64,000 bases of DNA, from positions 124,001 to 188,000 of the forward strand of contig LJSU01000028.1 of NCBI GenBank assembly GCA_001314705.1. The letters are read 5' to 3'. A program made the translations under genes and the position numbers. This DNA is from Rhodobacteraceae bacterium HLUCCO07 (lineage in GTDB: Bacteria > Pseudomonadota > Alphaproteobacteria > Rhodobacterales > Rhodobacteraceae). The notes beneath the pieces are model-generated. The model made no database searches. It worked only from the letters and a program-made list of their open reading frames with translations, and was not told the origin of the DNA. Of the stretch, positions 1 to 64,000 are shown piece after piece; the first letter of the stretch is position 1; each line of letters starts with the position of its first letter.

Positions 1-2
1 TT

Positions 3-1268
3 TCGGTGCGCCCGCAGTTCTCGGCCCGCGATCTGGGCTGGGCCGACACGCCCGGGGCCCGCGACAGGTTGAGCGACGAGGTTGCGCAAAGCCTGGCCCG
101 GGAGGGGCTGATCCTCGAGGGGATGGAGGTCGACTCCCGGCATGCGCGGGTTCTCTTGCGTAACCACCGCTGGGATGTCGAGTCTCAGGCCGCTGGCCGT
201 GCGGCCCGCGTTCTGAGCCGCGTGATGCCGGATTCCGTCGAACATTTCACCATCGGGCAAAGCTATCGCGGCATGCCGGCCGGTGCGGTGACCATGCGGC
301 GAAGCGATGTCGAGGCGCTGGAAAACGCGCCCGCCACAGAGATGTTCGATCGCGTGACCTTCAGCGGCAATGGCGCGGCATGGGCGGGAATGGACGTTGC
401 CCCGGACAATTATCCGCGGCTGGAATGGAGCCTCGCCCCGTTCTTGAAACTCGGTGTTTTCGATCCGGATTCGCCGGTCAAGGCAGATGCGGGGGTGCGC
501 CTGTCGGGCGACTATCACGTCGCGCCCGGCTGGGTTCTGTCAAGCGCTGTGTCGGTCAAGGCGGCGGGGAATCTCGACGATCCCCCCAGTGGCCGGTCGG
601 GGGCGGGTCCGGGCACGCTGCCAAAGGTGCGATCGAACGCGCGCTTCTATGCCGAGGGCAACGACCCGCGGCTCGATCATCTGACAATCGCGAAATATGG
701 CCGGCTGGGTGATGACTGGTATGGCCGCGTGACGTTCGGCTACCTTGAACAGATGTATGCCGGTGCCTCGGGCGAGGTCCTTTGGAAACCGGTGGACAGC
801 CCTCTCGCGCTGGGCGCCGAGTTGAACTATGTCGCGCAGCGCGACTTTGATCAGGGTTTCGGACTGCGCGATTACGATATCGCGACCGGCCACCTGTCGG
901 CCTATTACGATTTCGGTAACGGCTTTCACGGGCAGCTTGACATGGGCCGATACCTTGCCGGCGACTGGGGGGCCACCGTGGCGCTCGACCGGGAATTCGA
1001 CAATGGCTGGCGTGTGGGGGCCTATGTGACCAAGACCGACGTCTCGACCGCCGCCTTTGGCGAGGGGTCGTTCGACAAGGGCATCCGCATCACGGTGCCG
1101 TTGAGTTGGGCGATCGGCTCGGCCACGCGCAAGAAGAACGACATCAATATCCAGTCGCTGACCCGTGATGGCGGTGCGCGCGTCAATGTGGATGGTCGGC
1201 TTTACGAGGCAGTGCGCGACACCCACCGACCGCAGATGGCCAAGACATGGGGGAAATTCTGGAGATGA
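3..1268 (+). CDS. yjbH: YjbH-type outer-membrane/exopolysaccharide biogenesis protein, C-terminal part (truncated by window edge)
   Basis: ORF 6..1268 open to the left edge; C-terminal YjbH-like beta-barrel text (YNFARLEW-like NYPRLEWSLAP...FDPDSPVKADAGVRL, FDKGIRITVPLSW); followed by yjbF with overlap. Confidence 0.75.
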   Translation, partial: SVRPQFSARDLGWADTPGARDRLSDEVAQSLAREGLILEGMEVDSRHARVLLRNHRWDVESQAAGRAARVLSRVMPDSVEHFTIGQSYRGMPAGAVTMRRSDVEALENAPATEMFDRVTFSGNGAAWAGMDVAPDNYPRLEWSLAPFLKLGVFDPDSPVKADAGVRLSGDYHVAPGWVLSSAVSVKAAGNLDDPPSGRSGAGPGTLPKVRSNARFYAEGNDPRLDHLTIAKYGRLGDDWYGRVTFGYLEQMYAGASGEVLWKPVDSPLALGAELNYVAQRDFDQGFGLRDYDIATGHLSAYYDFGNGFHGQLDMGRYLAGDWGATVALDREFDNGWRVGAYVTKTDVSTAAFGEGSFDKGIRITVPLSWAIGSATRKKNDINIQSLTRDGGARVNVDGRLYEAVRDTHRPQMAKTWGKFWR

Positions 1269-1948
1269 AGCGTTCACATGTCGGCCTGCTGTTGAGTGCC
1301 TGCCTTGTCCTTGCCGCCTGCGGCAACCGGCCCGGCCAGAGTCAGCTCGAGGTGCTCAGGACCGCGGTCTCGGACGTGTTCAAGTCATCGGGTCAGGAGG
1401 ACAACGGCGGCGCGACAGCCGAACAGATCGCGGCCGAGATTGATGCAGGGCTCAAGGGCACCGATCTGCCGCTGAGCCTTGCCGTGGTCGAGGCGCGCAA
1501 CAGCACGACGCTCCTGACCCGGATCGAGACCAATGGCCCCCATGGCACATGGGCCGCGCCGGACCGTCGGACGATCATCATGAAGGACGGGCTGATTACC
1601 GCGACGCGGGGGCTCGGAAATGACATCATGTCATCCGAAACCGGAGAGATTGCCGCGCTCGTCACCGCCCGCCAAGAGGGTCAGGCGCAGCGCGTTCACC
1701 GCTATCTTGACGGTGAAAACCACACCGTGGATATGCGCGCCACGTGCCGTGTGACCCGTGGCGGCGAAAAGATGGTCGAAAGTGCGCGGTTCGAGGCGAA
1801 AGCGATCGAGATGACCGAAAGCTGCGACACCGGAGCGCGTCGTTTCGTGAACACCTACATGGTCGACACGCAGGGCGACGTTGTGCAGTCGCGCCAGTGG
1901 GCGAGCCCCGATACAGGGCACATCTTTATCCAGGCCCTGCGCAAGTAA
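1265..1948 (+). CDS. yjbF: YjbF/GfcB-family lipoprotein
   Basis: Lipoprotein signal (LSACLVLAACG), YjbF-like body (TIIMKDGLITATRGLGNDIMSS); ATG at 1265 overlaps the upstream yjbH stop. Confidence 0.82.
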   Translation: MKRSHVGLLLSACLVLAACGNRPGQSQLEVLRTAVSDVFKSSGQEDNGGATAEQIAAEIDAGLKGTDLPLSLAVVEARNSTTLLTRIETNGPHGTWAAPDRRTIIMKDGLITATRGLGNDIMSSETGEIAALVTARQEGQAQRVHRYLDGENHTVDMRATCRVTRGGEKMVESARFEAKAIEMTESCDTGARRFVNTYMVDTQGDVVQSRQWASPDTGHIFIQALRK

Positions 1949-1960
1949 GTGACCAAATGA

Positions 1961-1986
1961 AAACGGCGGCCCACAGGCCGCCGTTT
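1961..1986. terminator. Bidirectional hairpin terminator between convergent yjbF and the small secreted-protein gene
   Basis: Perfect inverted repeat AAACGGCGGCC-CACA-GGCCGCCGTTT (11-bp stem, 4-nt loop), A-tract/T-tract at either side. Confidence 0.75.
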
Positions 1987-2016
1987 CCAAAAACCGGTCG
2001 CCTGTCGGCAATCGCC

Positions 2017-2229
2017 TCAGCTTCCGTCGCTGCTCGAGCTCGAGGCAACGGCAGCGGCCAAACCGACGACGGCGACGGCTGCAAAACCTGAGCCAATCCC
2101 GGCAAGGCCAAGCCCGGCACCTTGGGTCGACACGAACGGATCGTCCTGGGTCTTGGTTTCAGCGGCAACCGGCAATGCGGTAGCAGCGGCGAGAGCAGCA
2201 ACGGCTGCGATCGTCGAAATCTTTTTCAT
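2017..2229 (-). CDS. Small secreted Ala/Gly/Ser-rich protein, YjbE-like (70 aa)
   Basis: MKKISTIAAVAALAAATALPVAAETK signal peptide, hydrophobic AVAVVGLAAAVA, Ser tail; RBS GGAGAAAGTT before ATG at 2229; beside yjbFH. Confidence 0.55.
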   Translation of the reverse strand: MKKISTIAAVAALAAATALPVAAETKTQDDPFVSTQGAGLGLAGIGSGFAAVAVVGLAAAVASSSSSDGS

Positions 2230-2540
2230 AACTTTCTCCAAACCTTAGTTGAGTCGGCAAGTGCCAACATGACCAATAACACTATCGCACAGTATCATTC
2301 AGCTTGAAAACAGATTTTTGCGGTGCCGGCGTTTCCGTTTCGATCTGCTCCAATCTTGGGCAGAACCGTGCTGATTTTCCGCGATACGGCGCTGTGCTGC
2401 GTTGCATTTTTGCATCGACGTGGCTCTGTGACGTGGAATTGCCGCGAACCGGTCAACCCTGTGAATGCCCGGTGTTCCGGCATGATTGATTCGCCAAGAA
2501 GTTGTCGGGACAGGCTGTTCAGGCCGCTCGCTTCGCGCGC

Positions 2541-3224
2541 TCAGGTCGGGTGGCGCAGCGCCAGAACATCGTCTGCAGGAACCGTCGCGCCGCCATCGAG
2601 GACAAGCTGCAAGCTGCCCTCCACGTTCTGCGCCTCGATCACCCTGGAATAGGTTTCGACCGGGGTCGTGGAAACGGGTTCTCCCTTCGCGAAATTCTCG
2701 ACCGTGAAACTGTAAAGCCCCGGCGCCAACGGGGCGCCGTCCGCGTCGACCCCGGCCCATGCGACCGGGCCACCGGCAAGGTCGAGCGGGTGACGCTGAA
2801 CCTCGGTTCCGGTCTCGTCGGCGACGACAAGCCATGCCGCATCGGCCTGCGGGTCGACCTCGGGTGCGAGGTTCAGGGGCGTGCCATCGAACCGGGCCGC
2901 GGCGGTGCTGCGCACCTCCATCCCCACCAGCGAGGCAAGCTGTGTCACGCCCGACGCCGCGATATTCGCCGCCAACCCGCTCAGCAGATCATTGGTCAGA
3001 ACCTGCTGTTCGACAGATGAGAACGTGGCCAGTTGCACCGCGTAGTCCGAACTGTCGATCGGATTGAGCGGATCCTGGTTCTGCATCTGTGTGGTCAGCA
3101 TTTCCAGAAAGGTCTGAAAATCCGAACCGATCACGCTTTGCGTCTCGCCGGATTGGGCGCGCGCACTTTGCGCGGCGGCGGCGTGAGAAGTTGATGAAAG
3201 GGGCGTGGTTGGGTCTGTCATCAT
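2541..3224 (-). CDS. flgD: Flagellar hook assembly protein FlgD
   Basis: DFQTFLEMLTTQMQNQDPLNPIDSSDYAVQLATFSSVEQQVLTN is a FlgD N-terminal signature. Confidence 0.92.
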   Translation of the reverse strand: MMTDPTTPLSSTSHAAAAQSARAQSGETQSVIGSDFQTFLEMLTTQMQNQDPLNPIDSSDYAVQLATFSSVEQQVLTNDLLSGLAANIAASGVTQLASLVGMEVRSTAAARFDGTPLNLAPEVDPQADAAWLVVADETGTEVQRHPLDLAGGPVAWAGVDADGAPLAPGLYSFTVENFAKGEPVSTTPVETYSRVIEAQNVEGSLQLVLDGGATVPADDVLALRHPT

Positions 3225-3236
3225 GCGCTGCTTTCG

Positions 3237-4640
3237 TTAAAGGCGGATATCGATCGAGCCGCTCGCAATGTGGGCCGAGAGCGCGCGCGCAGGCGGCGCG
3301 TCTCTCTCGGGCGCGCCCGGGTGCCGGCCTGCTTCGGCGTGTGTCGGGTCATCGTCCGGCGCCGGGTGCCCGCGCCCCTGGCGCTGGCCTTCGGGGCCGA
3401 AGTCGAATGTGATGCTGCCATAGCCGATCTGGCGGAACTCCTCCGCCAGAAGGCCGATATGTCGCCGAATGAGGTCAAGCGTCTCGCCGCGTTCCGCGGT
3501 GATGCTGACCGAGATCGCACCCTCGGCCTGGATCATGGTCATGCGCACCCGTCCAAGCTCTTCGGGGTTGAGCCTCACCTCGGTCGCCTGCTGCGGCTGC
3601 GGGGCGAATTCGGCGATCTGGCGGGCGATGTGCTGTGGCAGATCGGGACCATGGCGGGCGATGAGCGGACCCGCGGGGCGCAGGTCTCGCGTTGTGGTCT
3701 CGACTCCCGAGAGAGAGGCGAACTCTCCCAAAGGGTCAGCCAGGCTGGCGCGGTCGCCTCGGTTCGAAGCGGGCGCGGGCAGGACCGACTCGGCGGTGGC
3801 GGCCAACAGTGGGAGGACGGCAGGCTGCCGAGGCGATGTCACCAGCCGTTCCGGACCTGGCACCTGCGGTGTGCCGGACTGGCCTCCGGCCATGTAGGCA
3901 GCCTTGGGTTCCGCGCCGGGGATCGGCAGAGGCTCTTCGGTGCCTTGCTGCTGTGCCGGGGCATTTTTTGAAATTTCGGTGAGCCGGGCCCGCGCCGCGT
4001 TCGAGGCGATGGCTTGTGCCGGAAGTTGGATGTCCGGCCGCGCCAATGCGGCGGCGCGCGTTGCATGGTGATCACTGCCCGTTTCGGAGAGCTTGTGCAC
4101 CGGAGTGGCGAATCCCTCGGCCTTCGGGGGGGTGGGAATGCCGTCTGTTCCTCCTGTCCGCGGTGGCATTGACGACTGCTGTTTCTTGCCTGATGCCTCG
4201 GCCCTGTGGTCAGGGCCGGGCCGGCCAGGGAGCGGCGCCGGAGCCGCGAAAGCCGCAGCCGCTGTTGCGGGCTCTTCCTCGCGTGCCGCTGGATGCGGCG
4301 CGGTATCGGGTTCATTGGCAATGTCGGGATGCGTTGCCTGCATGGTCGTCGGGTTGGTTTCGTACTTTGCTCCGGGGTCCGTGATCCCGGGCGGAGGCGA
4401 CGTTTCCGTTCCTTCGTCTTCTGCGCCCGACACGCCCGGATCGGGCGCCGGCTCAGGCGCCTGGGGGTCTCTGCCCGGATCGCCCACTGAAGGCTGGGCG
4501 GGGCGCTTGCCCGCTTGCATCATGTCGGAAAAGCGCAGCGCATCCGCCTGACCGTCCGGTCCCCGCCCCTGCGCGTGCGCCCCGGGCGTGCGATCTGGCG
4601 CGTGCCCGCCCATCGCCGAATTTGTCGTGATTGCCGTCAT
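3237..4640 (-). CDS. fliK: Flagellar hook-length control protein FliK
   Basis: C-terminal VRLNPEELGRVRMTMIQAEGAISVSITAERGETLDLIRRHIGLL (Flg_hook domain), Pro/Ala-rich N-terminus; adjacent to flgD. Start chosen at MTAITTNS. Confidence 0.85.
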   Translation of the reverse strand: MTAITTNSAMGGHAPDRTPGAHAQGRGPDGQADALRFSDMMQAGKRPAQPSVGDPGRDPQAPEPAPDPGVSGAEDEGTETSPPPGITDPGAKYETNPTTMQATHPDIANEPDTAPHPAAREEEPATAAAAFAAPAPLPGRPGPDHRAEASGKKQQSSMPPRTGGTDGIPTPPKAEGFATPVHKLSETGSDHHATRAAALARPDIQLPAQAIASNAARARLTEISKNAPAQQQGTEEPLPIPGAEPKAAYMAGGQSGTPQVPGPERLVTSPRQPAVLPLLAATAESVLPAPASNRGDRASLADPLGEFASLSGVETTTRDLRPAGPLIARHGPDLPQHIARQIAEFAPQPQQATEVRLNPEELGRVRMTMIQAEGAISVSITAERGETLDLIRRHIGLLAEEFRQIGYGSITFDFGPEGQRQGRGHPAPDDDPTHAEAGRHPGAPERDAPPARALSAHIASGSIDIRL

Positions 4641-4751
4641 CTGGCCCTCGGACTTCTTCCAGTACGGGCCAAGCATTCCAGATTGCGGTTACCGGTTCTT
4701 TACCCGGCATCGGGTACAACGAAAAAAATCCGATCAATTGGAGGCATGTGA

Positions 4752-5069
4752 ATGACCGATCTTCCCATCCTGCCCCATGCGCCCGCGGGGCTCTCCGGCG
4801 CGGTGGCGCGGCCGGCCACGGAAAACCGCGCGGCACGGGATTCGGACCTGTTCGCGGCCGCGCAGAAACTCGAAACCGTCTTTCTGTCGGAAATGCTCGA
4901 AAGCGCCGGTTTCGGGGAGCCGCGCGAGAGTTTCGGCGGCGGTGCCGGCGAAGCGCAGTTCGCTTCGCTCCTGCGCGACGCACAGGCCGCGGAAATGGTC
5001 AAACAGGGCGGGATCGGCCTCGCCGAGACGCTTTTCCATGCATTGAAGGAGAACAGGGATGACAGATGA
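4752..5069 (+). CDS. flgJ: Rod-binding protein, FlgJ N-terminal-like (no muramidase domain)
   Basis: 105 aa; KLETVFLSEMLESAGFGEPRESFGGGAGEAQFASLLRDAQAAEMVKQGGIGLAETL. Confidence 0.78.
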   Translation: MTDLPILPHAPAGLSGAVARPATENRAARDSDLFAAAQKLETVFLSEMLESAGFGEPRESFGGGAGEAQFASLLRDAQAAEMVKQGGIGLAETLFHALKENRDDR

Positions 5070-5424
5070 AACCGGCTGGCGCCATGATGCGGTCGAGGCG
5101 CTCGTGGCGCTTCTCGAGGCGGAAAGGGCGGCACTGCTTGCAGGTGATTTCGAGCGGCTGATCGGGATGCTGGATGACAAGGCGGCGTTGATCGACCAAC
5201 TGGATGCGGCCGATGACCTGACCGAAGACATGCTTCACGCGTTGCGCACCCGGCTCGAACGCAACCAGGCGCTTCTCGACAGCGCGCTTGCGGGGATCCG
5301 CGGGGTCGCCGGGCGGATCGGGGCGTTGCACCGGATGCGCCGCTCGCTGGACACCTACGACCAAACCGGCCGCCGCACCACGATCGAGGGCAGCATCGAC
5401 CACGTTGTCGAAAGACGCGCCTGA
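5059..5424 (+). CDS. FlgN-like flagellar chaperone
   Basis: 121-aa helical protein overlapping flgJ-like gene; ALLEAERAALLAGDFERLIGMLDDKAALIDQL typical of FlgN-like proteins. Confidence 0.6.
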   Translation: MTDETGWRHDAVEALVALLEAERAALLAGDFERLIGMLDDKAALIDQLDAADDLTEDMLHALRTRLERNQALLDSALAGIRGVAGRIGALHRMRRSLDTYDQTGRRTTIEGSIDHVVERRA

Positions 5425-5471
5425 GAAACACTCCAAATCACCTAAAATGCAGGCAAGATCGGGAACGGAAC

Positions 5472-5486
5472 TTAGGAAACCATTAG
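5472..5486 (+). promoter_or_regulatory. CtrA-like site (TTAG-N7-TTAG) upstream of fliC
   Basis: TTAG-GAAACCA-TTAG; one mismatch per half-site to the CtrA TTAA-N7-TTAA motif. Confidence 0.3.
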
Positions 5487-5639
5487 GATGTATGCGGACA
5501 TGGTGGGCGGGCATCCAGATGGATGGCGCGGCATCGCGATCGCGGTGTTGCACGTGTCAGAACGACCTGGCTCCGCCCGCGTGAGCGGCGGGATATGAAA
5601 CGGGCGCAAAGCGTCCAATGACCAAGGGAACGCAACACC

Positions 5640-6869
5640 ATGTCCAGCATTCTGACCAACAACAGCGCAATGGTCGCGCTGCAAACCCTCAAAGGCATCA
5701 ACAAGAACCTTTCCGGTGTCCAAAGTGAGATCTCGACCGGCAAATCGGTGGCCTCGGCCAAGGACAACTCGGCCGTGTGGGCCATTTCGAAAGTGATGGA
5801 GTCCGACGTCAACGGGTTCAAGGCGATCTCGGACAGCCTTGCGCTGGGCGAATCCACCGTCGCGGTGGCGCGCAATGCCGCCGAATCGATCACCGATCTG
5901 CTGACCGAGATGAAGGGCAAGATCGTCGCCGCGCAGGAAGACAATGTCGACCGCGCCAAGATCAACGACGATGTGACCGCGTTGCGCGACCAGATCGACT
6001 CGGTCGTGAGTGCCGCCCAGTTCAACGGGTTGAACCTTGTCGACGGTTCGACGGCCTCGGCCGACATCCTGTCCTCGCTTGATCGCGATTCAACCGGCAA
6101 TGTCTCGTCGTCGTCGATCACGGTAACGGCGCAGGACCTCTCGACCGGCGGATATACCGCGATTTCCGGTTTCGAGGGTACGAACACCGACGGTGTCGCG
6201 GCCGACAACCGCGACACGTTCGGCTTTTCGCTCGATGCCAATGGTGGCACCGACGACAGTGGCCAGATCGAATTCGATACGCTTGCCAATGCGGGCTACA
6301 GCGCTGGCGACAGCGTGAGCCTGCGGTTGGGCGAGACCGAGGTGACCTATACCATCACCCAGGCCGATATCGACGCGACCTCGACCAATGACGTCATTGC
6401 CCTCGGCGTGAAATCGGCGATCGAGGCGTCTGATGCCGACGTTTCGGTCGATTACGACGCGGCAAACAGCGGTCGCCTGGTCGTCACCAACGAGGATGGA
6501 ACCGATGGCCTGTCGGTCAGCGGCCAGTTCACCAACGCCGGTTCCGGCGGGCTCGGTGCGCTGTCGGCGATCGACGTGTCCTCGGGTGCCGGCGCGACCG
6601 CCGCGCTCGGCTCGATCGAGTCCCTGATCGATACCTCCATCACGGCCGCTTCCGCTTTCGGCTCGGCCGAGGGGCGGATCAACACCCAGTCCGAGTTCAT
6701 CTCGAGCCTGACCGATTCGCTCAAGTCGGGGATCGGGGCAATGGTGGATGCCGATATGGAAGAGGCTTCCGCCCGGCTTCAGGCACTTCAGGTGCAACAG
6801 CAGTTGGGCACGCAATCGCTCTCGATCGCCAACCAATCTCCGCAGGCGCTCCTGTCCCTGTTCCGCTGA
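5640..6869 (+). CDS. fliC: Flagellin
   Basis: MSSILTNNSAMVALQTLKGINKNLSGVQSEISTGKSVASAKDNSAVWAISKVMESDV N-terminus and SLSIANQSPQALLSLFR C-terminus. Confidence 0.95.
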   Translation: MSSILTNNSAMVALQTLKGINKNLSGVQSEISTGKSVASAKDNSAVWAISKVMESDVNGFKAISDSLALGESTVAVARNAAESITDLLTEMKGKIVAAQEDNVDRAKINDDVTALRDQIDSVVSAAQFNGLNLVDGSTASADILSSLDRDSTGNVSSSSITVTAQDLSTGGYTAISGFEGTNTDGVAADNRDTFGFSLDANGGTDDSGQIEFDTLANAGYSAGDSVSLRLGETEVTYTITQADIDATSTNDVIALGVKSAIEASDADVSVDYDAANSGRLVVTNEDGTDGLSVSGQFTNAGSGGLGALSAIDVSSGAGATAALGSIESLIDTSITAASAFGSAEGRINTQSEFISSLTDSLKSGIGAMVDADMEEASARLQALQVQQQLGTQSLSIANQSPQALLSLFR

Positions 6870-6877
6870 TCTGAACC

Positions 6878-6908
6878 GGTCCGGGCGCCACGATCCGGCG
6901 CCCGGACC
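6878..6908 (+). terminator. Strong hairpin in the fliC-flaF intergenic region
   Basis: GGTCCGGGCGCC-acgatcc-GGCGCCCGGACC, perfect 12-bp stem, 7-nt loop; starts 8 nt after the fliC stop. Confidence 0.7.
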
Positions 6909-6964
6909 ATTCTGCCTCGCATGCAGTGACAGACAACGGAAAGGACCGAGCCTTGCAATCTCGA

Positions 6965-7330
6965 ATGATGGCGCGTGCCGCCTATTCCACCCAGAACACA
7001 CCGATCCGCACGCCCCGCGGCACCGAATACGATGTCGTCGCGCGCGTCACACAACGGCTGCGCGCCGCGGCGCTGCTCGGACGGCCCGGCTTTCCGGCCC
7101 TGGCCGAGGCGGTGCATGCCAATCGCCGCCTCTGGACCATGCTGGCCGCCGATGTTGCCGATCAGGACAACCCCCTGCCGGCCGAACTCAGGGCGCGAAT
7201 CTTCTACCTGGCCGAATTCACGCACGATTACAGCGGCCGGGTCCTGAGCAAGGAGGCCAGCGTCGCGCCGCTTCTCGAGATCAACGCCGCGGTGATGCGC
7301 GGCCTGCGCGCCGGGGGGGCGGGAGAATGA
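6965..7330 (+). CDS. flaF: Flagellar biosynthesis regulator FlaF (start uncertain; ORF opens at 6926)
   Basis: MARAAYSTQNTPIRTPRGTEYDVVARVTQRL is FlaF-typical; between fliC and flbT. Confidence 0.88.
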   Translation: MMARAAYSTQNTPIRTPRGTEYDVVARVTQRLRAAALLGRPGFPALAEAVHANRRLWTMLAADVADQDNPLPAELRARIFYLAEFTHDYSGRVLSKEASVAPLLEINAAVMRGLRAGGAGE

Positions 7331-7731
7331 GTGGCCTTGTTCTCAAGCTTGGTCCGAAGGAACGGGTCCTCATCAACGGTGCGGTGATCGAGAATGGTGA
7401 CCGCCGGTCGCGCCTGTCGATCATGTCGCCCAATGCCAATATCCTGCGCCTGCGCGACGCGATCCATCCCGAAGAGGCCAATACGCCGGTGCGCCGCGTC
7501 TGCTATGCTGCGCAGCTTGTCCTGACGGGCGATGCCACGCCGGATGACGCGCGCATGCCCCTCTTGCGCCGGATCGAGGAGTTGAGCCAGGTGCTGACCG
7601 ATCATGACAGCCGCCGGCAATTGGCGCTGGCCACCGAGGCCGTGCTGGACGCGCAGTATTATCAATGTCTCAAGGCGCTGCGCGCGCTCTTGCCGCGCGA
7701 GGAGCGGCTCCTGGCCGCCGGGGTGCAATGA
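7327..7731 (+). CDS. flbT: Flagellar biosynthesis repressor FlbT
   Basis: MSGLVLKLGPKERVLINGAVIENGDRRSRLSIMSPNANILRLRDAI; ATGA overlap with flaF. Confidence 0.9.
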   Translation: MSGLVLKLGPKERVLINGAVIENGDRRSRLSIMSPNANILRLRDAIHPEEANTPVRRVCYAAQLVLTGDATPDDARMPLLRRIEELSQVLTDHDSRRQLALATEAVLDAQYYQCLKALRALLPREERLLAAGVQ

Positions 7732-8537
7732 TGGCGTTCCAGCCGGTCATCCCGTCTGGCGGTCTTGTCGGCTGGCGCTTTCTTCAGCAGACCCGCCCGA
7801 CACAGGAGGCGGCCTTTCGGGCCGCTCCTGCAATCCAGCGCGACACCGAATATTTCAAGGAGCGGATCGGCCGGATCGACACGGCCGCAGAGCTTGTCTC
7901 GGACCGGCGGCTCCTTTCGGTGGCGCTGGGCGCCTTCGGGCTTCAGGATGACATAGACAATCGCTATTTCGTCCAGCGCATGCTCGAAGACGGAACGATC
8001 AAGCCCGATGCGCTGGCCAACCGGATGGCCGATGACCGATACAAGTCCTTTTCCAAGGCGTTCGGGTTCGGCGATTTCTCGGTACCGCGCAGCAAGCTTT
8101 CGGATTTCGCGGACGGGATCGTTGACCGCTACCTGTCGAAATCCTTCGAGGTGGCGGTGGGCGATCAGCAGGAGGAGATGCGCCTCGCCCTCAACGCCCA
8201 GAGCGAATTGCCGCGCATCGCGGGGGAGGGCGGCACGAATGAAACGAAATGGTTCCGCGTGATGGGTAACGCGCCCTTGCGCAAGGTGTTCGAGGTCGCG
8301 CTGGGCCTGCCCGGAAGCTTTGGCCAGATCGACCTCGACAAACAGCTCGAGATCTTTCGGGACAAGGCCGATCGCCAGTTCGGCAGCAGCGAGATCGACG
8401 AGATCGCCACGCCCGAGAGCCTTGATCGCATCATCCAGCGGTTTCTCGTGCGCTCGCAGATCGACACCGGCCCGGCCAACACCGCGGGCAGTATCGCGCT
8501 CACGCTCTTGCAGTCGGCGGCGGCGGCCCCGGTGTGA
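7728..8537 (+). CDS. DUF1217 family flagellar-associated protein
   Basis: GGLVGWRFLQQTRPTQEAAF...NRYFVQRMLEDG repeat pattern of DUF1217; overlaps flbT stop. Confidence 0.78.
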   Translation: MMAFQPVIPSGGLVGWRFLQQTRPTQEAAFRAAPAIQRDTEYFKERIGRIDTAAELVSDRRLLSVALGAFGLQDDIDNRYFVQRMLEDGTIKPDALANRMADDRYKSFSKAFGFGDFSVPRSKLSDFADGIVDRYLSKSFEVAVGDQQEEMRLALNAQSELPRIAGEGGTNETKWFRVMGNAPLRKVFEVALGLPGSFGQIDLDKQLEIFRDKADRQFGSSEIDEIATPESLDRIIQRFLVRSQIDTGPANTAGSIALTLLQSAAAAPV

Positions 8538-8542
8538 GCCGA

Positions 8543-9997
8543 TCACCTGGTGTCGGGCACCCCCGGCAGCGATGCTGCGGTGACCTCGCCGCTTGCCACC
8601 GCCGCGCCGCGCTCGGCGGGTCGGACAGGGCTTGCGCCCGCGCGGGCCTGTCGCGCCATACCGCCACCCGCCGCATTGGCCGCGCGCCGCAACATGAGGC
8701 GCAACCGGTTGAAGCTGTTCGCGATATCCTGGGTTTCGCGCTCGGCAAGAAAGGCGTCAAGCTGTGCCCAGACCCGGATCGCGCGGTCGGTCTCGGGGTC
8801 GCTGCCCTCGGTATAGAGCCCGGCGCGAATCATCATTTCCGACCGGGCATAGACGCCCAGAAGATGCCGCGCCTCGGCGATCACCTTGTTCTCCTCGTCG
8901 CTGGCCGCGTCGGGCAGGCTGCGCGAGACCGAGCGCAAGAGGTCGATTGCCGGATAGCGCCCGCGCTCGGCGATCTGGCGGTCGAGCACGACATGCCCGT
9001 CGAGTACCCCGCGCAGGATGTCGGCGATCGGCTCCTCCATGTCCGACCCGGCCACCAGCACCGTGAACACCGCCGTGATCGCGCCCGAATGGCCCGTGCC
9101 GGGGCCCGCGCGCTCGCAAAGCGACATGATCGTGTGCGCGGTCGAGGGTGGATAGCCGCGCAGCGATGGCAATTCCCCTGCGGCCACCGCCACCTCGCGA
9201 TGCGCCTCGGCGAACCGGGTGATCGAATCGCCGAGGAACAGCACGTTGCAGCCCTGGTCGCGGAAATGCTCGGCCACCGCCATCGCGGTCCAGGCACAGC
9301 GCCGCCGGGTCAGCGGCGATTGGTCCGACGTGGCCGCCACCACCACCGCGCGCTTCATCCCCTCGGCGCCGAGCACGGTATCGACGAACTCGCGCAACTC
9401 GCGCCCGCGCTCACCGATCATGGCGATCACGATCACATCGGCCTCGACATGACGCGCGAGATGGGCGAGCAGCGTCGTCTTGCCCACGCCCGACCCGGCG
9501 AACAGGCCCAGCCGCTGCCCCTCGACCAGCGGCAACATGGTGTTGAACACGGCCATCCCGGTTTCGAGCCGCGCACCCAGCGCGTGGCGCGTCGCCGGGG
9601 CGGGGGGCGGTGCACGCAGGGCACGCGCCATGCCGCCCCGCAAAAGCGGCCGCCCGTCAAGCGGCGCGCCGTAGGGGTCGATCACCCGCCCGATCCAATC
9701 ATCCGCGGGCGATATCGTTCCCGCTTCCCTGATGATCGCCCGATCCCCGAGCGACACGCCATCGGGTGCCGCTTCGGGCAGGATGACCGCGTGCTCCGCG
9801 CTCAGTTGCAGAACCTCCCCGTCAAGGGGCGGGCCGCCACGGCGTGCCACCCTCACCCGATCACCGATTCGCGCCGCGTCCTGCATCCCGCCGATATGCA
9901 GCAATCCACCATTCACGGCAGTGATGCGCCCGACCAGGTGCACGGCGCGCAGGCCGCGAATCTGCTCGGTGATGCGGTTCAGACCGGAATCGGGCAT
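8543..9997 (-). CDS. fliI: Flagellum-specific ATPase FliI
   Basis: Walker A GSGVGKTTLLAHL, IGERGRELREFVD, F1/FliI fold text; flagellar context. Confidence 0.92.
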   Translation of the reverse strand: MPDSGLNRITEQIRGLRAVHLVGRITAVNGGLLHIGGMQDAARIGDRVRVARRGGPPLDGEVLQLSAEHAVILPEAAPDGVSLGDRAIIREAGTISPADDWIGRVIDPYGAPLDGRPLLRGGMARALRAPPPAPATRHALGARLETGMAVFNTMLPLVEGQRLGLFAGSGVGKTTLLAHLARHVEADVIVIAMIGERGRELREFVDTVLGAEGMKRAVVVAATSDQSPLTRRRCAWTAMAVAEHFRDQGCNVLFLGDSITRFAEAHREVAVAAGELPSLRGYPPSTAHTIMSLCERAGPGTGHSGAITAVFTVLVAGSDMEEPIADILRGVLDGHVVLDRQIAERGRYPAIDLLRSVSRSLPDAASDEENKVIAEARHLLGVYARSEMMIRAGLYTEGSDPETDRAIRVWAQLDAFLAERETQDIANSFNRLRLMLRRAANAAGGGMARQARAGASPVRPAERGAAVASGEVTAASLPGVPDTR

Positions 9998-10045
9998 GCG
10001 AACTCTCCATTGATGATCTGAAAACCGTTTCTAAAGGAATCGGGG

Positions 10046-10061
10046 TTAAGCCTTGATTGAA
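10046..10061 (+). promoter_or_regulatory. Degenerate CtrA-like site (TTAA-N7-TTGAA) between fliI and flgB, next to a GANTC site
   Basis: GAATC at 10038-10042 then TTAA-GCCTTGA-TTGAA. Confidence 0.25.
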
Positions 10062-10083
10062 ACCAATCGAGGGAGAAGCCCCG

Positions 10084-10470
10084 ATGCTTGCAAAGATCGA
10101 ATATTTCCAACTCGCGCACGCGATGGCCACGCATGCGGGAACGCGACAGGCCGTCGTGGCGCAGAATGTCGCAAATGCCGACACCCCCGGATACAAGGCC
10201 CGCGATACCGTCTCGTTCGCCGACACGCTCGCGGCGCAGGCCGGCGGATTCGACCCGCGCGCGACGCGGCCGCGGCACCTGCACGGCGTCACCGGCCCTG
10301 CCGCCCCGGAGATCGTCGAGACCGGCCAGCAGAACGACCCCAACGGCAACGGCGTCACCATCGAGGAAGAGACGCTCAGGGCGGTCGAGGTCAAGCGCCA
10401 GCATGACCGCGCGCTCGCGATCTATCGCTCGGGCCTCAACGTGCTGCGCGCCAGCCTCGGCAAGGGTTGA
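10084..10470 (+). CDS. flgB: Flagellar basal-body rod protein FlgB
   Basis: RQAVVAQNVANADTPGYKARDTVSF; operon with flgC. Confidence 0.9.
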   Translation: MLAKIEYFQLAHAMATHAGTRQAVVAQNVANADTPGYKARDTVSFADTLAAQAGGFDPRATRPRHLHGVTGPAAPEIVETGQQNDPNGNGVTIEEETLRAVEVKRQHDRALAIYRSGLNVLRASLGKG

Positions 10471-10481
10471 GGGGGCGGATG

Positions 10482-10877
10482 ATGGGCGAATTTTCCAACT
10501 CCCTCGACGTCTCGGCCAGCGGGCTCAGGGCGCAGGCCCAGCGCCTGCGTCACGTATCCGAGAATATTGCCAATGCCGACACGCCCGGATACCGGCGCAA
10601 GACGATCCCGTTCGAGACGGTGTTCGCGGCCGGTCGTGACGGAGTCGGCCGGGTCGAGACCGGGCGCGTCGCACTCGATCCGCGGGCGCCTGAACAGGTC
10701 TATGACCCGGGTCACCCCCTGGCCGATGACACCGGCCATTATGCCGGATCGAATGTCGATCTGGTGATCGAGATCGCCGACGCGCGCGAGGCCCAGCGCA
10801 GTTACGAGGCGAATCTCAAACTGTTCGACCAGGCCCGGCAAATGTCGGGCAGCCTGTTCGATCTCTTGCGCAGGTAA
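10482..10877 (+). CDS. flgC: Flagellar basal-body rod protein FlgC
   Basis: SLDVSASGLRAQAQRLRHVSENIANADTPGYRRKTIPF. Confidence 0.92.
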   Translation: MGEFSNSLDVSASGLRAQAQRLRHVSENIANADTPGYRRKTIPFETVFAAGRDGVGRVETGRVALDPRAPEQVYDPGHPLADDTGHYAGSNVDLVIEIADAREAQRSYEANLKLFDQARQMSGSLFDLLRR

Positions 10878-10898
10878 CCCCAGAAAAGGAGATCCAGA

Positions 10899-11213
10899 AT
10901 GGATATCAACGCCCTCAATGCCGCCAGAAGCTATGCCGGCCTTCGCCCCGCGACGGAGCCCGACCCGGGGCAGGCCGGTGGCGCGCAGGTGCGCCCCGAT
11001 GATGCCGGCGGCGCGCTTGGCGGCGCGGTCCGCGATTTCACCGAAACCCTTCATGCAAGCGAGGATCTTGCCAAGGCGGCGATGACCACGGGCGCCGATC
11101 CGCACGCGCTCGTCCATGCGCTGGCCGAAACCGAAATGGCGGTCGAAACCGTCGTGACCGTGCGCGACAAGATCGTCGAGGCTTACCAGGAAATCCTGCG
11201 GATGCCGGTCTAG
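10899..11213 (+). CDS. fliE: Flagellar hook-basal body complex protein FliE
   Basis: AMTTGADPHALVHALAETEMAVETVVTVRDKIVEAYQEILRMPV. Confidence 0.9.
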   Translation: MDINALNAARSYAGLRPATEPDPGQAGGAQVRPDDAGGALGGAVRDFTETLHASEDLAKAAMTTGADPHALVHALAETEMAVETVVTVRDKIVEAYQEILRMPV

Positions 11214-11222
11214 GGCCGCCGC

Positions 11223-11492
11223 GTGATGGATGAGGGCGTCTTCTTCGACACGTTGCGCGAAGGGCTCTGGGTGGCGGTCATCACCTCGTTCCCGATCCTT
11301 GCCGTCGCGCTTCTTGCCGGGGTCGTCGTCGGCCTCTTTCAGGCGCTGACCTCGATCCAGGAAATGACCCTGACCTTCGTGCCGAAACTGGCGGCCATCG
11401 TCGGCGTGTTCTGGGTCGCGATGGGGTTCATGGCGCAAACGCTGGTCGATTTCTTTCAACAGGCCATCGTGCCGCTCATTGCAGGAGGCTGA
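11223..11492 (+). CDS. fliQ: Flagellar export protein FliQ
   Basis: 89 aa, two TM; LLAGVVVGLFQALTSIQEMTLTFVPKLAAI. Confidence 0.93.
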   Translation: MMDEGVFFDTLREGLWVAVITSFPILAVALLAGVVVGLFQALTSIQEMTLTFVPKLAAIVGVFWVAMGFMAQTLVDFFQQAIVPLIAGG

Positions 11493-11494
11493 AA

Positions 11495-12208
11495 ATGGAT
11501 ACAACCGGATATGTCACCCTGTCGCGCCAGTCCGGGCTGATGCGCGAAATGCAGATCGTGGCCAACAACGTCGCCAACGCCGCCACCACCGGCTACCGGC
11601 AGGAGGGGCTGATCTTTTCCGAGCATGTCGCGGCGCTCGACGGGCAGCCCGCACTGTCGATGTCGGGGGCGACCGCGCATGACACCTCGATGCTGCAGGG
11701 CGCGCTGGGCGAGACCGGCGGGCGGCTCGATCTCGCGATCGAGGGCGAGGGGTTCTTCATGCTCGACACCCCGCAGGGCGAACGCCTGACCCGGGCGGGT
11801 GCCTTCACGACGAATGCCGAGGGCGAGATGGTCAATCCCGACGGGATGCGGGTTCTCGACGCGGGCGGTGCCCCGATCTTCGTGCCGCCCGACGCCACAG
11901 ACCTCTCGGTCGCCGCCGATGGCACGATGAGCGCGGACGGGCGTCCGCTGGCCCAGGTCGGCCTCTACCTTCCGGTCGATCCCAACGCGATGATCCGCGA
12001 GGGCGGCGTTCTGTTCCGGTCCGAAGCGGGGATCGAGCCGTCCCAGACGGGACGCATCGTGCAGGGGTTCCTCGAGAACTCCAACGTCGACCCGATCGGA
12101 CAGGTCGCCCGCATGATCGAGGTGCAGCGCGCCTATGAGCTTGGGCAGAGCTTTCTCGATACCGAAAACGAACGCCTCCGCGAGGCGATGAAAACCCTTA
12201 TCAAGTAA
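11495..12208 (+). CDS. flgF: Flagellar basal-body rod protein FlgF
   Basis: MREMQIVANNVANAATTGYRQEGLIF; C-term EVQRAYELGQSFLDTENERLREAMKTL. Confidence 0.92.
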   Translation: MDTTGYVTLSRQSGLMREMQIVANNVANAATTGYRQEGLIFSEHVAALDGQPALSMSGATAHDTSMLQGALGETGGRLDLAIEGEGFFMLDTPQGERLTRAGAFTTNAEGEMVNPDGMRVLDAGGAPIFVPPDATDLSVAADGTMSADGRPLAQVGLYLPVDPNAMIREGGVLFRSEAGIEPSQTGRIVQGFLENSNVDPIGQVARMIEVQRAYELGQSFLDTENERLREAMKTLIK

Positions 12209-12219
12209 AGGATGACGAC

Positions 12220-13005
12220 ATGCGGGCACTGACAATCGCGGCCACCGGCATGGCCGCTCAGCAGATGCGGGTCGAGACCATCTCGAACAACCTCGCGAAC
12301 ATGTCCACGACCGGCTACAACGCCCGCCGGGCCGAGTTTGCCGACCTGCATTACCAGCAGATGGCGCGGCCCGGCACGATCAACGCATCCGACGGCACGG
12401 TGCTGCCTACCGGTGTGCAGCTTGGCCTCGGGGTGCGCCCCGCCGCCGTTTCCCTCCATCTCGCGCAGGGGTCGCTTTCGGCCACGGGCGGTGATCTCGA
12501 TCTGGCCATAGACGGGCCCGGGTTTCTCGAGGTGACGCTGCCCTCGGGGCAGGCCGCCTATACCCGCGACGGGGGGCTCAAACGCTCGGGTGACGGGCTG
12601 ATCGTGACCTCCGACGGCTTTCCCGTCGCGCCCGACATCACCATTCCACAGGAGGCGCGATCGATCGCGATCAATGCCGAGGGCGAGGTCCATGCCTATT
12701 TCGACGATGCCGCAGAAGCGCAGCTTCTGGGCCAGATCGGCCTCGTCGGGTTCACGAATCCAAAGGGGCTCGAGGCGCGCGGCTCGAACCTCTTTACCGA
12801 GACCGAAGCCTCGGGTCCGCCGGTCGTCTCGACCCCCGGTCAGGACGGGCTGGGCACGCTGCGGCAAGGCTATCTCGAGGATAGCTCGGTCGATCCTGTG
12901 CTCGAGATCACCGAACTGATCGAGGCCCAGCGCGGCTATGAAATGAATGCCAAGATCATATCGGCCGCCGACCAGATGCTCGGCGCGACGACACAGGTGC
13001 GGTGA
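12220..13005 (+). CDS. flgG: Flagellar basal-body rod protein FlgG
   Basis: MRALTIAATGMAAQQMRVETISNNLANMSTTGYNARRAEFADLHYQQ. Confidence 0.95.
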   Translation: MRALTIAATGMAAQQMRVETISNNLANMSTTGYNARRAEFADLHYQQMARPGTINASDGTVLPTGVQLGLGVRPAAVSLHLAQGSLSATGGDLDLAIDGPGFLEVTLPSGQAAYTRDGGLKRSGDGLIVTSDGFPVAPDITIPQEARSIAINAEGEVHAYFDDAAEAQLLGQIGLVGFTNPKGLEARGSNLFTETEASGPPVVSTPGQDGLGTLRQGYLEDSSVDPVLEITELIEAQRGYEMNAKIISAADQMLGATTQVR

Positions 13006-13421
13006 TGCGCTGCGCGATCGCCCTGAGCTGGGCCCTGCTCGCCATGCCTGCCCTGGCCGATGTCGTGGTGCCGGTCCACACGATCCGTCCGCAATCCGTG
13101 ATCGGGCAGGGCGATCTCGCGCTGCGCCCCCTGCCGGGTGTCGAAGGGTTCGATTCAGTCGATGAACTCATTGGTCTCGAAGCGCGTGTCGCGCTCTACG
13201 CGGGCCGCCCGATCCGGCCGCAGGATGTCGGCCCCCCGGCAACGATCGAGCGCAACCAACTGGTCCTGCTCGTCTTCGCGCGCGGAGAGCTGGAAATCAG
13301 GGCCGAGGGCAGGGCGCTCGACCGGGCGGGCAAGGGCGAAGTGATCAAGGTGATGAACACCTCGTCGCGCAACATCGTCATGGGGGTGGTGCGCCCCGAT
13401 GGCACGGTCCTGGTTCAGTGA
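13002..13421 (+). CDS. flgA: Flagella basal body P-ring formation protein FlgA
   Basis: Signal peptide, SAF-like domain, KVMNTSSRNIVMGVVRPDGTVLV; between flgG and flgH. Confidence 0.88.
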   Translation: MMRCAIALSWALLAMPALADVVVPVHTIRPQSVIGQGDLALRPLPGVEGFDSVDELIGLEARVALYAGRPIRPQDVGPPATIERNQLVLLVFARGELEIRAEGRALDRAGKGEVIKVMNTSSRNIVMGVVRPDGTVLVQ

Positions 13422-14182
13422 GGATGCCGATGACAAACCAGATCCCACGCCGCGCGTCCAAAGCTGCCGTCGCTCTGATCCTTGCGCTGGCGGGCTGTGG
13501 CCGGGGCGACCATCTCGGCAAGGCGCCGGACTTTTCCGAAACCAGGGAGCTTGGCAACCCCGAGCATGTCGCGATGCTTTTTCCCGGCTTGCCGGCGCAT
13601 GGCGAGCGCGCCACCGCAACCACCGAATCCTCGCTCTGGCGCGCCGGGCAGCGGTCGCTTCTCGGTGACCGCCGCGCAGCCAAGCGGGGCGATATCCTCA
13701 CCGTCGTGATCGAGATCGACGAGAAGGCCGAGATATCCAACAAGAGTTCGCGCGCGCGCAGCGGTTCGGAAAGCCTGTCCCTGCCGGGGCTGTTCGGCCT
13801 GCCCCAACGCGCCGACCGGAAACTGCCCGACGGTGCCACGATGGACAGTGCCGTGGCGATCGATTCGGCCTCGCGCTCGGATGGCGACGGTTCGGTGCGG
13901 CGCAACGAAAAGCTCACCCTGCGGGTCGCCGCCACGGTGACCGAGATTCTGCCCAACGGTGTGCTGGCCATATCCGGAAGCCAGGAGGTGCGCGTGAACT
14001 ACGAATTGCGCGAGCTTCTGGTCTCGGGTTTCGTGCGCCCCGAAGACATATCGCGCCGCAACGAGATCACCTATGACAAGATTGCCTCGGCGCGCGTGTC
14101 CTATGGCGGCCGGGGACAGATCTCCGACATGCAACAACCTCGATACGGGCAGCAGATGCTCGATGTCGTCCTGCCATTCTAG
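13418..14182 (+). CDS. flgH: Flagellar L-ring protein FlgH (start may be 13430)
   Basis: Lipobox LALAGCG; RRAAKRGDILTVVIEIDEKAEISNKSS; VTEILPNGVLAISGSQEVRVNYE. Confidence 0.93.
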   Translation: MRMPMTNQIPRRASKAAVALILALAGCGRGDHLGKAPDFSETRELGNPEHVAMLFPGLPAHGERATATTESSLWRAGQRSLLGDRRAAKRGDILTVVIEIDEKAEISNKSSRARSGSESLSLPGLFGLPQRADRKLPDGATMDSAVAIDSASRSDGDGSVRRNEKLTLRVAATVTEILPNGVLAISGSQEVRVNYELRELLVSGFVRPEDISRRNEITYDKIASARVSYGGRGQISDMQQPRYGQQMLDVVLPF

Positions 14183-14184
14183 GG

Positions 14185-14724
14185 TTGCGAGGCTCCGACA
14201 TGCTCAAGATCCTCATTCCTCTCCTCCTGCTCATGATCGGGACGGGTGCCGGCATCGGCGGCGGGCTCTACATGCGCCCGGTTCCGCCGGCCGACCCTCC
14301 GGCGGAGGACACCGCCGACGCGCCGAGCATGGACGCGCCGGCCCCCGCCGCCGACGCGCCGCCTGAGCGGAAGGTCGGCCATGAGGATGGCGACGGGCCG
14401 GAGCAGGATTACATCAAGCTCAACAACCAGTTCATCGTGCCACTGGTCGAGGGCGAAAGGGTCACGTCCCTGGTTGTCCTGACCCTCGGGGTCGAGATTC
14501 CGTCAGGACAGCGGGAAAGGCTCTACATGATGGAGCCCAAGGTGCGCGATGTCTTCCTGCAAGAGCTCTTCGCCCACGCCAACAGGGGCGGCTTTCGGGG
14601 GGCCTTCACCAGTGCCAGCAATCTGGGCAACCTGCGCAACAGCCTGCGCGAAGCCGCGCGATATGCGCTTGGTGACCTGATCACGGACATCCTGATCGTC
14701 GACATCGTGCGCCAGGACAACTGA
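14185..14724 (+). CDS. FliL-family basal body-associated protein
   Basis: Single N-terminal TM then YIKLNNQFIVPLVEGERVTSLVVLTLGVEI and C-terminal LGDLITDILIVDIVRQDN. Confidence 0.75.
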   Translation: MRGSDMLKILIPLLLLMIGTGAGIGGGLYMRPVPPADPPAEDTADAPSMDAPAPAADAPPERKVGHEDGDGPEQDYIKLNNQFIVPLVEGERVTSLVVLTLGVEIPSGQRERLYMMEPKVRDVFLQELFAHANRGGFRGAFTSASNLGNLRNSLREAARYALGDLITDILIVDIVRQDN

Positions 14725-14778
14725 GCCGAGAGTCCATGACCCTTTTCCGAAAGCCATGACGGCCAACCGGGCCGGAGT

Positions 14779-15195
14779 TCAGCGCCGCATCGACAACGCC
14801 GCCAGAAGCGCCTGATCCTGGAGTGTTTCCATCTGTTTCAAGGTCGCCTCGCGGGCCTTTACACGGCGCGCGTGATCGCGCAGCCCTTGCGCCACATCGT
14901 TTCGCGCATGTGCTCGGTGCAGGGCTGCGGCGGCCTGTGCCTTGCGGGCGCGGATATCGGCCAGACGCAGGTTGGTTTCGGCCCGCTTCATCGCCTTCCA
15001 GCGGTGCCAGCCACGATCAAAGCTCGACAGACCCATGTTCAGCGCCGTATCCGGATCGGACACCGCGCCGAGATCGTTCAATTCCTCGAGATAGCGTTTG
15101 AGCCGGCGCTCGGTCGCGGCCAGCGCCTCTATCCTTGCCAGCTCGGACCGATAGGCCATGCCGGTCAGTCGGGCCAGCCGTTCTTCTGCGCTCAT
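14779..15195 (-). CDS. Short coiled-coil flagellar-locus protein (FliJ-like position)
   Basis: 138 aa, MSAEERLARLTGMAYRSELARIEALAATERRLKRYLEELNDL; overlaps flhB stop by 4 nt. Confidence 0.55.
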   Translation of the reverse strand: MSAEERLARLTGMAYRSELARIEALAATERRLKRYLEELNDLGAVSDPDTALNMGLSSFDRGWHRWKAMKRAETNLRLADIRARKAQAAAALHRAHARNDVAQGLRDHARRVKAREATLKQMETLQDQALLAALSMRR

Positions 15196-16283
15196 GGTCT
15201 TATCTCCTCCCCTGTCCGGCGCCGCAACCCGTCGGCAAAGCGAATGGCGGCGGCGACCGCGCGGTAATGCTCGACCGCGATTTCCTGCCCGATCTCGGTG
15301 CTTGCATGCAGGGCCCGTGCCGTGGGCGGATCGCTTCGGATCGGCACGCCCGCCTCGATGGCCATTTCGCGGATGCGTTTCGCGATCATGTCCTGCCCCT
15401 TGGCGACACAGATCGGCGCGCTGCCGCGCTGGCGGTCCCATTTCAGGGCGACGGCGAAATGCGTGGGGTTCACGATCACCACATCGGCCCCGGGCACATC
15501 GTTCAGCATCCGGTTCGCCGCGATCTGCTGGCCCTTTTCCCGGCGCGCCTGTTTCATGTGCGAATCGCCCTCTGTCTCCTTGTGCTCGTCGCGCAGATCC
15601 TTGTCGGACATCCGGTTCTTGCGCAGGTGATCCGCCCGTTGCCACATGAGGTCAACGAACCCTATGGCCAGCGCGATCATCACGATGATCAGCAGGAACT
15701 CGATCATGACCTGCGCCAGCAGGAGCGTCGCAGGTCCCGGTCCTGTCATAAGCGTGGTGCCGATCCGGTCAAGATTGGCGCTCAGAAAGAGGCCCAGGAT
15801 GGTCGAATAGATCACCAGCTTGACAAGGCTCTTGGCGAATTCGAACAAACCGCTCAGCCCGTACTTGTTTTTCGCGTTCTGGATCGGCGAGACGCGCGAG
15901 AGCTTGAACCGGACCTTCTCCGGGCTGAAGGTGAGGCCGCGCTGCGCAAACAGGCTCAGCACGACGAGAAGACCCGGGATCAGGAACCACGCGGCGAGAG
16001 GGGCGATGCTGTTGGCAATCGCGGTCTTCATCGCCCAGGCCGCTTGCGGCCCGGCGCCGGGGCGGCTCAGCGGGCCGGCATTCGCGATGAGGCTCTGAAG
16101 GCTTGCACCTACCTGCATCACCGCCGGTTCACCCAGCGCCCAGAAGCAGAGCAGCAGGCCAACATATCCTGCCGCCGCCGCCAGGTCGAGCGATTTGGGG
16201 ACCTCGCCCTTGCGGCGCGCGTCGTCGAGCTTTTTCTGCGTCGGTTCATGGCGTTTCGTGGCGCCGTCGTCCTCGCCGCTCAT
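15192..16283 (-). CDS. flhB: Flagellar export protein FlhB
   Basis: KTEPTQKKLDDARRKGEVPKS-like N-term; DVVIVNPTHFAVALKWD (NPTH autocleavage motif). Confidence 0.95.
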   Translation of the reverse strand: MSGEDDGATKRHEPTQKKLDDARRKGEVPKSLDLAAAAGYVGLLLCFWALGEPAVMQVGASLQSLIANAGPLSRPGAGPQAAWAMKTAIANSIAPLAAWFLIPGLLVVLSLFAQRGLTFSPEKVRFKLSRVSPIQNAKNKYGLSGLFEFAKSLVKLVIYSTILGLFLSANLDRIGTTLMTGPGPATLLLAQVMIEFLLIIVMIALAIGFVDLMWQRADHLRKNRMSDKDLRDEHKETEGDSHMKQARREKGQQIAANRMLNDVPGADVVIVNPTHFAVALKWDRQRGSAPICVAKGQDMIAKRIREMAIEAGVPIRSDPPTARALHASTEIGQEIAVEHYRAVAAAIRFADGLRRRTGEEIRP

Positions 16284-16286
16284 CGC

Positions 16287-17051
16287 TCAGCCTCCGAACG
16301 GCGCGGAGAGAAAGCCGCGCAGCGCGTCATGCCAGACCGTGATCGCCGTGACGGCGAAGAGATAGAGGAGCGCAACCCCGGCCAGCGTGATCGCCGGGGC
16401 ACCGACAAAGGCGACCATCAGTTGCGGCATGGCCCGGTTGATGACGCCCAGCGTGAGATTGTAGAGTGTCGAGATGATCAGGAACACCGCGCCAAGGGTG
16501 AAGGCGAGCGAGAAGGATCGCGCGAGCAACGTGCTTCCCCAGTCGAGCAGGTCACTACCAGCCGGATAGCGCGCGAAGGGCAGGTAGTCATACGAGCCGA
16601 CCAGGTAGACTGCCACCTCGACATGGAGCCCCGCCATCACCGCCAGGCACAGACCCGCCATGGTCAGCGTCTGGCCCATCGCTGGTATCGGCTCGACCCC
16701 GGCAGTGCCGAGGATCTGCGACAGCGAGGTCGCCTGCGCCGCGATCGTGCCCGCGATCTGGAGCGCGAAGACAAAGCTGCGCAGCCCGATCCCGAGGGCA
16801 AGCCCGTTCACCGTCTCGGCAAGAAGGACCGATGCGATTGCCGCGCGATCTTCGGGCCAGGCGGCCGGTGCGGCCGGCCCCACGATCAGCGTCATTGCCA
16901 GCGCCAGCGCGAGCTTGACCCGCATCGGGATCGCGCTTTCGCCGAAACCGGGCATCAGTGCCACCACCGGCCCGACCCGCAGAAAGATCACCCCCAGCGC
17001 CAGGCCCTGCTGCGCCAGCGCCTCGACCAGCGGCGCGAGGTCGGCACTCAT
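16287..17051 (-). CDS. fliR: Flagellar export protein FliR
   Basis: FLRVGPVVALMPGFGESAIPMRVKLALALAMTLIV; IPAMGQTLTMAGLCLAVMAGLHVEVAVYLVGSYDYLPFA. Confidence 0.92.
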   Translation of the reverse strand: MSADLAPLVEALAQQGLALGVIFLRVGPVVALMPGFGESAIPMRVKLALALAMTLIVGPAAPAAWPEDRAAIASVLLAETVNGLALGIGLRSFVFALQIAGTIAAQATSLSQILGTAGVEPIPAMGQTLTMAGLCLAVMAGLHVEVAVYLVGSYDYLPFARYPAGSDLLDWGSTLLARSFSLAFTLGAVFLIISTLYNLTLGVINRAMPQLMVAFVGAPAITLAGVALLYLFAVTAITVWHDALRGFLSAPFGG

Positions 17052-19120
17052 GCCTCGACCATCCCGACGAGCGCGGGGCGTGCCTCGACCCCGACCTCCT
17101 CGAAGGACAATACCGGGTTGGGGATCGAACGCGCCTTGAGCAGGGTGCGCAGGAATCGCCGCCGCCGCACCGTGGTGATGAGTGCCGGGTAGCTTCCGCT
17201 CGCCGCCGCGTCGGACACCGCTTTCGAGACCGCCTGCGTCAGCCGGTTGAACACGTCCGGCGGCAGGGCCACGTCGGCAGCGTCGCCATCCTCGCCGATC
17301 TGGTAGGTCGTGAATGTATCCTCCCATTCGGGCGCAAGCTGGACAAGCGGCAGGCTGCCATCCGCGCGGCGCAGCGCCGCAACCAGTTGAAACCCGAGCT
17401 TCTGGCGGACGAATTCGCAGATCGCCTCGGGCTGACCATGGCGCACGCGGCCTTCGGCAATCGCTTCAAGGATGAGCGGCAGGTTGCGGATCGACACCTG
17501 TTCGTCAAGGAGCAGCCGCAGCACCGCCTGCAAGAGGTCCATCGGCACCTTGTCGGGCACCAGCTCCTGCAGCAGGCGCTTGTTGGCCTCGTTGCGCGCC
17601 GGGCTGGAGAGATTGACCATCTCGTCCAGCAGCCGCCGCAGTGCCTTGAGCGTCAACAGGCGGCTGAGATTGCGCTTGATGGTTTCAAGCAGATGCGTCG
17701 CCAGAACCTCGACCGGGGTGACCGTGGTCATGTCGAGCATGATCGCCTTTTCCTGGCTCTCCGGCTCGATCCACCTTGCGGGTGCGCCGTAAACCGGTTC
17801 TTCCACGCGGATGCCCGCGATGTCGGACCCGCCCGCGCCCTCGGGTTCGAGCGCGAGTATCCTGCCCGGATGCAATTCCGAGCGCACCTGCTCGACCCCG
17901 TGGATCTTGATCACGTAGGTGCCCGGTGGAAGCGACGGCGCATCGGTCAGGCGGATCTCCGAGATCACGAGGCCAAAGCTGCGGGCCACGTGATTGCGCA
18001 TGTTGGCGATCCGCGCCTCGAGCCCGTTGCCCGGATCCAGAACCATGTTCACCAGGTTGCTGGCGAACTCCACATGAATGTCGTCGAGATCCAGCAGATC
18101 GCCGATCGTGCTCTCATGCGGCCGGGCGTCGGGCGCCGGTTCGGGCGCGGCCGCCGCGGCGGCGCGGCGGCGCATCAGCATGAGGCCGATCCCGATCAAT
18201 GTCACGGCCCCCACGAAGAACGGCACGAAAGGCAATCCCGGAAAAAGCGCGAAGAGCATCATCAGCCCCCCCACCGCGACCAGCGCCGGCGGGTAATTGC
18301 CAAGCTGGGTAAAGAGGGTGAAATCCGTCGCCCCCGTTGCGCCGCCCCGCGCAAGAAGCAATGCCGAGGCGATCGAGATGATCACCGCCGGGATCTGCGA
18401 CACCAGACCGTCTCCAACGGTCAGGATGGCATAGACCTCGAACGCGTCGCCCAGCGCCATGCCATGCACCAGGACCCCCATGGTCAGCCCCATCACGAGA
18501 TTGAGGATGGTGATCAGAAGCCCCGCCACGGCATCGCCCTTGACGAATTTCGACGCCCCGTCGAGCGAGCCGAAGAACGTGGTTTCAAGCTGTTCTTTCT
18601 CACGCCGTGCCTTGGCCTCGGCATGGTCGATCGCACCCGCCGACATGTCGGAATCGATCGCCAGCTGCTTGCCCGGCATCCCGTCGAGGGCAAAGCGCGC
18701 GCCCACCTCGGCCATGCGTGCCGCGCCCTTGGTGATGACCATGAAATTCACGATGAGCAGAACCCCGAACACCACGAGGCCCAGGAACATGTTGCCGCCC
18801 ATCACGAAATCGGCAAAGCCCGCGATCACGTCACCCGCCGCGCGCGTGCCGGTATGACCCTCGCCGATGATCAGCTTGGTGGACGAGACATTGAGCGACA
18901 GGCGCAGCATGAGCGAGGCCAGAAGGATCGTCGGAAAGGACGAGAACTCCAGCGGCGTCTGGATGAAGAGCGTGATCGTGAACACGAGAATTGCCAGCGC
19001 AAAAGACACCGCCAGACCGGAATCGAGCACCCAGGCCGGCATCGGCAGGATCATCATCACGATGATCGCCATCAGCGACATGGCAAGAAGAACGGTCGGC
19101 TGGAAGATATTGCGGATCAT
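17048..19120 (-). CDS. flhA: Flagellar export protein FlhA
   Basis: FALAILVFTITLFIQTPLEFSSFPTILLASLMLRLSLNVSSTKLIIGEGHTG; DMSAGAIDHAEAKARREKEQLETTFFGSLDGASKFVKGDAVAG. Confidence 0.96.
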   Translation of the reverse strand: MIRNIFQPTVLLAMSLMAIIVMMILPMPAWVLDSGLAVSFALAILVFTITLFIQTPLEFSSFPTILLASLMLRLSLNVSSTKLIIGEGHTGTRAAGDVIAGFADFVMGGNMFLGLVVFGVLLIVNFMVITKGAARMAEVGARFALDGMPGKQLAIDSDMSAGAIDHAEAKARREKEQLETTFFGSLDGASKFVKGDAVAGLLITILNLVMGLTMGVLVHGMALGDAFEVYAILTVGDGLVSQIPAVIISIASALLLARGGATGATDFTLFTQLGNYPPALVAVGGLMMLFALFPGLPFVPFFVGAVTLIGIGLMLMRRRAAAAAAPEPAPDARPHESTIGDLLDLDDIHVEFASNLVNMVLDPGNGLEARIANMRNHVARSFGLVISEIRLTDAPSLPPGTYVIKIHGVEQVRSELHPGRILALEPEGAGGSDIAGIRVEEPVYGAPARWIEPESQEKAIMLDMTTVTPVEVLATHLLETIKRNLSRLLTLKALRRLLDEMVNLSSPARNEANKRLLQELVPDKVPMDLLQAVLRLLLDEQVSIRNLPLILEAIAEGRVRHGQPEAICEFVRQKLGFQLVAALRRADGSLPLVQLAPEWEDTFTTYQIGEDGDAADVALPPDVFNRLTQAVSKAVSDAAASGSYPALITTVRRRRFLRTLLKARSIPNPVLSFEEVGVEARPALVGMVEA

Positions 19121-19878
19121 TCGGCCGCCCCCCGCCCGGCCACACCCGGCATCGACAGGAACGGCCGTCCCCCGCCCGCGATGTTCGCCGCGACGAGCGA
19201 CCCGCCCCGCGCCGGAGCGCCTGACGCCGTGGCAACGAACAGCGGATAGGTGTTGTCGCGTGCGGGTGCGGGATTGGTAGGGGCAGGTGTTTGCTCGGCC
19301 CCCTCGGCCCCGGACGTGACGGCGGCATAGTGCGCTTTGAAGATCTTGAGATAGCGGCGCGCGTGTTTCGGCGTACGTGAATGATATGCCCCTGCCGCAT
19401 CGGTCCAGTTTCCCATCTCGGCGTGCAGTTCGCCCAGGAAACGGGCCGCGTAGCGGGCATTCACAATCGGGTCGATCATCGTGTCCAGCGAGGCAAAGCC
19501 GTGGCGGTGCCAGCGGTAATTGACCTGGAAACAGCCCACGTCGAAATTCCGCTGTCCCTGGGCGACCTGATCGCGAAGGAAGCGCAGCGCCTCGCTGCGG
19601 CTGTCGAACCAGTACCCCTTGCCCGCCACGTTCGCGGTCCAGGGCCATGACGAGAGCGGCCCCTGCCGTGCGCGGCCGGTCTCTGTGCGGGTGATCGCCC
19701 TGAGGACGGCGGCGGGAACGCCCTGGTCGCGTGCGGCGATCACGCCCGCGCGTTCACAGGTGGTCTGCCCGACTGCATGGCCAGCACCGGACCAAAGCCA
19801 GACCGCCGCGACCACGGCAAGGCCCAACCGCGCGCGCGGTCCGATCAAGCGAGAGTCGATATCCGTTCTGGCACCCAT
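19117..19878 (-). CDS. SLT-domain lytic transglycosylase (SltF-like)
   Basis: Signal-like N-term; AITRTETGR, FDVGCFQVNYRWHRHGF, YAARFLGELHAEMGNWTDAAGAYHSRT; stop overlaps flhA start. Confidence 0.82.
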   Translation of the reverse strand: MGARTDIDSRLIGPRARLGLAVVAAVWLWSGAGHAVGQTTCERAGVIAARDQGVPAAVLRAITRTETGRARQGPLSSWPWTANVAGKGYWFDSRSEALRFLRDQVAQGQRNFDVGCFQVNYRWHRHGFASLDTMIDPIVNARYAARFLGELHAEMGNWTDAAGAYHSRTPKHARRYLKIFKAHYAAVTSGAEGAEQTPAPTNPAPARDNTYPLFVATASGAPARGGSLVAANIAGGGRPFLSMPGVAGRGAAE

Positions 19879-19959
19879 GTCCCGACCTTCCGGCGTGAGA
19901 ATTCTTCTCGCGACTCCCCGCCCGGCACGGGGATCGGGCACAGTGCTAGCAAGCCAGGG

Positions 19960-19975
19960 TTAACGAAGCCTCAAC
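19960..19975 (+). promoter_or_regulatory. CtrA-like site (TTAA-N7-TCAAC) upstream of the SLT-flhA-fliR-flhB operon
   Basis: GTTAA-CGAAGCC-TCAAC; one mismatch to TTAA-N7-TTAAC. Confidence 0.4.
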
Positions 19976-20028
19976 CGCCGGGAGAAGGCTATCGCGAGGC
20001 ACCGCCAAGGGGTGTCAGCGCGCGCCGC

Positions 20029-20137
20029 GTTAACCGATTTGTGCCCGGGTTTCGCTGCGCTGCGGCGGTGCACGCCCGGCAGCCGGGCCGCAGCCGGACA
20101 TCACCCCCCGTTTCGAGAGGCCCAGGCCGCGGTTAAC
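20029..20137 (-). repeat. Dispersed intergenic repeat, copy 1 (GTTAAC-bounded)
   Basis: Reverse complement reads GTTAAC...CGAAACGGGGGGTGATGTCCGGCTGCGGCCCGGCTGCCG...GTTAAC. Confidence 0.6.
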
Positions 20138-20213
20138 CCTTCGGAACGGTGCACCTGCGCCGATTGCGAAACGGGCTTGATTTCACCTTGGGATCAAGCG
20201 CAAACTCGCGCCC

Positions 20214-20555
20214 ATGACAGTGCAGGATCCTTCGCCTACTTCCGGGCCGCACCCTTCGCAGGTGACATTCCACCGCAGCGAACTGAACGTGATCCTTTCG
20301 CTTTACGGGCGCATGGTCGCAGCGGGGGAATGGCGCGACTACGGCATCTCCTGCCTGCGCGATTCGGCGGTGTTTTCGGTGTTTCGCCGCACCGCCGAGC
20401 ATCCGCTCTATCGTATTGAAAAAAGGCCGAAATTGCGCAGCCGACAGGGGCAGTATTGCGTTGTCGGTATGGATGGCCAGATCCTTAAACGCGGTCATGA
20501 TCTTCGCATGGTTCTTCGGGTTCTCGAACGCAAGCTGATCCGCGCCGTCGAATGA
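20214..20555 (+). CDS. DUF2794 domain-containing protein
   Basis: VTFHRSELNVILSLYGRMVAAGEWRDYGISCLRDSAVFSVFRRTAEHPLYRIEKRPKL. Confidence 0.85.
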   Translation: MTVQDPSPTSGPHPSQVTFHRSELNVILSLYGRMVAAGEWRDYGISCLRDSAVFSVFRRTAEHPLYRIEKRPKLRSRQGQYCVVGMDGQILKRGHDLRMVLRVLERKLIRAVE

Positions 20556-20656
20556 GGACATCCCGGTCCGCTATTCTCTGGCCGGGCAGGACGTTGTGCG
20601 CAAGGCATTGATTTTTGGCGTAAAAATCTAGACGGCGCTGTCGCCCGGTTTTTCGC

Positions 20657-21559
20657 TCACCGCGATTTCACCGGCAGGTTGAAGCGATGGGATTCGACCC
20701 CCAGTTCTGCCGGGGCCGCGGGGAATTGCCCGGCATTGCGCACCGCCGCAACGGCCAGCCTGTCGATACGCGGATTGCCTGAGGACTTGGCCAGGTTGAC
20801 CGCCAGGAGGGCACCGTTCCCCGACACGGAGATTGTCACGATAGCCGTCCCCCGACCCGCACCACGCGGCGCGCGGCGGGCGACGCGGGCCCGGATCTGC
20901 CCACCCCATTGGGCCATGAGCGACTGGCGCTGCGACTTGGACAATGTGGCCACCTCCGCCTGCCCGGAATCGCCCCGCGCCGCGTTTCCACCTGTGCCCT
21001 GCGCCTTGCGAGCCATCGAGGCGGCAGAGGCAGAGGATTGTTTTTTCGCTGGTTTTTCAGTGTTTTGCTTGGGCTCGGCCTGTGGCTGTGGCGGCGTCAC
21101 AGGGCGTGCCACGGGGCGGATATCCGCGTGGGGGGCGGTGTCGGTCTCGGGTGGTGTCTCGGCGCTGGGCTCGGGTTCGGGTGGTGCAGGCGCAGGCGGC
21201 GGGGGCTGATAGCCGGGCAGCGCGGGCGCATCGGGTTGCACGATCAGCGGCTTCGGCGGCTGAGTGGCGGCAGGGGCCGCCCGGGTGTCGGGGGTCGCTG
21301 GCATCTCGGGCGCCATCATCGCGACATCGCGCGGCTCGGACAGTGCGGTTTCAGCCTCCATGGTCGCCTCGGGCGGGCTATCCCATGTCTCGACCAGTAC
21401 TTCGATGCCGGCATTCGATGCCTGAACCGACAAGAGATCGTCGCCTCCCTCACCTGCCCCGACGACTCCCGTTCTCGGGGTAGAGGACCAGACTGCGACA
21501 TGCACCGCGAGCGCCACCCCTAGAAAGAATGATCCTTCGAGGTATCTTCGCATCGTCAC
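20657..21559 (-). CDS. tonB: TonB-family energy transducer
   Basis: N-term TM, Pro-rich middle, C-term GTAIVTISVSGNGALLAVNLAKSSGNPRIDRLAVAAVRNAGQFPAAP. Confidence 0.85.
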   Translation of the reverse strand: MTMRRYLEGSFFLGVALAVHVAVWSSTPRTGVVGAGEGGDDLLSVQASNAGIEVLVETWDSPPEATMEAETALSEPRDVAMMAPEMPATPDTRAAPAATQPPKPLIVQPDAPALPGYQPPPPAPAPPEPEPSAETPPETDTAPHADIRPVARPVTPPQPQAEPKQNTEKPAKKQSSASAASMARKAQGTGGNAARGDSGQAEVATLSKSQRQSLMAQWGGQIRARVARRAPRGAGRGTAIVTISVSGNGALLAVNLAKSSGNPRIDRLAVAAVRNAGQFPAAPAELGVESHRFNLPVKSR

Positions 21560-21936
21560 CGCATCCCCGATACGAGTTTGACTCGACGCACACCTTGGGC
21601 GGCCAGCCGGGGCAGCAGCGCAGCGATCTGGCTGGCCTCGACCCCGCGATCGGCGCGGATCATCAGGGCCTCGCCTTCGGGCAGGTCGGGCATCGCGTCG
21701 AACACCGCTTCACCCCTCGAGTCCCCCATGGCCATCTCTCCATCGGCCGAAACGTAGAGCACGTGACGCCCCTCGGCTGCGGCTTCGGCATCCGATTCCG
21801 GTAGGGTGAGGTCAAACGGGTCGGGGGGTGCGATCTGGGCCGTCATCAGGAAGAAGATGAGTAACAGGAAAACCACGTTGATCATCGGCACGACGCTTTC
21901 GCGTGGGCGGCGTTTGGGTAGGACGTCAAGCATCAT
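21556..21936 (-). CDS. exbD: ExbD/TolR biopolymer transport protein (copy 1)
   Basis: VPMINVVFLLLIFFLMTAQIAPPDPFDLTLPES; ALMIRADRGVEASQIAALL. Confidence 0.9.
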   Translation of the reverse strand: MMLDVLPKRRPRESVVPMINVVFLLLIFFLMTAQIAPPDPFDLTLPESDAEAAAEGRHVLYVSADGEMAMGDSRGEAVFDAMPDLPEGEALMIRADRGVEASQIAALLPRLAAQGVRRVKLVSGMR

Positions 21937-21942
21937 AGCGGG

Positions 21943-22320
21943 TCACTCCACCAGAACGAGGCTCTGATACCCCGCCTTCGCCAGCGCTTCGATCACCTCG
22001 ACCACGCGTTGCAGGTCGGCCTTGTCGCGCGGGCGAAGGACAATCGCATCGTTATGCAAGTGCATCATCGTGCCCAGCTTGGGCAGCAGATTGTTCATCT
22101 CGGTGTCAACCCCGTTGAGCCGTAGCCCGCCAGGAAGGATATCGACAAGGCGCGGCGGCCCCTCGTAGGGCTGGTCGGACGCGGCGGCGAGCGGCAGGTC
22201 GATCTCGACATCCTGACCGAACCGGGCAGCCAGCATGAAGAACACCAGCAGCAGGAACACCACGTCGATCATCGGTGTCAGGCTGGGTTTACGTCGGGCA
22301 GGTGGCGGGGCGAGCAACAT
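21943..22320 (-). CDS. exbD: ExbD/TolR biopolymer transport protein (copy 2)
   Basis: KPSLTPMIDVVFLLLVFFMLAARFGQDVEIDLPLA. Confidence 0.9.
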   Translation of the reverse strand: MLLAPPPARRKPSLTPMIDVVFLLLVFFMLAARFGQDVEIDLPLAAASDQPYEGPPRLVDILPGGLRLNGVDTEMNNLLPKLGTMMHLHNDAIVLRPRDKADLQRVVEVIEALAKAGYQSLVLVE

Positions 22321-22329
22321 GGATCGGCC

Positions 22330-23028
22330 TCACTCGGCAGCGGCGGTGACGGTGGTTGCATCTGCGGCCATGGCAGGGGCGTGACGACGGGTGGGATTGC
22401 GCGTCAGGATGCGGGTCGCCGCGTCCTCCATGTCGCGCTGGGCGCGGTCGGCCACGCTTTCGAACCAGGCCAATGCGACACCGGCCGGAATCGCGACGGC
22501 CATGCCTGCGGCGGTGGTCAGAAGCGCCTCCCAGATGCCACCGGCCAGCGCTGCGGGATCGGCGCGCGACCCGGCCTCCTGCAGTGTCTGAAAGGCCGTG
22601 ATCATGCCCAGAACCGTGCCGAGCAGCCCCAGCAATGGCGCAATCGTCGCAATGAGATCGAGCGCGCGCAGCCCGGCGCGGGCGCGGGCCAGTTCACGGC
22701 TGGCGACACGCCGGATTTCTTCGCGCGCGGTTGCGTCGCTGAAACCTTCGCCGATCCGTGTCTGCATCGCCCGATACGCCACGATCGCACGCAGCGAACG
22801 GCGGCGTGACAGCGCGGCGCAGGCATCCTGCGCAAAGCCATCCTCCCATAGCCTGATGGCCGATTCGGTGCACCGCCCAGCCCAAGCCCCCATCAGGATC
22901 AGCCGCCAGATCTTCCACAGGATCAGCGCCAGCGTCAGGACCGACAGCGCGGCAATCAACCATATCGCAGGCCCGCCCAGCGCGAGGAAATCCTGTGCCT
23001 CGCTCCAATGTGCAAGTACGTCCATCAT
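22330..23028 (-). CDS. exbB: MotA/TolQ/ExbB proton channel family protein
   Basis: LRALDLIATIAPLLGLLGTVLGMITAFQTLQEAGSRADPAALAGGIWEALLTTAAGMAVAIPAGVALAWFES. Confidence 0.92.
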   Translation of the reverse strand: MMDVLAHWSEAQDFLALGGPAIWLIAALSVLTLALILWKIWRLILMGAWAGRCTESAIRLWEDGFAQDACAALSRRRSLRAIVAYRAMQTRIGEGFSDATAREEIRRVASRELARARAGLRALDLIATIAPLLGLLGTVLGMITAFQTLQEAGSRADPAALAGGIWEALLTTAAGMAVAIPAGVALAWFESVADRAQRDMEDAATRILTRNPTRRHAPAMAADATTVTAAAE

Positions 23029-23077
23029 TCATGTCCTTCCTGGCAAGGTTTGCCGCAACATATGCGTTAAGACAGTG

Positions 23078-23863
23078 TCATTGCGCCGCCATTCGCGCCG
23101 CATGGGGCAGGATGAAGGTGCCCGAAGCAGGGGCCGTGTTGACCCGGACCGCGCAGTCATAGGCCCGGCTGAGCAGGTCGTCGCGCAGGATGTCGGCGGG
23201 CGCGGCCTGGCCGAGGAGATGGCCCTGGCTGATCAGGGCGACCTCGTCGGCGAAAATCGCGGTCAGGTTGAGGTCGTGCATCACGGCCACCACGCCGCCC
23301 CCGGCATCGGCATAGTCGCGCGCGATCTGCATGACCTGAAGCTGATGGCCAATATCGAGCGCCGAAACCGGCTCGTCCAGGAACAGCCAGCGCGGCATGC
23401 CGTTCTCGACCGGCTGCCAAACCTGCGCCAGAACCCGGGCCAGTTGCACGCGCTGCTGTTCGCCGCCCGACAGTTCTTGGCAAAAGCGCCCCTCGAAGCC
23501 CGAAAGGCCGACCCGCGCCAGCGCCTGTCCAATCAGGCCGATATCGGCGGCGGCCACGCCGCGGCTCAGGCCCAGGCGTACGACCTCGACCACGGTAAAG
23601 GGAAAGGCCAAGGGCGTTGCCTGTGGCAGAACCCCCCGGATCGCGGCCAGATCCCAGGGTTTGGCCGCCACGATGTCATGCCCGTTGAGCCTGACCTGCC
23701 CGCCGTAATCCGCCTCTCCGGTCAGCGCGCGCATAAGAGTTGTCTTGCCCGACCCGTTGGGACCGACAATCGCCACCACGCGCCCCGGTCGGGCGGTGAA
23801 ATCGACCGCATGCAGGATGCGCGTGCGGCCATAGTCGACGGTGATCTCTTTCGCGTCCAGCAT
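23078..23863 (-). CDS. hmuV: Heme ABC transporter ATP-binding protein HmuV
   Basis: GPNGSGKTTLMRALTGE, LSGGEQQRVQLARVLAQVW, between hmuU and exbB. Confidence 0.92.
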   Translation of the reverse strand: MLDAKEITVDYGRTRILHAVDFTARPGRVVAIVGPNGSGKTTLMRALTGEADYGGQVRLNGHDIVAAKPWDLAAIRGVLPQATPLAFPFTVVEVVRLGLSRGVAAADIGLIGQALARVGLSGFEGRFCQELSGGEQQRVQLARVLAQVWQPVENGMPRWLFLDEPVSALDIGHQLQVMQIARDYADAGGGVVAVMHDLNLTAIFADEVALISQGHLLGQAAPADILRDDLLSRAYDCAVRVNTAPASGTFILPHAARMAAQ

Positions 23864-23866
23864 CGT

Positions 23867-24958
23867 TCACATATCCAGAAGGCCGCGTTGCCGCAGCAGG
23901 ATCCACAGGAAGAAGGGCCCACCCAGCACCGCCGTGACGATACCGATGGGCAATTCGGCGGGGGCAATGATCGTGCGGCTGATCACATCGGCACAGAGCA
24001 GCAGTGCCGCCCCGAGCAGCGCCGAGTTCAACAGCAGGAAGCGGTGATCCGGCCCCACGACCAAGCGCAACAGATGCGGTACGACGATCCCGACGAAACC
24101 GATGCCGCCGCTCACAGCCACGGCGGCCCCGACCGCACCGGCTACCATCAGGATCGCGGTGTTCTTGAGCCTCTGCACGGGAATCCCGATATGTGCCGCC
24201 GCGGCCTCGCCCAGGGCCAGAGCGTTCAGGCCGCGCGCGAGGAAAGGCGCGGTGGCCAGCGCAAGGCAAATCAGGGGCGCCGCGGCCAGCACCTTTGACC
24301 ACGTCGCTCCCGCCACCGACCCCATGCCCCAGAAGGTCAACGTGCGCAACTGGGCGTCATCTGCCATATAGACAAGGATACCCTGCACCGCGCCCGCCAA
24401 CGCCCCCAGCGCGATCCCTGCCAGAAGCATCGTGGCCACGGATGTGCGCCCGCGCCGAGTGGACACCCGGTAAAGGATCAGCGTGGTCGCCCAGCCACCG
24501 AAGAATGCGGCAACCGGCACGAGGTAATAGCCGAACAGGGCCGCTGCAGAGGCCGGCAGAAACCCGCCAAGCACGATCGCGGTGATCGCCCCCAGCCCGG
24601 CCCCGGCGCTGACTCCTACAAGGCCCGGATCGGCCAGCGGATTGCGGAAAAGTCCCTGCAAGACCGCGCCGGACACCGCCAGCGCGGCCCCGACGAGCAT
24701 CCCCATCACCATGCGCGGCAGCCTGATGTCGAACAGGACGATCCGGTCACGGGGGGAAAGTTCCTGCGCGCTCACGAGGCTTTTCACGGCATTCCCCAGA
24801 GACACGCCCGACGCCCCCGTGCCGAGGCTCAGAAGCGCCGCAAATCCCAGCAGTACCAGCAACAGGCCCGACAGGGCACGCGCCTGTCGGCTGCGATCGC
24901 CCGGTAATGGGGCAGCGGATTCGATGTCCTGCATTGCAAGGCTCATGGTGTCAGCCAC
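23867..24958 (-). CDS. hmuU: Heme ABC transporter permease HmuU (FecCD family)
   Basis: RLPRMVMGMLVGAALAVSGAVLQGLFRNPLADPGLVGVSAGAGLGA. Confidence 0.93.
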   Translation of the reverse strand: MADTMSLAMQDIESAAPLPGDRSRQARALSGLLLVLLGFAALLSLGTGASGVSLGNAVKSLVSAQELSPRDRIVLFDIRLPRMVMGMLVGAALAVSGAVLQGLFRNPLADPGLVGVSAGAGLGAITAIVLGGFLPASAAALFGYYLVPVAAFFGGWATTLILYRVSTRRGRTSVATMLLAGIALGALAGAVQGILVYMADDAQLRTLTFWGMGSVAGATWSKVLAAAPLICLALATAPFLARGLNALALGEAAAAHIGIPVQRLKNTAILMVAGAVGAAVAVSGGIGFVGIVVPHLLRLVVGPDHRFLLLNSALLGAALLLCADVISRTIIAPAELPIGIVTAVLGGPFFLWILLRQRGLLDM

Positions 24959-25817
24959 CCACCTGGGTCAGGGCCTGCGAAAGTGCCGTGGCGGCCTCGG
25001 CCGTACGTACCGAGAAACCCAGCATCGCCATGCCGTCCATGCGGATCACCGCCCTTGCCTGGCCCGCCGGCGTTGCCGCGATTGCAGGATGGGTGAAAAG
25101 CTGCTCGTCCGTCACGTCCATATCGCCTGTCCGATCCATCATCAGGATGATCTCGGCTCCGCTTTCGATGATCGCCTCGTCGGTCAGTGGCTTGTAGCCC
25201 TCGAACCCGGTGGCTGCGTTCTGGCCACCTGCCAGCGCGATGATCGCATCGGCGGCGGTGTTCTGGCCCCCGGCCAGAACCCGGCCTCCTTCCATCGACA
25301 GGATGAAGAGCACCGATTTGCCCGCGGTGCTGCTGGTTTCGGTCTGAACGGCATCGAGGTCATCATTGATCCGCGCTGCGAGTTCGGCCCCTTTTTCCGG
25401 CACGCCCAGCGCCTCGGCCACGGCGGTGATCTTGGTCGTGACCGCCGATGCGGTAAAGCCTTCGGGTATCTCGACCAGCGGGATCGCCGCTTCGTGCAAT
25501 ATCTCCAAGGCTTCGGGTGGTCCCGCGCCTTCCTGCGCGAGGATCAGGTCGGGATCGACCGAAAGGATGCCCTCGGGCGACAGCCGCCGGATATATCCCA
25601 CATCGGGCAAGTCGAGTGCCGCTTCGGGGTAATTCGACGTGGTGTCCCGCGCCACGAGCCTATCCTCTTCCCCGAGTGCATAGACGATCTCGGTGATCGC
25701 ACCTCCCACCGACACGATCCGCTGTGGTGCATCTGCCCGCGCGGTGCCGATCAGGAAAAGCGAGACCGCGAGACACAGGGCGGCCTGTGCCCAGAAAAAC
25801 GGATGCACCCGGGTCAT
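24951..25817 (-). CDS. hmuT: Hemin-binding periplasmic protein HmuT
   Basis: Signal peptide; RIVSVGGAITEIVYALGEEDRLVARDTTSNYPEAALDLPDVGYIRRLSPEGILSVDPDLILA. Confidence 0.92.
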   Translation of the reverse strand: MTRVHPFFWAQAALCLAVSLFLIGTARADAPQRIVSVGGAITEIVYALGEEDRLVARDTTSNYPEAALDLPDVGYIRRLSPEGILSVDPDLILAQEGAGPPEALEILHEAAIPLVEIPEGFTASAVTTKITAVAEALGVPEKGAELAARINDDLDAVQTETSSTAGKSVLFILSMEGGRVLAGGQNTAADAIIALAGGQNAATGFEGYKPLTDEAIIESGAEIILMMDRTGDMDVTDEQLFTHPAIAATPAGQARAVIRMDGMAMLGFSVRTAEAATALSQALTQVGG

Positions 25818-26866
25818 GCAGTCACCTCCGCGTCCAATGTCTCGAAACCTGCGATCAGGGCATTCCATTCCCGCGCAGCGTCCTCGTCTCGCAGCACGCC
25901 GAAGAACTGGGCAATCAGCCGGCCTGCCGCGTCGAATGCCTCGACCGAGATGGCTTTGCCCCTTCGGGTCGATTTGGTCACGGCATAGACCTCGGCCAGG
26001 TGATCGCGACGCAAGTGCAGGTCGAACCCGGGGTCGAGCACGTTGATCCATGGCCCCATCTCGACGATCCGCTCGACCGGCCCGGAGTGGATCTCGATGC
26101 AGCCCGCGTTGCCGACAAAGACCATGATCGGGATGGCGGCCTCGGCGGCCCTGCTCAAAAGCGTTTCGATCACCCCGGGGGTAAGCTGCCTTGCATAGGG
26201 CGCCCCTGCCACGCGGTAAGCGCCCAGTCGGTTCATCTTGAGCCGCCGCGTCATCATCAGGAATTGATGCGTGTCAGTCAGTTTGTCCCATTCGGCGCGT
26301 AGCCGTTCGGCCTGATCCGGGCGCCCCTTGGCTGGCTCGACCGGTTTGCGTGGCACGTATCCGGGTGCGCCGGATTGATCGTCAAGCCGCAACTCCTCGA
26401 CCACTCCGGCCCATGCGTCGGCATTGGATCCCTCGCGCAGGAACACCTTGTGCACCGCATCGCCGGCGGCGTCGAAAACCTGGATCGTGCGGCGCATGCC
26501 GCGCTCGGTCTCCTGTTCGATGGCAAAGCCATGCACCCAGTGGTTGGGAAAGATGCGCAGGTCTATGTCCTCGTTCACGATCATCGCGGCATGGTCGCCC
26601 GGGGTGTAATTGTCGTAATGGCCCACCTTTTCGATCACGCAGCTTGCGTTGCGGGTCAGGGCCATGACCTCACCCAGCCGGGTCAGCGCGGGCATGATCC
26701 GGTCGGGATGGGCGGTGATTCGGGTGGCGGTTTCGCCCAGCGCAGCGGCCACGAGACCGGCCTCGGAAATGCCCAGCTTGTCGGCCAGATCGCGGTCGCG
26801 CATTTTGGGGTTTTCCATGCGCGCAGCCTTGATGTCAGACGCGGAAATCACGGTTGGTTCAGCCAA
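25814..26866 (-). CDS. hmuS: Hemin-degrading factor/heme transport protein HmuS
   Basis: KMRDRDLADKLGISEAGLVAA...MALTRNASCVIEKVGHYDNY...WAGVVEEL; repeated ChuS/HmuS halves. Confidence 0.92.
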   Translation of the reverse strand: MAEPTVISASDIKAARMENPKMRDRDLADKLGISEAGLVAAALGETATRITAHPDRIMPALTRLGEVMALTRNASCVIEKVGHYDNYTPGDHAAMIVNEDIDLRIFPNHWVHGFAIEQETERGMRRTIQVFDAAGDAVHKVFLREGSNADAWAGVVEELRLDDQSGAPGYVPRKPVEPAKGRPDQAERLRAEWDKLTDTHQFLMMTRRLKMNRLGAYRVAGAPYARQLTPGVIETLLSRAAEAAIPIMVFVGNAGCIEIHSGPVERIVEMGPWINVLDPGFDLHLRRDHLAEVYAVTKSTRRGKAISVEAFDAAGRLIAQFFGVLRDEDAAREWNALIAGFETLDAEVTA

Positions 26867-26964
26867 GACGGCTCTCCTTTTTCATCACGATGTTTGGGTG
26901 CGTCTGGCTGGTGGCCGGAATGCCACGTTTGCTGGTGCGCCGGGATCGAAACTCGATCTTCAAT

Positions 26965-26983
26965 GTTGACAAAAATAGTCGAC
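26965..26983. promoter_or_regulatory. Candidate iron-responsive operator in the hmuS-hmuR divergent region
   Basis: Imperfect inverted repeat GTTGAC-AAAAATA-GTCGAC in an AT-rich tract. Confidence 0.35.
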
Positions 26984-27088
26984 TTAAATAGCGAGTGCAA
27001 GTCTCCCATTGGCGGAGTGAACGAACACCACGAACGCAGCCAGCCCTGTGCCAGCCCGAACCGTCGTGAGGATTGGAAAGGGATAGGA

Positions 27089-29080
27089 ATGCGTGTGAAC
27101 TGCACCGTGAGGGCGGCGCTTATGCTGGGCGTTGCGACGATCTGGGCCTTGCCGGCCGTGGCCCAGGATGATGTGACAGAACTGGACGAAGTGACCCTCG
27201 GCAAGAGCAAGCGCGAGGTCAGGACCGACACCGCCAGGCCTGAAACCAATGTGGATCAGGAAGAGATCGAGGATCGCCAGGCCAGCACCATCGCGGAACT
27301 GACGGATTCGGTCCCTGGCGTGACGCTGATCAACGGGCAGTCACCACAAGGTTCGGGGATCAATATCCGGGGGTTCGGGGCGAACTCGACCTTTGGCAGT
27401 GACCAGAAGGTGCTTATCCAGGTTGATGATGCCGATGTCGGTGCCGAAGAACTCTATCGCATCGGCACCCAGCTTTATACCGATCCCGCGCTTTACAAGC
27501 AGGTGACGGTGATTCGCGGCATGGCCGGCACGCTGGAATACGGTTCGGGCGCGATCGGCGGGCTTGTCCGGCTCGAAACCAAGGACGCGTCGGATTTTAC
27601 CGGCGGCGTTCCGGGATTCAAGTTGCGCCAGACATTGCAAGCCTCGACCAATGGCGACGGGATCACCAGTTCGACGATCATGGCATGGCAACCGACGGAT
27701 GATTTCGAGGTTCTGGGCAATTTCACCTATTCGACGCAGGACGAACAGGTTGACGGTTCGGGTGCGGTGATCGGCAATTCGGGCTTCAAGCTGCCGAGCT
27801 GGCAGTTAAAGGCGAAGAAGACCTTCGGCGACGGCGACCATTCGCTCAGCTTCTCGATTGCCGAAACCGCGTCGGATGACAAGGACGTGCCCTATGACTC
27901 GTTCATGACCTCGGGCGGAAATTTCGGGAATGTCGACCGGCAGACAAGTCAGCGCACGGCGACGCTGGGCTATAACTACAACCCGGTAGGCAATGACCTG
28001 ATCGACCTCGACGTGACCCTGTCCTATGCGGACCAGAAGATCGACCAGAGCTATGTTCCGGGCAGTTCACCGCTCGAAGGCACGCCGGACTTTCCGTTCC
28101 TGCAACCGCTGGTCGATGCCGATCACCGTTACGAAACGACCAAGCTGATCTTCAAGAACACGGCCCGGTTCGAGACCGGCACGGTCTTTCACGACCTGCG
28201 CACCGGAGTGGAATTCAAGCACAAGAAACGCCGTGATGCATCTTCTGCGCCCGGTGGTACCGATGAGCGGATCGCGCTTTTCTTGGTCGATGACATGAGC
28301 ATCGGCGAGCGCCTGACCCTGACTCCGGCGTTGCGCTACGAAACCCAGAACATTGGAGACGACACCGCGTCTTATTCCAATGACGCGCTGATGGGCGGGA
28401 TCTCGGCGCACTACAGGATCGGCAACGGATTCGCGGTTTTCGGCTCGCTGGCCTATACCGAGAACCTGCCGATCATAGACGATCTCGATACCCCTGCCTA
28501 CATGACACAGAGTGAGAAGGCGAGCACGGTCGAGCTGGGCTTTTCCTATGACCGGCTGGACGTGTTCACGCCTGGCGATGACCTTTCGTTCAAGGTGACG
28601 GCCTACAAGACCAAGGTCTGGGATGTCACCTCCTACACCACGCCGACGATGGTGCCGGTCACGGATATCGAGATGGAGGGGCTTGAGCTCGAGACGGCCT
28701 ACAGCCTGTCCTCGGGGCTCTACATGGACCTCAACGCCAATATCCAGCGCGGACGGGAAACCGCCCCGGCGCCGGGCGGGGATTGGCGCGGGATTCCGGC
28801 GGATCAGCTGCGCCTGACCGTGGGCAAGAAATGGCAGGAAAATCTGGATCTTAGCTGGGAAGTCGTGGCCAATGACCGGATGAATCGGGCGGCCACGCCG
28901 ACGCCTTCGAACGTGGTGCACAACCTGCGGGGAACGTATCGTCCGCAGGGTGGATTGTTCCGGGGGACCGAGCTGCGGGTGGGGGTCGAGAACCTCTTTG
29001 ATCTCGACTACACGCCGCACCTTGCGACCCGCAAGGCCCCGGGGCGGACGATCAAGTTCACCGTGTCCAAGACCTTCTGA
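27089..29080 (+). CDS. hmuR: TonB-dependent heme/hemoglobin receptor HmuR
   Basis: Signal peptide to AVAQ, plug TARPETNVDQEEIEDRQASTIAELTDSVPGVTLINGQSPQGSGINIRGFG, barrel ending in aromatic F; divergent from hmuSTUV. Confidence 0.9.
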   Translation: MRVNCTVRAALMLGVATIWALPAVAQDDVTELDEVTLGKSKREVRTDTARPETNVDQEEIEDRQASTIAELTDSVPGVTLINGQSPQGSGINIRGFGANSTFGSDQKVLIQVDDADVGAEELYRIGTQLYTDPALYKQVTVIRGMAGTLEYGSGAIGGLVRLETKDASDFTGGVPGFKLRQTLQASTNGDGITSSTIMAWQPTDDFEVLGNFTYSTQDEQVDGSGAVIGNSGFKLPSWQLKAKKTFGDGDHSLSFSIAETASDDKDVPYDSFMTSGGNFGNVDRQTSQRTATLGYNYNPVGNDLIDLDVTLSYADQKIDQSYVPGSSPLEGTPDFPFLQPLVDADHRYETTKLIFKNTARFETGTVFHDLRTGVEFKHKKRRDASSAPGGTDERIALFLVDDMSIGERLTLTPALRYETQNIGDDTASYSNDALMGGISAHYRIGNGFAVFGSLAYTENLPIIDDLDTPAYMTQSEKASTVELGFSYDRLDVFTPGDDLSFKVTAYKTKVWDVTSYTTPTMVPVTDIEMEGLELETAYSLSSGLYMDLNANIQRGRETAPAPGGDWRGIPADQLRLTVGKKWQENLDLSWEVVANDRMNRAATPTPSNVVHNLRGTYRPQGGLFRGTELRVGVENLFDLDYTPHLATRKAPGRTIKFTVSKTF

Positions 29081-29093
29081 ACGCGGCGAAAGC

Positions 29094-29119
29094 GCCGGGT
29101 GGGCCGGGGCCCGCCCGGC
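29094..29119 (+). terminator. GC hairpin downstream of hmuR
   Basis: GCCGGGTGGGCC / GGCCCGCCCGGC arms (one G-T wobble, very short loop), 14 nt after the hmuR stop. Confidence 0.5.
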
Positions 29120-29154
29120 CCGCGCGCGGCGCGTTCACCTTTGCACGCAACACC

Positions 29155-29232
29155 CCGAAAACCGGGGGGTGACATCCGGCTGACATCCGTACACCGCCCG
29201 GCTGCCGCCGGAATCGCCCTACTACCGTTAAC
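29155..29232 (+). repeat. Dispersed intergenic repeat, copy 2
   Basis: CCCCGAAAACCGGGGGGTGACATCCGGCTGACATCCGTACACCGCCCGGCTGCCG...CCGTTAAC between hmuR and pncB 3' ends. Confidence 0.6.
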
Positions 29233-29470
29233 CACTGGTGGTCAGATTGTGTGTGACGACCGCGATCCTGTCACGCAGGCATCGGCAGGCCCGTTCAGAG
29301 GGTGAGGTCGTAGGGCGGGCGATCCAACAATTTGTGGAGGTGCCTTTTCTGCAGATCGCCCATGCGACGGCCCGCCGGAAAAAGATCGGGGCGTGTTGCC
29401 TTGGGCCGAAGTTTGCCCACCCGGAGCGGGCGCTGCCCTCCGGTCAGGACCGAATGACACCGGGTGGGCG

Positions 29471-30760
29471 TCAAACCACAACCTCCATCGCTTCCTGCTC
29501 GCCGACCCCGAACACCCGCTTGTAGCGCGCGATCTCGTCGGCGGGGCCCATCGCCTTGCGGGGGTTGTCGGAGAGCTTGACCGTGGGGCGGCCCTCGGCG
29601 GCGACGGCCTTGCAGACCATGGAGAAGGGGGCGAGGGAATCGTCGGGGGTGAGGCCGCGGAAATCGTTGGTCAGGAGCGTGCCCCAGCCGAAGCTGACCT
29701 TGACCCGGCCAGAGAATTGCCGGTGCAGTTCGATGATCTTTTCGACGTCGAGGCCGTCGGAGAAGATCACCAGTTTCTCGCGCGGGTCTTCGCCGCGGCT
29801 TTTCCACCAGTCGATGGCGATCTCGGCGCCCTTGGCGGGATCGCCGGAATCGATGCGGATACCGGTCCATTGCGTCAGCCAGTCGGGCGCGCGGTCGAGA
29901 AAACCCCTGGTGCCGTAGGTGTCGGGCAGGATGATGCGCAGGTTGCCGTCATGGTCGCGGTGCCAGTCGGAGAGCACCTCATAGGGCGCGCGGGCCAGTT
30001 CCTCGTCGCTGTCGGCCAGCGCGGCATAGACCATGGGCAGTTCGTGGGCGTTGGTGCCGATCGCCTCGATGTCGCGTTTCATGGCGATGTGGCAGTTCGA
30101 AGTGCCGACGAAGGCGGGGCCGAGCCCCTCGATCATGGCCTGCACGCAGCGGTCCTGCCAGAGGTAGGAATGGCGGCGGCGGGTGCCGAAATCGGCGATC
30201 CTGAGGCCGTCGATCCCGCGCAGGCGTTCGATCTTTTCCCAGAGCTTGGTGAGGGCGCGGGCATAGAGCACCTGGAGTTCGAACCGGCCCATGCGGTTGA
30301 GCACGGCGCGTCCGCGCAGTTCCATCAGCACGGCAAGGGCGGGAATTTCCCAGAGCGTGACCTCGGCCCAGGTGCCTTCGAAGGTGAGCTCGAACTGGCC
30401 GTCGCGTTTCTCGAGGTGGTAGGGGGGCAGGCGGAGGTTCTCGAACCAGGTCATGAACTCGGGGCGGAACATCTGGCGTTTGCCGTAGAAGGTGTTGCCG
30501 CGCAGGAAGGTGGATTCGCCGCGGGTAAGCGAGAGCGAGCGGATATGGTCGAGCTGTTCGCGCAGCTCGCCCTCGTCGATGAGCTCGGCCAGGCGGACGG
30601 ATTTCGAACGGTTGATGAGCGAGAACGTGACCTGCGTGTCGGGCTTGTTGCGAAAGACCGATTGGCACATCAGCAGCTTGTAGAAGTCGTTGTCGATCAG
30701 CGAGCGCACGATCGGGTCGATCTTCCACTTGTGGTTCCAGACGCGGGTGGCGATGTCCAA
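29471..30760 (-). CDS. pncB: Nicotinate phosphoribosyltransferase
   Basis: [74 protein letters not shown]; inferred TTG start at 30760 ([22 protein letters not shown]). Confidence 0.92.
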
Positions 30761-30798
30761 GGCGTGCGTCCCCCATTGTTGGCAGGTGTCGCACCGTT

Positions 30799-33048
30799 CT
30801 AGGACAGATCGGCAGGGGGCGGAAAGGGGAAAGGCGCGGCAGCGGGCGATTGGGCAAGGGTTTGCAACAGGTCGTCCTTGTGCAGGGGTTTGCTGAGAAA
30901 GCCGTTCATGCCCGCGGCCAGGCAGGCGGCGCGATCGGAGGCGAAGGCATTGGCGGTGAGCGCGATGATATGGGGCTGGGCCGGGGCCTCGGCCCGGATC
31001 GCGCGGGTCGCGGCGAGGCCGTCCATCTCGGGCATGGACATGTCCATCAGCACGATGTCGGGGCGGTGGCGGCGCGTCATCTCGACCGCCGCGCGCCCGT
31101 TCTCGGCAAAGAGCAGGGTGAATGGCGTGTCCTTGAGGAACTTTCGCACGAGAAGGCGATTGGTGCGGTTGTCCTCGGCGACAAGCACGACACGGTGGGC
31201 GAGGTCCGGCGGTCGGTCGGGCAAGGCGGGTGCGGGGTGCGTCGCGTCGGGGCCCCGGGCCATGTGCAGGGTGACGGTAAAGCATGAGCCCTTGCCGAGG
31301 GCCGAGGTCAGCGTGATGTCGCCACCCATCTCGCGCGCCAGCAGGCGCGAAATGGAAAGGCCGAGCCCGGTTCCGCCGAATTGCCGCGTCGTGGCGGTAT
31401 CGGCCTGTTCGAATTCGTCGAACACATGCGCGATCCGGTCGGGGGCGATCCCGATGCCGGTATCCTCGATCTCGAAGCGCAGGCGATGCCCGGTGCCCTC
31501 GCTCCGGGCCGAGGCGCGGATCGTGACACCGCCGCGGCTGGTGAACTTGATCGCGTTGCCGACGATGTTGATCAGGATCTGCCTGAGCCGCCCGTCGTCG
31601 CCCGTCACCCGGTGGGGCAGCGCGCCGTCGATCAGCAGGTCGAGCGTCAGCCCCCTGGCGCGTGCCTGCGGCTTGAGAATGGCGAGGGCCTCGCCGATGC
31701 AGGCCGCGGGGGAGAAGACATTGGCGTGCAACACCGGCTTGCCGGCGTCGAGCCGCGAAAACTCGAGGATGTCGTTGATGATGCGCAAAAGCGCATTGGC
31801 CGACTGGCGGATGGTCTGGACATAGTGTCGGCTTTCGGCGCCAAGCTGCGTCTCGGCGAGGAGGTCGGCCATGCCGATGATACCATTCATCGGTGTGCGG
31901 ATCTCGTGGCTCATCGTGGCCAGGAAACTGGCCTTGGCGCGTTCGCCCTTCTCGGCGGCGATCTTGGCCTCGGCCAGTTCGGCCTCATGCTTCTTGGCCG
32001 ATGAAATATCCCGTTCGATCGAGATGACCATTTCCACCGCGCCGGTCTCGTCGAGAACCGGCACGATGTTGGTTTCGATCCAGATCCGTCGCCCATCCTT
32101 GCGCTGGTTGAGGATCTCGGCCCGGTGCGCGCGGCCCGCCGCCACGGCGGCGGCGATACCGTCGCTGACCGCGGAATCGGTGTCGGGGGCGTTCAGAAGC
32201 TCGGACGGGCGCAGGCCACGCGCCTCTTGCAGGGAATAGCCGGTGATGCGGGTAAACGCCTCGTTCACCCAGAAGATGCAGCCGTCGGGCTCGGCCATGA
32301 TCACGCTGTCATTGGCGTGGCGGGCCACCAGCGACAGGTTGCGGGCCTCGCGTTGCTGCTCCTTGAGGTGGGAATTGGCGCGGGCGAGATCGAGGCTTTG
32401 GACCAGCAAGTCGCGGCTGTCGCGGGTGTGGCGCCGATGCCCCGAGACGACGAAGCCGAGGAAGATGTAGATCGCGTAACCCATGATCCCGGTCGCGATC
32501 AGGTCGAAAAGCGCCCGTTGCGACAGGCGCCCCTGCGTGACGATCTCGAACAGGAACAACCCCGCGAGGGTTGCGGCATAGAGTGCCAGCCGTACAAGCG
32601 CCGCGCTCCGGTGAAATGGCAGAACGAGTCCGGCGTTGACCGCGGCGCCCGCGGCGAACGCCATGGCAAAGGCCGTCGCCGTATCATCGGGAACGCCGAG
32701 CCATGCGAGTGCGATGCAGGCACTGATGGTCGCCGCCTGCAACCCGGCACTGACCGTCGCCAGCCGCGACAGGCGCGCCGGTTCGGCGCCGCGCGCCACG
32801 AGGCCGGGCACGGCACGCAGCAGGCCACAATCCAAGATTTCACCTGCCATGGCCAAGGTACCGGCCATCAGCCCGATAAAGGGCCCGGCCAGCAGGACGA
32901 GAGCGACACTGCCCAGCAGGGTCATCACCTGACGAGCCCAGAAATGCGATACGCGCCCGTGGGCATAGCGCAGAAACAACCCCGTGGGCGCGTTGCGGGC
33001 ATCGAACGCGTCGAGCCGCGCCCGGATATCCTGAATCGCCGCTGTCAT
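30799..33048 (-). CDS. Membrane-bound PAS hybrid sensor histidine kinase/response regulator
   Basis: Multi-TM N-term, PAS ([30 protein letters not shown]), HisKA ([21 protein letters not shown]), HATPase, REC ([19 protein letters not shown]...[22 protein letters not shown]). Confidence 0.92.
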
Positions 33049-33127
33049 CGGTTTTACGCTGGTTCCCTTTTGCCGATATGGCTGGAGCCTAGCGCGTGAT
33101 GGGTTAAGAAACCCGCAATGCCCGCCC

Positions 33128-33724
33128 TCAGGCGAGGGTGACGCCCGCCTGCGTCATCTCGGCCTCTGCCGTGGCAAGCGAGCCGTCGAGGTCGATCGCC
33201 CGGCACAGATCGCGCCGCACGGTCACATCAAAGCCCAGCCGCGCGGCGTCGAGTGCCGACCAGGCGACGCAGAAATCGGTGGCAAGGCCGACAAGCGTAA
33301 GCCGGCCCACGCCACGCTCGCGCAGCCAGCCTTCGAGGCCGGTTGGCGTGCTGTGATCATTCTCGAAAAAGGCCGAATAGCTGTCGAGGCCCGGGTGCAT
33401 TCCCTTGCGCTGGATGAGTGCTGCGGGAACGGTATCAAGCGCGCGGTGAAAGGCGGCACCGGGGCTACCCTGGACACAGTGATCGGGCCAGAGCACCTGC
33501 GGGCCATAGGGCATTTCCACCGTCTCGAACGGGGCCTTGCCGGGGTGGGACGAGGCGAAGGAGGAATGCCCGGCCGGGTGCCAGTCCTGCGTCAGGGCCA
33601 CGGTATCGAACTCGCGCATCAGCGCATTGATGCCGGGCACGATCTCGTCGCCGCCCGCGACCGCGAGTGCGCCGCCGGGGCAGAAATCGTTCTGCATGTC
33701 GATCACGATCAGGGCATGGGTCAT
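33128..33724 (-). CDS. pncA: Nicotinamidase/isochorismatase family protein
   Basis: ALIVIDMQNDFCPGGALAVAGGDEIVPGINAL, TQDWHPAGHSSFASSHPG, VGLATDFCVAWSALDAARLGF. Confidence 0.93.
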   Translation of the reverse strand: MTHALIVIDMQNDFCPGGALAVAGGDEIVPGINALMREFDTVALTQDWHPAGHSSFASSHPGKAPFETVEMPYGPQVLWPDHCVQGSPGAAFHRALDTVPAALIQRKGMHPGLDSYSAFFENDHSTPTGLEGWLRERGVGRLTLVGLATDFCVAWSALDAARLGFDVTVRRDLCRAIDLDGSLATAEAEMTQAGVTLA

Positions 33725-33822
33725 GGGCTGTCCTTTCGCTCCTTGCCCGAGACTGGCGGCAAGCCGGGGCGCGGTCAACCGGACCCTTGCAGGGCAAGGG
33801 TTTCGGGCGTAAATCGGCGTGC

Positions 33823-34728
33823 ATGTTCACCTGCCGCGCGCTTTATCACTTCGCCCGTTTCGACGACCCCGCCGCGTTGCGCGGGCCATTGCTGCGCCTG
33901 TGCGAGCAAAACGGGATCACCGGGTCGCTTTTGCTGGCGCGCGAAGGGATCAACGGGACGATCGCGGGCAGGTTGACCGGGCTTGACCGGGTTTTGGCAC
34001 ATATCCGTGCCCTGCCTGGCTGTGACGACATTACCTGGAAGGACAGCCCCGCTGCGGAGCAGCCGTTTCGGAGGATGAAGGTCCGCCTCAAGCGCGAGAT
34101 CGTGACCATGGGGCAGCCCGATGTCGATCCCATGCGCAAGGTGGGCCGCTATGTCGAGCCGACCGAATGGAACGACCTGATCCTCGCACCCGATGTCGCG
34201 GTGATCGACACGCGCAACGATTACGAGGTCGCGATCGGCACGTTTCGCGGTGCGGTGGATCCGCAAACCGCGAGTTTCCGCGATTTCCCGGCATGGTGGG
34301 AGGCCAACAAGGCGCGGTTTCACAACAAGCGGATCGCGATGTTCTGCACCGGGGGAATCCGCTGCGAGAAATCAACCAACTGGCTTTTGCAACAGGGCGT
34401 CGAGGAGGTGTTTCACCTCAAGGGCGGAATCCTGAAATACCTTGAAGAAGTGCCCGAGCAAGAGAGCACGTGGGAAGGCGAATGCTTTGTCTTTGACGGG
34501 CGGGTTTCGGTGGGCCACGGCTTGCGCGAGGGGCCGCACCTGCTCTGCCATGCCTGCCGTCGCCCGATCCTGCCCGAAGACAGGGCACGGCCCGAATACG
34601 AGGACGGCGTGAGCTGTCATCATTGCGTGGACGAGACCTCGGAGGCCGACAAGGCCCGGTTTCGCGAGCGGCAGAAACAGATAAGGCTGGCCGAAGCCCG
34701 CGGGGAACAGCATCTGCGCAGCGCCTGA
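33823..34728 (+). CDS. trhO: tRNA uridine-34 hydroxylase (rhodanese-type TrhO/YceA)
   Basis: LYHFARFDDPAALRGPLL, AREGINGTIAG, VIDTRNDYEVAIGTFRGAVDPQTASFRDFPAW, MFCTGGIRCEKSTNWL. Confidence 0.92.
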   Translation: MFTCRALYHFARFDDPAALRGPLLRLCEQNGITGSLLLAREGINGTIAGRLTGLDRVLAHIRALPGCDDITWKDSPAAEQPFRRMKVRLKREIVTMGQPDVDPMRKVGRYVEPTEWNDLILAPDVAVIDTRNDYEVAIGTFRGAVDPQTASFRDFPAWWEANKARFHNKRIAMFCTGGIRCEKSTNWLLQQGVEEVFHLKGGILKYLEEVPEQESTWEGECFVFDGRVSVGHGLREGPHLLCHACRRPILPEDRARPEYEDGVSCHHCVDETSEADKARFRERQKQIRLAEARGEQHLRSA

Positions 34729-34802
34729 GCTTTGGGCCTTTTCCCCCGGTGTCGGATGGTGTCAACTGCGCGGCGAAACACCGATCGAACTGGACCCGGA
34801 AA

Positions 34803-35768
34803 ATGACACATTGCCTCACTGCCAGCCCTGAAACCTGCGCATGGGGCTATTTCGATGCGGGGCTTCCTGCCGCGCTTGAGATCGACAGCGGCGAAGAAGT
34901 GGTGATCGAGACGGTTTCGGGCGGGCCGGACCATGTGCCGGGCAAGGATGCCGGGTTCCACGTGCCGCCCGAGTTGTGGGAGATTCACGCGCGATCCGAG
35001 CGGATGTTGCCGGGCCATATCCTGACCGGGCCGGTGGCGGTGCGGGGCGCGCGGCCGGGGCATGTGTTGCAGGTCGATATCCTTGATGTCACGCTGCGGC
35101 AGGATTGGGGCTGGAACCTGATCCACCCGCTGATGGGCACATTGCCCGGCGAGTTCGAGCGCAAGCGGATCGAGATCATCCCGCTGGATCGCGCGGCGAT
35201 GGTGGGGCGGATGCCCTGGGGGCTCGACCTGCCGCTCAGGCCGTTCTTTGGCGTGATGGGCGTGGCGCCGCCGCCCGGATGGGGGCGCATCTCGACCATC
35301 GAGCCGCGCGCCCATGGCGGCAATATCGACAACCGCGAACTGGTGGCGGGGACGACGCTGTTCCTGCCGGTGCATGTTGCGGGGGCGATGTTCTGGTGCG
35401 GTGACGGGCACGGCGCACAGGGCGATGGCGAGGTCTGCGTCACCGCGATCGAGACCGCGCTTGCGGGTCGGTTTCGCCTGACCCTGCGCGAGGACATGGC
35501 GCTTGACCGGCCGCGCGCCGAGACGCCCACGCATCTGATCACGATGGGGATGCATGAGGACCTCGACCGCTGTGCCGAGGTGGCGCTGCGCGACATGATC
35601 GCGTGGATCGTCGCGGAAACGGGGCTGAGCCGCGAGGACGTCTACATGCTGTGTTCGCTGGCAGGCGACTTGCGGATCACGCAAACGGTGAACGGCCAGA
35701 AGGGCGTGCACATGATGATGGAGCGTGCATTGCTCGGGGCAGGGCAGGACGAGAGGAAACAGGGATGA
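34803..35768 (+). CDS. Acetamidase/formamidase family protein
   Basis: PGHVLQVDILDVTLRQDWGWN, FGVMGVAPPPGWGRISTIEPRAHGGNIDNRELVAGTTLFLPVHVAGAMFWCGDGHGAQGDGEV. Confidence 0.92.
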   Translation: MTHCLTASPETCAWGYFDAGLPAALEIDSGEEVVIETVSGGPDHVPGKDAGFHVPPELWEIHARSERMLPGHILTGPVAVRGARPGHVLQVDILDVTLRQDWGWNLIHPLMGTLPGEFERKRIEIIPLDRAAMVGRMPWGLDLPLRPFFGVMGVAPPPGWGRISTIEPRAHGGNIDNRELVAGTTLFLPVHVAGAMFWCGDGHGAQGDGEVCVTAIETALAGRFRLTLREDMALDRPRAETPTHLITMGMHEDLDRCAEVALRDMIAWIVAETGLSREDVYMLCSLAGDLRITQTVNGQKGVHMMMERALLGAGQDERKQG

Positions 35769-36730
35769 CGGTCAGGACCGCGATTATCGGGCTGGGGATC
35801 ATGGGGCGGCGGATGCTCGAACACATGGTCGCGCATGAAGGCTATGAGCCGGCGCTTTTGTGGGACCCGGACCCGGCAGCCTGTGCGCAAGCGCGTGACC
35901 TGGCGCCGGGGTCGGAGATCGCGCAGAGCGCGGAGGCGGCGATCGCGGGGGCCGATCTGGTTTACCTCGCCTGCCCGCCGGTCCCGCGCAAGGCGCTTGC
36001 GCTGATGGCCGCGGAGGCGGGCAAGGCGGTGTTCCTCGAAAAGCCGCTGGGCGTGGATATTGCTGCGAGCGAGGATCTTGTGGCGCGGCTGGCCGCCACG
36101 GGCGTGCCGGTAGCGGTGAATTTCACGCAAGCGGCAAGTCTGGCGATGACTGCCGTGACCGAGGCCGCCCGCACCGGTGCGATGGGCGCGCTTGTGGGGG
36201 CGGATATCGTCGTGACCTATGGCGCATGGCCGCGGGCGTGGCAGAAGGCTGCCGACTGGCTGCGCTTTCGCGACGAGGGGGGCATGACACGCGAGGTGAT
36301 CTCGCATTTCCTGTTCGTCTCGGAACGCGTCCTGGGGCCTTTGACATTGACATGGGCGCGCCCGTCGTATCCCGCCGACACGGCGCTGTGCGAAACCCAT
36401 ATGCTCGCCCGGCTCGAGACGGCCGAAGGATTGCCCGTCACGGTGATGGCCAGCGTCGGCGGGGCGCAGCCCGACCGGCAGGAACTCACACTCAAGGGCG
36501 CGCGTGCCAGCCACCGGATCAGCGATTTCTATGTCGATGCGGTCTCGGACGGTGGGCCGTTCCATCCCGTCGAGCGCGGTGGCGTGGACCCACGCAGCGG
36601 GGCGATCCGGGCGCAGCTCGACGAGTTCTTGGCGTTGATCGAGGGCAAGGCCAGCCGGCTTGCCACGCCGCAAGAGGCGCTGCGCGTGCAGAAACTGGTC
36701 GAGGCGATGCTGGCCGGGAAGGGCGGATGA
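35765..36730 (+). CDS. Gfo/Idh/MocA family oxidoreductase
   Basis: AIIGLGIMGRRMLEHM Rossmann start, KAVFLEKPLGVDIAASEDLV; ATGA overlap with acetamidase. Confidence 0.85.
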   Translation: MTVRTAIIGLGIMGRRMLEHMVAHEGYEPALLWDPDPAACAQARDLAPGSEIAQSAEAAIAGADLVYLACPPVPRKALALMAAEAGKAVFLEKPLGVDIAASEDLVARLAATGVPVAVNFTQAASLAMTAVTEAARTGAMGALVGADIVVTYGAWPRAWQKAADWLRFRDEGGMTREVISHFLFVSERVLGPLTLTWARPSYPADTALCETHMLARLETAEGLPVTVMASVGGAQPDRQELTLKGARASHRISDFYVDAVSDGGPFHPVERGGVDPRSGAIRAQLDEFLALIEGKASRLATPQEALRVQKLVEAMLAGKGG

Positions 36731-36808
36731 CGCCCGGTTTGCCCTTCCGCCTCCGGCGCATCGGTGATTAACCTAGGACCGGGAGACATGAAGAAAAGGG
36801 GAGATATC

Positions 36809-37825
36809 ATGACCACGATGAACCGCCGCCACGCGCTGGGCCTTTTGGGGGCCGCGGCCGCCAGCGGCACGCTGGCCACGCCCGCGATCGCACAGAATCG
36901 CAAGATCACCGTCGGCGCGCTGCGCTTTACCTCGCATTCGGCGAGCTTTATCGGCGTGGAACGTGGCTATTTCGCCGAGGCCGGGCTGGATGTGGAGCTC
37001 AAGTTCTTTCAGGCCGCGCAGCCGATGGCCGTGGCGATTGCCAGCGGCGATGTCGACTATGGCGTCACGGCGATTTCCGGCGGCCTCATCTCGCTGGCCG
37101 ACAAGGGCGCGATCAAGGTGATCGGTGGCGGCCTTTCGGAAGAGCCGGGCATCGACGGGCAGAAGATCCTGGCGTCGGACGCGGCTTACCAGGCCGGACT
37201 GACCAGCCCGGCGCAGCTCGATGGCAAGTCGTTCGGCATGACCACGGCAGGATCGTCGTTTCACTACATGGGCTCCAAGATCGCCGCGGCCGAGGGCGCG
37301 GCGATGAGTTTCAAACCGTTGCAGAAGGTGGGCGCGGTCATCGGGGCGCTTAAAACCGGGGATATCGACGCCTGGACGATCGTGCCGCATATCGCCAAGC
37401 CGTTGGCCGGGTCGGGCGCGGTGCATATCATCGGCGACGTCTCGGATTACATCCCCGATTACCAGGTCACGACGGTCTTTACCTCGACCGCGAACGCGCA
37501 GGACGAGGGCGAGATGACCCGCGCCTTCCTCGCCGGGTTCTCGAAAGGAGTGGACGATTACAACAGCGCCATGATCGACAAGGCCGGTGGCGAGGACGGC
37601 GTGAACGAGATGGTCGCGCTCATCCACAACTATGTCTATACCGACCGGCCGCTGGACAAGGCGGCGCCGTCGATCATCAACGGCACGATGCGGCTCAACC
37701 CCGGCGCGGCGCTCAACACGGCGTCGGTGAAGGATCAGCTTGACTGGTTCAAGTCCGAGGGCCTGGTTGGTGATGTGAGCATGGACCAGTTGGTCGATGC
37801 GTCCTATGTCGAGACAACAGGCTGA
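36809..37825 (+). CDS. NitT/TauT-type ABC transporter substrate-binding protein
   Basis: Tat-like MNRRHALGLLGAAAASGTLATPAIAQ; ITVGALRFTSHSASFIGVERGYFAEAGLDVELKFFQAAQPMAVAIASGDVDYGV; RBS GGGGAG before 36809. Confidence 0.87.
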   Translation: MTTMNRRHALGLLGAAAASGTLATPAIAQNRKITVGALRFTSHSASFIGVERGYFAEAGLDVELKFFQAAQPMAVAIASGDVDYGVTAISGGLISLADKGAIKVIGGGLSEEPGIDGQKILASDAAYQAGLTSPAQLDGKSFGMTTAGSSFHYMGSKIAAAEGAAMSFKPLQKVGAVIGALKTGDIDAWTIVPHIAKPLAGSGAVHIIGDVSDYIPDYQVTTVFTSTANAQDEGEMTRAFLAGFSKGVDDYNSAMIDKAGGEDGVNEMVALIHNYVYTDRPLDKAAPSIINGTMRLNPGAALNTASVKDQLDWFKSEGLVGDVSMDQLVDASYVETTG

Positions 37826-37878
37826 AAACAACCAGGGCGGCCCCCGTCATGGGGCCGCGCCAAACCGGCGGAATTTCC

Positions 37879-38646
37879 ATGGAATTGCGGTTGAAGAACT
37901 TGAGCCACGCCTATGGTGGCACCGAGGTGCTGCGCGACATCACCCTGACCATTCCCGAAGGGCGGATCGTCTGCATCGTCGGCCCGTCGGGCTGTGGCAA
38001 GTCCACGCTGTTGCGGATGATGGGCGGGCTGGAACAGCCCGATGCGGGCGAGATATTGCAGGTCGGATCGCCGCCCGAGGGATGCCTCAATCCGCTCACC
38101 TACGTGTTCCAGGATTTTGCATTGTTGCCGTGGCGGTCGGTCGAGGGCAATATCGCGCTGGCGCTTGAAGACCACCGGCTGGGACGACAGAAAAGGCAGG
38201 CGATCGTGGCCGATGTCCTGGCCCGCACCGGGCTGTCGGATTTCGCGGGTGCCCTGCCGCGGCAGTTGTCGGGCGGCATGAAGCAGCGGGTGGCGATTGC
38301 ACGGGCGCTGGCTGTCAATCCGGCGGTGATGTTGCTGGACGAGCCGTTGTCGGCGCTGGATGCGCAGACCCGCGAATTGCTGATGGATGACCTGATCGGG
38401 CTCTGGACGCGCGCGCCCTTTACTTCCGTCTATGTGACACACAACCTGGCCGAGGCGGTGCGGCTGGGGCATGCCATAGTGGTGCTGTCGCGCCGCCCGG
38501 GTGCGATCCGCGAGATGGTCGAGATCGCCGCCCCGCTGGAGGCACGTGACATGGCGGACCCGGTACTGGCCGCCAAGCAGCAGCACCTTTGGGAATTGAT
38601 GCGCGACGAGGCGCGAGCGGCGGATGCGGAGCTGGCCGATGCCTGA
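37879..38646 (+). CDS. NitT/TauT-type ABC transporter ATP-binding protein
   Basis: GPSGCGKSTLLRMMGGLEQPDAGEI, LSGGMKQRVAIARALAVNPAVMLLDEPLSALDAQTRELLMDDL. Confidence 0.92.
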   Translation: MELRLKNLSHAYGGTEVLRDITLTIPEGRIVCIVGPSGCGKSTLLRMMGGLEQPDAGEILQVGSPPEGCLNPLTYVFQDFALLPWRSVEGNIALALEDHRLGRQKRQAIVADVLARTGLSDFAGALPRQLSGGMKQRVAIARALAVNPAVMLLDEPLSALDAQTRELLMDDLIGLWTRAPFTSVYVTHNLAEAVRLGHAIVVLSRRPGAIREMVEIAAPLEARDMADPVLAAKQQHLWELMRDEARAADAELADA

Positions 38647-39430
38647 GATCCGACCGGTTCCGTTTCGGGGCGGGGGGTTCCGTCCGCAAGTGCGCCGCTG
38701 GGTCGGCTTCGTCGTGTTTGTCCTGCTGATCGCGATTGCCGAATGGGGCACGCGCACGGGGTGGATTTCCAACCTCACGCTGCCGCGCCCGTCGGACGTA
38801 TTGGCCACGTTCGCGGAGCTTTGGCAGTCGGGGCTGCTGGCCAAGCATCTCTCGCCGTCGCTGTCGCGGCTGGCGGTGGGCGCCGCGCTGGGGGTGTCGG
38901 TCGGGGTGTCCGTGGGGGTGCTGATCGGGCTGTTTTCCTATTTCCGGGCCGGGCTTGTGCCGGTGGTTGCTGCATTGTTCCCGATTCCGAAGATCGCGCT
39001 TCTGCCGCTCTTCGTGATCTGGTTCGGGATCGACGAGGGGTCGAAATACGCGCTCATCGCCTTTGGCACCTTCACGCCCACGGTGGTGGCGACCTATGGC
39101 GCGGTCGACAATGTTGACCGGACGCTTATCCGCATGGGGCAGAGTTTCGGCCTGACCTGGTGGTCGATCGTGCGCAAGATCGTCCTGCCGGGTGCCATGC
39201 CCGGCATCCTGTCGGGGCTGCGGATCAGCCTTGCCATCGCCATCATCCTGCTGGTCGCTGCCGAGATGCTGGGCGCGGAATACGGCATCGGCGCCTATAT
39301 CCTCGAAGCCGGATCGCTTTACGATCTCGAACGGCTTTTCGCCGGGGTGGTGATCCTGTCGGTGCTGGGCGTGCTGGTGTCCAGCGCGATCACGATGATC
39401 GAAAGGCGGCTGTTGCACTGGCGGGGATGA
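38639..39430 (+). CDS. NitT/TauT-type ABC transporter permease
   Basis: LPRPSDVLATFAELWQSGLLAKHLSPSLSRLAVGAALGVSVGVSVGVLIGLF; LPGAMPGILSGLRISLAIAIILLVAAEMLGAEYGIGAYIL. Confidence 0.92.
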   Translation: MPEIRPVPFRGGGFRPQVRRWVGFVVFVLLIAIAEWGTRTGWISNLTLPRPSDVLATFAELWQSGLLAKHLSPSLSRLAVGAALGVSVGVSVGVLIGLFSYFRAGLVPVVAALFPIPKIALLPLFVIWFGIDEGSKYALIAFGTFTPTVVATYGAVDNVDRTLIRMGQSFGLTWWSIVRKIVLPGAMPGILSGLRISLAIAIILLVAAEMLGAEYGIGAYILEAGSLYDLERLFAGVVILSVLGVLVSSAITMIERRLLHWRG

Positions 39431-39457
39431 CCCCGCGCAGCGCTCCACATGACAGGA

Positions 39458-40567
39458 TCAGCTGTTGTTGCTGATCGTCGTGGTCAGACCGACGAGCGAC
39501 CCAAGCAGGCTGGTGACCGTGCGCACCGTGGTCACCGGCGATTCGGTGGCCAGAACCGTATCCATCGGGTTCACCTGAAACTTGCGCGCGGCGAAGAGCC
39601 CGTCGGCACTCGTCAGATCGAAGGTGAACACGACTTGCGCCTTGGTCGGGCCTTCGGGGCGCAGTTGGTCTTCGTCATAGTCGCGCAGCACGAGAACGCC
39701 CTTGGGATTGGCGCGGCTGTCCGAGAGTCCGCCGATGATCGACATCGCTTCGAGCGCGGTGATCCTTTCCTTTTCGAAATAGACCAGTTGCTCGCTCCCG
39801 GTGGCGCCGAGCGCGGTGAAATAGCGTTTGTCCTCTTCGACAATTACCTTGTCGTTGCCGCGCACGAGGGCGTTCTTGGACGCATCGGAAAACAGGCTTT
39901 CGGCCCGGATTTCATAGGTTTGCCCGCCCCGGATCAGCCGGACCAGCGGATTGCGCAGCGCGTCGGAAATGCCGCCGCTTTCTGCGATGAGGCTCAGGAT
40001 GCTGACATCGCGACCGGCGAGAGGGTAGGTTCCCGGACTGGCCACGCCACCGACCAGATCGACCGAGTTTTCCTGTCCCGAGGTATGCGCGATCTGCACC
40101 TGTGCATCACTGGCGATGGGGCGCAAACGGTTCTGGATTTCCTTGCGCGCAGCATAGGGTGTCATCCCCGTGACGACCACGTCACCCAGATAGGGCACGA
40201 AGATCGAGCCGTTGGGCGACACGACGAGATTGGCCATGTTCACCGATTTCTCGGCTTCTGTCGTCAGAAGCGAGTTTTCCTGGCTGTCCCAGATGATCAG
40301 GGCAATCTGGTCGCCGTTGCGGATGACCGGCGCGTCCGGTCCGCGTTCGGCTGGCAACCACCTGTAATGCCCGCTCCATCCGGTCTCGGGCCAGGTTGCG
40401 AGTTCGGGGAGTTTGTCCCGCGTGACCTCGACCACCTGGAAGCTGGGCTTTTGCTTGTCCTTCTCGTTGAGAACTTCCGAGACCATCGCAGCGCCACGTG
40501 GCATGGCACAGCCGGCCAGGACGAACAGCGCCATGAAGAGAACAACGAGCTTTGACGAGATACGCAA
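39458..40567 (-). CDS. Wza-like polysaccharide export lipoprotein (SLBB domains); inferred TTG start
   Basis: Lipobox LFVLAGCAMP; GDQIALIIWDSQENSLL, VSPNGSIFVPYLGDVVVTGMTPYAARKEIQNRLRP, SLBB-like VGGVASPGTYPLAGRDVSILSLIAESGG. Confidence 0.87.
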   Translation of the reverse strand: MRISSKLVVLFMALFVLAGCAMPRGAAMVSEVLNEKDKQKPSFQVVEVTRDKLPELATWPETGWSGHYRWLPAERGPDAPVIRNGDQIALIIWDSQENSLLTTEAEKSVNMANLVVSPNGSIFVPYLGDVVVTGMTPYAARKEIQNRLRPIASDAQVQIAHTSGQENSVDLVGGVASPGTYPLAGRDVSILSLIAESGGISDALRNPLVRLIRGGQTYEIRAESLFSDASKNALVRGNDKVIVEEDKRYFTALGATGSEQLVYFEKERITALEAMSIIGGLSDSRANPKGVLVLRDYDEDQLRPEGPTKAQVVFTFDLTSADGLFAARKFQVNPMDTVLATESPVTTVRTVTSLLGSLVGLTTTISNNS

Positions 40568-40659
40568 AGAACCCCCCCGGGTGCCATTGGTAGGTGTTGC
40601 ACCTGTCATACATTCTATATGCTGGGAGAGACAATGATTAAAACCGCCATGTGCAGTGA

Positions 40660-41544
40660 ATGGGAAACGTGACCGTGACGACACGACAACGCGGACTTCT
40701 GGTTCTGGGCGCGAGCGGCAAACTGGGGCGAATGTTGGCGCGGCACTGGCAGGCGCGCGGGCCGGATGGCTGGCAAGCAAGCTGGCAATACAGACGAGAT
40801 CCGCCCGCGAACGGAGTCGAGTGGCAACCGGGACAAGCCGCGCCCGGGTCGCTGTCGCCGATCGGCGCGGTTCTGGCCCTTTGGGGCGTGACGCCGCAAG
40901 CGGGCGGCACGGCCACGCGTGACCTGTCCGAAAACGCCGCGCTGGCGATCGAGGCGATGGAACTGGCCGCACGGCTCGGGGCGGAGCGGGTGCTGCATTG
41001 TTCGTCGGCCGCGGTCTATCTGCCCGGACCCGATCCGTTGAAAGAGGATGCGGCGGGTGGCGACATCAACCCCTATGGTCGGGCCAAGCTCGACATGGAG
41101 GAAGCCATTGCAAACTGGTGCGCGGCCCATCCGGATGGCCCCCGGGCCGTTGTCATGCGGATCGGCAATGTTGCCGGCGCAGACAGTCTTTTCGCTGCGA
41201 TCCGGCGTGGCAAGGGCGCGGTCACGCTTGACCGGTTCGACAGTGGCGAAGGGCCGTGGCGCAGCTATGTCTCGCCGCGTGCTTTGGCACAAGCCATTGA
41301 AACCCTTCTGAATTGCGCGATCCCGCCCATGCCTTTCACGGTGAATGTCGCAACCCAGCCGCCGCTTGCAATGGAAGCGATCGCGCGCGCAGCGGGGTGT
41401 GAGGTGAACTGGCGCGCAGCGCCGGACGGGACGGCGCCGATGGTGTGGCTCGACACCGGCCGGTTGGCGCGATTGACCGCCTTGCCCGAAGAAAGCGCCG
41501 TGTCGCTGGTGCGCGGATGGCAAGATGGGGAGAGCGTGGCGTGA
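40660..41544 (+). CDS. NAD-dependent epimerase/dehydratase-type (SDR) protein
   Basis: GLLVLGASGKLGRMLARHW Rossmann, VLHCSSAAVYLPGPDP, NPYGRAKLDMEEAI (YxxxK). Confidence 0.82.
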   Translation: MGNVTVTTRQRGLLVLGASGKLGRMLARHWQARGPDGWQASWQYRRDPPANGVEWQPGQAAPGSLSPIGAVLALWGVTPQAGGTATRDLSENAALAIEAMELAARLGAERVLHCSSAAVYLPGPDPLKEDAAGGDINPYGRAKLDMEEAIANWCAAHPDGPRAVVMRIGNVAGADSLFAAIRRGKGAVTLDRFDSGEGPWRSYVSPRALAQAIETLLNCAIPPMPFTVNVATQPPLAMEAIARAAGCEVNWRAAPDGTAPMVWLDTGRLARLTALPEESAVSLVRGWQDGESVA

Positions 41545-42185
41545 CTCCGGCCAAGCGGGCATTCGATCTCGTGCTGGCGTTGGTACTGGCGTTTCCCCTG
41601 GTGCCGCTTGTCGCCGGGATTTCACTGTGGATCCTGATCCGTGAGGGACGCCCGGTGTTTTATGTCGCGGAACGGATGAAAGCCCCGGGCCAGCCTTTCA
41701 TGCTGTGGAAATTCCGCACCATGACGGTTGCAAAGAATGACAGCGGTGTCTCGGGCGGCGACAAGGCGGGCCGGATCACCCCGACCGGACGGTTCCTCCG
41801 GCGTACGCGCCTGGATGAAATCCCACAGCTTTTCAACATCTTGCGCGGTGACATCAGCTTCGTGGGGCCACGCCCCCCACTGCGCCGCTATGTCGAGCGG
41901 TTCCCGGCCCTATATGCCGAGGTCCTCAAGTCGCGCCCCGGTGTGACGGGGCTGGCCACGCTGGCCTATCACCGCACCGAGGAGCGGATTCTGGCCCGGT
42001 GCAGAACCCCCGAGGAGACCGAGGCGGTCTATACCCGCCGCTGCGTTCCGACCAAGGCGCGGCTCGACCTGATCTATGCCCGCAACCGCAATGTCTGCTA
42101 TGACCTGCGGCTGATGGTGGCGACGGTGTTTCACCGGCTGCCGTTGCGGACAGCGCGGCGGCGGCAGCCATCTGCCGATGGTTAA
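41541..42185 (+). CDS. Bacterial sugar transferase (undecaprenyl-phosphate glycosylphosphotransferase-type)
   Basis: PAKRAFDLVLALVLAFPL, FMLWKFRTMTV, RRTRLDEIPQLFNILRGDISFVGPRPPL; GTG start overlapping epimerase. Confidence 0.92.
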   Translation: MTPAKRAFDLVLALVLAFPLVPLVAGISLWILIREGRPVFYVAERMKAPGQPFMLWKFRTMTVAKNDSGVSGGDKAGRITPTGRFLRRTRLDEIPQLFNILRGDISFVGPRPPLRRYVERFPALYAEVLKSRPGVTGLATLAYHRTEERILARCRTPEETEAVYTRRCVPTKARLDLIYARNRNVCYDLRLMVATVFHRLPLRTARRRQPSADG

Positions 42186-42270
42186 CCCGCCCCGAATCGG
42201 GGGGGGTGACATCCGGCTGTCGCGCGGCTGCCACCCGGCTGCCGGGGACGGGCGGCGGCGCGGGGTTAAC
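42181..42270 (+). repeat. Dispersed intergenic repeat, copy 3 (GTTAAC at both ends)
   Basis: GTTAACCCGCCCCGAATCGGGGGGGGTGACATCCGGCTGTCGCGCGGCTGCCACCCGGCTGCCG...GGGTTAAC; left GTTAAC contains the TAA stop of the sugar transferase. Confidence 0.6.
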
Positions 42271-42399
42271 CGGGCGAACGGCGAAGCGCCGATCCGCGCA
42301 ACACCGACGCAAGGGCAGAACGCCCCGGGGCTTGCCCCCCGGCGCGCGGCGCGTGACAATCTGGCGCGACACATCCGGGAAAATGGAAGGGGACGGGGC

Positions 42400-43776
42400 A
42401 TGGCGGAACTCTGGTCATTGACGGCAAGCGAGATGACGGCGCGGGTCAGGGGCGGTAACATCCGCGCACGCGATCTGACCGAGGCGGTGCTCGACCGGAT
42501 CGAAACGGCCAACCCGGGCTGCAACGCCATCGTGGCGCGCTGTGACGGCGAGGCCCGGGCGGCGGCGGATGCGGTCGATAGCGCCTTGGCGGCGGGGCAG
42601 GACCCCGGGCCGCTGGCCGGGGTGCCGGTGACGATCAAGGTCAATGTCGATCAGAAGGGCCATGCCACCACCAACGGGCTGCGGCTGCAGGAAAACCTGA
42701 TCGCCGAAACCGACAGCCCGGTGGTATCGAACCTGCGCAAGGCGGGCGCGGTGATCGTGGGGCGCACCAACACGCCGGCCTTTTCGCTGCGCTGGTTCAC
42801 CCGCAATTCGCTGCATGGTCATACCACCAATCCGCGCGCGCCGGGACGCACGCCGGGCGGCTCGTCCGGGGGGGCGGCCGCGGCGGTCGTTTCGGGGATG
42901 TGCGCGGTCGGGCATGGCACGGATATCGCCGGGTCGGTGCGCTACCCGGCCTATGCCTGCGGTATCCACGGGCTGCGCCCGTCGCATGGGCGGGTGCCGG
43001 CGCATAACGACAGCGGGCCGGATCGGCATATCGGGGCGCAGCTCATGGCGGTGTCGGGGCCGCTGGCGCGCTCGATCCCCGATCTGCGGCTGGCGCTTGC
43101 GGCGATGGCCGCGCCCGATCTGCGCGATCCGTGGTACAGCCCGATGCCGCTGCGCGGGCCGGACGTGCCAAGGCGGATGGCGCTTTGCGTGACCCATGAC
43201 GGGATGCCGGTCGCGCCCGAGATCAAGGAAGCGCTGCACCGCGCCGCCGAGACTTTCCGCGCGGCGGGATGGCAGGTGGACGAGGTTTCGCCTCCGCCGA
43301 TGCGCGAGGCGATGGAGCTGCAACTCGTCATGTGGCTGTCGGAAATGCGCCGCGGCGCCGCCGAGACGGTGCGCAAGGAGGGCGACCCGGACGCGATCGC
43401 GGTCTATGGGTTCCTCGAGGCGATGACACCGCCGGCCGACCTCGCGCGGGTGATGGACGTGCTGCAATCGCGCGCGCGGCTGATCCGGGCATGGCGCGCG
43501 TTTCTCAGCGACTACCCGGTGATGCTTTGCCCGGTCTCGGGCGCGTTACCTTTCGAGGATCTGCGCGACGTGCAGAGCCAGGCCGATTTCGAGGCGATCG
43601 CCGAGGCCCAGATGAGCCAGATCGCCCTGCCGTTCCTGGCCCTGCCGGGTCTGACGGTCACGACCGGCGACGCGGGTGGCCTGCCGGTCGGGGTGCAGCT
43701 CATCTCCAATGCGTGGCGTGAAGACCTGCTGCTGGATGCGGGCGAGGTGATCGGCGGGGTGGTGCCCGTGGTCTGA
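42400..43776 (+). CDS. Amidase signature family protein
   Basis: GVPVTIKVNVDQKGHATTNGL, APGRTPGGSSGGAAAAVVSGMCAVGHGTDIAGSVRYPAYACGIHGLRPS. Confidence 0.93.
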   Translation: MAELWSLTASEMTARVRGGNIRARDLTEAVLDRIETANPGCNAIVARCDGEARAAADAVDSALAAGQDPGPLAGVPVTIKVNVDQKGHATTNGLRLQENLIAETDSPVVSNLRKAGAVIVGRTNTPAFSLRWFTRNSLHGHTTNPRAPGRTPGGSSGGAAAAVVSGMCAVGHGTDIAGSVRYPAYACGIHGLRPSHGRVPAHNDSGPDRHIGAQLMAVSGPLARSIPDLRLALAAMAAPDLRDPWYSPMPLRGPDVPRRMALCVTHDGMPVAPEIKEALHRAAETFRAAGWQVDEVSPPPMREAMELQLVMWLSEMRRGAAETVRKEGDPDAIAVYGFLEAMTPPADLARVMDVLQSRARLIRAWRAFLSDYPVMLCPVSGALPFEDLRDVQSQADFEAIAEAQMSQIALPFLALPGLTVTTGDAGGLPVGVQLISNAWREDLLLDAGEVIGGVVPVV

Positions 43777-43806
43777 GGGGGGCCCGCGCCTCGATGCAGG
43801 GATCTT

Positions 43807-43868
43807 GAGTATTTTTACCAAGAAAGAGACGAAGCGCGTCCTCTTTCTTCATCTTGCCAGAAATACTC
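43807..43868. repeat. Imperfect inverted repeat / putative terminator downstream of the amidase
   Basis: GAGTATTT...CCAAG..AAAGAG / CTCTTT..CTTG...AAATACTC arms. Confidence 0.5.
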
Positions 43869-43979
43869 ATCTTCCGACCATGAGGCAGGCGGGGCGATCG
43901 AAGGCAGGTCGCAGGCTCGGCCTTGTTGCAACATAGCTCACGTTGACGACAGGGATTTGTGAATGGACCGTCCCCGCCA

Positions 43980-43995
43980 CGCACCCTAGGGTGCG
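43980..43995. promoter_or_regulatory. 16-bp perfect palindrome upstream of the ynjF operon (candidate operator)
   Basis: CGCACCCTAGGGTGCG. Confidence 0.4.
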
Positions 43996-44073
43996 CGCAA
44001 GAAGGCCATGTGCCTTGTTCCAGGGAAACAGGGTGAGAGATTTGCGCAACAGCGATGCGAGCCGGGGGCGGGG

Positions 44074-44724
44074 ATGATCGACGCGGTGATCCTGCCGATG
44101 CAGCGCCGTTTGCTGCATCCGCCCGCGCGGGTGCTGGCGCGACTTGGCGTATCGCCCGATGCGATCACGCTTGCCGGTTTCGCAATCGGGAGTCTGGCGC
44201 TGCCGTTGCTGGCGCTGGGGTTTTTTGGCGCGGCGCTTGTCGCGGTCCTGCTCAACCGCTTGATGGACGGGCTTGACGGGGCGGTGGCTCGGATCACGGG
44301 GCCGTCGGATCGGGGCGCGTTTCTCGATATCGCGCTGGATTTCGTTTTTTACGCGCTGGTGCCGCTGGGGTTTGCGCTGGCCGCGCCGGATGCCAATGCC
44401 CTGCCGGCGGCGGTGCTCATCGCGGCGTTCGTGGGCACGGGGTCGTCGTTCCTGGCCTTCGCGGCGGTGATCGCCAGGGAGGGCCGCGCGGCCCCGGCCT
44501 ATCCGACCAAGGGGATCTACTACCTCGGCGGGTTGACCGAGGGGTTCGAGACCGTCGCGCTTTTCATCCTGATGTGCCTTTTCCCGGTGCATTTCCCGGT
44601 GCTCGCTTATATCTTCGCCGCGGCCTGCGCGCTGACCACGCTGACGCGGTGGCGTCAGGGCTGGGTCGCGCTGGGCGGCGCCGGCATGACATCCGTTCAA
44701 GACCGACCAGAGGAGTCACCATGA
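44074..44724 (+). CDS. ynjF: CDP-alcohol phosphatidyltransferase family protein (YnjF-like)
   Basis: LNRLMDGLDGAVARITGPSDRGAFLDIALDFVFY matches DGX2ARX8GX3DX3D. Confidence 0.88.
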   Translation: MIDAVILPMQRRLLHPPARVLARLGVSPDAITLAGFAIGSLALPLLALGFFGAALVAVLLNRLMDGLDGAVARITGPSDRGAFLDIALDFVFYALVPLGFALAAPDANALPAAVLIAAFVGTGSSFLAFAAVIAREGRAAPAYPTKGIYYLGGLTEGFETVALFILMCLFPVHFPVLAYIFAAACALTTLTRWRQGWVALGGAGMTSVQDRPEESP

Positions 44725-45911
44725 GATTTGCCCTGATCCTTTCCGTGATCGCCGCGCTTTTCGCCCGGCCCGCGTTGGCCGATGACTGGCAGGAGGTGCT
44801 GGACGCGGCGCGGGGCCAGACCGTGTACTGGAACGCATGGGGCGGCGACGAGCGGACCAATGCCTTCATCGACTGGGTCGGCCGCGAGGCCGAACGGCGC
44901 CACGGGGTCAGCATCAACCATGTCCGGCTGAGCGATACCGCCGAGGCGGTGACACGGGTGATTTCCGAGCGCGCGGCGGGCAGGGACAGCGGCGGGTCGG
45001 TCGATCTCATCTGGATCAACGGGCCGAATTTCCTGGCCATGAAGGAGCAGGATCTGCTCTACGGCCCCTTCGTGGAGCGGCTGCCCAATGCGCGGTTGGT
45101 CGATCTGTCGCCCGGGGCGCCGGCCGCGCTCGATTTCACCGTGCCGGTGGAGGGGATGGAAAGCCCGTGGCGGCTGGCGAAATTCGTGTTCAGTTACGAC
45201 AGCGCCCGGGTCGAGGCGCCGCCCGAGACGATGCGCGATTTCGTGGCCTGGGCCGAGGCGAATCCGGGGCGGTTCACCCATCCAGATCCGGCGAATTTCA
45301 TGGGGGCGACATTTCTCAAGCAGGCGCTGATCGAGCTGGCGCCGGACCCTGAGGTGCTGCTCGAGCCGGTGACGGATGAGAGTTTTGCCGCGCAGGCGGC
45401 GCCGCTCTGGGAGTGGTATGACGCGCTGCGTCCGAACATGTGGCGGCGGGGCGAGGCCCTTCCCGAGAACGAGTCGGTGCAACAGCAGTTGATGAATGAC
45501 GGGGTGATCGACATCGCGATGTCCTTCGATCCGGCCTCGACCGCGGCCGCCATCGCGCAGGGGCTTTTGCCCGAGAGCGCGCGGGTTTTCGTGCCCGAGG
45601 GCGGCACGATCGGCAACGTGAGTTTCGTGGCAATCCCCTATAACGCCGCCCATGCCGCGGGCGCGATGGTGGTGGCGAACCTGCTTCTGGACCCCGAGGT
45701 GCAGGCGCGGATGCAGAATATCGAGGTTCTGGGCTCGTTCTCGGTGCTCGATCCGGATCGGCTCGACGAGGCCGCGCAGGCCCGGTTCGAGGCGCTGCCC
45801 AGTGCCCCGGCGTTGCCCGGGCTCGACGATCTCGGCCCGACGCTGCCCGAGCCGCATGCCAGCTGGATGACGCGGCTGACCGAGGAATGGGCGCGGCGTT
45901 ACACGCGGTGA
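44721..45911 (+). CDS. ynjB: ABC transporter substrate-binding protein (YnjB-like)
   Basis: ARGQTVYWNAWGGDERTNAFIDWVGREAERRHGVSINHVRLSDTAEAVTRVISERAAGRDSGGSVDLIWINGPNFLAMKEQDLLYGPF. Confidence 0.88.
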   Translation: MRFALILSVIAALFARPALADDWQEVLDAARGQTVYWNAWGGDERTNAFIDWVGREAERRHGVSINHVRLSDTAEAVTRVISERAAGRDSGGSVDLIWINGPNFLAMKEQDLLYGPFVERLPNARLVDLSPGAPAALDFTVPVEGMESPWRLAKFVFSYDSARVEAPPETMRDFVAWAEANPGRFTHPDPANFMGATFLKQALIELAPDPEVLLEPVTDESFAAQAAPLWEWYDALRPNMWRRGEALPENESVQQQLMNDGVIDIAMSFDPASTAAAIAQGLLPESARVFVPEGGTIGNVSFVAIPYNAAHAAGAMVVANLLLDPEVQARMQNIEVLGSFSVLDPDRLDEAAQARFEALPSAPALPGLDDLGPTLPEPHASWMTRLTEEWARRYTR

Positions 45912-47635
45912 ACGGAATCGCGTCATCCACGCCGCCGGGCCGGGCGCTGCGGCTTGCCGTGCTGCTGGCGGTGGCGGGCGGGGTGATCCTGCCGATCATC
46001 GCCGGGCTTTGGGAGACAGCGCGGGCGGGCTTTGGCATCCTGCCGGCCATCGGCGCCAATCACCTGTCGCTTGAGCCGTGGCGGATGCTCGCCGAACTGC
46101 CCGGTCTGGGCACGAGCCTGAAACTCACGCTGCTGACCGGGCTGGGGGCGACGGTGTTGTCGCTGATCCTGGCGGCGGGGACATGCGCGGCAGTGCATGG
46201 CCGGATGAGCACCCGCACGGGCGGGCGGATGCTGACCCCGTTCCTGGCCGCGCCCCATGCCGCGGTGGCCATCGGCTTGGCCTTCCTGCTGTCGCCCTCG
46301 GGATGGATCGCGCGGGCGCTGGCGCCGCTTGTCGGGTGGGACAGGCCGCCGATGTTGATCACGGTCAACGATCCCTGGGGCGGGGCGCTCATTCTCGGGC
46401 TTCTGGTCAAGGAGGTGCCGTTCCTCATGCTGGTGATGCTTTCGGCGCTGAGCCAGATCGCGGTGGCGCGGCATATCGCGGTGGGGCGGGCGCTGGGCTA
46501 TGGGCGCGGGACCGTGTGGGTCAAGGTGATCCTGCCGCAGGTCTGGCCGCTGGTGCGGCTGCCGGTGATGGTGGTGCTGGCCTATTCGCTGTCGGTGGTC
46601 GACATGGCGCTGATCCTCGGCCCGTCGAACCCGCCGACGCTCGCGGTGATGCTGCTCCGGCTGTTCTCGGCGCCCGATACGGCGATGCTGTTGCCCGCCT
46701 CGGCGGGGGCGGTGCTTCAGGGGGTGCTGGTGGCGCTGTCCTTCGGCCTTCTGCTGCTGGTCGAGCGGGGGGTGAAGCGCGTCGGGCTGTGGTGGCTGAG
46801 ACGTGGCGGGCGGGGGCTTTCGGCCGAACCGGGATTGATGCTCACCACCGGGGTGACGGCGACGGTGATGATGGCGGGCGCGCTGGGCATGCTGGCGCTG
46901 GTGGTCTGGTCGCTGGCCTGGCGCTGGCCGTGGCCCGGGATGCTGCCCGAGAGCTGGTCGCCCGGGGCGTGGATGCGCCCCGGCGCGGGCTGGGGGTGGG
47001 CGCTGTGGCATACGGTGCTCTTGGCCTTTGCGACCACGGGGCTTGCGCTGGCGCTGGCGGTGGCCTGGCTCGAAGGCGAGGACCGGGCGCGGATGCGACG
47101 CGCGCGCTGGGCCGAGGCGCTCATTTACCTGCCGCTGCTGGTGCCGCAGATCGCCTTTCTCTACGGGCTCAACGTGCTTTTCCTGCGGATCGGTATTTCG
47201 GGCGGCATGGCAGCGGTGATCTGGGCGCAGGCGCTGTTCGTGTTTCCCTATGTCATGATCGCGTTGTCGGACCCGTGGCGGGCGCTTGACCCCGGGTTGC
47301 CACGGGCGGCGGCGGCGCTGGGTGCCGGGCCGTGGCGCAGGCTCTGGGCGGTGAAACTGCCGGTTCTGCTCACGCCGATCCTGACCGCGGCGGCGATCGG
47401 GGTGGCGGTGTCGGTGGCGCAATACCTGCCGACGCTCTTCATGGGGGCGGGGCGAATCGCGACCCTGACGACCGAGGCGGTGACGCTGTCGTCGTCCTCG
47501 GACAGGCGTGTGACGGGGGTTTACGCGACGCTACAGGCGGGGCTGCCCTTTGCGGCCTATGCGGCGGCGTTCCTCATTCCGGCGCTGGCGCATCGCAACC
47601 GGCGCGCGTTGCAGGGTGGGGGGCCGGGCACATGA
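45908..47635 (+). CDS. ynjC: ABC transporter permease, two permease domains (YnjC-like)
   Basis: Two sets of TM segments and EAA-like loops; GTG start overlaps ynjB stop. Confidence 0.87.
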   Translation: MNGIASSTPPGRALRLAVLLAVAGGVILPIIAGLWETARAGFGILPAIGANHLSLEPWRMLAELPGLGTSLKLTLLTGLGATVLSLILAAGTCAAVHGRMSTRTGGRMLTPFLAAPHAAVAIGLAFLLSPSGWIARALAPLVGWDRPPMLITVNDPWGGALILGLLVKEVPFLMLVMLSALSQIAVARHIAVGRALGYGRGTVWVKVILPQVWPLVRLPVMVVLAYSLSVVDMALILGPSNPPTLAVMLLRLFSAPDTAMLLPASAGAVLQGVLVALSFGLLLLVERGVKRVGLWWLRRGGRGLSAEPGLMLTTGVTATVMMAGALGMLALVVWSLAWRWPWPGMLPESWSPGAWMRPGAGWGWALWHTVLLAFATTGLALALAVAWLEGEDRARMRRARWAEALIYLPLLVPQIAFLYGLNVLFLRIGISGGMAAVIWAQALFVFPYVMIALSDPWRALDPGLPRAAAALGAGPWRRLWAVKLPVLLTPILTAAAIGVAVSVAQYLPTLFMGAGRIATLTTEAVTLSSSSDRRVTGVYATLQAGLPFAAYAAAFLIPALAHRNRRALQGGGPGT

Positions 47636-48285
47636 CGCTGGAGATCAAGGGGCTTTCGGTGCGTTACCGGCAAGAGCCATCGCTTTTCGCGCCGCTCGAC
47701 CTGTGCATCGAGAGCGGCGAGGTGGCCACGGTGATGGGGCCATCGGGGATCGGCAAGTCGACCCTGCTCGACGCGATCGGCGGGCACCTGGCGGCGGGGT
47801 TCACGATGACGGGTTCGGTCCGGCTCGACGGGCGGGAGGTTACGCAACTGCCACCCGAGGCGCGGCGCATCGGGCTGATGTTCCAGGATGCGGCGCTGTT
47901 TCCGCACCTGTCGGTGGGCGACAACCTGGCCTTTGGCCTCGCCCGCGCGATAGGCGGGCGGGCGGCGCGGCGCGCGGCAGTCGAGGCGGCACTGGAACAG
48001 GCCGGCCTGGGCGGGCTTTACGAGCGCGACCCGGCGACGCTTTCGGGCGGCCAGCGGGCGCGGGCGGCGCTGATGCGTACGCTACTGGCTGACCCGCAGG
48101 CGCTTTTGCTGGACGAGCCCTTTTCGAGGCTCGACGCGGCGCGGCGGGCCGCGGTGCGGGGGTTCACCTTTGCGCATATCCGCGACCGGGCTATTCCGGC
48201 GCTCATGGTCACGCATGACCCGGCCGATGCCGAGGCCACGGGGGGGCAGGTCCTGAGCCTGGTGACGGAAGGCGCCGGCGGGTGA
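47632..48285 (+). CDS. ynjD: ABC transporter ATP-binding protein (YnjD-like)
   Basis: GPSGIGKSTLLDAIGGHL, LSGGQRARAALMRTLLADPQALLLDEPFSRLD. Confidence 0.9.
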   Translation: MTLEIKGLSVRYRQEPSLFAPLDLCIESGEVATVMGPSGIGKSTLLDAIGGHLAAGFTMTGSVRLDGREVTQLPPEARRIGLMFQDAALFPHLSVGDNLAFGLARAIGGRAARRAAVEAALEQAGLGGLYERDPATLSGGQRARAALMRTLLADPQALLLDEPFSRLDAARRAAVRGFTFAHIRDRAIPALMVTHDPADAEATGGQVLSLVTEGAGG

Positions 48286-48316
48286 CGACGGGCCGGGGAC
48301 GGCCTGTTGTCGACGC

Positions 48317-50521
48317 CTATTCCGGCGGCGCCGCGGCCAGGAGCGCCTCGATCTCGCGACGGGTATCGGCGCTTGCATCCACGCGCCTTCGCGAGGAGGC
48401 CAAGGGTGCCGGATCGTTTGAAGGTCCGGTCGCGTCAATGCGGGATGGTTGCCCGATTTCCGGGTTTGCAGGCGACCCTGCCAGCAACTCTTCCAGCGCC
48501 TCGACCTTGTCGTCGTCGCCCAGGCCCCGGTAGAGGGCCAGGGCCTGCTCGAAATTCCGCCTCGATTCGCTCAGCTGCGCGCGCAGCCTGTCGGCGCGTG
48601 CACCTTCGAGCCCGGACAGTTCGGCCGCGGCCATGTCGGGATTCCCGAGGTCGATTTGCGCCCTGGCCCGCAGGCGCCTGGCCGCCTGCATGTCGTGCCC
48701 GCGAAACGCCGGCCCCAGAAGATCGACGGCCGAATCTGGAAAGCCGAGCGCGACAAGCCGGTCCGCGATGCCGAAAACGGTCTCGGAGACAAGCTCGTTC
48801 AGGGTATCGGGTGTCAGGGCGAGAGCGGCCGACAGGAACACCGGGTCGGATGCCTTGCGCGCCATGCGATCATGGAGGAAATCCTGCGCCTGGCGAAAGG
48901 CGTCGCCATCGACATCGGCCCGGAGCCCCGCCAGCGCATCAAGGGATTCGGAAAATGCATCCGAAAGGGTCAGCGCGACAACCGTGGAGAACCGAAGCTC
49001 GGCGGAGAGTTCGTTCGTGGAATACTCCTTTTGAAGGATGCGTGCCATTTGTGCGGTGTCATAATCGATCGATCCGTCCTCGCGCATCTTTCGCGAGATC
49101 AGTTCGATCATGGCCCTCGGCGAGGTTTCGTGGTTCTGTTCGGTCAATTCCGTCAGTGTTTCATACGCCTCGCCGGCCCGGTTCTCGTCATCGCGGATCA
49201 GGGCGCCGGCCAGTTTCGCGTTCGGATCCGCCGCCGCGCCGCTGCGCGCCGCGAGCCTGAGCACCTCTTTCGCGTCCTGCGGCATGTCGAGCGATCGAAA
49301 CCGCTCGCTCAGGGCCCCGGCAAGATGCGTGCGCAAGGTGGACGGCAGCCGGTCAAAGGCGGTCAGCACGGCCGACGGGTCGACTTCCGTTCCGATCGCG
49401 CCTGCCTCATGGCTCAGCATCGACCAGAGCGCGGCTTCGTTGTCGCATGACAGCGCATCCGCGAACATGTTCTGCCCGGGGACCGTGCCGGTCTCGATCA
49501 GCGACGCGATGGCCACGAGATGCCCGGCATCGTCGACGAACTCCTCGAGGACAAGCATGGCCTCGGCCCCGAAGCCGAAGAAGATGTAGACCTTTGCCAA
49601 CTCAAGGGCGATCTCCCGCCTCGACCGATCGAATTCTCCGTAAAGCTCGGATCTGAGCCTGCCGATGGCGGTCGTGAAATGCCCCTCGCGTGCCCAATCC
49701 GCGATATCCAGGTCCTTTTCGACGAGACAGGTTTCATCCCTCGTTGCCGCCATTGCGGCGAGCCGGTCTCGTGGTTCGGGCTTGTCGGCGCCGTTGCGAA
49801 TGGCGAGGTTCACGCCTTGCAACCCCTCGCCGTCCACGTCTTGCAGGGCCGTGGTCACAAGGTCCTGCAACGCGTCCGGCCGTCGCTGCTCCTTCGCGTC
49901 GGTATCGGGCTGTTCCGCGGTCGCGTGCGGCGTGATCGTCGGGCTTGCAGAAGCGGCCCCCGGTATCCGGCGCCGTGGAGCACTCTTCGGTTTCTTGTCG
50001 TCCCCGGCCTCCTGCGGCGGGTCAGCAGGCGGCGCCATGGCCGGTGTCGTCGCATGGTTCGCGCGCAGGACGGCGTTGTCGATCCAGAAGGTCGTGAGGA
50101 AATCGGCCCGCTCGCGTTCATCTGCCTCATCGGGGCTTGCGGATCGGCGTTCGCTCACGTCGACGACCAGCATGGTGCCGCCGAAGAGAAAGGCATTGAC
50201 CGCGCAATCGCAATTCAGGCCGACCCGCAGAACCCCGTCCCGTTGCCCCTGTTCGACCGCTCCGATGCGATCCGCATTCAGCCGGGACCTGGCGGCAGAC
50301 AGATCGAAGCTCAGGTCAGGCGCCTCGAACACGAGGTCGAAACGGGTTTCATGCTCGACCATCCGCCATGCGAGGCTGCGGGGCAGATCGAGCGCCAGCC
50401 GGGTGAACCCCTCATGCTCGCCCCCGCGCACCCGGATCGTTTCGGCCGCCACGCCGTGGGCGGCCAGATGAAAGGCCATCAGCAGGGCCAGGGACAACCA
50501 CTTTCGACAGACTGTCGGCAT
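48317..50521 (-). CDS. Large secreted protein of unknown function in the motA/motE locus (helical/TPR-like)
   Basis: 734 aa; signal peptide MPTVCRKWLSLALLMAFHLAAHGVAAE; N-terminal RVRGGEHEGFTRLALDLP region, low-complexity linker, helical repeats; 2 nt after motA stop. Confidence 0.7.
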   Translation of the reverse strand: MPTVCRKWLSLALLMAFHLAAHGVAAETIRVRGGEHEGFTRLALDLPRSLAWRMVEHETRFDLVFEAPDLSFDLSAARSRLNADRIGAVEQGQRDGVLRVGLNCDCAVNAFLFGGTMLVVDVSERRSASPDEADERERADFLTTFWIDNAVLRANHATTPAMAPPADPPQEAGDDKKPKSAPRRRIPGAASASPTITPHATAEQPDTDAKEQRRPDALQDLVTTALQDVDGEGLQGVNLAIRNGADKPEPRDRLAAMAATRDETCLVEKDLDIADWAREGHFTTAIGRLRSELYGEFDRSRREIALELAKVYIFFGFGAEAMLVLEEFVDDAGHLVAIASLIETGTVPGQNMFADALSCDNEAALWSMLSHEAGAIGTEVDPSAVLTAFDRLPSTLRTHLAGALSERFRSLDMPQDAKEVLRLAARSGAAADPNAKLAGALIRDDENRAGEAYETLTELTEQNHETSPRAMIELISRKMREDGSIDYDTAQMARILQKEYSTNELSAELRFSTVVALTLSDAFSESLDALAGLRADVDGDAFRQAQDFLHDRMARKASDPVFLSAALALTPDTLNELVSETVFGIADRLVALGFPDSAVDLLGPAFRGHDMQAARRLRARAQIDLGNPDMAAAELSGLEGARADRLRAQLSESRRNFEQALALYRGLGDDDKVEALEELLAGSPANPEIGQPSRIDATGPSNDPAPLASSRRRVDASADTRREIEALLAAAPPE

Positions 50522-50523
50522 TC

Positions 50524-51390
50524 TCAGGCTTCCTTGCGCAGGTCCTTGAGCGATTTCTCAAGCTCCGAAAAGCTCGGGCGGCGGTTGATGGGAATGTTCT
50601 GACGTCCCACCTCGATGCAGATATTGGCCGAATGGTTGTGCAGGTTCGCGATCAGGATTTCGCGGATCAGGTGATAGAAATGTTCATCCTCCTCGACCAC
50701 GTTCCGGACCTTGGCCGAGAACGGGCCGACGAAGCCGTAGGAAAGAAAGACGCCGAGGAACGTCCCGACAAGGGCGCCGCCGATCATCTTGCCCAGGATC
50801 TCGGGCGGTTGGTCGATCGACCCCATGGTCTTGATGACGCCCAGGACCGCGGCGACAATGCCGAGCGCGGGCAACCCGTCCGCCATGTTCTGAAGCGCGT
50901 GGCTGGAATGCAGGGAATGATGCAGGTTTGCCTCCATTCGCTTGTCCAGCACCTCTTCGACCTGGTGGGGATCATCATAGTTCATGGATGCAGAGCGCAA
51001 TGTGTCGGCGATCAGTTCGACCGCCTCCCTGTCGGTGACGATCTTGGGATACCTTTGGAAAATCGCGCTGTTTTCGGGATCTTCCACGTGTTCTTCGATC
51101 GCGACCGGGCTGGTTCGGGCCAGCCTGATCAACTCGTAAAGCAGGCAGATCAGATCGCGGTAATCCTCCGGTTTCCAGTTCGGTCCCTTGAAGACCTTTC
51201 TGATATCCTTGAGCGTCTTCTTCACCGCATGCAGGTCATTGGAAATCAGAAAGGCACCGATCGCGGCGCCACCGATCATCATCAGCTCGAATGGCAACGC
51301 CTTCATGATGATGCCAATGTTTCCGCCCGCGAGCAGGTAGCCCCCGAAAACCATCGAGAGAACCACCCCGATACCGATAATTCCGTTCAT
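50524..51390 (-). CDS. motA: Flagellar motor stator protein MotA
   Basis: GVVLSMVFGGYLLAGGNIGIIMKALPFELMMIGGAAIGAFLI; AVLGVIKTMGSIDQPPEILGKMIGGALVGTFLGVFLSYGFVGPF. Confidence 0.95.
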   Translation of the reverse strand: MNGIIGIGVVLSMVFGGYLLAGGNIGIIMKALPFELMMIGGAAIGAFLISNDLHAVKKTLKDIRKVFKGPNWKPEDYRDLICLLYELIRLARTSPVAIEEHVEDPENSAIFQRYPKIVTDREAVELIADTLRSASMNYDDPHQVEEVLDKRMEANLHHSLHSSHALQNMADGLPALGIVAAVLGVIKTMGSIDQPPEILGKMIGGALVGTFLGVFLSYGFVGPFSAKVRNVVEEDEHFYHLIREILIANLHNHSANICIEVGRQNIPINRRPSFSELEKSLKDLRKEA

Positions 51391-51458
51391 CCCTCATATC
51401 CCCGTTGCTGCAACCGACCGAAAGGACGCATGTGCTTGCATGGCCACTCCCCTGCCGC

Positions 51459-52076
51459 TCAATTCTTCGGGCCGAGCGCACTTCGCCCGGCGAGTATCGC
51501 GCTGATGGAATAGGCGCGCTCGGCGCTCAGGCCCGCCATGATCCCGGCCGCCGCCTCGGGCTTCATCCGGGCCAGGAACCCGGCGGAAAAGTCCGGGTCC
51601 ATTTCCTCGAACAGGACGGATGCGTCCTTGGACTTCATGTTTTCATAGACCGCGGTGAGCGTTTCCAGATCGCGTTCGGAGGCACCGTCGGCGACGTCGA
51701 TCGTGCGTTTCAGCTCGGTTTCCGCGGCTTTCAACTCGCTCAGCCGGTGTTCGATCCGGGCTTCTGCCGCAGCGAGATCCTGCAACCTTTGTTCCAGTTG
51801 TGCTTCTCGCTGCTCAAGGCGGTTTTCCCGCTTCGTCAGGGCGTCGAGGACGGCGCTTACCTCGGACTCCTGCATTGGGGCCGTGTCCTCGTCCTTGCCG
51901 TTGGGTTCCTCGGCCTCGGGCTGTCCTGCGGTCTGATCGGCAAGGACGCCGCCCACATTGGTTCCCAGGCGCAGCAAACCGGAGGCCATCAGGAAGAAGG
52001 CGACAAGAAACAGGGCCCGTCCGACCGGGCGCATGCGGCGTCGGGCTCTTGCCGATCGCTTGGCGATGGCGACCAT
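51459..52076 (-). CDS. MotE-family protein (TM + coiled coil + MgtE-N-like C-terminus)
   Basis: Single TM, long coiled coil, VYENMKSKDASVLFEEMDPDFSAGFLARMKPEAAAGIMAGLSAERAYSISAILAGR. Confidence 0.8.
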   Translation of the reverse strand: MVAIAKRSARARRRMRPVGRALFLVAFFLMASGLLRLGTNVGGVLADQTAGQPEAEEPNGKDEDTAPMQESEVSAVLDALTKRENRLEQREAQLEQRLQDLAAAEARIEHRLSELKAAETELKRTIDVADGASERDLETLTAVYENMKSKDASVLFEEMDPDFSAGFLARMKPEAAAGIMAGLSAERAYSISAILAGRSALGPKN

Positions 52077-52079
52077 GCG

Positions 52080-52442
52080 TCAGTCCTTCCCGCCTGCGTG
52101 CCTCAGGAACACCGGCTCGGACCCGTCGGGCGGCGATGACCCGGTCTCTTCCGGCGCCTCGGTGATGTCGTGCATCGACGCGAGCAGCAGTTCCAGCCTC
52201 TTGGCGGCCAGCTCGGCCCGGTCGGTCAGGCCCGAGATCGATTCGGTGGTGGTGGAGGCGGCATCCCTGACCTCGCTCAATGTCGAGGTGAGATCATCGA
52301 CCTGCATCGAGAGCAGCGCCACGGCCCGTCCGACCCCGGATTCCAGATCGTTGAACCGCGCGAGACGCCTTGCGATGACGAAGCAGTAGATCCCGGCCCC
52401 CAACGCACCTGCAACCAATAGAATATCCGCAACGAATTGCAT
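52080..52442 (-). CDS. Small N-terminally anchored coiled-coil membrane protein, unknown function
   Basis: 120 aa between motE-like and fliL; MQFVADILLVAGALGAGIYCFVIARRLARFNDLESGVGRAVALLSMQVDDLTSTLSEVR. Confidence 0.65.
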   Translation of the reverse strand: MQFVADILLVAGALGAGIYCFVIARRLARFNDLESGVGRAVALLSMQVDDLTSTLSEVRDAASTTTESISGLTDRAELAAKRLELLLASMHDITEAPEETGSSPPDGSEPVFLRHAGGKD

Positions 52443-52451
52443 TGAAGCCCC

Positions 52452-52958
52452 CTAGATTACCGCGAATTCCATGATCAGAAGATCGTTGACCTTGCCCTCT
52501 CCGATGACCGTCTTGATCCGTCGCAGGATCTGCCCGCGAATTCGAACAAGCGCGGCGGAATCCGCTATGTCGGTATAGTCCAGGGCTCGCAAATATCCGT
52601 TAATGACATCCGCAACGCGCGGCAGGAACCTGGTCACGTCGCCCTGGAATTCGGATGGAACCTCGAGTTGCGCGCGAAAGCGAAGGTGCCTGTTTTCCCC
52701 GTCCGTCCGAAGTTGAACGACGATCGGCTCGATCGGCACGAAACGAACATCGGGCATGTCGTCGGCATCGCTTTCCCGCGCCTCGAATCGCCCGATGTCA
52801 GGGTTTGAACCCATCGGGATATATCCCGAATAGGCCGCGTAGAAACCGCCGGCGGCGCCGATGATCCCGATGGTCAGGCCCATGAAAAGAAAGGCTTTCG
52901 AGCGCTTCTTTCCACCGCCTTCACCGGCCTCGTCATTTTCGTCTTGCGTGTCCGCCAT
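52452..52958 (-). CDS. fliL: Flagellar basal body-associated protein FliL
   Basis: KAFLFMGLTIGIIGAAGGFYAAYSGYI; FVPIEPIVVQL...RIRGQILRRIKTVIGEGKVNDLLIMEFAVI. Confidence 0.85.
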   Translation of the reverse strand: MADTQDENDEAGEGGGKKRSKAFLFMGLTIGIIGAAGGFYAAYSGYIPMGSNPDIGRFEARESDADDMPDVRFVPIEPIVVQLRTDGENRHLRFRAQLEVPSEFQGDVTRFLPRVADVINGYLRALDYTDIADSAALVRIRGQILRRIKTVIGEGKVNDLLIMEFAVI

Positions 52959-53003
52959 GGAAGCCTCCGACCGTTGCGATGGCGGAACAATAGCAAGCTG
53001 CCC

Positions 53004-53018
53004 CTAACCGATTCTTAA
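53004..53018. promoter_or_regulatory. CtrA-like site with embedded GANTC in the divergent fliL/fliF region
   Basis: CTAA-CCGATTC-TTAA (reverse complement TTAA-GAATCGG-TTAG), GATTC inside the spacer. Confidence 0.45.
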
Positions 53019-53077
53019 TCAAGATCTGGAACAAGCTGCGTTCGGGGAGACCCGTTTCCAATGCTCCGGAGAGGCAT

Positions 53078-54703
53078 ATGCAACACCTGAAAATCCTGTG
53101 GCTTTCGCTGGATACGCGCAAGCAGGTCATCGCTGTCCTCGGCGGGCTTGCCATCGTCGCGACGCTTTTCGCGATTTTCCAGATCGCCACCAAGCCGAGC
53201 ATGAGCTTGCTCTATTCCGGCCTTGAGGACCGGGCCTCGGGCGACGTCATTCAGGCGCTTGAGGCCAAGGGCGTCATCCATGAGATTCGCGGCGACAGCA
53301 TCTTCGTTGAAACCTCGCGACGCGACGCCCTGCGCATGAGCCTCGCCAGCGAGGGGCTGCCGGGCATGTCCAGCACGGGCTATGAGGTTCTCGACGGGTT
53401 GAACGGCTTTGGCACGACATCGCAGATGTTCGATGCCGCCTATTGGCGCGCCAAGGAAGGCGAACTTGCAAGGACGATCCTTGCAAGCCCGATGATATCG
53501 AGCGCACGGGTCCATATCGCGACCTCGCTTCGGCGGACCGCGTTCAACGACTCGGAGCCGAGCGCGTCCGTATCGGTGATCACGGCTGGGGGCGACCTTC
53601 CCGCGCGCCATGCCAAGGCCCTGAAGTATCTGGTGGCATCGGCCGTCGCCGGCCTTACCCCCGAGAATGTCGCGATCGTGGACGGTCAGGGCGGGGTGAT
53701 CGACGACTCGGAGGCGTCGAACGCGACCAGTCTTGCGGATCAGAGAGCGGAAATCCTGCGCGGCCGGGTCCAGAACCTGCTCGAGGCGCGGGTCGGTCAC
53801 GGAAACGCCGTGGTGGAGGTCAGCATCGAGACCGTCACCGAGAGCGAATCGATACATCAAAAGCAGATCGACCCGGACAGCCGTGTGGTCATCAGCACCG
53901 ACTCCGAAGAGACCGTCAACAGGTCCACGAACGCCGATACGGCGGCGGTCGGCGTCGCCTCGAACCTGCCTGATGGTGATGCGGACGCCCAGCAGAACAG
54001 CGAGAGCAACGAGAACAGGACACGCGAGCGTATCAATTACGAAATCTCGGAAACCGAGCGCAGGATCGTAAGGGAGCCGGGTGCGGTCAAGCGACTGACT
54101 GTCGCTGTTCTGGTCAACAGCGCGCTTGGCCCCGACGCGGCGGCAGAGCCGGGCAACCCGCAAAGGTCGGATGCCGAACTGGCGAACCTGCGCGAGCTTG
54201 TCGCCTCCGCGGTCGGTTACGACGAGCAACGTGGGGACATGATCACGATCAAGGCCATGGAGTTCGAGGCCCCGGGCGCGCCCGGCACCGGATCGGCGCC
54301 GTCATTGATCGACGCGTGGGGCATTGACGTCATGTCCCTTGTGAAGCTCGTCATTCTGGCGCTGACGGTTCTGGCTACGGCCCTCCTCGTCCTGCGACCG
54401 ATCCTGAAGGGAGCCCGGCAAGACACCGGGGCTCTGGCGGCGCCCCCGACCCTGCCGGGTCTGGACGGGGCCGCGCGACAGGAGGCGAGGATGGACGCCC
54501 TGACAGGCGAGATCGACGACACCCCGCGCAACACCGAACGAATGGAGCTCGTGCCCTCGGCGCGGACAGATCCGGGCGATGCGCTCGCCGAGCGGTCCGG
54601 CGAAGACCCGGTCGGGCGTTTGCGGACCATGATCGAGGAGCGAAAGGAGGAAACCGTCGAAATCCTGAGAAACTGGCTGGAACCGAAAGAAGAGGACGCA
54701 TGA
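53078..54703 (+). CDS. fliF: Flagellar MS-ring protein FliF
   Basis: SLLYSGLEDRASGDVIQALEAKGVIHEIRGDSIFV; LARTILASPMISSARVHIATSLRRTAF; SASVSVITAGGDLPARHAKALKYLVASAVAGLTPENVAIVDGQGGVI. Confidence 0.95.
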   Translation: MQHLKILWLSLDTRKQVIAVLGGLAIVATLFAIFQIATKPSMSLLYSGLEDRASGDVIQALEAKGVIHEIRGDSIFVETSRRDALRMSLASEGLPGMSSTGYEVLDGLNGFGTTSQMFDAAYWRAKEGELARTILASPMISSARVHIATSLRRTAFNDSEPSASVSVITAGGDLPARHAKALKYLVASAVAGLTPENVAIVDGQGGVIDDSEASNATSLADQRAEILRGRVQNLLEARVGHGNAVVEVSIETVTESESIHQKQIDPDSRVVISTDSEETVNRSTNADTAAVGVASNLPDGDADAQQNSESNENRTRERINYEISETERRIVREPGAVKRLTVAVLVNSALGPDAAAEPGNPQRSDAELANLRELVASAVGYDEQRGDMITIKAMEFEAPGAPGTGSAPSLIDAWGIDVMSLVKLVILALTVLATALLVLRPILKGARQDTGALAAPPTLPGLDGAARQEARMDALTGEIDDTPRNTERMELVPSARTDPGDALAERSGEDPVGRLRTMIEERKEETVEILRNWLEPKEEDA

Positions 54704-55317
54704 TGGGCATTTCGCATCTTCTGGAATCCTTTGATACCAGGGCCCAGGCCGCTGCCCCGGTCGTGTCGATAACCGAGGCGGACCTCGAGGAAAGCAAGCT
54801 CAAGGCTTTCGAAGAGGGATACAGGGCAGGTTGGGATGACGCGATCAAATCGCAATCCGACGACAAGACACGGATTTCCCAGGATTTCGCGCAGAATCTC
54901 CAACAGATCTCCTTTGCCTATCACGAGGCGCAGGCCGAGATCCTGAGATCCCTTAAGCCGGTTCTCGAGCAGGTTGTCGGGGTTCTTCTGCCCGAGATCG
55001 CAAGCTCGAGATTCGGATCGCGTCTGTTGTCCGAACTGATGACACTGACCGAAGCTTCCGCGCAGCATGAAGTCGAGATCGTCGTTTGCCCGGAAAACAG
55101 ACCTGCATTGGAGGCGATGCTGGCCCGATGCAACATCTCGTCCTTCAAGCTGTCGGCCGAGGAGAGCCTTGGCGCTGGACAGGCCTACATCCGGCTGGGC
55201 GAGATCGAGCGGCACATCGACCTGGATGCCGCCGTGAGCGAGATCCGCACCGCGGTCGAGGGCTTTTACCAACAACTGGAAAACGATGCCACGAAGGAGA
55301 TCGAGAATGCCGGATAA
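54700..55317 (+). CDS. fliH: FliH-like flagellar export accessory protein
   Basis: SKLKAFEEGYRAGWDDAI coiled coil, C-terminal LGAGQAYIRLGEIERHIDLDAAVSEI; ATGA overlap with fliF. Confidence 0.75.
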   Translation: MMGISHLLESFDTRAQAAAPVVSITEADLEESKLKAFEEGYRAGWDDAIKSQSDDKTRISQDFAQNLQQISFAYHEAQAEILRSLKPVLEQVVGVLLPEIASSRFGSRLLSELMTLTEASAQHEVEIVVCPENRPALEAMLARCNISSFKLSAEESLGAGQAYIRLGEIERHIDLDAAVSEIRTAVEGFYQQLENDATKEIENAG

Positions 55318-55600
55318 GGGCGACGCGCGGAACCAGGAAATGCCGCAAGGCGACATGTTCTCGGTCATTCCGATCGAGGTCACGGTCTCGGTCGGCAAGG
55401 CGCGCCCGATGATCCGTGACCTTCTTGCGCTGGGCGAGAATTCCATTCTCCCACTCGATACCCGTGTCGAAGATCCGGTCGAGCTTTTCGTGGGCGGTCG
55501 ACTGATCGCGCGGGGCGAGCTGGAAGAGCTCGAAGGGGAAGACGCGGGGCAACTGGGGGTACGGCTGACCGAGATCATCAAGCAAGGCGGAAGCTTCTAG
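55307..55600 (+). CDS. fliN: Flagellar switch protein FliN
   Basis: IPIEVTVSVGKARPMIRDLLALGENSILPLDTRVEDPVELFVGGRLIARGELEEL (SpoA domain). Confidence 0.9.
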   Translation: MPDKGDARNQEMPQGDMFSVIPIEVTVSVGKARPMIRDLLALGENSILPLDTRVEDPVELFVGGRLIARGELEELEGEDAGQLGVRLTEIIKQGGSF

Positions 55601-56341
55601 ATGAGGGGCCCGCGGATCTTCGGGTTCCTCGCCGTCTTTCTTGTCGCGGCACTCGCGCCATCGCTTGCGCCGGCGCAGGAGCTCTCCATCGGGTTTGGCG
55701 AAAACGGGTCGATCACCGGCACCTCCATTCAGCTCATCGCGCTGATCACCGTATTGAGCGTGGCCCCCGGCCTTGCCATCATGATCACCTGTTTCCCGAT
55801 GATCGTCACGGTCTTGTCGATCCTGCGCCAGGGCATCGGGTTGCAGCAATCGCCGCCGAACATGTTCATCGTGAGCCTTGCCCTCTTTCTGACCTATTTT
55901 GTCATGGAGCCGGTCTTCGAAGAGGCCTGGCGGGTCGGGATCTCACCAATGATCTCGGAGCAAATCAGCGCCGAGACGGGTTTGGTGCGGGCGCTTGACC
56001 CGTTTCGCGACTTCATGGCGGGGCGACTGGATCTTTCGACGTTCGAGGCCATGGCGGCGCTGCGTCCGGATTATTCCGGGACGCAGGAACTTCGGGACTC
56101 GCCCATGTCGATCCTGATCCCCAGTTTCCTGCTCTCGGAAATCTCGCGGGCGTTTCAGATCGGTTTCCTCGTCTTCCTGCCCTTCCTGATCATCGACATC
56201 GTCGTGGCCGCGGTCTTGATGTCGATGGGCATGATGATGGTTCCGCCCGCCCTGGTCTCGTTGCCCTTCAAGCTGTCGTTCTTCGTGCTTGCCGATGGTT
56301 GGAGCCTGATATCGGCAAGCCTCGTGAGCGGGTATTTGTAG
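55601..56341 (+). CDS. fliP: Flagellar export protein FliP
   Basis: FPMIVTVLSILRQGIGLQQSPPNMFIVSLALFLTYFVMEPVF; FLLSEISRAFQIGFLVFLPFLIIDIVVAAVLMSMGMMMVPPALVSLPFKLSFFVL. Confidence 0.96.
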   Translation: MRGPRIFGFLAVFLVAALAPSLAPAQELSIGFGENGSITGTSIQLIALITVLSVAPGLAIMITCFPMIVTVLSILRQGIGLQQSPPNMFIVSLALFLTYFVMEPVFEEAWRVGISPMISEQISAETGLVRALDPFRDFMAGRLDLSTFEAMAALRPDYSGTQELRDSPMSILIPSFLLSEISRAFQIGFLVFLPFLIIDIVVAAVLMSMGMMMVPPALVSLPFKLSFFVLADGWSLISASLVSGYL

Positions 56342-56409
56342 GGGGGCCTTGCCCTCCGGTGCCGGGCGGGCCAGGGCGCGCCGCAACGCGCCTTGTCGGG
56401 CTGGCGGAT

Positions 56410-58470
56410 CTAGCGACGCCCTTCCCTGAGCCACGCCAGGATCAGCAGGCCGGCTGCCAGCAGGAGCGACAACCATGCGGGCAACAGGGCGCGCGTTTTC
56501 ATGTCCGTGACGTCATAGGCCGCGCGCGGGGTGATGCCCAGCCAGCCGCGCCCCGTTGCCGGCCTTCCCGTCTTGACCGTTCGGATGGTCGGCATCCCCT
56601 CGCTCAGGCGTTTCGAGCCGCCGCGATGTGCCTCCAGAACGGGTTCGATCCAGTCCGGCCCTGCAACGGAGTCGACGAATTCGCGCGGCGAGACCGGCCC
56701 GAGACCCACCAGGGCGGATTTCTCGTCGTCGGACAACCGGTAAAGCCCGATCTCGTCGCCCTCGGCGGTGCCCTCGAACACGCCCGGAGTGCTTTCGACC
56801 AGCCGGTGTTCAGAGGATTCGCCATCCGGCGACGTGACCGTGACGGGGGCGGCCGTGTCGGCCAGCGTGCGCCGGGTGATCTTGATATTCTTGCCATCGG
56901 GCTCGGCGACAAGATCTTCCTCCTCGAGCTCGGGCTCCTTCATCATCCAGTGCGAAAGGCGCCGCAGCAAGTCCAGTTGCGGCCCGCCGCCTTCGAAACC
57001 GCGGTTCCAGAGCCAGGCGTGATCCGACGCCAGGAGCGCGATCCGCCCCTCGCCGACCCGGTCGAGGACCAGCAGCGGCGCACCCTCGTGTCCATCCATG
57101 ACGACATGACCGTCACGCTCTTCTACCGGTGTCACCTCGATCTGGCGCATCCAGCGGCCCCAATCGGCAGGCTGATCGGATGCATCGAGGTTTGACGTGA
57201 CGGGGTGGCGCTTGCCAAGCTCGCTCACCTTCGGGCGATATCCGCGCTCGATCACCCTGGCGGTCGGGCTTGCGGGCAGAACCTCGGAGAGGGGCGAGCG
57301 GAAAATGCTGTCGGCGCTGGCGAAATCCGGACCCGCCGCGACGAGGACGGCCCCGCCTCCCTCGACATACTGGCGCACATTGTCGAGATAGACCGAGGGC
57401 AGAATCCCCCGCCGCTTGTAGCGGTCGAAGATGATCAGGTCGAAATCGTCGATCTTCTCGATGAACAATTCCCGGGTGGGAAAGGCGATGAGCGAAAGCT
57501 CCCCGACCGGAACGCCATCCTGCTTTTCCGGTGGTCTGAGGATCGTGAAATGCACCAGATCCACGGAGCTGTCGGATTTCAGGAGATTGCGCCATGTCCG
57601 GCTGCCTGGATGTGGCTCACCCGAGACGAGAAGCACGCGCAGGCGGTCCCGGACGCCGTTGACCTGCACCAGCGCGATATTGTTGCGCGCCGTCAGTTCG
57701 CCCTCGGTCTCGGGCGTCGATATCTGAAAGACATTGCGACCGGTGTGATTGATCTGGATCGGGATGTCGACGGATCGCCCCACCGGGACGTCAAGACTGA
57801 CAGGCGGCTCGCCATCGACCGATACCTCGAGCGGGGCAACGGAGGCGTCGTCGGGCACCGCGCCGCTGTCCTCGACCCGGACCGTGAGCGTGACCTCCTC
57901 GTCGAGAATGGCAAAGGCCGGTGCATCTTCGACAACGATCTGCCGATCCCAGTCGGATGGCTCACCGGTCAATAGCAGGTGCATCGGCGCGGACAGGTCG
58001 GGGGCATTCTCGACATCGTGAATCCGGCCGTCGCTGATCAGGAAAACGCCGGAAATTCGCGAACGTGGTTCCTTGTTCAGGGCGCGGGTGAGCGCGGTCA
58101 TGAGCCGCGTCCCGCTATCCCCTTCGCCATCGTCCACATCGACGCGGCGTATCTCGGTGTCGCCGAGGTTCGAGAGGCGGGTTTCGAGTTCCTCGAAGGC
58201 GGTTTCGGATTGCCCGGCCCTGTCTCCGAGGGTCTGGCTGGCGCTGTTGTCGACCACGACGATGGCGATATCGTTCAGCGCCTGCCGCTCCTCCTGCTGA
58301 ATGCGCGGAGACAGCAAGGCCAGGATCAGGACGGCGGCCCCGAGCAATCGGAACACCCAGCCCGACAGGCCACGCCAGACGGCCAGTCCCAGGAGGACGG
58401 CGGTGATCAGCGCGAGCACGGCAATGATCGGCCAGGGCAGAAGCGGTATGAAGACGACGGATGTGTTCAT
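56410..58470 (-). CDS. Membrane protein, VWA/glutamine-amidotransferase-like, of the MoxR-DUF58-BatA cluster
   Basis: TM segments at both ends, IAIVVVDNSASQ, DLIIFDRYKRRGILPSVYLDNVRQYVEGGGAVLVAAGP. Confidence 0.72.
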   Translation of the reverse strand: MNTSVVFIPLLPWPIIAVLALITAVLLGLAVWRGLSGWVFRLLGAAVLILALLSPRIQQEERQALNDIAIVVVDNSASQTLGDRAGQSETAFEELETRLSNLGDTEIRRVDVDDGEGDSGTRLMTALTRALNKEPRSRISGVFLISDGRIHDVENAPDLSAPMHLLLTGEPSDWDRQIVVEDAPAFAILDEEVTLTVRVEDSGAVPDDASVAPLEVSVDGEPPVSLDVPVGRSVDIPIQINHTGRNVFQISTPETEGELTARNNIALVQVNGVRDRLRVLLVSGEPHPGSRTWRNLLKSDSSVDLVHFTILRPPEKQDGVPVGELSLIAFPTRELFIEKIDDFDLIIFDRYKRRGILPSVYLDNVRQYVEGGGAVLVAAGPDFASADSIFRSPLSEVLPASPTARVIERGYRPKVSELGKRHPVTSNLDASDQPADWGRWMRQIEVTPVEERDGHVVMDGHEGAPLLVLDRVGEGRIALLASDHAWLWNRGFEGGGPQLDLLRRLSHWMMKEPELEEEDLVAEPDGKNIKITRRTLADTAAPVTVTSPDGESSEHRLVESTPGVFEGTAEGDEIGLYRLSDDEKSALVGLGPVSPREFVDSVAGPDWIEPVLEAHRGGSKRLSEGMPTIRTVKTGRPATGRGWLGITPRAAYDVTDMKTRALLPAWLSLLLAAGLLILAWLREGRR

Positions 58471-61226
58471 TGTCCCAGCCTGTCCAGAAGCGCAGGCACA
58501 TGGACCTGGTCCGATTTGTAGTTCCCGGTCAGCACGTACATGACTAGGTTGACCCCGAAGCGGTAGGCCATTTCACGCTGGCGATCCCCGGCAACGCCGC
58601 GTCCCACGGGGAAGCTCGGGTTTCCGCGCTCATCCACCGCCCAGGCCGCTGCCCAGTCGTTGCCGCCGATCACGACCGGCGTCACACCGTCGTTGAGATT
58701 GCGGAACGGCATGCCCTCGGCCTGTTCCGCGTCCGGCGGCGATGCCTCGACCCAGATGTCGCGATCGCGGTGTCGCCCCGGGAATTCCTTCAACAGGTAG
58801 AAGGTGCGCATGAGCACATGATCGGACGGAACAGGCTCGATTTGCGGAATGTCGAGTGGTCGCGCCAGTTGCTGAAGCTTGCGGCCATTCGGGCTTGCCG
58901 TGCCATAGCCCGAGATGTCGCCGTCGCGCGTGTCGAAAAGGATCATCCCGCCCGAGCGCAGATACTGGTTGAGCTTGTCATAGGCGCGCTCCGAGGGTCG
59001 GGCCTGTTCGGGTGTGATCGGCCAGTAGATGATCGGGTAAAAGGCCAGCTCGTCCTGTTCGAGGTCGACGCCGATCGGCGTGCCCGGCTCCACCGATGTG
59101 CGCTGAGAGAGAGTTTGCGACAAGCCCGTCAGGCCGGCATGAGCGGTGTCGTCAATGCTGTTGTCGCCGGTCAGGACATGCGCGAAAACGACCTCGGAGG
59201 TGGCACGGATCGCGCGTTCGTCATCGGCCGTGGCCTTTGGCGGCGCGATCAGGATCGCCAACGCCAAGACACTGGCGGCGCTCGCCCCGCGCGCGATGTA
59301 AAGCCGCCCCGACAGGGCCAGAGAGGCGAGGATATCGAAGCAGAGCAAGGCAAGTGACAAGGCCAGGAACCACCCGGCAAGTGGAGTTTCGCCGTTGCGC
59401 GTCATGCCCAGAACCCGGGCATTCTCGGGCCAGTTCATCTCGGCCAGTTGATCCCCGGGCGCAAAGACATTTCGCGCGATCACCCGGTCGTCCCGTTGGT
59501 AGAGGCCCGCGCGCATCTCCTCGCCCAGCGTCTCTGTGACAAGCGATTCACCATCGACGCCGGGCAGGTTGCTGCCATCTTCAAGCCTGCCATATCCGTC
59601 GAGAACGAGGACCGGCTCCCAGAAGGTGTCGGAAAGATCCTGCTCCCCGTCGGGGGTGCTGACGGATGCGACGGACAGACGATCCAGCATGTCGACGAAA
59701 AGCCCGGAGAGCGGCAGGCTCGACCATTCGGCATTGGCGGTGACGTGAAAGAAGGTCACCCGCCCGTCGCCCAATCCCTTGCTTGTGACAAGTGGGGTGT
59801 CATCGCTCAACCGCGCCAGAACGCGATCCGACAATGACGGGTCGGGCTGGGCCAGCACCTGTGCATTCACGGTGACATCGTCAGGGATGTTCAGACCGGC
59901 AAAGGGCGAATCGTCGTCAAATGGCGCTAGCGTCTTGGGCTCGCCCCAGCTCATCGCGCCGCCGACCGTGCGCCCGCCCGCGCGCAGCCTGACCGGCATG
60001 AGGGGATGCTCGTCCTCGCGGCTGATTTCGCTGGCCGCGACGCGTGGACCGGCGAACCGCAAGAGCTGCCCGCCCTCTTCGACCCATTCGGTCAGGGCGG
60101 CCTCGTCATCGGGGGCAAGTTCGGCGATGTCGGCAAGGATCACCACGTCGGGATTGGCGGGCAGAACCTCGCCCAGCGCCCCTTCGAGGAGTTCCGCATT
60201 CGGTTGCAGGGCGTTTCGCAGGAAATGCAGGGGCGACAACAATTCGAGCCCTTCACGATCCTCGCGCGTCGAGATGAGCGCCACCTCGCGGCGTCCGAGA
60301 CTGTCATCGCTGAGGGCCACGGCGCCGGCACTTTCGACCCCCTCGAGGGCCAGCCGCGAGATTCGGCCACGCATTTCCGCGGGGAGCGACCGGCTTTCGG
60401 TGATGTCGGCCTGATCCGGTTCGAAGGCCAATTCCTGCTCGTCGAGGACCGTCTCGCTTCCGTTCGGATCGGTTCCGATGAACTGCACCGTGGCGGACTG
60501 CGCGGTCCCGGTCGCCGACCGTGACAGGTCGAACTCGATCGCGCCATCCTTGTAGCGCGGCGCGGTGATGGCCTGCACCGGCCGGTCGGCCTCGAGGATC
60601 GTGGTGCGCCCCGACCCCTGGAACGTCTCGAAAAGCGCCTCGCGCCCGTCGCGTGCCAAACCATCGGACAGCCAGACGGTTTCCATGTCATCACGCTCGG
60701 GCAGCAGTGCGGCAAATCGCTCCATCCGCTCGGGCGTGGGCAGCCACGGGGCCGGGTGCAGCCCGGCGAGGGTGTCGCGCAGGTCGGATGCAGAGACGAA
60801 GACCGGCGCTTCGGGGCGGCCGGCCAGGAGGCTCACCGCCGCCGTGCGGCCCGCCCGGCTTGCCTCGGCCAACAGTTCGTCGACCTTCTGAATCCGCGCA
60901 TCCCAGTCATCGGCACTGGCCCAGCCGCCGTCCATCACCACGAGAAGCGGCCCCTGGCCGACTGCACCGCGCTCATCGGGGTTCAGCACCGGGCCGGCCA
61001 ACCCGATGATGATCGCCGCCACCGCAAGCGTGCGCAGCAGCAAGAGCCACCAGGGCGTGCGGTCCGAAATGCTGTCATCGTCCTTGAGGCCAAGGAGAAG
61101 AGTAACCGCCGGAAATCGCCTGCGGATCGGGGCCGGGGGGACCGCGCGCAGCAGGATCCACAGCACCGGCAGCGCGATCAGGGCGAGAAGCAGCCAGGGG
61201 GCCGTAAAGGCAAGTGCACCCATCAT
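58467..61226 (-). CDS. BatA-domain/DUF4159-type membrane protein
   Basis: LAFTAPWLLLALIALPVLWILLRAVPP BatA N-term; C-term DELAFYPIIYWPITPEQARPSERAYDKLNQYLRSGGMILFDTRDGD. Confidence 0.83.
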   Translation of the reverse strand: MMGALAFTAPWLLLALIALPVLWILLRAVPPAPIRRRFPAVTLLLGLKDDDSISDRTPWWLLLLRTLAVAAIIIGLAGPVLNPDERGAVGQGPLLVVMDGGWASADDWDARIQKVDELLAEASRAGRTAAVSLLAGRPEAPVFVSASDLRDTLAGLHPAPWLPTPERMERFAALLPERDDMETVWLSDGLARDGREALFETFQGSGRTTILEADRPVQAITAPRYKDGAIEFDLSRSATGTAQSATVQFIGTDPNGSETVLDEQELAFEPDQADITESRSLPAEMRGRISRLALEGVESAGAVALSDDSLGRREVALISTREDREGLELLSPLHFLRNALQPNAELLEGALGEVLPANPDVVILADIAELAPDDEAALTEWVEEGGQLLRFAGPRVAASEISREDEHPLMPVRLRAGGRTVGGAMSWGEPKTLAPFDDDSPFAGLNIPDDVTVNAQVLAQPDPSLSDRVLARLSDDTPLVTSKGLGDGRVTFFHVTANAEWSSLPLSGLFVDMLDRLSVASVSTPDGEQDLSDTFWEPVLVLDGYGRLEDGSNLPGVDGESLVTETLGEEMRAGLYQRDDRVIARNVFAPGDQLAEMNWPENARVLGMTRNGETPLAGWFLALSLALLCFDILASLALSGRLYIARGASAASVLALAILIAPPKATADDERAIRATSEVVFAHVLTGDNSIDDTAHAGLTGLSQTLSQRTSVEPGTPIGVDLEQDELAFYPIIYWPITPEQARPSERAYDKLNQYLRSGGMILFDTRDGDISGYGTASPNGRKLQQLARPLDIPQIEPVPSDHVLMRTFYLLKEFPGRHRDRDIWVEASPPDAEQAEGMPFRNLNDGVTPVVIGGNDWAAAWAVDERGNPSFPVGRGVAGDRQREMAYRFGVNLVMYVLTGNYKSDQVHVPALLDRLGQ

Positions 61227-62101
61227 CGGCGCGCTCCGTCGATCGCCTGATACAGCCAGAGCAGGGCGGATTGCGCGCTTTCGCTGGTATGGTGGCAATG
61301 ATAACGCCACCCGACCACGGCGCACATGGCTTCAAGCTCGGCCTTTCGGCGCGCCAGCCTTTCCAGATAGTTCTCGCGCAGTTCGGACGCCTTGAGCGTT
61401 TCATGCGAGAGTGATCCGGCGACGCTTTCGAAAAGGGTGCGTCCCCGGAACGGGAAGCTTTCCTCGGCCGGGTCGAGCACCTGAAACAGAACGCCGCGCA
61501 CGCCGCGATCCGCCGCATCGGTCAGCGCCGACAGAACGGGGGCGGGATCGGCAAGGAAATCGGACATGAACACCGCGGACGCATGGGCAATCAGGCCGCG
61601 TGTGTCGGGCGCGGCATAGTCGGCATCCTGATCCTCGGACAGCGCCTGGGCCAGCCGGGTGATCTGAACCTCGCCGCGCCGCGGGGGCAGCAACCCGCCC
61701 AACAGGCCGACACGTTCGCCGGCCCGCAACAGCAGGATCGAGAGGGCCAGCCCGATCAATCGCGCGCGGTCGGACTTGTCCGGGAGGGTATCCGAACTGG
61801 CAAAGCGCATCGAGGCGGCAGGATCGATCCAGAGCTGCACACTTTGCGCGATCTGCCATTCCTTTTCACGCACGAACTGCGTGTCGGAGCGGGCCGAGCG
61901 CCGCCAGTCGATCATTCGCCGCGAATCCCCGGCCTGCATCGGGCGGTATTGCCAGAAATCGTCACCCTGCCCGGCGCGGCGGCGCCCATGCTCGCCCATG
62001 AGAACGGACCCGGCCAGATGGTCGGCCCGGGCGAGCAGATACGGAAGACGCGACGCCTCCTGTTCGGCCGTCTGCTTGAGAGAGGACGGGCTCTGGCTCA
62101 C
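61223..62101 (-). CDS. DUF58 domain-containing protein
   Basis: AGQGDDFWQYRPMQAGDSRRMIDWRRSARSDTQFVREKEWQIAQSVQLWIDPAASM. Confidence 0.9.
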   Translation of the reverse strand: MSQSPSSLKQTAEQEASRLPYLLARADHLAGSVLMGEHGRRRAGQGDDFWQYRPMQAGDSRRMIDWRRSARSDTQFVREKEWQIAQSVQLWIDPAASMRFASSDTLPDKSDRARLIGLALSILLLRAGERVGLLGGLLPPRRGEVQITRLAQALSEDQDADYAAPDTRGLIAHASAVFMSDFLADPAPVLSALTDAADRGVRGVLFQVLDPAEESFPFRGRTLFESVAGSLSHETLKASELRENYLERLARRKAELEAMCAVVGWRYHCHHTSESAQSALLWLYQAIDGARR

Positions 62102-63105
62102 GCAGCGGCCTCGTGGCGCAGGATATCGCGTGCCACCGTGTCGATCAGATCCGTCAGGCTGTCGCCGCGTGCGCGGGCAGCGAAATTGAGGGCCATGCGG
62201 TGGCTCAGGACCGGCCGGGCCATGGCAAGGATGTCATCCGGCCCCGGCGCCAACCGTCCTTCGAGCAGGGCGCGTGCCCTGACCGTCAGCATGAGCGCCT
62301 GCGCGGCGCGCGGCCCGGGACCCCAGGCCACGTTGGTGCGGATGGTTTCGCTCGCGGTCGGGTCGTCGGGACGAAAGGCACGGACCAGATCGAGGATCTG
62401 CTCCACGATCGCATCCCCGACCGGCATTCGCCGCAGCAGGTTTTGCGCGGCGATCAGGTCAGACGCGGAAAACACGTTCTCTGCCTGTTGTTCGGTCTCC
62501 CCGGTCGTTTCCAGAAGGATGGATTTCTCGGTGTCCCGGTCCGGGTATGCGACGTCGATCTGCACGAGGAATCGGTCGAGCTGTGCCTCGGGCAGGGGGT
62601 AGGTGCCTTCCTGTTCGATCGGGTTCTGCGTGGCGAGAACATGAAACGGCGTCTCAAGCGCCCGGTCCTTGCCCGCAACGGTGACGCGCCGCTCCTGCAT
62701 GGCCTGAAGCAGGGCGGATTGCGTGCGCGGGCTGGCGCGGTTGATTTCATCGGCCATCAGAAGCTGGCAGAACACCGGCCCCTCGATGAACTTGAAGCTG
62801 CGGCTGCCATCAGCGCCGGTTTCGAGCACCTCGCTGCCCAGGATATCCGAGGGCATGAGGTCGGGCGTGAATTGAACCCGGTTTCCTTCGAGTCCCATCA
62901 CCGTCGAAAGCGTTTCGACCAGCCGTGTCTTTCCAAGGCCGGGCAGCCCGATCAAAAGCCCGTGACCGCCGCAAAGAAGCGCCGAAAGCGTCAGGTCGAC
63001 AACCGAGCCCTGGCCGATGAAACGCCGCGTGATCGAGGCCTTGGCGCGGGCAAGCCGCTCTTCGAGCGCCTCGATCTCGGGGACCAGGGTTTCGGAATGG
63101 GACAT
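62098..63105 (-). CDS. MoxR-family AAA ATPase
   Basis: GLPGLGKTRLVETLSTVMGLEGNRVQFTPDLMPSDILG, LLMADEINRASPRTQSALLQAMQERRVT, LATQNPIEQEGTYPLPEAQLDRFL. Confidence 0.95.
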   Translation of the reverse strand: MSHSETLVPEIEALEERLARAKASITRRFIGQGSVVDLTLSALLCGGHGLLIGLPGLGKTRLVETLSTVMGLEGNRVQFTPDLMPSDILGSEVLETGADGSRSFKFIEGPVFCQLLMADEINRASPRTQSALLQAMQERRVTVAGKDRALETPFHVLATQNPIEQEGTYPLPEAQLDRFLVQIDVAYPDRDTEKSILLETTGETEQQAENVFSASDLIAAQNLLRRMPVGDAIVEQILDLVRAFRPDDPTASETIRTNVAWGPGPRAAQALMLTVRARALLEGRLAPGPDDILAMARPVLSHRMALNFAARARGDSLTDLIDTVARDILRHEAAA

Positions 63106-63160
63106 GGAAAAACTCCTGCAGTTCGGATAGCCTTGGGTGAGTGTAACGCGCGGAACAGGA

Positions 63161-63769
63161 ATGGCAAAAGCTATGAGCGGACAAATGACCGTGAACCCGT
63201 CATTGGAAGGGGTTGTTGCCTCGGCAAAGGCTGCCAAGGGCGCGAAGGGCCTGCCCCCGGTGCACAAGTGGAATCCGCCGTTTTGCGGTGATCTCGACAT
63301 GCGGATCGCGCCGGATGGCACGTGGTACTATCTCGGAACGCCGATCGGGCGCCCGGAATTGGTCAGGCTGTTTTCCACCATATTGCGCAAGGACGGGGAC
63401 GACTATTTCCTGGTGACCCCGGTCGAAAAGGTGGGAATCACGGTGGATGATGCGCCCTTCGTGGCGGTCGATTTCACGCGCGAAGGCGAGGGCCGGGACC
63501 AGGTCTTGACCTTTGGCACAAATGTCGGGGACCATGCGGCGGCGTCCGCAGAGAACCCGATCCGGGTCGAGATCGACGCCGATACCGGTGAGCCAAGACC
63601 CTATGTCCTGATTCGCGCGAACCTGGAAGCCCTGATCGACCGGAAGAGCTTCTACCGCCTTGTCGAGCTTGGAGCGCAACACGAGATTGACGGCGTCGAT
63701 TGGTTCGGCGTGTGGTCCGGCGGGGTGTTCTTTCCCATCCTCAGATCATCGGACATGGATGACACTTGA
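63161..63769 (+). CDS. DUF1285 domain-containing protein (start uncertain)
   Basis: [63 protein letters not shown]. Confidence 0.87.
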
Positions 63770-63773
63770 GATG

Positions 63774-64000
63774 TCAATGCACGACGAATTCGGCATGAAG
63801 GGCGCCTGCGGCCTTGATGCTCTTGAGGATGTCGATCATGTCGCGCGGGGCGACGCCGAGGGCATTCAGCCCGGCGACAACTTCTGACAGCGAGGTGCCC
63901 GGCGAAACCTCTGCGAGCGCCACGCCCGGTTCCTCCTCGATCTCGACATCCGTTCGCGGCACCGTGATGGTGTCGCCCTCGGCGAAGGGGTTGGGTTGAA
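63774..64000 (-). CDS. flgI: Flagellar P-ring protein FlgI, C-terminal part (truncated by window edge)
   Basis: Frame continues past the listed GTG to the edge: QPNPFAEGDTITVPRTDVEIEEEPGVALAEVSPGTSLSEVVAGLNALGVAPRDMIDILKSIKAAGALHAEFVVH. Confidence 0.9.
   Translation of the reverse strand, partial: QPNPFAEGDTITVPRTDVEIEEEPGVALAEVSPGTSLSEVVAGLNALGVAPRDMIDILKSIKAAGALHAEFVVH

Follow-up and report, generated by a model that had tools for sequence, protein, structure and literature searches.

A probable motK (CP4) homologue behind motA in a flagellar gene cluster of a Rhodobacteraceae bacterium

Results

The window, that is the whole stretch of 64,000 nucleotides of Rhodobacteraceae bacterium HLUCCO07 that was analysed, carries on its minus strand an open reading frame of 734 aa with an ATG start (48317..50521), which is the putative motK (CP4) homologue studied here. 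The sequence confirms the position given by the first-pass annotation, which had the frame start 2 nt after motA: the TGA stop of motA is followed by GA and then directly by the ATG. At the base composition of the window 734 sense codons would arise by chance with a probability of about 6e-9, and the GC content by codon position (0.71/0.48/0.78) has the shape of a coding sequence. This reading frame is a real gene.

Upstream and on the same strand lie the stator gene motA (50524..51390, TIGR03818 4e-110), the gene motE or CP3 (51459..52076), which belongs to the E-ring family and is a relative of FlgY/FlbB, the 120 aa reading frame CP2 at the pflI position (52080..52442, assigned by gene order and family profile; PMC10954123, PMC12363192) and fliL (52452..52958, PF03748 2e-13). 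A motE-like gene just upstream of motA had already been recognised on first reading, and its product matches the Pfam model MgtE_N (5e-6, above the cut-off) as well as the NCBIfam FlbB collar model (5e-6, below the cut-off). Probably the genes form one operon fliL-pflI(CP2)-motE(CP3)-motA-motK with fliL as the first and motK as the last gene. Divergent from this cluster, on the opposite strand, are fliF, a fliH-like gene, fliN and fliP. The gene motB lies outside the window but on its contig, about 5.4 kb past the window end and about 20 kb from motK.

The flagellar cluster is split in the window (19117-50521). One part, at about 15-20 kb, comprises sltF-like, flhA, fliR and flhB genes, the other, at 48-53 kb, motK-motA-motE-fliL, and about 28 kb of other genes separate the two. 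This is unlike most relatives, where flhA or sltF follows directly 3′ of motK. Genes of an ABC importer (solute-binding protein, permease and ATPase; 44574-48285, plus strand) run toward the 3′ end of motK and stop about 30 nt short of it; the same ABC-transporter gene adjoins motK in a relative from the same genus (L002). On the other side a MoxR ATPase, a DUF58 protein, a BatA/DUF4159 protein and a 686-aa protein are encoded in a row (56410-63321, minus strand), which adjoins fliP and is convergent with it. A search for CtrA-like sites found no exact TTAA-N6-8-TTAA, and the loose pattern occurs near chance level.

The anatomy of the protein was derived from an AlphaFold2 model computed with 55 family members (mean pLDDT 82.7), and it is as first described, namely a signal peptide, an N-terminal domain, a linker and a helical, TPR-like C-terminal region. 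The Sec signal peptide (residues 1-26, 50444..50521, minus strand as all following features) was read by eye as MPTVCRKWLSLALLMAFHLAAHGVAA with the cut before E. Among the 55 relatives Ala26 is conserved to 90% or more, and the protein is probably exported to the periplasm, as judged from its sequence. The signal peptide is followed by an AMIN-like beta domain (residues 27-124, 50150..50443; pLDDT mostly >90), which is assigned from Pfam matches in family members and from Foldseek, by a linker rich in Ala, Pro and Asp (about residues 125-261, 49739..50149), which is disordered in the model at about 140-260, and by helical pairs forming a TPR-like superhelix (residues 263-680, 48482..49735). 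Within the beta domain a CxC motif is conserved at positions 104/106, each cysteine being present in 50 of 55 members, and in the superhelix Cys265 and Cys359 are invariant (55/55). Disulphides from these conserved cysteines are possible.

With the N-terminal domain alone (pLDDT 93) as Foldseek query against the PDB, the best match was the AMIN domain of AmiC (4bin, E 7e-4); the AMIN domain of PilQ appears lower in the list and small heat-shock domains match too, more weakly. The full chain found as best PDB match chain K of 9hmf, a flagellar scaffold of Campylobacter jejuni, with an E-value of 6e-6 over 789 columns but a low TM-score (0.15) and with generic TPR proteins close behind. The TM-score is low probably because the linker and the curvature of the superhelix differ. 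From its length (773 residues) and its architecture this chain is most likely PflA. A single-sequence search of the PDB with the 734-aa protein gave no match, and the family profile retrieved nothing there beyond coatomer epsilon and generic TPR proteins. Of the folds named for comparison on first reading, TPR was recovered and FimV was not: the fold is AMIN plus TPR, and a FimV-like protein was dropped as a candidate. An amidase was dropped likewise.

Pfam detects the AMIN-like domain in 29 of 48 family members, the protein of the window not being among them; in the latter neither Pfam AMIN nor TPR exceeds the cut-off. More generally no Pfam or NCBIfam family model scores over cut-off for this protein, and therefore motK can be expected to carry the label "hypothetical protein" still in many genomes.

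A motK homologue is present in 26 of 61 genomes searched, all of them in the family of the window. In every case it is the immediate, same-strand neighbour of motA, mostly with a 4-nt overlap with the motA stop. The family is represented by 37 genomes. MotA1 exceeds the cut-off in 28, and the motK homologue accompanies it in 26 of these 28 as compared to 0 of the 9 genomes without MotA1 (Fisher p 4e-7 for 37 genomes, uncorrected for relatedness). The family profile found no motK in the two exceptions, G008 and G025, or in the nine MotA-less genomes, while the same profile matches in G000 and G061. In G008 the motA gene is close to a motB that diverges from it, and the cluster is of another type. 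G025 (L032, 3728-5833) has kept fliL, motE and motA, and an unrelated 235-aa reading frame occupies the place of motK before flhA; this genome is a natural experiment on whether motK is dispensable. Plasmid records yielded one weak match only, in Paroceanicella.

A scan for MotA in which the next gene was read led to 80 loci from named organisms, almost all of them Rhodobacterales. According to the family profile motK adjoins motA in 79 of 79 testable loci (1e-67 to 1e-197), the 80th ending just past motA. The start of motK lies at -4 relative to the motA stop in 59 and at -1 in 18 of the 79 loci, which suggests translational coupling of the two genes. The order fliL-CP2-motE-motA-MotK is found in 76 of 80 loci; flhA follows in 70, and in 36 a sltF-like gene comes next after motK. 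Phaeobacter italicus has the same order as published for Phaeobacter inhibens, sltF and flhA included.

Discussion

The gene at 48317-50521 is probably the orthologue of motK of Cereibacter sphaeroides and of CP4 of P. inhibens. We base this assignment on gene order, on the anatomy of the protein and on the match of relatives from the Rhodobacter group (Pseudorhodobacter, Tabrizicola, Gemmobacter and Rhodobacter MAGs). Sequence identity across the MotK family is only 20-30%; the family profile finds strong matches in another member of the genus Phaeobacter and in relatives of Cereibacter. In C. sphaeroides the fla2 operon reads fliL2-pflI-motE-motA2-motK, and MotK is a periplasmic protein with an AMIN-like N-terminus and a TPR-like remainder, is essential for rotation and interacts with MotE and MotB2 (PMC10954123). 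The window has the corresponding cluster fliL-pflI-motE-motA-motK, and its protein shares with MotK a predicted signal peptide, the AMIN-like beta domain, the disordered linker, the helical TPR part and disorder near the C-terminus. It differs in length (734 aa versus 652 aa) and in sequence, as low similarity is expected across this family. A homologue has also been named in Dinoroseobacter, Dshi_3259 (PMC10954123).

In P. inhibens the order is fliF, fliL, CP2, CP3, motA, CP4, sltF, flhA (PMC12363192). The gene of the window shares with CP4 the place after motA in a fla1-type cluster, and the family is found there in P. italicus and Phaeobacter sp. J2-8 too; unlike in P. inhibens, where sltF and flhA then follow, these two genes are about 28 kb away in the window. 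The Phaeobacter study calls CP1-4 enigmatic and order-specific and mentions neither MotK nor MotE (PMC12363192). When the two gene orders are aligned, CP2 takes the place of PflI, CP3 that of MotE and CP4 that of MotK, which relates the three to the E-ring and the spokes now resolved in Campylobacter. Two separate literatures, on Phaeobacter CP2/CP3/CP4 and on Cereibacter PflI/MotE/MotK, are joined in this way. The phenotypes reported are that CP2 and CP3 mutants of P. inhibens have no flagella (PMC12363192) and that the motE mutant of C. sphaeroides is flagellated (PMC10954123).

The first-pass annotation had proposed a periplasmic motor protein, and membership in the MotK/CP4 family, gene order, co-occurrence with MotA and the fold all support this, with MotE and the stator as partners. 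It had also considered that the protein may be an undescribed stator-scaffold component. This part does not hold, as the name motK and the first tests of the gene date from 2024 (PMC10954123) and the need of CP4 for motility was demonstrated in 2025 (PMC12363192), and an undescribed scaffold was dropped from consideration. At this place in the gene order motK is the expected, standard gene; the finding is ordinary and already known.

Very probably the gene of the window is a motK (CP4) orthologue whose product would act as a periplasmic radial spoke of the PflA type and recruit, position or activate the MotAB stators. For this reading our analysis provides family, position, co-occurrence and domain folds; localisation, binding and phenotype were reported by others for relatives, and the geometry of the spoke we infer. 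PflA forms the spoke of the C. jejuni motor (PMC12222027, PMC11870540; structure 9HMF) and has a beta-sandwich at its N-terminus, then an unstructured linker and 16 TPRs (PMC12222027). The protein of the window resembles it in the AMIN-like beta-sandwich, the unstructured linker, the TPR superhelix and a probable E-ring protein partner, and its best full-chain fold match is most likely PflA. It differs in that there is no detectable sequence similarity and that PflA belongs to the motor of Campylobacterota. Published work groups MotK and MotC with PflA.

We suggest that the TPR superhelix of MotK would extend from the MotE ring, the E-ring layer, outward to the stators. The AMIN end could touch the peptidoglycan or an outer partner by means of the flexible linker. 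MotK might then recruit, fix or activate the MotAB stators and would thus be a spoke which joins the MotE layer to the MotB stators and possibly to the peptidoglycan too.

The protein could instead be a true MotC orthologue of the Sinorhizobium type. Both are periplasmic TPR proteins which partner MotE, MotC of Sinorhizobium meliloti depending on MotE, and a 2026 review deems MotC and MotK homologues by structure (PMC13023049). The MotC gene, however, is found downstream of motB and its product has no AMIN domain (PMC13023049, PMC10954123), whereas here AMIN is present, the gene follows motA and motB is far away. The MotC-like position suggested by the first-pass annotation is only loosely true because motC of S. 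meliloti follows motB and not motA (PMC10954123). The NCBIfam model NF009440, used as a possible MotC model, had no match, not even in the controls, and so does not bear on this question. We regard orthology with MotC as unlikely.

Still less do we expect MotK to be mainly a factor for flagellar assembly or export, a chaperone or a guard against premature assembly outside the rotor/stator machinery. Tomasch et al. consider a function of this kind for the CP proteins, and the exoproteome of the delta-CP4 mutant contains fewer flagellar proteins than that of the wild type (PMC12363192). The transposon mutants of CP4 (PGA1_c35690), which are immotile and can be complemented, nevertheless still release FliC, FlgK and FlgE (PMC12363192). 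Against such a factor is further that C. sphaeroides motK mutants carry flagella which are paralysed, and that MotK-sfGFP is located at the pole together with the hook in a focus depending on MotA2/MotB2 (PMC10954123). The coupling of motK to motA likewise speaks against it. The AMIN fold itself, and the sltF-like gene that often comes next, would agree with a peptidoglycan-binding guide which, together with SltF, opens the cell wall for the rod, as AMIN guides AmiC. Such a function seems highly improbable to us: MotK lacks an amidase domain, its long TPR part and the neighbours motA and motE would be left unexplained, and sltF is remote from motK in the genome of the window.

A modest extra, and a lead, is a wider AMIN-TPR family in other alphaproteobacterial families. 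When the MotK family profile was run on 240 genomes across the class, matches were found in 113. The wider family was read at 20 of the strongest places among these matches, and 15,354 shuffled or reversed decoy reading frames gave none. Each of the 20 places has one long reading frame of about 870-1420 aa from stop to stop, 19 have a match to the motE profile within the same 9-14 kb, and a separate profile of the N-domain finds two AMIN copies in 9. No BLAST similarity was reported between MotK and the proteins of Caulobacteraceae (PMC10954123), and the profile may bridge part of this gap. On balance we favour the view that the larger AMIN-TPR proteins encoded next to motE belong together with the Rhodobacterales MotK to a single family of PflA-type spokes that can be detected from sequence, and that the AMIN domain was repeatedly duplicated or lost within it; CP2-CP4 would then be a widespread E-ring/spoke module rather than inventions of the Rhodobacterales. 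Among the places, L133, L136, L138, L139, L141, L143, L145, L146 and others carry AMIN-TPR proteins of about 1,000-1,400 aa beside motE, often with a tandem AMIN pair.
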